DNA of 24,922 nt from positions 1-24,922 of IMG/VR virus record IMGVR_UViG_3300043468_000549, one strand, 5' to 3'. This DNA comes from a virus. A model generated the notes under the pieces. That model was given only the letters and a program-made list of their open reading frames with translations. It searched no databases and was not told the origin of the DNA. Positions within the stretch are counted from its first letter, which is position 1. Each line of letters opens with the position of its first letter. The translations under genes and the position numbers were made by a program. Shown here piece after piece: positions 1 through 24,922 of this stretch.

Positions 1-6
1 CTTACA

Positions 7-342
7 ATGAGAGCAGAATACTACCGTGAATGGCGTGCAAAGAAGCGTGCAAAAGCCGCTGAAGTCAGCACCGAGGCCGACCACATTAAGGCAGATTTGA
101 AGGCTGCGCTCGAGGCGAACACAGCCGTTCAAAAGACGCTTGCAAGCCGCGATGAGACTATTCGTCATCTTGAGAAGATGGTCGAGCGGCTCTCGGCAGA
201 CCAATCCGCTCGCCTTGAGCGAATCGAGACCGCATTGCAGGCAATGCTGGCGGTGCCTCTGGCTGCGGCTCCTCATCAGGCTCCATCTCATCCTGTGGAT
301 CTGGCTGATCAAAAGCCTGCGCCCCCGTGGATGAGAAGGTAG
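7..342 (+). CDS. Small coiled-coil protein, unknown function (start may lie upstream of window)
   Basis: I do not recognise a family. The 111-residue product starts with a basic, aromatic stretch (EYYREWRAKKRAKAAE). A long Ala/Leu/Glu-rich helix follows at about residues 20-80 with coiled-coil character (SRDETIRHLEKMVERLSADQ), and it ends in a Pro/Ala-rich tail. The composition is protein-like and the frame is open throughout. The ATG lies six bases from the window edge, so neither its ribosome site nor a longer upstream start can be judged. It is on the + strand and converges on the primase-helicase gene, overlapping its last 185 bases in antisense. It could be a small accessory or regulatory phage protein. 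Confidence 0.55.
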   Translation: MRAEYYREWRAKKRAKAAEVSTEADHIKADLKAALEANTAVQKTLASRDETIRHLEKMVERLSADQSARLERIETALQAMLAVPLAAAPHQAPSHPVDLADQKPAPPWMRR

Positions 343-2680
343 CCCCCCATGCGGCTCGGCCGGCCTTGCCTACGCAGGTGCCGGTCTCCGCGTCGAAGAC
401 GTACTCGTTCCAGTCCGGAAGGGACGAGTACGCTCCAGCTTGGATGGTGGCACCGGTTTCATCCCCCGCCAGCACACCGCCTGGGACATCAAGGTAGCTC
501 TTCGACTTGGAGCCTTTGACCGCGCAGGAGACGATGAGCTCCTTCTGCAATCCCTCCTCGATGAGGTGTCCGAACTCGCTCGCGCCAACTGCACGCAGCA
601 CCGGTGGAAGTTCTGACCGGCGCTTGTATAGTCCGTTGGCTGCATTTTTGTTCCCCAGCGTGTACGGGTGCAGGTTCCCTGCTGCCTCCCGCACGGCCAA
701 GACGAGCCATGCAAGGCGCTCGGTCACGTTGATGGCGCTGTAGACGTCCAGCTTGGTGACGTCCTGAAGCAGTCCGTTGGCGTCCCGAAGCAGGGTACGC
801 TCGCCGCGCATGAGGCCCGAGATATTCGCCTTGAGCACCCCGAACCGGTAACAGGAGTCCACACGCGGTGCGAGGCCCATGCCTTTCATTCGGCGCTCGT
901 AATCGGTGGCGTGCCAGAACCCCAAGTTGATGCGGAAGTACGACGGTATGGCGCTGCTGCCACGGATCGAGTTCTTCATGTCCTTGAGCGTGCGGATGGG
1001 CTCGGCCCCAGGCTTGCGGATGTGGTGCGTTATCATAAGCGCCGCCCGAAGCTCCCCGCACACGCGCCCTGCCTCGCGCATCATTTCCGCAACAGCCAGC
1101 GCGTTGTTCTCGTCCCCATGGGAGACCGCGTTGAATGTGTCTACACACACAAGGCAGAGGTCAGGCACTCGCTTAAGCTCAGTGATGACAGCCTCCCACT
1201 TGGAAGAAGCCACCGGTGCCCCGCTCTTGGGGTCGCGCTCAACAAGCGGGAACGCCCCGCCAACCGCTGAGAGCGGTATCACGACAAGCCGCCGGCCGGC
1301 CTTGGCGATAAGCCCGCCTTGGTCAATCTCAAGGATACGCCGGTGCATCTCGGTCTGGCTGTCCTCGCACAAGAGCAGAACAGCGGTACCGCCGTTGGTG
1401 ATTCGCTGCCCACACCAGTCCAAATCCCCGCCGAACTCGGGATAAGCGGCCACTTTTAGCGCCAAATCCGCGATAAGACCGGTCTTACCGGCTCCTCCCT
1501 CGGCGATGAACAGATGCGGCTCGCCCTTCACGACAAGCGCCTCAACAAGGTAGGTGTGCTCTGGTTTTGGGTACTTAATCCACCGGTGCGCTTCCCATGC
1601 GGAGAACCAAGACTCCGTTGGCGAACTCTGCGGGAGCTGGCGCACGGGGGGTGGAGGCGCCACCGGTGCCTCTGGCTTGCCGTTGCGGCGGATGTCCGCA
1701 TTGACGAGCCCCTGCCACTCCGAAGCAAACCGTGCGTCCGTCCACGCTGGGTGCATCCGTTGCAGCATCCATCCCCGTGTTTGCTCGCGTGCCTCGTCCA
1801 TCGTGATGACGCCCCGCCGAACCATCCCGAGATTCGCTCCAGCCACCGAGTTGAACGCGTCCCACCGAGTCTCCCCGCCTGCGCCCCCCTCGAACACATC
1901 CCGCTGGAACGCCGGCTCCTGACGGAGCACGTTCCCACTGCCGACTCCAAACAGCCCAGCCTCTGGCGCCATGGCCTCGCCCGCTGGCAGCAACGTGCGC
2001 AGCCGCTCCCCCAGAGCTCCCGCGTTGTACACGCTCTCGGACTGCCACTCGATGACGGTCTGCACGGGCCTGCCCTGCTTGGCGTGGACGCTACCGGCAA
2101 GCCGAATCGGTTGGTGAGCGCGTCCATACGGGTTTGAGTCCACCCCGAGGCCCATGGCGGAGTCACCGCCTGAGACCTTGGCAAGGGCGTCCCGCATCCG
2201 GATGGCCTGCTCCACGGGCACTTCATCATCCAGCGCGTACCAGACGTGGCGTTTCGGCGTGCCTTCGTCGGTTGTTCCACCAGAGCACACGACCAGCGAC
2301 GGCTCACCCAACTGCTCAGTTAGCTCGCGCATCTTGGCGTCGGTGTCCCCCGCATCGAGGTCTGCGACCAGCGAGCGCATCCGCGCCACGTTGGCGCTTG
2401 TGGCCCTCCTATCGCTCAAGATGCCTGGGACAACGAAGGTCGCCACGTTGTACTGCGCCCACCGCTCGGTGGCTGATAACACGGGGGCAAATCCCTCCTT
2501 GGCTGGCTCAACGAAGATGTCCTCACGGAAGACGCCTTCTTGCTCGGTGCCCTTCTCTCCGATACCGCGAACGCAGATGAACTCGTTCTCCTTCCAGTCT
2601 CGCTCGCCGAAAATGAGGCGAAGATGCTCTTGGGCTTGGCGTAGGTCAACCAAGCCACGACGGTCTGTCAATGGCTGCAT
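158..2680 (-). CDS. Primase-polymerase / RepA-like replicative helicase
   Basis: This 840-residue protein combines two replication domains. The N-terminal part looks like an archaeo-eukaryotic-type primase: the acid pair DLD at 107-109, SGGTTDEGTPKRHVWY at about 133-148 with His145, and PIRLAGSVHAKQG at about 191-203 fit the three classical motifs. The C-terminal part is a RepA-type (AAA_25) RecA-fold ATPase with Walker A GGAGKT at 395-400, Walker B LVCVDTFN ending near 516, THH at 551-553 and RGSS at 573-576. By family knowledge it would prime and unwind phage DNA. I chose the ATG at 2680: the longer open frame to 2791 would run 88 bases into the upstream nuclease gene and its extra residues look like noise. 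No clear Shine-Dalgarno precedes it. The C-terminus is acidic and proline-rich (residues 793-840) and lies antisense to the + strand gene. Confidence 0.87.
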   Translation of the reverse strand: MQPLTDRRGLVDLRQAQEHLRLIFGERDWKENEFICVRGIGEKGTEQEGVFREDIFVEPAKEGFAPVLSATERWAQYNVATFVVPGILSDRRATSANVARMRSLVADLDAGDTDAKMRELTEQLGEPSLVVCSGGTTDEGTPKRHVWYALDDEVPVEQAIRMRDALAKVSGGDSAMGLGVDSNPYGRAHQPIRLAGSVHAKQGRPVQTVIEWQSESVYNAGALGERLRTLLPAGEAMAPEAGLFGVGSGNVLRQEPAFQRDVFEGGAGGETRWDAFNSVAGANLGMVRRGVITMDEAREQTRGWMLQRMHPAWTDARFASEWQGLVNADIRRNGKPEAPVAPPPPVRQLPQSSPTESWFSAWEAHRWIKYPKPEHTYLVEALVVKGEPHLFIAEGGAGKTGLIADLALKVAAYPEFGGDLDWCGQRITNGGTAVLLLCEDSQTEMHRRILEIDQGGLIAKAGRRLVVIPLSAVGGAFPLVERDPKSGAPVASSKWEAVITELKRVPDLCLVCVDTFNAVSHGDENNALAVAEMMREAGRVCGELRAALMITHHIRKPGAEPIRTLKDMKNSIRGSSAIPSYFRINLGFWHATDYERRMKGMGLAPRVDSCYRFGVLKANISGLMRGERTLLRDANGLLQDVTKLDVYSAINVTERLAWLVLAVREAAGNLHPYTLGNKNAANGLYKRRSELPPVLRAVGASEFGHLIEEGLQKELIVSCAVKGSKSKSYLDVPGGVLAGDETGATIQAGAYSSLPDWNEYVFDAETGTCVGKAGRAAWGATFSSTGAQAFDQPDPQDEMEPDEEPQPEAPPALPAMRSRFAQGERIGLPRAARPSSQDDE

Positions 2681-2703
2681 TTTGTTTGGGGTAGTAGTCT
2701 GTC

Positions 2704-3501
2704 TTACTTCAGCCAGAACGGCTTTGTGGTGTTGGGTGCCTGAGTGGGAGCATCCTCCCAACAGGTGCTCTTGAACGAGCAGAACTTGCACCGAAAGTCG
2801 GTGCGGTCTTTACCAAGGCGCGGGAGTTCCTTTGGAGACTGAGCGTCAATAACTCGCACTGCGCGGTCTGACGCCTCTTGAGCGGCCAAGGCATCGTATG
2901 GCACAAGCTCAACGAGCACCTCACCGGTATCACGGTTCAGCGCCGTGAACATCCCGCCCGAGGGTATGTCGAGGTACGCGCAGTAGATTTGCATCTGCGC
3001 GTAGTACACCGGCTTGGACGCCTTTACCCCTTTGTTCTTGGTATCGTTCCAGCTTTTGTCGTTGAGCGCCTTGTTCTCCCACAATAGCGGGTACTCAACA
3101 CCGGTGATGATGGGGCCTCCGGCGACAATGCCGTCGATGTGTCCACCGAGGCGTCCGTCCGCAGCTCGGAAGCCGAACTGTTTGCCGTCGCTCTTCGCGG
3201 TGAGGAGGTCGAACCCAGCGGCTCGGATATACTTCGCCATGCGGTCTTCGCCGTCGTGCCCCATGTCAAAGATGCGCAGCACCTCCGGTGAGAAGCCCGA
3301 GCCTTCGTCCTCTGGCGTGTGCTCGTACTCGTACCGAAGGCGTCTCTCGCACGCTTCTCCCCACCTAGACGCCCCGAGGTAGTCCCGCTTCTCTTGGCTC
3401 GCCTGACGCTTCAGAATGGCATCATCCAGCACCGCTGCGATAGCAGCCTGTGCCGGCTCGTTCCCGATTACTTTCCTGACCTCTGGCTTAAAGATGCTCA
3501 T
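2704..3501 (-). CDS. Cas4/RecB-like PD-(D/E)XK nuclease
   Basis: The 265-residue product has the nuclease core signature: HIDG with Asp123, then LLWENKA with Glu142 and Lys144 (the ExK), then a QxxxY-type helix (YYAQMQIYCAYL, Gln169 and Tyr173). A lone Cys51 near the N-terminus and a C-terminal CxxCxxxxxC set (238, 241, 247) match the four-cysteine iron-sulfur pattern of Cas4/AddB-type nucleases. It probably trims DNA ends during recombination-dependent replication. The start codon overlaps the end of the upstream small membrane-protein gene by 14 bases, suggesting translational coupling. The last six residues, KPFWLK, echo the tip of the phage SSB (KPAWLK). No Cas1, Cas2 or CRISPR repeats are nearby, so a CRISPR role is unlikely. 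Confidence 0.82.
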   Translation of the reverse strand: MSIFKPEVRKVIGNEPAQAAIAAVLDDAILKRQASQEKRDYLGASRWGEACERRLRYEYEHTPEDEGSGFSPEVLRIFDMGHDGEDRMAKYIRAAGFDLLTAKSDGKQFGFRAADGRLGGHIDGIVAGGPIITGVEYPLLWENKALNDKSWNDTKNKGVKASKPVYYAQMQIYCAYLDIPSGGMFTALNRDTGEVLVELVPYDALAAQEASDRAVRVIDAQSPKELPRLGKDRTDFRCKFCSFKSTCWEDAPTQAPNTTKPFWLK

Positions 3502-3649
3502 CGTCGTTTTTGAGTGCGTAGAAGATTCCGAACATGGCTAGAAGCAACACGGCCACATACGCGGTGACGGAGGCTTTGTCTTCTTGTTGGTAAAGTTTCA
3601 CGGTGTCAGCGATCGCGATTGCCGCAAAGATGGTTGCCAGCAGTTTCAT
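3488..3649 (-). CDS. Small two-helix membrane protein, unknown function
   Basis: This 53-residue frame has two hydrophobic segments, LLATIFAAIAIA near the N-terminus and AYVAVLLLAMFGIFYAL near residues 30-46, and a charged end (KNDDEHL). It should sit in the inner membrane with both ends on the same side. It overlaps the nuclease start by 14 bases and the upstream cysteine-containing gene's end by 44 bases, which fits the packing of this operon. No good Shine-Dalgarno is visible (upstream CTATTCTTGAAAC). Small proteins of this kind in phage early regions are sometimes anti-host or superinfection factors, but nothing here proves that. Confidence 0.55.
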   Translation of the reverse strand: MKLLATIFAAIAIADTVKLYQQEDKASVTAYVAVLLLAMFGIFYALKNDDEHL

Positions 3650-3857
3650 GTTTCAAGAATAGTGGCCCCTCAACACCGCTGGCTAGCCGCCATTCGGCGA
3701 GCTCGCCTTCGAGGCGTTTAATGGTGTCAGATGCGGTTTCAAGACGAGCCTTGTATTCGTCTCGCTCTTCAGCGGCCTCGCTCAAAGACCGGCAGGTGAA
3801 CGCAACGCTTGGGTGCTCGCGCCACGAGACGCCGCACGATGTGCATGAGTCGCTCAC
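3606..3857 (-). CDS. Small Cys-containing coiled-coil protein, unknown
   Basis: The product is 83 residues, starts with GTG, and opens with CTSCG, possibly half of a metal site completed by Cys22. A helical, charged coiled-coil follows (about residues 25-58, including DEYKARLETASDTIKRLEGE). Its start is well supported: GAGGAGG lies 7 bases before GTG, and the GTG overlaps the preceding gene's TGA as GTGA. This start belongs to one of three copies of a repeated initiation cassette. It may scaffold or regulate, but no family is recognised. Confidence 0.6.
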   Translation of the reverse strand: MSDSCTSCGVSWREHPSVAFTCRSLSEAAEERDEYKARLETASDTIKRLEGELAEWRLASGVEGPLFLKHETAGNHLCGNRDR

Positions 3858-3870
3858 GGCTGCACCTCCT
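3850..3870 (-). repeat. Translation-start cassette repeat, copy 1
   Basis: This 21-base segment, read on the - strand, contains the Shine-Dalgarno, the last codons (E-V-Q-P-stop) of one small gene and the GTG start of the next. It is identical to the copy at 4173-4193. The + strand core is GCTCACGGCTGCACCTCC. Confidence 0.8.
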
Positions 3871-4180
3871 CACATGTTGTTTCGACAAGACGAAAACGGA
3901 AACCAAACCTCTCAAGGTCTTCGCGCATCTCTTTCATAACCTTTATGCTTTCCTTTTCGTTTCTCCCATCACCCACCTCTCCCCAGTTCTCCCAAAGATC
4001 AGAATCTTCGTTCTCTCCCACATAGAAGTCTTCGGTGAATTCGATTGTGTATTTTTTGCTCACGGCTGCGCCCCCTTTGTTTTTGCTGTCGCTCACATCC
4101 ACCACCCGCGTGTGAGGAGGTGGAGTTGCTGCGGTACAACCCGACATGGGCCGAATAAGGTGCGTCCAAACCTCGCTCAC
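3854..4180 (-). CDS. Small acidic protein, unknown, with a probable internal start
   Basis: From the GTG at 4180 (Shine-Dalgarno GGAGG, overlapping the previous TGA as GTGA) the frame gives 108 residues. Its C-terminal two-thirds is a charged acidic protein (SKKYTIEFTEDFYVGENED, then WENWGEVGDGR and a helix EKESIKVMKEMREDLERFGF). The first 39 residues are Pro/Thr/Ser-rich and look less like a folded domain. A second GTG at 4063, in the same frame and preceded by a GGGGGC purine run 6 bases away, would give a 69-residue protein starting exactly where the folded-looking part begins. Either the short form is the real gene or two products share one C-terminus. No family is recognised. Confidence 0.55.
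   Translation of the reverse strand: MSEVWTHLIRPMSGCTAATPPPHTRVVDVSDSKNKGGAAVSKKYTIEFTEDFYVGENEDSDLWENWGEVGDGRNEKESIKVMKEMREDLERFGFRFRLVETTCEEVQP
4056..4076 (-). repeat. Translation-start cassette repeat, diverged copy 2
   Basis: This copy differs at three positions from those at 3850-3870 and 4173-4193. It keeps the GTGAGC start and a purine-rich Shine-Dalgarno-like run (GGGGGC). It marks the internal GTG start at 4063 within the acidic protein's frame. Here the upstream reading frame stays open through the cassette instead of ending in TGA. Confidence 0.7.
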
Positions 4181-4193
4181 GGCTGCACCTCCT
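4173..4193 (-). repeat. Translation-start cassette repeat, copy 3
   Basis: This is the identical 21-base partner of 3850-3870. It joins the E-V-Q-P-stop end of the zinc-ribbon gene to the GTG start at 4180. Confidence 0.8.
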
Positions 4194-4323
4194 TCTCGCA
4201 CTCAGGACACACCCAGTCTTCCCGCTTCTCATCCCACTCCATGATGCAGGAGCATTTGCACTCCCGCTCTTCAACCTCTGGCTCGTTGGTGAGCCATGAG
4301 TCATACCAGCTTGGGAGGTTCAT
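4177..4323 (-). CDS. Mini zinc-ribbon protein, unknown
   Basis: This 48-residue protein has CKCSC near residues 23-27 and CPEC near residues 40-43, a spacing suited to a zinc ribbon, between acidic stretches (EPEVEERE, EWDEKREDW). The ATG at 4323 is chosen because a textbook Shine-Dalgarno, AAAGGAGG, lies 4 bases upstream and the ATG overlaps the previous gene's TGA as ATGA. The longer open frame upstream (to 4764) is a shadow of the neighbouring genes. It may bind nucleic acid or a host protein; the function is unknown. Confidence 0.68.
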   Translation of the reverse strand: MNLPSWYDSWLTNEPEVEERECKCSCIMEWDEKREDWVCPECEKEVQP

Positions 4324-4466
4324 TTTGCCTCCTTTCTGAGGCGAATGATTTCGGCCTCGATACGTTTGAATGTCGCCTCGAACGCACGCCGGTTTGGGTG
4401 CGACTGAAGCAGTGTTTCCGTCAGTGCTAGAAGCTCGGTGGCCTCTTGTTCCAGTTTGGTTTTCAT
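4320..4466 (-). CDS. Short helical protein, unknown
   Basis: The 48-residue product (starts MKTKLEQEATELLALTETLL, ends IRLRKEAK) is predicted to be a helical hairpin: two amphipathic helices around QSHPNRR. The ATG at 4466 overlaps the TGA of the DUF3310 gene (ATGA), and its own TGA overlaps the next ATG in the same way, giving good positional support. The leader is A-rich (CCAAAACAAA) with no clear Shine-Dalgarno, so re-initiation after the upstream gene is likely. No family is recognised. Confidence 0.6.
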   Translation of the reverse strand: MKTKLEQEATELLALTETLLQSHPNRRAFEATFKRIEAEIIRLRKEAK

Positions 4467-4750
4467 TTTGTTTTGGTTGTGATGCGGACAATCTCCCGTC
4501 GAAGATACCACGCGGCCTTCTCGAGGTCTTCCCGCTGCGTTTCGTACTTGAGACCCGCTCGCCATACATACTTGATGACGTTTCCCAAGTTGAAATTGAA
4601 CCACTCTGCGACCTGGATGCACTCGGTTCCAGACGGGTGCTGGTTGTAGTGCTCCGGATGATCCACGGTGCTTGTTGTCGATGAGCTCGGGGAGGATGAC
4701 CTCCCGCCACAGTTTGCTGTACATACGTTGTCTTTCGGTTGGGTTTCCAT
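4463..4750 (-). CDS. DUF3310 protein (T7 gp1.7-related family)
   Basis: Residues 28 onward carry the DUF3310 signature: VDHPEHYNQHPSGTECIQV, then NFNLGNVIKYVWRAGLK and a helix EDLEKAAWYLRREI. This family includes phage T7 gp1.7, described as a nucleotide kinase, so a role in nucleotide metabolism is plausible, though no kinase loop is seen here. The ATG at 4750 follows AAAGGA, which overlaps the helicase stop. The first 27 residues are Ser/Thr-rich and look unstructured, while another frame of the same DNA encodes a more protein-like stretch. The true N-terminus, or a frameshift, should therefore be checked. The 95-residue length is normal for the family. Confidence 0.83.
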   Translation of the reverse strand: METQPKDNVCTANCGGRSSSPSSSTTSTVDHPEHYNQHPSGTECIQVAEWFNFNLGNVIKYVWRAGLKYETQREDLEKAAWYLRREIVRITTKTK

Positions 4751-4756
4751 AGTCCT

Positions 4757-6400
4757 TTAGCCAAGAATTGCTTTTTTTATGCGTGCCTCGTTGAACTTCC
4801 ACGTCAGCACGCAACTGGCGCGGTAGCGTGACATCCCGAACATGGGAACATCAGCCATGTGTTGACGCTGCGAGTCAGTGGGTGGCAACTTAATCCACGA
4901 CCGCGTTTTGCGCGAGTTCGCTCTGTCCCCGTTTCGCCTCAAGAAGTCGTCCGCTTGAGCCAGCGCGAGCTCCTTGGAGTTGGTGCGGGTTATGATGGTG
5001 ACCGCTCCACCGGTGACGCCGCCAATCGCGTTGTACACCTCCCCCAGCTTGATGACTGCGCCCCACGCCGTCAGCGCGTTCGCCATACGCACGGCGTCGC
5101 TGTACATCGACTCCCACCGGAAAGGTGACATCTCGATGATTTGCATCTCCGACATCTCGAAGGACTCGATGGTCTCAACACCGTTGACCCGCACGGGGAA
5201 GACGTACCCGCACACGGGGCAACTCCCGACCGCTGCCGGCACCTGAATGCCGCACTCGGGGCATTTCTTCATGGGTGCCTCGCCGGTCTCGCTCTGGCGA
5301 ACGAACAACCGGTCTCCCGCATCGATGTCACCGTGCGTGAGCAGCGATGCGCCGAAGTCCAGCACGATGCAATCGCTCTTAATCACGCCAGGGTATCGCT
5401 TCGCGTCGATGCACGGCCTGAGCCCTCGCCCGATCATCTGAATCATTGTGCTCTTCTGGCTGCACGGGCGCACCAGAACAACGCACCCCACACGCTGGCA
5501 GTCCCAGCCCTCCGTCAGCTTCATCACGTTGAGGAGCACCTTGATTTTGCCTTGGTCGAAGCGGCGCAGGATGGTGGCGTTGTCGTCGTCCGACATCTCG
5601 GAGTGGACGGCCTCGGCGGAGATACCGTCGTCGCGGAACGCCTCAGCCAAGTGTTGCGCGTGTTGGATGGTCGAGCAGAAGACCACGGAGGACCGGTCTG
5701 ACGCCTTCTCGCGCCAGTGCCTCAGAATCTCCGAGTGAACCGCACGCTTGTCCATGATGGCCTCGACTTCGCCCATGTCGAACTCTGCACCGGTCTTCTG
5801 CACGTTCTGGAGCTGGTCGTTGAGCCCGATGTCCATGCGGAACGCACGCGGCTGAACCAAGTTCCCCGCTGCGATAAGCTCGCCCACGGTGATTTTGTCG
5901 GCCACGTTGTTAAACACCGCCGTGAGCGCCTGCTTATCGCCTCGCTCAGGAGTTGCGGTGAGCCCCAAGATGACTCCTTTCGGAGACTTCTCGCGGAACG
6001 CCTCCACAATCCTCATGTAACTGTCAGCCGCTATGTGGTGGCACTCATCACAGAAGAGCGCCGACATCCCGCTTGGCATCGTTGCCAAGTTGAGCGGCCG
6101 GCACAGCGTCTGCACCATCCCGAAGGTCGCCCCGCTGGACCACGCCTTGCGTTCCGCGTTGAACACGTCCACCTTCGCGCCGGCGTTGTACCGCTTGAAG
6201 GTCTCCTTGTTTTGAGTAACGAGCTCGTCGCGGTGTTGAATGACGAGTACCGGTGCTTTCTTCACGAACGGCGCAAGGATTGCGCTGCCCATGACCGTCT
6301 TACCTGCGCCTGTTGGCGCGATGCCTAAAGTGTTGCCGCACTTGCCGAGTGCGTCGATACAGGCGTCAACGAACTGCGCCTGCCTTGGTCGTAAAATCAT
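4757..6400 (-). CDS. Superfamily-2 DNA helicase with zinc ribbon
   Basis: The 547-residue protein has the full SF2 set: Walker A APTGAGKT at 28-35, a DECH box at 118-121, LTATPER at 147-153, and motif VI QMIGRGLRP at 321-329. After the two RecA-like lobes comes a CPEC (380-383) and CPVC (394-397) zinc ribbon, then a C-terminal extension of unknown fold. Related phage enzymes resemble the RAD25/SSL2 and type III restriction helicases. It probably unwinds or remodels DNA in replication or recombination. The ATG at 6400 follows AAAGG; the longer start at 6460 would translate through the hairpin-rich leader. No nuclease or methylase domain accompanies it, so a restriction role is unlikely. Confidence 0.88.
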   Translation of the reverse strand: MILRPRQAQFVDACIDALGKCGNTLGIAPTGAGKTVMGSAILAPFVKKAPVLVIQHRDELVTQNKETFKRYNAGAKVDVFNAERKAWSSGATFGMVQTLCRPLNLATMPSGMSALFCDECHHIAADSYMRIVEAFREKSPKGVILGLTATPERGDKQALTAVFNNVADKITVGELIAAGNLVQPRAFRMDIGLNDQLQNVQKTGAEFDMGEVEAIMDKRAVHSEILRHWREKASDRSSVVFCSTIQHAQHLAEAFRDDGISAEAVHSEMSDDDNATILRRFDQGKIKVLLNVMKLTEGWDCQRVGCVVLVRPCSQKSTMIQMIGRGLRPCIDAKRYPGVIKSDCIVLDFGASLLTHGDIDAGDRLFVRQSETGEAPMKKCPECGIQVPAAVGSCPVCGYVFPVRVNGVETIESFEMSEMQIIEMSPFRWESMYSDAVRMANALTAWGAVIKLGEVYNAIGGVTGGAVTIITRTNSKELALAQADDFLRRNGDRANSRKTRSWIKLPPTDSQRQHMADVPMFGMSRYRASCVLTWKFNEARIKKAILG

Positions 6401-6418
6401 AAGTGCCTTTGTTTCACT

Positions 6419-6483
6419 GACGCAAAAATGAAAAAGCGTCGTTGCAGGATCTCCCTGCACACCATGCGGCTAAGATTTGCCGC
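6419..6483 (-). promoter_or_regulatory. Helicase leader with three stacked inverted repeats
   Basis: Between the terminator and the helicase ATG lie three inverted repeats. These are GACGC-N12-GCGTC at 6419-6440, TGCAGG-N5-CCTGCA at 6443-6459 and GCGGC-N8-GCCGC at 6466-6483. The middle one would make a short stable RNA hairpin. They may be operators, an attenuator or a second terminator. I see no convincing -35/-10 pair. Confidence 0.4.
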
Positions 6484-6495
6484 TGGTTTTAGCCC

Positions 6496-6534
6496 AAAAA
6501 AGGGGGGCGAGACAACCATTATTGCCCCGCCCCC
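6496..6534 (-). terminator. Rho-independent terminator after the ssDNA-binding protein gene
   Basis: On the - strand GGGGGCG (6534-6528) pairs with CGCCCCC (6509-6503) across an 18-base loop, and a run of six T residues (6501-6496) follows. It lies 20 bases past the stop of the ssDNA-binding protein gene and separates it from the helicase operon. Confidence 0.82.
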
Positions 6535-6553
6535 ACAACCCCAAACAAACTAG

Positions 6554-7126
6554 CTACTTCAACCAAGCAGGTTTCTTGCCAGCCGTCGCCGCAGGTGCGG
6601 CGGTCTTTGCTGCTGGCACCGGTGCTTTCGCCTCAGGCGCACTCTCATGCGCTTGGTTCCACAGCTTATGCCCGTTGCTGCTCGGGTTTGGTGAACCCCA
6701 GTCGCTGATGGAGTTACGGTCTGCGCGTCCGTCCTTGCCCTTGTCGATTCCGACCTTGATGACGACCTCAGCGCCATTGAGCGCCTCGATGATTTGGTTG
6801 AAATCACCGCTGTTGAACTGCTCGTATGAGGCAGGGTCTTCGTAGTTGAAGACGCCCTTGCTCTCAAGAATGCGAGTGATGGCCCCGATGCCCATCTGGC
6901 GCCACACCTCGCTGTTGTTCTCATCGAACGGGTTGCAAACCATCCCGAACACGCGCCGGTTGTTGTACTGACCCCCTTGGATGGCGAGCTCGATGGATAG
7001 GTAGTCACCACCGGTTGACTGACTGCTCTTGCGCTCCTTCACCACAAGGATGGCCTTGGCGACCGTTCCTTTTGGGATGAGTTCCATCTCTGTTGACCCG
7101 ACGTTTGTTGACTGTGAATTGAACAT
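6554..7126 (-). CDS. Phage ssDNA-binding protein, DUF669-like
   Basis: The 190-residue product begins with an OB-like region resembling DUF669 proteins (ELIPKGTVAKAILVVKERKS, then DYLSIELAIQGGQYNNRRVF). An Ala/Pro/Lys-rich linker and a basic-aromatic tip KPAWLK follow. DUF669 proteins are commonly found beside Sak4-type ATPases, and here the Sak4-like gene is only 18 bases upstream, which supports an SSB role: coating single strands and helping annealing. The C-terminal layout, folded domain then flexible linker then conserved tip, is that of SSBs that recruit partners, though the tip is not the usual acidic DDDIPF type. The start has an A-rich leader. The gene ends at a strong terminator. 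Confidence 0.75.
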   Translation of the reverse strand: MFNSQSTNVGSTEMELIPKGTVAKAILVVKERKSSQSTGGDYLSIELAIQGGQYNNRRVFGMVCNPFDENNSEVWRQMGIGAITRILESKGVFNYEDPASYEQFNSGDFNQIIEALNGAEVVIKVGIDKGKDGRADRNSISDWGSPNPSSNGHKLWNQAHESAPEAKAPVPAAKTAAPAATAGKKPAWLK

Positions 7127-7144
7127 GACTTTTGATTTTTGTTT

Positions 7145-7987
7145 TTAGTGTTTTGCGGTGTCGATGCGTTTACCTGCGCGAATCTTGGCGAGCACCTTCC
7201 CAAGGTCAGCGGGTTCCTGAAGCTCCAGCGTGCCAGAGCGGTCTTTTGCGGGGTATCCCCACGGGTTCTGTTGGTGGCAGACAAAGGCGCGATACTGCGA
7301 CTTGTCCTCCGCCTCAAAGTTCTGGAGCGTCAGAACGAGGTCGAAGATACCAGGCAACTCGCGGCCCGTCTTCGAGCCCTCGATTTGAACGTCCCAGTAC
7401 TTCCTCTTCAACTCGTCTTCCTGCTGTTCCAGAATGCCCACCAGCACCACGTTCTTGTGGCAGTGCTGAAGCTGGGTCACCCAGCGAATCATCTCGCGTC
7501 CAAGAAGCCCATAGGCTCCACGGGTGTCGGGCTTGCCGGTCTTGTCGCTGAACGCCTCGGGCTGCTGCTGGCACCATGCAAAGCACATACGGCTTGCGAC
7601 GGTGATGGAGTCAACGAACAGCGTCTCGTACTGCTCATGCCCCGAGGCCGGCCCGAACGCCTTCACAACGGACTCATACGCTGCTTTGCTGTAGGAACCG
7701 TTGGCGTCCGCAGGATCGGGCCCACCGAGCCACAGGGCGATGGCCTTGGCCAGCTCCCACGGATGCGCGCCCATCTCGTTCGACGTCGCTCGGATGTCGA
7801 GGCAGTCGCCCTTCCAGTCTTTGCCAAGTGCCAGCGTACCGGCTTCGAGGTCAACGAACAGTGTGCTCTTCGCGTCCAGCGTGCGAGCTTGGTAGGTTTT
7901 ACCAACGCCGGCAGGGCCGAACACAACCGCTTTCACGCAGTCCGAGGTGCGCTTGAGGCGCTCGTCTGCTTTAATGATTTTGAGCAT
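7145..7987 (-). CDS. Sak4-like RecA-fold ATPase (AAA_24)
   Basis: The 280-residue protein carries Walker A GPAGVGKT at 24-31, a short strand with LFVDLEAGTLAL at 43-54, and Walker B TLFVDSIT at 122-129. Together these are typical of the phage AAA_24/Sak4 family, single-strand annealing or strand-exchange ATPases that work with a phage SSB. The partner SSB gene follows directly. The ATG overlaps the upstream gene's TAA (TAATG), so the two are probably translationally coupled. Length is normal for the family. It likely replaces a RecA, UvsX or Erf-type recombinase in this phage. Confidence 0.83.
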   Translation of the reverse strand: MLKIIKADERLKRTSDCVKAVVFGPAGVGKTYQARTLDAKSTLFVDLEAGTLALGKDWKGDCLDIRATSNEMGAHPWELAKAIALWLGGPDPADANGSYSKAAYESVVKAFGPASGHEQYETLFVDSITVASRMCFAWCQQQPEAFSDKTGKPDTRGAYGLLGREMIRWVTQLQHCHKNVVLVGILEQQEDELKRKYWDVQIEGSKTGRELPGIFDLVLTLQNFEAEDKSQYRAFVCHQQNPWGYPAKDRSGTLELQEPADLGKVLAKIRAGKRIDTAKH

Positions 7988-8385
7988 TACTTGAAGGAGA
8001 TACGGGGTTCGCTGAACTTGGTGGTGCGTGCTTCCATAACGCGGCGCAGAACGTCCTCGTTGCCGATGCGCTCGATGGTCTTTGCAGCCACCGAGAGCTT
8101 GGCGTTGATGAGCTCACGCGCATCCGCCAGAGGCAATGACTCGTACAAGGACTGCAACTTCCCCTGATCCCAGAGGTATGTCGCCTTCACCTCGTACTTC
8201 AGTTTCACGCCGTCAATCTCGGTGGATAGTTCACCGTAACCGCGTCCGCTTTCCTTCAGTAGGTTCTGAAGATTGGCCCCATGCTCTTGCATGATGGCTT
8301 CCTCCAGCGTCTTTATCTCATCTTCAAGGACGGAGATTTTGGTTAGCCGTTTGGCTATCTCGTCCCTCATTTTTTTTAGGTTCAT
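7987..8385 (-). CDS. Conserved phage protein next to Sak4, unknown function
   Basis: The 132-residue protein starts with a coiled-coil (MNLKKMRDEIAKRLTKISVL to about residue 35). It continues with a mixed domain containing YEVKATYLWDQGKLQSLYES and SVAAKTIERIGNEDVLRRVM, and ends TTKFSEPRISFK. Proteins of this build often lie just upstream of Sak4-type ATPases, so a helper role in recombination is possible, but I cannot assign one. An alternative ATG at 8370 (MRDEIAK) would shorten it by five residues. It overlaps the helix-turn-helix gene's end by 62 bases, unusually long for this genome. Confidence 0.68.
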   Translation of the reverse strand: MNLKKMRDEIAKRLTKISVLEDEIKTLEEAIMQEHGANLQNLLKESGRGYGELSTEIDGVKLKYEVKATYLWDQGKLQSLYESLPLADARELINAKLSVAAKTIERIGNEDVLRRVMEARTTKFSEPRISFK

Positions 8386-8620
8386 TTTCTAGTTCTCTTT
8401 TCAGTTTATGGCACACGTCTTCGAGTCGGAGCGACCAGCCTTCGTTGTGCGCCAACGCAACAAGCGCGGCGAACTTATCCAGCGGGATTTTCCGTCTGCG
8501 AACCCATGTTGATATTGTTCGCGGTTGCACAAGTACACCCGCCAACACCAACTTCTTCCAGAGCAGGTTCTTTCCCCCGAACCGGAAGACCATGTGCCTC
8601 GCATCGATTTGGTAGCTCAT
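8324..8620 (-). CDS. Helix-turn-helix DNA-binding protein, probable early regulator
   Basis: The 98-residue form starts at 8620 (MSYQIDARHMVFRFGG). Residues 20-50 have a Cro/YdaS-like helix-turn-helix look: KKLVLAGVLVQPRTISTWVR, then RRKIPLDKFAALVALA. A basic tail follows. The open frame continues to an ATG at 8662, but that start would place the palindromic operator candidates inside the gene, so the shorter form is preferred. No Shine-Dalgarno supports either start. It is the first gene of the recombination operon, divergent from a small + strand gene, and probably controls one or both. Confidence 0.66.
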   Translation of the reverse strand: MSYQIDARHMVFRFGGKNLLWKKLVLAGVLVQPRTISTWVRRRKIPLDKFAALVALAHNEGWSLRLEDVCHKLKRELENEPKKNEGRDSQTANQNLRP

Positions 8621-8636
8621 GGCGGGGATGAAGATG

Positions 8637-8697
8637 TACGCATTTTTTGCGTATCGCAACATCTTTTTTCATTTTGTCGCAAGACGCTTTCTCGCAA
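8637..8697. promoter_or_regulatory. Candidate operator region between divergent genes
   Basis: Two overlapping perfect inverted repeats sit here: TACGCA-N5-TGCGTA at 8637-8653 and TTGCG-N3-CGCAA at 8647-8659. The half-site TCGCAA recurs in direct orientation at 8654, 8677 and 8692. The cluster lies just upstream of the helix-turn-helix gene and of the + strand gene, so it is the expected target of that regulator. No strong promoter consensus was recognised. Confidence 0.6.
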
Positions 8698-8708
8698 CGT
8701 ATTGGCCC

Positions 8709-8942
8709 ATGGAACCAGTCTCTTTCGACACTCTCGTTCAGCGTTTCACCGGTGTTCACGGCATTCAGGCGGGTCTTCTTGTCCTTGCGCCCAAGGTGCA
8801 TTCCGACTCGGGGCCGATTGCAACCATGGGCAGCGCAATGCCGCCTGACACCATTATTCCCAAGGGCGCAGGGATTTACGACGAGAACGGTATGCTCCCG
8901 AAGATTGAAGGCAAGGGGCTGGAGTTTATCGCTTACGCCTAG
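8709..8942 (+). CDS. Small divergent protein, unknown function
   Basis: This 77-residue + strand frame starts MEPVSFDTLVQRFTGVHGIQ, continues with AGLLVLAPKVHSDSGPI and MPPDTIIPKGAGIYDENG, and ends KGLEFIAYA. It has balanced composition and natural codon use, whereas the opposing - strand frame looks random. The ATG at 8709 is preferred; a longer form from 8619 (MAGMKMYAFFAYRNIF) would use a start overlapping the other gene's start in the same CATG. No Shine-Dalgarno is seen. It converges on the lysozyme gene with a 17-base overlap. It may be a switch partner of the helix-turn-helix protein or a moron-type accessory gene. Confidence 0.6.
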   Translation: MEPVSFDTLVQRFTGVHGIQAGLLVLAPKVHSDSGPIATMGSAMPPDTIIPKGAGIYDENGMLPKIEGKGLEFIAYA

Positions 8943-9552
8943 GCTCAAGAGCATTCTCGAACAGGGCGGCTTCAGCGTCTCTGCGGCGTTGTAAGCCTTT
9001 GGTATTCGGCCACAAACGCTTCATCGACCGGATGAGTTCCGGTACGTCATAGAACCGGCGGTCGCGCATCGCGTTCTGGATGCCAAGCATCTCGGACCGC
9101 CTGTCCCCAGCGAGGGCTGTGCCACGGTTGAACACCAGCGAGATAAGAGCGTCCCGCGCCTCGTCTGGCAGGTCTTCGGCCTGCGGGTAAATGCGCAGCA
9201 TCCGCAGGTAAAACATGGGCAACGTGTTCTTCTGGAAGACATCAACGGCCTTCTGCCAAAGTACTACGACGGAACGCATTGTGGGCGAGGCGTGCAGGAG
9301 TTCACGGGCTGCGTTTGCCTTGACTCCGAGGGCGGCGGTGAGCGCAAGGTAATCGGACTCGGGGAGCAGTTCCTCCCACGCTTCCGAGAACTGTTGCGAT
9401 GTGGCGTAGCCCAAGTCGTAGCCAATTCCAATCGTGACGCCGCTTTGCTCCCCAGGCCACGTCGGGCTCTGAAGGAACTTGCGGTAGTACTCCTCACCGC
9501 CGCCCACCTCGAAATCAATGATCAGCTTTAGACCCGCGTCTGAGATGTTCAT
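8926..9552 (-). CDS. Endolysin, lysozyme-like
   Basis: The 208-residue protein starts MNISDAGLKLIIDFEVGGGE and continues to GVTIGIGYDLGY at about 39-50. This is the lysozyme-fold pattern with Glu15 as candidate catalytic acid and Thr40 in the TIGIGYD strand. The rest is helical (for example ALISLVFNRGTAL near 137-149), resembling pesticin-type or T4-type muramidases. It should cut peptidoglycan glycan strands at the end of infection. There is no signal peptide, so it needs a holin; the membrane-protein genes just upstream overlap it by ATGA and fit that role. Confidence 0.84.
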   Translation of the reverse strand: MNISDAGLKLIIDFEVGGGEEYYRKFLQSPTWPGEQSGVTIGIGYDLGYATSQQFSEAWEELLPESDYLALTAALGVKANAARELLHASPTMRSVVVLWQKAVDVFQKNTLPMFYLRMLRIYPQAEDLPDEARDALISLVFNRGTALAGDRRSEMLGIQNAMRDRRFYDVPELIRSMKRLWPNTKGLQRRRDAEAALFENALEPRRKR

Positions 9553-9734
9553 TTGTGCTCGGTGAAGAACCGCTCAGAGATTTCGCTCACCTTCTTCCAC
9601 AGCTCCTTCCGGTCGTCCTCGCACTCGCGGATCTTCTGTGAGAGATACCAGATAGCGATTGCCATCGCGCACGCCAGCGGTCCTTGAGCAACAAGTTGGT
9701 TCACCATGGGTTCAAACGAGATGTCGGCAATCAC
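9549..9734 (-). CDS. Small membrane protein with cytoplasmic coiled tail, holin or lysis accessory
   Basis: The 61-residue product has one transmembrane helix (GPLACAMAIAIWYLSQKI, about 18-35) followed by a charged helical tail (RECEDDRKELWKKVSEISER). It starts at GTG 9734, overlapping the upstream TGA as GTGA, with AGGAAAG 6-7 bases upstream. Its position directly before the lysozyme suggests a holin or antiholin, but the single membrane pass and long soluble tail leave the exact lysis role open. Confidence 0.68.
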   Translation of the reverse strand: MIADISFEPMVNQLVAQGPLACAMAIAIWYLSQKIRECEDDRKELWKKVSEISERFFTEHK

Positions 9735-9898
9735 GGTTTTTCTTTCCTGAAGATGTTGATGGCTGAGTAAATGCTCACGCCGGCCGTGAGGATAGCGTCC
9801 GCTTGGTCAGGCGCAATCCTAACTCCGAAGACCGTGAGGAGGCTGATGATGCCGCGCCATGTGGATGGCTCCATTAAACGAGCGAGGATGTATTTCAT
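9731..9898 (-). CDS. Putative holin
   Basis: This 55-residue protein, missed by size cut-offs, reads MKYILARLMEPSTWRGIISL, then LTVFGVRIAPDQADAILTAG, then VSIYSAINIFRKEKP. It has two hydrophobic segments separated by a short polar turn (PDQAD) and a basic end, the layout of small phage holins with this WRG...PDQADAI pattern. It overlaps both neighbours (ATGA upstream, GTGA downstream), which confirms frame and start. It would form the membrane lesion releasing the endolysin. Confidence 0.7.
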   Translation of the reverse strand: MKYILARLMEPSTWRGIISLLTVFGVRIAPDQADAILTAGVSIYSAINIFRKEKP

Positions 9899-10188
9899 GG
9901 GTGTGTGTGCTTTGCGATGAGTGCCACGGCAATTACCGCAGCGGTTGGGTAAACGAAGTCAGTGATGCCCTTAAGCGTCCACGCACGGGGCTGTAAACCG
10001 CCCCAGAATGGCATATTCGCACGCCGCCCACCGTAGTTGTGCTCGATGTTGCGATACTCGGCTTGGGCGTACTCCCGCCCCACGAAGTACGCCGACCCCA
10101 CAGCCGCGCCTGTCCACCAGTTGCCAGTCACCATGGCGATGACGGACTGGATGGCGAGCGCGATGAGCGGGTGGGCGACGTGGTGCAT
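9895..10188 (-). CDS. Conserved phage membrane protein in the lysis cassette
   Basis: The 97-residue protein has hydrophobic segments near residues 7-20 (PLIALAIQSVIAMV) and 26-36, a conserved-looking GREYAQAEYRNIEHNYGG, and a C-terminal membrane helix (VYPTAAVIAVALIA). I recognise the GREYAQAEYR pattern from other podovirus-type phages but know no proven function. It may be another lysis component or an envelope-modifying protein. It has no Rz-like periplasmic coiled coil, and no spanin pair was recognised in the window. Start 10188 lacks a good Shine-Dalgarno. Confidence 0.66.
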   Translation of the reverse strand: MHHVAHPLIALAIQSVIAMVTGNWWTGAAVGSAYFVGREYAQAEYRNIEHNYGGRRANMPFWGGLQPRAWTLKGITDFVYPTAAVIAVALIAKHTHP

Positions 10189-10192
10189 GGGG

Positions 10193-11542
10193 TTAGCTTG
10201 CTTGGTTTGTCGAAAGCAAGGAGAGGCGAATCTCTACAGCGGCACCAATCCGATTTTCGACGTACAACCTTCCATCATTGTTGGCGCTGACTGTGATGCG
10301 GTTATCTGGCCCTGTTGTGCCAGTCAAAGGGCCTGTTTGCATATTGAAAAACGCATCTCCTGCATACTTATTGATTGCAGGTGAGCCTGCGCCTGATCCC
10401 TTATAGACCTTGAACCATCCAAGACCGTTTCCGTTTTGAGAGTTCGAGGCCAGAGTTACAAGACCGCAAAGGTACGCGCCAGCGTCATTCGGGTTGATGA
10501 CGTAAACCGATGTTGCGGTGTCGTCTGCCAGCGAAAGCACTGGTGTGCTATTGAATCCAGCCTCGTCAACGTAGGAGAATCCGCGAGCGTACTTGATGAA
10601 CTCGCCCGTGGAGTCAACTTGACGGTCAATGTCGTAACTGATTGCTGTTGCCTCTGTGACAAGTACGCCTCCCTCTGGAACCGGATTGCAGTAGAAGGCA
10701 ACGATTCGCGTCAGCTTGGAGCGTTCAATCTTTATGCCGATACGACCACTGAGCACGCCAAATGCGTCAACAGCAAGATGGCCGAACGTCATCGAGTAGA
10801 CACCCTGATTTGTTACTGCGCTTGGGCCGCCAATCTGAACTCCGATTGCGTTGTTTGCGGATATTGCAACACGCACATACCCTGGAAAGATGTTGTTATC
10901 GGTCCAGTTCACAAAGTTCAGCCCAAAAACTTTGCTGTCTTGAATGAAGACGCTTCCAAAGGTGTTAAGCGTTACAACCTGCGGTGTGGCATCGTATCCG
11001 GAAGTTACTCCGCCAGTCTCGATTCCGGTCCCGCAGGTTCCCTGAATATCGATGCTGCCGAAGACGCACTGAGTGACATTTCTTTTCGTCAACGCGCTCT
11101 CGCCACCTGTGCTGTCTGCGTAAATGGTTATGGCTTTGCTTGTGGTGCCGCTCATGTTGAGCGTTATGACATCAGCGTAGATGTTATGGGCACTGTGGAT
11201 GGCAAGACCAACGCCAGTAAATGAAGCACCCACATCAAGACGCATTCCCTCCCATCGCACATTTTGCACGACCGTTGTTTGGTCGGTTTGCACGGCAACG
11301 CCATTGCGCGGACCTGTATAAATCAACTTTCCAGCAGGGCCGAAGCTTAAGCTGGAATTGTTCTTGAGCGTGATTGTAGACGCATGAGCGCAGGGAACAT
11401 CAATAAGCACTGTTCCACCGCCATCGATTGCGGCTTGAATAGCCGCAGAATCGTCTGTAACGCCATTGCCAACAGCTCCGAACTGAATAACAGAGATAAT
11501 CTCGTTCAGCTTGTCTGCGTTCTGAAATGCTTTGCTGCTCAT
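10193..11542 (-). CDS. Tailspike-like protein with right-handed beta-helix (pectate-lyase superfamily)
   Basis: The 449-residue product (ATG at 11542, MSSKAFQNADKLNEI) opens almost at once into the Pectate_lyase_3 signature VIQFGAVGNGVTDDSAAIQA, then a long run of short beta-rich repeats rich in G, N, T and V. Such proteins are usually trimeric and bind or cleave capsule or O-antigen sugars. It lacks the N-terminal head-binding domain of the other tailspike at 11995-13992, so it may dock on that spike or work as a branching second specificity. An alternative TTG start at 11563 overlaps the upstream gene's stop and is less likely. Confidence 0.83.
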   Translation of the reverse strand: MSSKAFQNADKLNEIISVIQFGAVGNGVTDDSAAIQAAIDGGGTVLIDVPCAHASTITLKNNSSLSFGPAGKLIYTGPRNGVAVQTDQTTVVQNVRWEGMRLDVGASFTGVGLAIHSAHNIYADVITLNMSGTTSKAITIYADSTGGESALTKRNVTQCVFGSIDIQGTCGTGIETGGVTSGYDATPQVVTLNTFGSVFIQDSKVFGLNFVNWTDNNIFPGYVRVAISANNAIGVQIGGPSAVTNQGVYSMTFGHLAVDAFGVLSGRIGIKIERSKLTRIVAFYCNPVPEGGVLVTEATAISYDIDRQVDSTGEFIKYARGFSYVDEAGFNSTPVLSLADDTATSVYVINPNDAGAYLCGLVTLASNSQNGNGLGWFKVYKGSGAGSPAINKYAGDAFFNMQTGPLTGTTGPDNRITVSANNDGRLYVENRIGAAVEIRLSLLSTNQAS

Positions 11543-11553
11543 AAGGTATATGA

Positions 11554-11862
11554 TTACTGCCAAGGAAATGGCGTTATCTGCGGTTGGGTTGCTCCTGTTT
11601 TCTGAGCAACCATGTCCTCGTATTTCTTAACGTTACTGTACTCCTCTTCGTGAACGCCATCATCGAGCGCATCCTTTACCCACTGAATGACTTGTTCTTC
11701 GGTCGCGGCATCGAGCTGCGTGAATGAATCAACGTCTGGCGGCAGTAAGTTGGTATCTGACTCAATGGTTGATGTCCCGTCTGACACCGAAAACGAAGCG
11801 TTTACAACTGTCCCAGCAACCGGCGTGTCGAGCGTTTTAATCTGCGTGATTTTCCAGTTCAT
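11554..11862 (-). CDS. Small phage protein between tailspikes, unknown
   Basis: The 102-residue product starts MNWKITQIKTLDTPVAGTVV, continues with a beta-rich half (SFSVSDGTSTIESDTNLLPP), and then a helical acidic half (ATEEQVIQWVKDALDD). Proteins with this layout are common beside tail-fibre genes in podoviruses. A chaperone or assembly role is plausible but unproven. The start overlaps the upstream TGA (ATGA). Confidence 0.66.
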   Translation of the reverse strand: MNWKITQIKTLDTPVAGTVVNASFSVSDGTSTIESDTNLLPPDVDSFTQLDAATEEQVIQWVKDALDDGVHEEEYSNVKKYEDMVAQKTGATQPQITPFPWQ

Positions 11863-11990
11863 TTTGCTTCGGATGCTGATTGCTTCAGGTTCTCAAGGTC
11901 AGCCTTTAGCTTTTCAATAAGCGCAGCTTGCTCAATGTTGGCGAGCAAGAGTTGACCGAGTTGTTCGACTAGCATTTTCCGTGGATCCAT
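11859..11990 (-). CDS. Short coiled-coil protein, unknown
   Basis: This 43-residue frame (MDPRKMLVEQLGQLLLANIE, then QAALIEKLKADLENLKQ) forms a single amphipathic helix with leucine-rich heptads. It begins 4 bases after the first tailspike's stop codon and overlaps the following gene by ATGA. It may be a tail-fibre assembly chaperone or a short structural helix. It is too short for standard ORF cut-offs, but the overlaps on both sides support it. Confidence 0.6.
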   Translation of the reverse strand: MDPRKMLVEQLGQLLLANIEQAALIEKLKADLENLKQSASEAK

Positions 11991-11994
11991 AGTG

Positions 11995-13992
11995 TTAAGC
12001 GATGATTGCGAGCTTGCGTTGTGTTCCTGCTGCATCTTTCACCAAGATGTATCCGGTGATGGGCGCATCAGCGTTTGCGACAAAAGTTCCGAAACGGACA
12101 AGCCCGGCACCTTTCGTTACAAAACGCATATCAACATCTGTGTCTGCTCCGCTTGCGGAAAGAATCGCGCTTCCAACACCAGAGTTCGTGCCATACGCAT
12201 GAAGGTAGTTGACGGGCGCACTGTTGACTCCTCCAGCGCGGAACTCTTCGTTGGCCAGAGAGTTTTGAGATACGAAGCGGTGAGGTGTCGTTCCTTTGGT
12301 TTGGTAGAAAAGTCCGACGTTTGTGTCAGATCCAGCAGCAGCAATGACCGGATAAGATCCAGCACTTGAATTAAAAAATTGAAAATAATTTGCTGGAGTT
12401 GCATTTGTAAAAAATGCAGCACAAACACCTGAATATCCATAAATGCCAACGTATCCATCTTGCGCTGCAATAGTCAGATTTTGCGAGTTGTTTGTGGCGT
12501 CACTGCGGATTGTAAAACCAAAAAAGTTTGATGGCGTCCTCCATAAAAGTTGATGGCCTTTAGCCATTTCGATAGCAGTGCCAGTGCCCGTGATTCCGTC
12601 CGTTCCAGTAATGCCATCTGATCGGAACAAAATTCCTTTGTTCCATGTGCTCCCGTTCTTGCCGATAGCAATTGCAGTGTTACTTGGATTGGTTGGAGTT
12701 CCTCCGTAAGATGGGTCGCCTCCAGCAGCTAGCCAAATACCGTATGTTCCAGTTGTAAAAACGTATGGAGTGCTGCTTCGATTTACTCCTTCAAGGTTTT
12801 TAACAGCAAGCTCAAGCCCAAACCCATAGCTTCCTTGAGTAAACTGCACGTCTGAATATAGACCCCACACGCTGCGACTGGCTTTATTTCCAATAGCAAA
12901 TCCAGACACGCCGATTGATTCGGTTGGCTGTCCTACGGCGATATCGATGTTTGCGTTGGACACAAACCCTGTTACAGCCATCAGCCCGTTGTCTTGAGCA
13001 ACAAAGAACGAGGAGTCGCGAGGTGCCCAATTGGCTCCCTGTGCTGATGTTGGAACAAATCCCCCCTGCGTGCCGGAAAAATTGCCAGTAAACGCAGCGC
13101 CGTCATTCACGAACAAACGGTCGCGAACACGGTTCATGTTGGCTCCAGCACCAACATCAGGCCAGTACCCACGCTCTTGAATGGCCGCTGTTCCAGCACC
13201 TGTCCAAGACACCTGAGAAGCGATGTCCCAGTAGCCTGTCACATTCGTTGTCAGGCTGTAGCTGCCAGAAGGCACATATACTTGCAGGCCTGTAGCTGCC
13301 GCCGCTGTAAACGCCGCCGTGTCATCCGTGACTCCATCCCCAACCGCCCCGAAATCCTTCACGCTGACGGTCTCAGACAGCTTCGCTTCGACGTTGGTGA
13401 AGACCGAGTCAACCGCAGGCAGCTTGTAGGTGACGTCCTGCGCGTCAACGCTGGCTGCGCTGTCGTAGTTGTAGCCGATGTCGAACACGAACTCGTCCCC
13501 GTTGTCGGCGCCAGCCGTCAGGGTAATCTGGCTGTAGCCGGTCTCGGAGTAGTCTTGACCGGCGATGAGCCGCAGGCCGTTGCGGTAGACGAACAGGTTG
13601 TTCGTCCCAGGGATGTAGGTGCGGCTGAGGTTGAACACCGTCTGCCCCGAGATGGCGGTGATGACCTGCTGGTAGGTGCTGCCGGCGCTTGTGCTGGGGT
13701 CGCGGTAGTTGAGGTCAGAGAAGACCAGTGCGCCCTTGTTGTTGGTGACGCGCAGTGAGTAAGTGACGAAAGCCGTGTAGATGCGCCCTGGGGAGCCGTT
13801 GCGCGAGAGGTAGCCGTTGATGGTGCGGATGGGCTGCGCGGCTGGCTGCGTGAGGGCCTCGTCCCAGTAGACCGGTATCGGGTCGGTGACAGGGTTCAGG
13901 TTGGCGGAGCCAACGTAGACGTAACCGTTGTTGAGCGGCGAGCCGTCGGTGTCGTTGAAGGACGGGAAAGGGGAGGTGATGATGTATGACAT
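11995..13992 (-). CDS. Tailspike with head-binding type N-terminus and beta-helix
   Basis: Domains of the 665-residue protein, in order, are as follows. Residues 5-95 resemble the phage tailspike head-binding domain (NNGYVYVGSANLNPVTDPIP, then RTINGYLSRNGSPGRIY). Residues 105-175 form a fibre module (TVFNLSRTYIPGTNNLFVYR to DEFVFDIGYN). Residues 208-230 carry the beta-helix entry VKDFGAVGDGVTDDTAAFTA. A Gly/Asn/Ser-rich receptor part follows, with a short C-terminal module (GYILVKDAAGTQRKLAIIA). It should attach to the P22-type tail and bind or degrade surface sugar. The N-terminal coding half is more G+C-rich than the receptor half, a common sign of domain swapping. The start follows the gp16-position gene after 6 bases. 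Confidence 0.85.
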   Translation of the reverse strand: MSYIITSPFPSFNDTDGSPLNNGYVYVGSANLNPVTDPIPVYWDEALTQPAAQPIRTINGYLSRNGSPGRIYTAFVTYSLRVTNNKGALVFSDLNYRDPSTSAGSTYQQVITAISGQTVFNLSRTYIPGTNNLFVYRNGLRLIAGQDYSETGYSQITLTAGADNGDEFVFDIGYNYDSAASVDAQDVTYKLPAVDSVFTNVEAKLSETVSVKDFGAVGDGVTDDTAAFTAAAATGLQVYVPSGSYSLTTNVTGYWDIASQVSWTGAGTAAIQERGYWPDVGAGANMNRVRDRLFVNDGAAFTGNFSGTQGGFVPTSAQGANWAPRDSSFFVAQDNGLMAVTGFVSNANIDIAVGQPTESIGVSGFAIGNKASRSVWGLYSDVQFTQGSYGFGLELAVKNLEGVNRSSTPYVFTTGTYGIWLAAGGDPSYGGTPTNPSNTAIAIGKNGSTWNKGILFRSDGITGTDGITGTGTAIEMAKGHQLLWRTPSNFFGFTIRSDATNNSQNLTIAAQDGYVGIYGYSGVCAAFFTNATPANYFQFFNSSAGSYPVIAAAGSDTNVGLFYQTKGTTPHRFVSQNSLANEEFRAGGVNSAPVNYLHAYGTNSGVGSAILSASGADTDVDMRFVTKGAGLVRFGTFVANADAPITGYILVKDAAGTQRKLAIIA

Positions 13993-13998
13993 GGTGTG

Positions 13999-16900
13999 TT
14001 ACTTTTCCTCTTCGGATTGCTTCTGGGCGTAGAACTTCAGGTAGGGACGCAGCTTCGCGATGCTATCAGGTGTTTGTCCCCTGAGAAGTTCTGCTGCCAG
14101 TTTCGGGTCAGTTTGTGCTTCAACGAGGATTTTAAGAGCAATGTCCGATGGATCACCACGGTAGCCAAAGCGAATGAGCTGGCTGATGTTGCTCATGATT
14201 TTGGTTGCGGTTCCAAGCTTTGCGTCAACGCCGGTAGCAATGCGTTGCAGTGCCCCTAGAGAGTTGTTCTCGTTGATGCTGGTCAGCTTGTCCTTGATGG
14301 CCGTGCGCAAGGCTGTTTGGGACTGCCCTTGGGTCGTTCTGCCTGAACGAGCGAGCAGTTCGTACTGCTTGCGAATGATGTCCAAGGCTTTCATCTCTTT
14401 CGAGTCCTTGCCGTACACCTTCTCAAGAACAGACCGCCGAGTCGATCCTTTCGTAAGGAACTGGTTCATCATGCCAAAGAGCGCAGAGAACTCTTCTGGA
14501 TTGATTGGGCCAGCTTGGTTCAGCGTTGTCTCGACTCTGGAATTAGACCGCAACTCAGAGTTTATGTATTTGCTCAAGGCGTTTTTGAATCCTTGTGTGG
14601 CTTGCGCATTCCCACGCAAAGAAGACATCACTTCGGAAACCGTATTGACCGGATCGCCAGAATCGAACACAGCCTGTACCGCCTTTTCCGAGTCTCTTCC
14701 GAGGATTTTGTTTGCCGACAAACCCTCGATTCTCTCCTTCTCTGTTCTGTATGCCTCCTTCGCCTGCTGCTTTTTCTCTTTCTCAACAACAAGTTCACGC
14801 TGCCTCGCAGAAGTCTCTTTCGCGGTAAGTTCTGAGCGCGTTTCCTGAACCGCCTCAAGCGCACGCCCCCTTGCCGCCTTCGCTGACTCAACGCCTGCTT
14901 CTGCTGCACGCATCCCTGCCTGAGCATTCTCAACCGCAGCCATTGCAGATGGGAACACACTGGCGAAGTCGCGGTTCTCTTGTTTCATGGCCCAGTTGTC
15001 CATGCTCTTTGCGGTAGGCGCAGAGCCGACTTCTTCTGAGAACTTGTCAACAAACCAATCGTCAATGGCTTTCTGTGAAGCAGCATCTCCTTTTATGGAC
15101 TCCTTTAGCTGCCTCAGACTTTCAACGTCACGCGTGTAAGCGTTGATGGTTTTGCTTGTCGCAGTCTTCTTGTATGCAGGGCTTGCAATAACACCGGAAG
15201 CAGGGCCGTCGATGTACTTGCGAGCATAATCGAAGTAGAGCCTGTTCGCCTCGGCAAACAACGGTGACGCGTTCCCAGCAGTCTCCAAATCAGCCTTGAG
15301 CGCATCCTTGACGAGTCCAAGCCAGTGTTGGTAGGTGCGGTTGTCTGTGTCGGACAGTTCCCCAGCAACATTCCGGTAATCGGAATCAATGTTTTCGACT
15401 CTGTTGACCTGATTCTTTTTGGGCCTTCTTATCAGGTCTCGAATCATCCTGTTGAGGTGTTCTGGGATGCTGCCTCGACCGGCTTCTTTTTGAACCTGCT
15501 TTAAAGCTTCAATGGTGTTCGTGTAATTAACAGCCAACTCCCCTGTTTCCTCACGTGCCTTCGCGTAAGCTTCATCGTGTAAAGCTTTGTCCTCTTTTGC
15601 GTTTTTCTGCAATGTCTCCTCGACGGTTACGCTCAAGTCAGACCTAGACCGGCCTTTTTGCGCTTGGGCGAACTGCTGTCCAGCTTGAGTAAGTTTGGCT
15701 GCGCTTGCCTCAAGAGCAGCGTCAGCGGCAATAAGACCTTTTTGAGCGGCATCTTTGTTTTTCGTGGCCTCTGCGATTGCTTCATTTAAATCATCTACCG
15801 CCTTGCGGTTTCCCCTCTCGATTGCGGTTTCTCTTGCTGCCTTAGCAGCCTCCAGAAGCCTGTCATGCTGCGCTTGGATGGCCGATTGCGCAGCCTTGAT
15901 GTCAGCGGTGCCTTGCGGGGCCAGCGTAGCCCCAAGATCGGATGCAATAGCGGCGCGTGTGTCCTGCCTGATTTGACGCAACCCGGCGTCTGTAGTCATC
16001 AGGGCTTCCTGCAAGCCAAGCAGTCCCTCGTTACCGGTAATGTCACCCATGAACAGGCGCGCCCCAGGCGATGTGGGGACGACCTGCTCGATTTGTACCG
16101 CAACCTGTTCTGGAGTGCTCTGCGGAGTCGTGCTGAACCCCTGCATGGTCTTCTCGGCACTTCTTCTCGCGGCAAGCTCCGTGCGTTGCTCGCGCGGCAT
16201 CATCATTGCCGTTCCCAACTTTGTTGGGCGAGTGATAGCGCCCATGATGGCTCCTTCAGCCATCTCCTGAGCCGTTGGAAGCCTGCCTTCCATGCCTGCC
16301 GCCGCAAACGATGCTCCAGCCCCAATAGCGCCTTCTCTAAGGGCCATATTACGTGCGGCTGCGACAGCGGCTTGAGAACCCATGCCGGCTATTGCGCCGA
16401 TGCGAGAAGGCGATGGGACGCCGGTGGCAAGACCTGGCGCAAACTCACCAGCCGCTCTCGCGTACCGCGTTGCAGCAGCAGCTTCGTCAAACCGGCGTTG
16501 AGCCAAGTCCGCCTCGCTTGGCGGAAGTATTGACTGTTGAAGCTCTGCACCGAGCTTTGCGCCAGCCACTCCACCAGCAATGCCAACAACTGGATTCGCA
16601 GTCATTGTTCCGGCAGCAAACCCACCCAAAGCTCCACCGATTGCGGGAAGAATCTGCTCTGACGCGCCTCTTGCAGCAGCTCCAAGCACACTTGGCTCCA
16701 TCTCCTGCTTGTACTTCTCCCACGCGCCGGCAAGCGTCGGTGACTGCTGCGGGTCGAAGGATGAGTTTAGGTCGATGGCGCCCTGAGAGACGAGTTGGTT
16801 GAAGTAGTCCCTTGTTGACCTTGTTTTTGCCGATTCCTTGAATGCGGCGACCTCAGCCTGAGTAGGAGCCTCACCGGTCTGAGCCTGCCTGAGTTCAGCG

Positions 16901-17136
16901 ATGAGTTCCGGTGGTACGCCTCGGTTAAGGCTGGCTTCTTCACGGGCCTGCCTGCCCATGAACGGCTGCGGTTTAAGCTCCCCTGGGGGTTGCTCGAAAG
17001 GCGACTCAGCACCTTGAGTTGGTTGTTTTTGAGGAACAACGTCCTTAAGTTTTTCGTAAATGCTTGGAATCTCTTCAGGAGAGTTTGCCTGAACGTCAAC
17101 CTTGTTCCCGTTAATCTCGATACGGTAAGTTGGCAT
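13999..17136 (-). CDS. Large internal virion / DNA ejection protein (gp16 position)
   Basis: The 1045-residue protein starts MPTYRIEINGNKVDVQANSP. It has Gly/Ala-rich hydrophobic stretches near 150-205 (for example QILPAIGGALGGFAAGT) and 246-300, which could cross or enter a membrane. Long Ala/Glu/Lys/Gln-rich coiled-coil regions follow near 425-495 and 720-805. P22 gp16 is the third ejection protein after gp7 and gp20, and this gene holds that place, though it is much longer than gp16 (about 609 residues). It would be packaged in the head and ejected to help form the DNA channel. No lytic transglycosylase motif was recognised. Its ATG overlaps the upstream TAA (TAATG). Confidence 0.72.
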   Translation of the reverse strand: MPTYRIEINGNKVDVQANSPEEIPSIYEKLKDVVPQKQPTQGAESPFEQPPGELKPQPFMGRQAREEASLNRGVPPELIAELRQAQTGEAPTQAEVAAFKESAKTRSTRDYFNQLVSQGAIDLNSSFDPQQSPTLAGAWEKYKQEMEPSVLGAAARGASEQILPAIGGALGGFAAGTMTANPVVGIAGGVAGAKLGAELQQSILPPSEADLAQRRFDEAAAATRYARAAGEFAPGLATGVPSPSRIGAIAGMGSQAAVAAARNMALREGAIGAGASFAAAGMEGRLPTAQEMAEGAIMGAITRPTKLGTAMMMPREQRTELAARRSAEKTMQGFSTTPQSTPEQVAVQIEQVVPTSPGARLFMGDITGNEGLLGLQEALMTTDAGLRQIRQDTRAAIASDLGATLAPQGTADIKAAQSAIQAQHDRLLEAAKAARETAIERGNRKAVDDLNEAIAEATKNKDAAQKGLIAADAALEASAAKLTQAGQQFAQAQKGRSRSDLSVTVEETLQKNAKEDKALHDEAYAKAREETGELAVNYTNTIEALKQVQKEAGRGSIPEHLNRMIRDLIRRPKKNQVNRVENIDSDYRNVAGELSDTDNRTYQHWLGLVKDALKADLETAGNASPLFAEANRLYFDYARKYIDGPASGVIASPAYKKTATSKTINAYTRDVESLRQLKESIKGDAASQKAIDDWFVDKFSEEVGSAPTAKSMDNWAMKQENRDFASVFPSAMAAVENAQAGMRAAEAGVESAKAARGRALEAVQETRSELTAKETSARQRELVVEKEKKQQAKEAYRTEKERIEGLSANKILGRDSEKAVQAVFDSGDPVNTVSEVMSSLRGNAQATQGFKNALSKYINSELRSNSRVETTLNQAGPINPEEFSALFGMMNQFLTKGSTRRSVLEKVYGKDSKEMKALDIIRKQYELLARSGRTTQGQSQTALRTAIKDKLTSINENNSLGALQRIATGVDAKLGTATKIMSNISQLIRFGYRGDPSDIALKILVEAQTDPKLAAELLRGQTPDSIAKLRPYLKFYAQKQSEEEK

Positions 17137-18701
17137 TATTCAACAATTTGAAATTTTATCCCGTTGATTTCCTGCATTTTGCCAGGCTTTCCAAAATCAG
17201 GAGGAGGCCCTTTCTGAACCTCCCTTGAAGCTCTGGCTCGCTCTGCGTCATTCTGCGCATCAATGGAGTCTGCACCGTAGAACTTCCTCGTTCCCAAATC
17301 AGCAATAAGCCGTTTTCTGAAATCAGAGAAGGTATCTCCTTTCTTCACATTCAGGTCGCCGATTGACGTTTCCTGTTTTGCGGCACCAAGTGTTCCGAAC
17401 TTTGATATCCAGTTCGATCTTGCTTCTTCTAACTTTGACGACCTTGCAGCTCCGTTTGACAGAGCCGTTAGGTATTCGATGAGCTTGTCGGGGTTTCCAT
17501 ATACACTTGGAACCGATTCAAGTGCTGTCCTTGTTTCTCGATCCGAAAACGATCCGCGAGTTACTTCCTTGAATCTTGCAAGTGCATCTTGCTTAAACAA
17601 AGCCTGCGTTGCTTGTATTGCAGCAGAAACCTCATCTTGATTTCCAAATATGCCCTTTGCGCCCTCCTTGATTCTCGCCCCTAATCCACCACCAAGTTTT
17701 TGGCGTAAGTTTTCGAGGGATTTTGCGATTGAGTTGGCCCTGTCAGATAAATCAGCAAATGTCGCCGAGTTATCATCGCTTTCTTTCATAAACTTCTGAA
17801 GACCCATTGGAAGCTCTTTAACGTCCACTCCTCCATCCATCTTCTGCTTTCTTTCAGCAATTTTTGTTTCAGTCTCACTAAACTTGAACGCACTATCTGC
17901 CAATTCACGGAACTGCTTGGCAGCTTGTGGGTCTACCGAGTTTGCTAAAGATTCGATGTCAAGAAACCAAGATGTTTTATCGAGAAGACCTTGCTTATCA
18001 GCATTCTTCGCATCTTTTAGCTTCTCTTGAAGCATACCGCCTAACTCTTGTGTCTGAGGATTTCCAGACAATGCAGTTGCGTAGTCTTCAAGCTTCTTGA
18101 GTGCAGTCTGGTTGTCTCCTTTAAGACCAGCAGACCCAATGCTCATCACCTGTTGAACAAAACCAGCTCTTATTGGATCGGGAGCTGAAGAAAACGCCCT
18201 CTGGAACATTTGCGCTCGTTCAGGAGAAAGCATCAAGGACGTCGTCATGGCATCCTTCATTGCCTGAATGTCTTCTTGAGACTTAGGGCCACCTTGCTGA
18301 ATGATTGGGCCTACCCTTGATGCCATGTTTGCCTGAGCAACTTCTGGAAACTTTGCCACAAACCCAGGGCTTGCATATGGCATCAGCTTTGCAATTTCTG
18401 CTGGGCTTTTGCCTTCAGAGATTGCAATCGCAAGATTCCTGTCTGCCTCCTGTTGTTTTGTGAACTCTCCAAACCTTGCTTCTTCTCGGGACGCCGCAGC
18501 CGCGCTCTGAGACATCTGCTGTTGAGTAGAAGCAAGGTTTGCCTGCGCCTGTTGAACTTGCAAAGGAGCAAGTTGCTGCATCAAAGCTGACCTGTCTTGG
18601 GCCTCAACAATGTTCTGCAACGCTCCAATTTTCTGCATCATGCCAGCACCAAACCCTGTTGGTTGCGGTATGTTTATCGAGTAATCAAATTTAGAGGCCA
18701 T
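17136..18701 (-). CDS. Internal virion / DNA ejection protein (gp20 position)
   Basis: The 521-residue protein is Ala/Gln/Lys-rich and mainly helical, with N-terminal heptad-like stretches (QQLAPLQVQQAQANLASTQQ). A basic, Gly-containing middle and a Pro-rich end (GPPPDFGKPGKMQEINGIKF) follow. It lies between the gp7-like protein and the gp16-position protein, the place of P22 gp20, and has a comparable size (gp20 is about 471 residues). The assignment rests mostly on order and composition. It is expected inside the virion and to pass into the cell with the DNA. Confidence 0.68.
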   Translation of the reverse strand: MASKFDYSINIPQPTGFGAGMMQKIGALQNIVEAQDRSALMQQLAPLQVQQAQANLASTQQQMSQSAAAASREEARFGEFTKQQEADRNLAIAISEGKSPAEIAKLMPYASPGFVAKFPEVAQANMASRVGPIIQQGGPKSQEDIQAMKDAMTTSLMLSPERAQMFQRAFSSAPDPIRAGFVQQVMSIGSAGLKGDNQTALKKLEDYATALSGNPQTQELGGMLQEKLKDAKNADKQGLLDKTSWFLDIESLANSVDPQAAKQFRELADSAFKFSETETKIAERKQKMDGGVDVKELPMGLQKFMKESDDNSATFADLSDRANSIAKSLENLRQKLGGGLGARIKEGAKGIFGNQDEVSAAIQATQALFKQDALARFKEVTRGSFSDRETRTALESVPSVYGNPDKLIEYLTALSNGAARSSKLEEARSNWISKFGTLGAAKQETSIGDLNVKKGDTFSDFRKRLIADLGTRKFYGADSIDAQNDAERARASREVQKGPPPDFGKPGKMQEINGIKFQIVE

Positions 18702-18707
18702 ACGCTT

Positions 18708-19799
18708 TTAGAACAATCCGAACATCTTTTGCTGAGGCATACCTCTCATTTCACGAACGAAGTTTTGTGCCCCGAATGTCTGTGCGTAATCACCAAGAGC
18801 GCCAACAGCACCCATGAGACCTTGGTTTTGAGCGTTTGCTGCGCCAATGATTCCAGCCGCTCCAGCAGCGCCTCTATCCGAGTAGAGACCGGCGATTGCA
18901 TTGCCTGCTGATGTTGCCGCAGCCCCGGTTCCAGCGGCTGAAGCTTGACCGATGTTGAGCAGGCTTTGCGCTGCTGTTTGACCGACGTTGGTCAATCCCC
19001 CAAGTCGCGCATACGTTTGATCGATGAGCGAGTTGAGAAGCTGCGGACGGAAACGCGCAATCGCGCTTTGCGTGTCATCAGCTCCCCTTCGACCGGTGGC
19101 AGATGCGGTTGCGAGCAAACCGGCCTCCCCTTGACGAGCGAGCTCTTGGAACAGTGGCCCCTGCTCAATCTGCTGGATGGCTTGGCGCTGTTGCTCCATG
19201 CCCATCTGCTCGTACTGCTTGTCCTCAAGGACTGGTTTAAGGAGAGCCTGCTGTTGATTATACCCCTGCGTTTCGATGTCTCGAATGCCCTTATCTGTGG
19301 CAAGCTGGAAGTTGGAAATAAGGTCTTCACGAGCTTGTTTGATTGCCGTTTTGCCCTTTTGCCCTTCTGCAAGAGTTGGTTTTTTGTACGCTGCTGACTT
19401 CTTAAAGAGCTCTAGTTCCTGCTTTCTATTGCGCTCGTACTCATCAATGTTTTGCTCAGTGATGTCAGATAACTGCCTGTAATCTGTCCCCTGATATACA
19501 TTGAAGAGTGCCTGTTGGCGTGCTTGTTCGCCGCCGAGACCAACAAGCCGTTGCATCTGCTGAATCGCCCCTGGGCCAGCCGCGATGTACGGCTGCGTCA
19601 AATCAGGCCGTCCAGCCGAGACGTATGGAGCAAGGATTTTTTGAACAAAATCAAACTGACGCCTTTGCTCTTCAATGCCTTGGTCAATGCCTTTTTGCTG
19701 AGCTTTTGCTGCTTCGCTGGCAGCCTTAGCAGAACGTCTTCCAGAATAAATTGATGCTCCTCCCGCTAATGCAAGTGTTCCTGTCACTGGGTCTGGCAT
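18708..19799 (-). CDS. DNA transfer / ejection protein, P22 gp7-like
   Basis: The 363-residue sequence matches the known build of gp7-like DNA transfer proteins. It has an N-terminal hydrophobic start (GTLALAGGASIYSG), then SAKAASEAAKAQQKGIDQGI and EEQRRQFDFVQKILAPYV. The central part has LVGLGGEQARQQALFN, then ATGRRGADDTQSAIARFRPQ with LLNSLIDQTYARLGGL, and an Ala/Gly-rich end. Family members are ejected with DNA and are needed for genome entry. A good Shine-Dalgarno, AAGGAG, lies 7 bases before the ATG. It overlaps the upstream gene by 16 bases. Confidence 0.84.
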   Translation of the reverse strand: MPDPVTGTLALAGGASIYSGRRSAKAASEAAKAQQKGIDQGIEEQRRQFDFVQKILAPYVSAGRPDLTQPYIAAGPGAIQQMQRLVGLGGEQARQQALFNVYQGTDYRQLSDITEQNIDEYERNRKQELELFKKSAAYKKPTLAEGQKGKTAIKQAREDLISNFQLATDKGIRDIETQGYNQQQALLKPVLEDKQYEQMGMEQQRQAIQQIEQGPLFQELARQGEAGLLATASATGRRGADDTQSAIARFRPQLLNSLIDQTYARLGGLTNVGQTAAQSLLNIGQASAAGTGAAATSAGNAIAGLYSDRGAAGAAGIIGAANAQNQGLMGAVGALGDYAQTFGAQNFVREMRGMPQQKMFGLF

Positions 19800-20242
19800 A
19801 GAAACTCCTTTCTGTAATCTTCAAATGTTTCGCCGTAAAACTTCATTACTTTCTCGGCGTTTTGGGTTGCGAACTCAATGCCATGGCAGACGTGAGTCAC
19901 GAACAGAATAAGGTCATAGAACCCTGCTCTCCAAGCGTAGGACATCTCTGTTGCTCTTCCGGCTCGCTCGGCTTGATCAGATGCCTGCCATTTCAAGAAC
20001 AGGTTTACCATTACCGGAATCAACAACGCCGAGTTTATGGAGTAGAACCGGTTTAGCGGCATTGCCACCATCGTGTTCCAGATACACCGGTCGAGTTCTT
20101 TGCGCGGCACTTCATCTCCATCTGCAACGTCATCGAACACCTGCATCACTTGCCAAAACGACATCAACCAGTCCTGTGCGTCCTCGGGAAGAAGAAGCAC
20201 CTCTGCAAACAGACACCGGAATGATTCTTCAGCGGAAGTCAT
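19784..20242 (-). CDS. All-helical phage protein with a DDxxD-like motif, unknown
   Basis: The 152-residue protein appears wholly alpha-helical, with aromatic-rich helices (DWLMSFWQVMQVFDDVADGD, then NTMVAMPLNRFYSINSALLI and WRAGFYDLILFVTHVCHG). It lies between the needle/structural genes and the gp7-like gene, the place of P22 gp14, but I cannot show sequence similarity to gp14. VFDDVADGD near residues 35-43 resembles the Asp-rich DDxxD motif of isoprenoid synthases, which may be chance. It could be an assembly factor or minor virion protein. Confidence 0.7.
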   Translation of the reverse strand: MTSAEESFRCLFAEVLLLPEDAQDWLMSFWQVMQVFDDVADGDEVPRKELDRCIWNTMVAMPLNRFYSINSALLIPVMVNLFLKWQASDQAERAGRATEMSYAWRAGFYDLILFVTHVCHGIEFATQNAEKVMKFYGETFEDYRKEFLCQTQ

Positions 20243-20244
20243 CT

Positions 20245-20580
20245 CTACGTCACTTCCCTCCCAGAAGCCATGATGGTCAGCGAGGTCGCTGCGCTTGCGT
20301 TTGTGGAGATGATGCCACCGGACTCAAGAACCTGCCCGACGAGCTCTGGGCAGGTGTAGGTCTCATTGGGCACAACGACCTTCGAGGAAAGAATCTTGTT
20401 GCTGTTTACGGCTGTGCCCGAGGGCGTAATCAGGTTCACCGTGATGGACGCATTCGCCGCAGAGGTGTTGGTCACCGTGAACTTGTCGATGATGCACTTG
20501 CAGTTCGACGCAAGGTACTGGGCTGTCGCAGCAGCCTCGGCCTGCTTGGGCGGGATGATGTTTTTGACGGTTACAGCCAT
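20245..20580 (-). CDS. Small beta-rich structural protein
   Basis: The 111-residue product (starts MAVTVKNIIPPKQAEAAATA) is mostly beta-strand, with a conserved-looking core: QYLASNCKCIIDKFTVTNTS, then VVVPNETYTCPELVGQVLES and AATSLTIMASGREVT. This layout recurs in small virion proteins of many podoviruses and could decorate the head or tail. It lies 2 bases after the needle-position gene. The partial protein at the right edge has a similar beta layout (QYxxRT...VTNTG), possibly a paralogue. Confidence 0.72.
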   Translation of the reverse strand: MAVTVKNIIPPKQAEAAATAQYLASNCKCIIDKFTVTNTSAANASITVNLITPSGTAVNSNKILSSKVVVPNETYTCPELVGQVLESGGIISTNASAATSLTIMASGREVT

Positions 20581-20582
20581 TG

Positions 20583-21329
20583 TCAGGAGATGTTGTTGGT
20601 GACGCTTAAAATGACCGACGGAATGTCAGGCACCGGTGGGGCTGCGGTAAAGGCTTTGATCTCGATGTCCACGGTGTCCACGGACCACATGAGCTCAAAG
20701 TAATCTCCCGCGTTCATTCTATACACGAAGTTCCATGCCGCAACACTTTCTGCGTTGTTGCCCTGAATGCGGATTTGGGTGGCCGAGTTGGCTTGGTCAA
20801 CGCCGTTGATTCGCGCCCACAAGTAGAACAGACCAACGCCTCCAGCGGTCTTGTCTAGCTGCATGGAGAACTGGAAATTGTAGATGCCCTCAGAATCAAC
20901 GTAAATGCGGCTTGCAGGCGTTCCAGTGCTCACGCCGAAGCTGAGGTCGGTTGAGTTGAACGTGACCGCGTACGCCGTGTTTATGGCCGCTGCCGTCTGC
21001 GTTGTGGTGTCGTAGAAGGTTCCGTAACGGGGAGCCTTGCGTTGCTCCACCGGTGGGGCTTGCGAGAGCAGGGCGACCTGCTGGGCTAGTTCAGCAATCT
21101 GGTTAGCCTGCTGAGCAGGCGCTGTAGAAGCGAGCTCGATGACGCTGCGAAGGGCTTCAACCGTGTCAAGCGCCTGCTGTGCAGACGTCTGAGAGTTATA
21201 CGAGTCAATGGTGTTGGCGTCGATGCTGGCTGGGACGTACTCGAAGAGTTGCTCGAAGGCGCGGATGAGGCGCTGGTCGGGCAGGAACTTGGCAAGGTCA
21301 TTCCGGTTGGGCTTGATGGAGTTGGCCAT
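20583..21329 (-). CDS. Needle-position tail protein with C-terminal jelly-roll-like knob
   Basis: The 248-residue protein has three parts. A short N-terminal region (NRNDLAKFLPDQRLIRAFEQ) is followed by a helical Gln/Ala-rich coiled-coil (about 45-95) and a C-terminal beta domain (residues 105-235, for example RIYVDSEGIYNFQFSMQL) like a C1q/TNF-type jelly roll. P22 gp26 (233 residues) follows gp10 and plugs the tail; the Sf6 needle ends in a TNF-like knob. Position, size and layout suit a needle or short fibre; sequence identity to gp26 is not evident. It starts directly after the gp10-like gene's stop (TAAATG). Confidence 0.62.
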   Translation of the reverse strand: MANSIKPNRNDLAKFLPDQRLIRAFEQLFEYVPASIDANTIDSYNSQTSAQQALDTVEALRSVIELASTAPAQQANQIAELAQQVALLSQAPPVEQRKAPRYGTFYDTTTQTAAAINTAYAVTFNSTDLSFGVSTGTPASRIYVDSEGIYNFQFSMQLDKTAGGVGLFYLWARINGVDQANSATQIRIQGNNAESVAAWNFVYRMNAGDYFELMWSVDTVDIEIKAFTAAPPVPDIPSVILSVTNNIS

Positions 21330-22733
21330 TTACCACACAAGCGGCTCAAGCCGCGCCTCCAAGATTGCTACAGACAAGTGCGCGTCGCTTGTCCCGCGAA
21401 ACCGGTACGTTCTCCAGTCGCCCATGCGACCGTTGCGCATCCACGTGAGGCGCTTGTTGCGATCCCCAATGCGCCCTGCGCTGATACCGCGCTCCTGCGA
21501 GTAGGTAATGCCGTCCGCTGAGTAGCTCGCGAAGATGGTGGGGTTCACGCCCAAGGCAACCCGCCCCGTCAGTGCGACAAGCTCAAGCTCATGGAAGATG
21601 GCGCCCTTGCCTTCGTTGTAGAAGATTTGGGTCTCGAACTGCCACCCGACGCGCTCGCCCCACAGCGAGGAGACGTCGTACACCGCATAGCCCAAGTTGG
21701 GAGCTGACGTGTCGCCGCAAATCCACTTGTCGTAGGCGTTGATGAAGTTGCGTGCGCGGTAGCTGTTGTTGCCGTAAAGACCGTCTGCCAGCGTGAACCA
21801 GATGGCCTGCTCGGCAATCTGAGAGGCCGAGCCGTCGTACACTAGCGTGTGGTCTGGAAGGTGGATGTAGAGATGGTTAAGTCCGTTGTAGACCCGTGCC
21901 TCACAGATAGTCGAAGCCAGAGCAGTTTCAGTGTAAGTTGCCAGAATCTGGTCAATCTCACGGGTAGAGATTTTGACGGTGTTGGCTCCTGACGCCAACC
22001 ACACCGAGATGCCCTCGTTTCTCCCGCCTCCGACGAAAGCCACAGAATCCAGATATACGCAGCAGGAGTACGTTCCGACTCCACCCCGTTGTATCTGGGC
22101 TCCTTCGATGCGTGCGAACGGGAAGGAAAGAATGTCCCCTCCGACGTTGTTGAAGAGCTCGATGGTGTGTCGGTTAATCGCATAGACCTCGTTCCGAAAC
22201 TTCTGGATGGACGTGATGGGATCGGGGTCAGCCTCGGACGTTGCCTTGGCCTGAACGATGGTCGGGTTCACCAAGTTCGTCGTAGCGATGAAGAACCCGT
22301 CCGTTAAGAAGAAGTAGCCGTCCACCCAGCAGAAGTCCGTTATTGGCCCCATGGCGGGGTCAGGCGTCAGGCTGGTGAGCGTGGAACCGTTCCAGTAGTA
22401 CAGCGTGCCGCTGGAGAGAATGGCGAGCAGGGTTTCTGAGTAGTCAAGTGTTACTTGACCACTGCCGCCGACGTCCGCAAGAACCACCACGTTCCCAAGC
22501 GAGCTTACCGAGACGAGCTTGGTGCCCATCACGCGGTAGAGAACACCGTTCCACTCGATGCCGCCTCGGTCTACCCCAGGGCCTACCGCGAAGTGTTTGA
22601 TGCCGTCAGCAGGGCGCAGATACCCGTTGCTCAAGCCCGAGGGCTGGATGACCGGTATCAGGTTACGCGGGTAGCTGCGGCGGAAGTCGCCGGCTGCGTC
22701 CGTGTAGATGCCGCTGAGGAGTGGGACTTGCAT
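21330..22733 (-). CDS. P22 gp10-like tail accessory / packaged-DNA stabilization protein
   Basis: The 467-residue sequence matches P22 gp10 along its length. Examples are an N-terminal SNGYLRPADGIKHFAVG and GVLYRVMGTKL, the middle LNHLYIHLPDHTLVYDGSAS followed by GLYGNNSYRARNF, and a C-terminal NKRLTWMRNGRMGDWRTYRF. gp10 closes the filled head below the portal and gives the site on which needle and tailspikes assemble. Its length is close to gp10 (472 residues). The ATG overlaps the upstream TAA (TAATG). It is the clearest P22-type marker in the window. Confidence 0.88.
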   Translation of the reverse strand: MQVPLLSGIYTDAAGDFRRSYPRNLIPVIQPSGLSNGYLRPADGIKHFAVGPGVDRGGIEWNGVLYRVMGTKLVSVSSLGNVVVLADVGGSGQVTLDYSETLLAILSSGTLYYWNGSTLTSLTPDPAMGPITDFCWVDGYFFLTDGFFIATTNLVNPTIVQAKATSEADPDPITSIQKFRNEVYAINRHTIELFNNVGGDILSFPFARIEGAQIQRGGVGTYSCCVYLDSVAFVGGGRNEGISVWLASGANTVKISTREIDQILATYTETALASTICEARVYNGLNHLYIHLPDHTLVYDGSASQIAEQAIWFTLADGLYGNNSYRARNFINAYDKWICGDTSAPNLGYAVYDVSSLWGERVGWQFETQIFYNEGKGAIFHELELVALTGRVALGVNPTIFASYSADGITYSQERGISAGRIGDRNKRLTWMRNGRMGDWRTYRFRGTSDAHLSVAILEARLEPLVW

Positions 22734-22879
22734 TACTTCTTCTTGGCGGTCTTCGCAGATGCTTTGAACGCTGCCGCAGTCGGCGCTCCCTTGGAGCCTG
22801 GCTTGCGCATCTTCTCCTTGCTACCGGCTTCGATGCGTTCGCGTTTGGCGTGGATGTTGGCGTATAGTCCTTTTTTCAT
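22733..22879 (-). CDS. Small basic conserved phage protein
   Basis: The 48-residue product reads MKKGLYANIHAKRERIEAGS, then KEKMRKPGSKGAPTAAAFKA, and ends SAKTAKKK. It is strongly basic and is a familiar small protein next to structural genes in podoviruses, function unknown. It may bind DNA or a charged partner during assembly. The ATG overlaps the upstream TGA (ATGA), and its TAA overlaps the gp10-like ATG (TAATG). Confidence 0.75.
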   Translation of the reverse strand: MKKGLYANIHAKRERIEAGSKEKMRKPGSKGAPTAAAFKASAKTAKKK

Positions 22880-23148
22880 TTGCAGTTCCAGCGTTTGAGT
22901 GAAGCAGCTTTGCGTGTTGGGCGCCCCTTCTCGTCCTTCATTGGCCCCGGCATCCCGCTCATGCGAGCGCAGAACGAGCGCCGACGCGCAGCGTCTTTTT
23001 CGGTCTTTGGGTTGGGTGCCGGCGCCTTAAGGTTGCTGCCCGTCTCGCGGTTGTACTTGGCGCGGCCCTTGGCAGTGAGTCCTGCTCCCTGAGATACAGG
23101 GAGCTTCTCACCGCGGCTGACCGATAGGTTGACTTGCTTCTTAGGCAT
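22876..23148 (-). CDS. DUF6321-like small basic protein
   Basis: The 90-residue product (MPKKQVNLSVSRGEKLPVSQ, then GAGLTAKGRAKYNRETGSNL and RRRSFCARMSGMPGPMK, ending ASLKRWNCK) fits the small basic DUF6321-type phage family. The GLTAKGRAKYN and SFCARMSGM motifs are the hallmarks. I chose the ATG at 23148; upstream in-frame sequence reads through the preceding gene. It overlaps that gene by 8 bases. No function is known; a role in head or tail assembly is likely from context. Confidence 0.75.
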   Translation of the reverse strand: MPKKQVNLSVSRGEKLPVSQGAGLTAKGRAKYNRETGSNLKAPAPNPKTEKDAARRRSFCARMSGMPGPMKDEKGRPTRKAASLKRWNCK

Positions 23149-23323
23149 CTTCAGGAGGAGGTGCAAAGGTTCCGTCTGGTTGTTGAATCCAGCCAATGTC
23201 ACACGGGATATCAGTGACATTTACCAAGCTGGTTCCAGCGGGAGGTGTGTAGGGGGCAACGCCATCCCAACGGATGATATTCAGCACAACTTTTGTGAGG
23301 TCGTCTACAATAGCGTATCTCAT
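23141..23323 (-). CDS. Small tail-region protein
   Basis: The 60-residue protein reads MRYAIVDDLTKVVLNIIRWD, then GVAPYTPPAGTSLVNVTDIP, and ends GWIQQPDGTFAPPPEDA. This pattern (short strand, WDG, PP-GT, then IGW...DGTF) is widespread in small proteins beside phage fibre genes and in C-terminal fibre or assembly modules. It probably helps fold or assemble the adjacent glycine-rich fibre. It starts 2 bases after that gene's stop codon. Confidence 0.7.
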   Translation of the reverse strand: MRYAIVDDLTKVVLNIIRWDGVAPYTPPAGTSLVNVTDIPCDIGWIQQPDGTFAPPPEDA

Positions 23324-23325
23324 AA

Positions 23326-24525
23326 TTAGAAGTAGGTTGTGACCACAACGATGCCGTCTGCTCCATTGCCGCCTGCGCCAGAGTTTCCGACGTTATCAAG
23401 GCCCGCACCGCCACCACCACCTGCGCCACCATAAGTCCCACCATTGCCTCCAGCACCAGCGTTCCCAGTAACACTAGATCCTCCACCTGCACCTCCGCTG
23501 CCAGCAATAGGAAAGTTTGCGGTAACATTTGGAGCGGTTCCTCCGTTGCCGCCAATAACGCCGCCTGTAGCGGTTCCTCCACTTAAAAAACTTCCAAGTG
23601 CAGTTCCTCCGTTGCCGCCTACAAACCCAACTGTCGCAGACGTAGGTAATCCTCCTCCAGCACCACCGCCTGCTGCAGCTACAGAAATATTTGCTCCACC
23701 CAATCCTGCTCCCGCCCCACCTGCGCCGCCGTTTCCACCCTGAAACATTGCACGCGCACTTGACGAGCTTCCTGCTGAGCCTGATGCGGTAGTTGCTGCG
23801 CCTGCGCCGCCACCGCCTTGCGTCTGAACCAAAGTGCCAAAAGATGAATTGCCTCCAACTCCACCTCCATTGCCATTCGTGCTGTTGATGCTCACAGAGG
23901 CTCCACCAATGCCTCCGCTGCCAACAGTAACAGTTTCAGTTGCACCAAGTAATGTGGCTGAAATGTTGCGGGCGGAATACGATCCACCGCCACCTCCTCC
24001 TCCGCCTGATGCTTGAGATCCAACGCCAGCCTTGCGACCAGATCCTCCACCTCCACCAGCAGAAATCACAATCACATCAACTGCCTTGGCATTCGCCGGT
24101 TTTGTCCATGTGCCACTGGAAGTGAACACCTGCACGTCCGTTGGGGTTGCGCTGCCGCCAGAAGATGCAATGGTGATAGCTCCGTTGCCGTTCGTGATGG
24201 TGACATTGCTACCTGCCGTCAGCGTTGCCTTTGTAAGCCCGCCTGCGGCGTTGCCGATGAGCAGCTGCCCATTGGAGTAGGTGGTTTCCCCTGTGCCGCC
24301 GTTGGCTTCCAAGACCGTTCCGGTTACGTTCGATGCTGTACCGGTGGTGTTCTGGTTCAGCGTTGGCACGTCAGCAGCTTGGATTGCGCTCATCACCACG
24401 TCGGCGCCATTCCCGCGAAGGTACTGGCCGGAAGTCGTTGCGCCCGCAAGATTGTCCATCGCGGCCTGCCTTGAAGCAGACTGCATGAAGGAGTCGATGT
24501 CCGTTGAAACTGTAAGGTCAGGCAT
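23326..24525 (-). CDS. Glycine-rich fibre / adhesin-like protein
   Basis: The 399-residue protein has a fibre-type N-terminus (VSTDIDSFMQSASRQAAMDN) and typical fibre-linker strands (ANGGTGETTYSNGQLLIGNA). Next come FTSSGTWTKPANAKAVDVIV and then about 240 residues dominated by Gly, Ser, Ala and Asn (GGNGGAGGAGAGLGG, GGGGGAGLDNVGNSGAGG). The TWTKP...DVIVISAGGGGG start is that of phage glycine-rich domains. Poly-glycine sandwiches of this type bind receptors in T-even adhesins. It ends with DGIVVVTTYF. It probably contributes to host recognition. Confidence 0.82.
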   Translation of the reverse strand: MPDLTVSTDIDSFMQSASRQAAMDNLAGATTSGQYLRGNGADVVMSAIQAADVPTLNQNTTGTASNVTGTVLEANGGTGETTYSNGQLLIGNAAGGLTKATLTAGSNVTITNGNGAITIASSGGSATPTDVQVFTSSGTWTKPANAKAVDVIVISAGGGGGSGRKAGVGSQASGGGGGGGGSYSARNISATLLGATETVTVGSGGIGGASVSINSTNGNGGGVGGNSSFGTLVQTQGGGGAGAATTASGSAGSSSSARAMFQGGNGGAGGAGAGLGGANISVAAAGGGAGGGLPTSATVGFVGGNGGTALGSFLSGGTATGGVIGGNGGTAPNVTANFPIAGSGGAGGGSSVTGNAGAGGNGGTYGGAGGGGGAGLDNVGNSGAGGNGADGIVVVTTYF

Positions 24526-24530
24526 ATGCT

Positions 24531-24689
24531 TTAGGGTCTGATGTAGCGGTCAACGCCGCCGGGTCGGCGATAGTAGTTCGTTCCGCCACCGGGGCGGAGG
24601 TAGTAAGACGCAGCGGGCGGCGGCCCCGGAGGGGTCACCGTCGGGCCTGCTGGCGTCTTGGAGCGCCGTCTGGATAGATATCGAATCAC
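24531..24689 (-). CDS. Tiny Tyr/Pro/Gly/Arg-rich protein, unknown
   Basis: This 52-residue frame starts at GTG 24689, which overlaps the upstream TGA (GTGA), and ends 6 bases before the fibre start. The N-terminus is basic (MIRYLSRRRSKTPAGP), then a Pro-rich run (TPPGPPPAAS) and repeats of aromatic-x-Arg-Pro: YYLRPGGG, YYRRPGG, YIRP. It is below usual ORF cut-offs, but the start and stop positions and the regular repeat support it. The function is unknown; it may be a flexible binding peptide of the virion. Confidence 0.6.
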   Translation of the reverse strand: MIRYLSRRRSKTPAGPTVTPPGPPPAASYYLRPGGGTNYYRRPGGVDRYIRP

Positions 24690-24922
24690 AGCCCAGCGCC
24701 GCAGATGAAGTTCACTGTCGTGCCAGATGGCGAGATGAGCGCTATCTTGTCGTCATCTTGGAACTTGCCAAGGGATACTTGGCTGTTTGGCATGACGATG
24801 TAATCAGCGGTCGTTGCTGTCACCGTCCCCTGCCCGATACGCACGAACACGGGGTTAGTGGAACCGGTGTTGGTCACGCAGATGCTGCGCGTGCCGGTGC
24901 GGATGGTGTACTGGGCGGACGT
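24686..24922 (-). CDS. Small beta-rich virion protein, 5' end outside the window
   Basis: The frame is open to the window edge, giving the last 78 residues (TSAQYTIRTGTRSICVTNTG, then NPVFVRIGQGTVTATTADYI, ending NFICGAGL). A GTG at 24877 is an internal codon and unlikely to be the start. The beta pattern and VTNTG...PVFVRIG...ATTADY wording resemble small structural proteins often found near capsid and tail genes of podoviruses. It partly parallels the protein at 20245-20580. Confidence 0.68.
   Translation of the reverse strand, partial: TSAQYTIRTGTRSICVTNTGSTNPVFVRIGQGTVTATTADYIVMPNSQVSLGKFQDDDKIALISPSGTTVNFICGAGL

Follow-up and report, generated by a model that had tools for sequence, protein, structure and literature searches.

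All-helical Cro proteins of the N15, phiKO2 and P22 type are small single-domain helix-turn-helix (HTH) proteins with compact dyad operators of about 16-17 bp adjoining their genes. The operators of phiKO2 are 16 bp long, and in PMC4997575 its Cro is described as occupying a single site, OR3, with the suggestion that it does not act as an autorepressor; the operators of lambda Cro and CI are given there as 17 bp. Repressors of the mycobacteriophage L5 type have sites at more than one transcription unit, including their own upstream region. They recognize an asymmetric sequence (PMC9283540), and in the account of them in PMC6550527 there are as many as 30 sites per genome, whose motifs drift with the repressor.

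The locus analyzed here resembles each of these systems in some respects. A small single-domain HTH protein is encoded next to a compact dyad, which at 17 bp has the length of a lambda operator; sites are found at more than one transcription unit, one of them upstream of the HTH gene itself, and the motif drifts with the protein, as in the L5-type system. Unlike the all-helical Cro systems, this locus has no prophage repressor gene opposite, the divergent gene encoding 77 amino acids with no HTH family match; whereas phiKO2 Cro binds a single site, the targets proposed here are the protein's own promoter and a terminase junction; in contrast to L5-type stoperators the sites are symmetric, with one recurrent site at each of two junctions; and they are single sites without a CI-like partner, not tandem operators as in lambda. 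We consider it probable, from comparative sequence evidence, that the dyad is the operator of this Cro-like HTH protein, which would repress its own gene. A near copy of the dyad lies upstream of the gene that we call terS, and for it we favor a timing role of the protein, with early shut-off coupled to late control. In a limited open-licence literature search neither these phages nor any Cro-like operator located at a terminase junction came up.

The HTH gene, its neighbors and the repeats between them

The window, i.e. the whole stretch of DNA analyzed, is a 24,922-base IMG/VR virus record, classed as linear and presumably of freshwater origin, given the kind of metagenome. Family matches of its proteins comprise Hc3 head closure, DNA ejection, tail spikes, endolysin, Sak4, a Cas4-domain exonuclease, a helicase and a primase, from which we infer a short-tailed phage. 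Compared as a whole with annotated phages, the window matched one record, over 107 bp, and neither the HTH protein nor the 77-residue protein was matched among them. An 88-bp gap (8621-8708) separates the 98-codon HTH gene on the minus strand from the divergent 77-codon gene on the plus strand (Table 1).

Table 1. Features at and around the dyad (positions in the window)
Feature	Position	Strand	Evidence or remark
Putative 17-bp dyad operator, TACGCA-TTTTT-TGCGTA	8637..8653		conservation in the lineage; perfect dyads replacing it elsewhere; near copy upstream of terS
TTGCGA, possible -35 of the HTH promoter	8654..8659	-	by eye; right half of the second inverted repeat; invariant among 45 aligned sequences
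TACATC, weak possible -10	8633..8638	-	by eye; 15-bp spacer, 3/6 matches
A-rich tract AAAAAAGATG, possible upstream promoter element	8660..8672	-	invariant to 8669
Direct repeat of GCAA before the plus-strand gene, two copies with a 15-bp distance	8674..8699	+	
HTH protein gene, 98 residues, proposed autorepressor	8324..8620	-	AlphaFold2 model, N15 Cro match, family alignment
Next gene of the leftward operon, phrog_2480 family	7987..8385	-	
Sak4-like annealing protein gene	7145..7987	-	phrog_124, E 4.4e-39
Divergent 77-codon gene	8709..8942	+	codon-position changes; homologs in other contexts
Endolysin gene	8926..9552	-, opposite to the 77-codon gene	phrog_7, E 6.3e-07

The earlier note had reported two inverted repeats and three TCGCAA half-sites in the gap, and all of them are present where it placed them: the dyad itself, TTGCG-TAT-CGCAA at 8647-8659, which overlaps the right arm of the dyad, and TCGCAA on the plus strand at 8654, 8677 and 8692. 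The window holds a single exact copy of each inverted repeat, and the search for TTGCG-N3-CGCAA that the note had proposed found nothing in the window beyond 8647-8659. When the gap was subjected to 2,000 dinucleotide shuffles, a dyad with arms of at least 6 and a spacer of 0-8 appeared in 12% of them, a threefold TCGCAA in none of the 2,000, and any mixed 6-mer occurring threefold in 2.2%. The inverted repeats are not significant on the window alone; their significance comes from relatives. Further operator copies were searched for in the window with up to three mismatches, which gave 14 matches against 7.9 expected and no convincing second site.

The 77-codon gene is a real coding gene: in the tree described below its codon positions 1, 2 and 3 carry 46, 16 and 217 changes, respectively. 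The minus-strand frame opposite it (8475-8954) was rejected, since 217 of the 279 changes fall on third codon positions of the plus frame. The earlier note had read this gene as pointing toward the lysis genes, as the lysis side of a switch. This does not hold, as the endolysin gene is on the minus strand and the 77-codon gene, a lone gene on the other strand, converges on the lysis genes, with a 17-bp overlap at the endolysin gene's end; moreover, its homologs lie in unrelated places in other phages. Five relatives of the protein (L107, L126, L129, L133 and L135) are 53-85% identical in an alignment and occur in quite different contexts, by eye after major-capsid-like, tail-protein-like and terminase-small-like genes. 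The protein has no Pfam or PHROG family and no HTH family match, and its fold model (pLDDT 55) is too poor for use. The gene looks like a mobile small gene.

For the HTH protein, AlphaFold2 predicts a helical HTH domain (pLDDT 81) with helices at residues 7-13, 17-26, 33-42, 47-60, 66-69 and 71-79, the recognition helix being 33-42; in the model it is a small all-helical protein of 98 residues without a cleavage domain. The best match to a solved structure is N15 Cro, with a Foldseek E-value above 1 and a VIA Z of 6.3, which ties with other Xre proteins. No Pfam family scored above its curated cut-off, the only match being Phage_CI_repr (E 0.079, 13.7 bits against a cut-off of 22); the P22_Cro profile weakly matched two of 11 members of the HTH family (best E 0.0048), and a PDB profile search with the family gave no credible match. 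As these profile matches are weak, "Cro-like" refers here to the proposed mode of action and does not assign the protein to the Cro family. The bacterial genome collection, as far as searched, contained no relatives of the protein, prophage relatives included. Its distant homologs occupy the same slot before Sak4 and a phrog_2480-type gene (a likeness by position and by eye), and two of them, L185 and L193, face a tyrosine integrase gene (L185 4297-5223, L193 1-846), a hint that a lysogeny module was once present in the lineage at this junction, or was exchanged there.

The divergent arrangement and these integrase-facing homologs would fit a lysogeny switch of the classical kind, with the HTH protein and the product of the plus-strand gene as opposing regulators. 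We regard such a switch as highly improbable, given the unrelated places of the plus-strand gene's homologs, the want of an HTH fold (in a low-confidence model) or family in its product and the outcome of the bacterial search. Besides, no integrase, as the earlier note had seen, and no other lysogeny maintenance gene was recognized among the window proteins scanned.

Conservation of the dyad in three lineages

Of 95 relatives of the 77-residue protein we compared the loci of the best 80; all locus counts in this section refer to this set. An HTH gene is opposite in 61 of the 80, and these loci form three lineages of 48, 10 and three loci, with HTH proteins 56% (second) and 32-33% (third) identical to that of the window. 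In the first lineage TACGCA-N5-TGCGTA is exact in 46 of the 48 loci among the best 80 of 95; of the other two, L102 has one arm base changed and L103 has a deletion that takes out the dyad and leaves both genes. The second and third lineages have other perfect dyads at its position, GCGCGAA-N5-TTCGCGC in 10/10 loci and GCGAAA-N3-TTTCGC in 3/3 loci (again among the best 80 of 95). By eye, the dyad centers of the first two lineages coincide relative to the conserved flanks TTGC and TCATC, and the interval is one base shorter in the third. The recognition helix differs where the dyad differs. The core RCGMA-N5-TKCGY is found upstream in 60 of the 61 HTH-linked loci and in none of the 19 unlinked homologs of the plus-strand gene (best 80 of 95), counts that are partly circular, the core having been defined from these same sites. 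Loss of both inverted repeats where both genes are kept, which the earlier note had named as telling against an operator, is seen at one of the 61 linked loci (best 80 of 95), the deletion in L103. In that record the whole operator is naturally deleted between two intact genes, upstream of 5705; this could be an assembly artifact or a regulatory mutant.

A tree was built from 45 first-lineage sequences (33 distinct), with the window added and L059, L089, L090 and L098 dropped from the 48 for too little upstream DNA. In this tree the block 8637-8669 has one inferred change in 33 columns, and the rest of the gap averages 0.75 changes per column. Four-fold sites of the HTH gene show 1.0 changes on average, those of the next gene 2.5 and those of the plus-strand gene 3.57. 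Since the HTH gene itself is unusually slow, recent spread of the segment may add to the conservation of the block. The several-fold lower synonymous change of the HTH gene relative to its neighbors (8386-8620) suggests recent spread or an extra constraint at the nucleotide level.

Candidate promoter elements of the HTH gene lie around the dyad (Table 1). TTGC recurs at a nearly equal distance in the second and third lineages, and TTTTTTCATTT of the A-rich tract is common to the second lineage. A strict scan for sigma-70 promoters, which covered the window, terS and distant regions, was negative. An upstream overlapping minus-strand frame starting from ATGAAAAAA was rejected, its ATG being lost in many relatives, with changes at 8670-8671.

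The earlier note had treated the dense cluster as one unit, and it is conceivable that all 61 bp form a composite operator, the second inverted repeat and the TCGCAA half-sites binding further dimers. Indeed, TTGCG-N3-CGCAA is present in 47 of the 48 first-lineage loci (among the best 80 of 95), 8654-8669 is invariant and GCAA is largely kept in both right-hand copies. However, it is the 17-bp dyad alone that persists across lineages and at terS: the second inverted repeat is present at none of the 10 second-lineage and three third-lineage loci (among the best 80 of 95) and at none of the 19 terS sites described below; its half-site CGCAA does not fit YRCGMA-N5. Both right-hand copies (8674-8699) read CGTAA in the second lineage, and as TCGCAA they drift among relatives. 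We therefore think a composite operator quite unlikely. Confined to the closest relatives and absent from the terS sites, TTGCG-N3-CGCAA is probably an overlap of the right arm of the dyad with the next element, and the rest of the cluster outside the dyad is probably promoter sequence.

A second site upstream of terS

The name terS is ours and reflects a position ahead of the genes for the terminase large subunit (phrog_2) and the portal; the gene belongs to phrog_11043, a family without functional annotation. Searching 10 records for the first-lineage dyad with up to two mismatches recovered the known site in each and one-mismatch copies upstream of terS in three. The same search gave 26 forward matches against 21 for a control pattern, so the terS copies stand out by recurrence and place only. 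They lie outside the window, between the leftward terS and rightward genes, which in one record include a member of an anti-restriction family.

A search with the TerS protein gave 18 loci and six records, 13 of 19 records having no TerS match. The site is present in 19/19 distinct contigs with a related terS and upstream DNA, a count that leaves out L268 (no upstream DNA) and L271-L273 (distant TerS); at the latter, 3/3 distant terS loci, it is absent. In seven of the 19 contigs the shuffle probability was tested and amounts to 0.001-0.0095 per 200-bp terS upstream region. The HTH-promoter site and the terS site are both present in 9/9 records in which both genes were found, and apart from the operator with its TATC extension the control regions of the window and of G001 have no 8-mer in common. 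In L252, 37 bases separate the dyad from the assigned terS start codon and 86 separate it from the rightward ATG; in L265 the distance to the ATG is, by eye, about 56.

All sites, at the HTH promoter and at terS, fit RCGMA-N5-TKCGY. The arms are conserved and the five central bases vary (TTTTT, AAATT, AAAAG, AAGTT, AAAAA, AAAGT etc.), as expected of a dimer reading two half-sites. Among 11 distinct site forms (22 half-sites) C6, G5 and A3 are invariant, position 4 is C or A and position 7 is G or A. From these sequences the dyad core is most likely an operator, that of the adjacent HTH protein. Other matches to the core are mostly scattered, and the recurrent site is one at each of the two junctions. 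One perfect core match, GCGCAAGGATTGCGC at 6271-6285 of the window, which also occurs in seven of 22 other records, was considered as a further operator; it lies inside the helicase gene and was left as coding conservation. Right of the rightward genes L252 (6560-7700) and L254 (5540-6500) have a pyrimidine-rich, low-coding region with direct repeats of 64-105 nt, which could be an origin or termination region; core matches ACGCA-N5-TTCGC near it recur in several records.

The dyad might also act as an RNA hairpin in the transcript, a leader structure or a terminator, instead of a DNA operator. It folds as a hairpin of 6-7 bp in all three lineages, and a scan flagged TTGCGTATCGCAA with its T-run on the plus strand as terminator-like. 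The terminator-like repeat, however, is missing from the other lineages, the stability of the hairpin is barely above that of shuffles (z -0.2 to -1.8) and Rfam gave no match. The third-lineage terS site mispairs, with A opposite G at position 4, yet each of its half-sites fits the consensus. With the same element at two unrelated junctions, a hairpin function appears improbable.

In G010 and G011, the two second-lineage records with terS, the site before terS is the same as in the first-lineage records G001 and G004, respectively, and the HTH-promoter dyad is different; the flanks of the terS site are identical in G004 and G011. Shared terS sites next to differing HTH regions (G004/G011 and G001/G010) appear to be a sign of module exchange. 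As the second-lineage records carry a terS site like that of the first lineage, strict coevolution of protein and site is not apparent. The regulators may accept all of ACGCA, GCGCA and GCGAA as half-sites; alternatively, the terS site may be read by another protein.

Extended to both junctions, the latter option has another factor, a host regulator or a phage protein such as TerS, binding the dyad and the HTH protein acting elsewhere. Packaging signals often lie in the neighborhood of terS, and the second-lineage genomes, with the first lineage's terS site and not its HTH-promoter dyad, point the same way. Nevertheless we judge it unlikely: the site goes with the HTH gene in 60 of 61 loci (best 80 of 95) and is absent at the three distant terS loci, a single half-site pattern is common to all sites, and more distant HTH homologs have dyads at their own promoters. 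In L194 and L196 a perfect dyad lies over TTGAC-N17-GATAA, by eye six bases before the start codon, a motif that scores too low for the promoter scan. On the other side, the dyads of L194/195 and L196 each occur just once as an exact sequence in their records, and the segment of L185 that was searched lacks a perfect dyad of 5 or more.

A possible link between two phases of infection

The operator that the earlier note had placed between the HTH gene and the divergent gene is supported by the conservation of the dyad in relatives, and its suggestion of an early/late role rather than lysogeny is strengthened by the operator copy at the terminase (late-gene) junction. From these comparisons we infer binding, dimerization, promoters, repression and timing as follows. 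A dimer of the HTH protein would bind two half-sites YRCGMA separated by five variable, mostly A/T base pairs. As the dyad lies between the possible -35 and the weak -10, the bound dimer would block the promoter, and with it the leftward transcription of the regulator and of the recombination genes behind the HTH gene. The second operator, between terS and the rightward genes, would give the same protein a target in the packaging/late unit or in the rightward genes, which it could either repress or activate. One protein may link two phases of infection.

A more far-reaching model, which we hold to be rather unlikely, makes the Cro-like protein the clock of an integrase-less phage: it would repress the recombination operon and act with the opposite sign at the terminase junction, with a single protein level timing the early shut-off as well as the late onset. 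GCGCA, the half-site at terS, differs by one base from each lineage's own half-site, ACGCA or GCGAA. If the clock model is true, such a half-site would allow packaging modules to be exchanged among phages whose regulators differ in specificity.

The analysis provides a testable operator, a probable protein and a second target for uncultured phages that form a widespread group and have no close isolate in the searched collection. If the autorepressor reading with its terS site is true, the three lineages would be a natural series for the joint change of an HTH protein and its operator while a shared second site is still read, and the control of recombination and that of packaging would be tied to one small protein.
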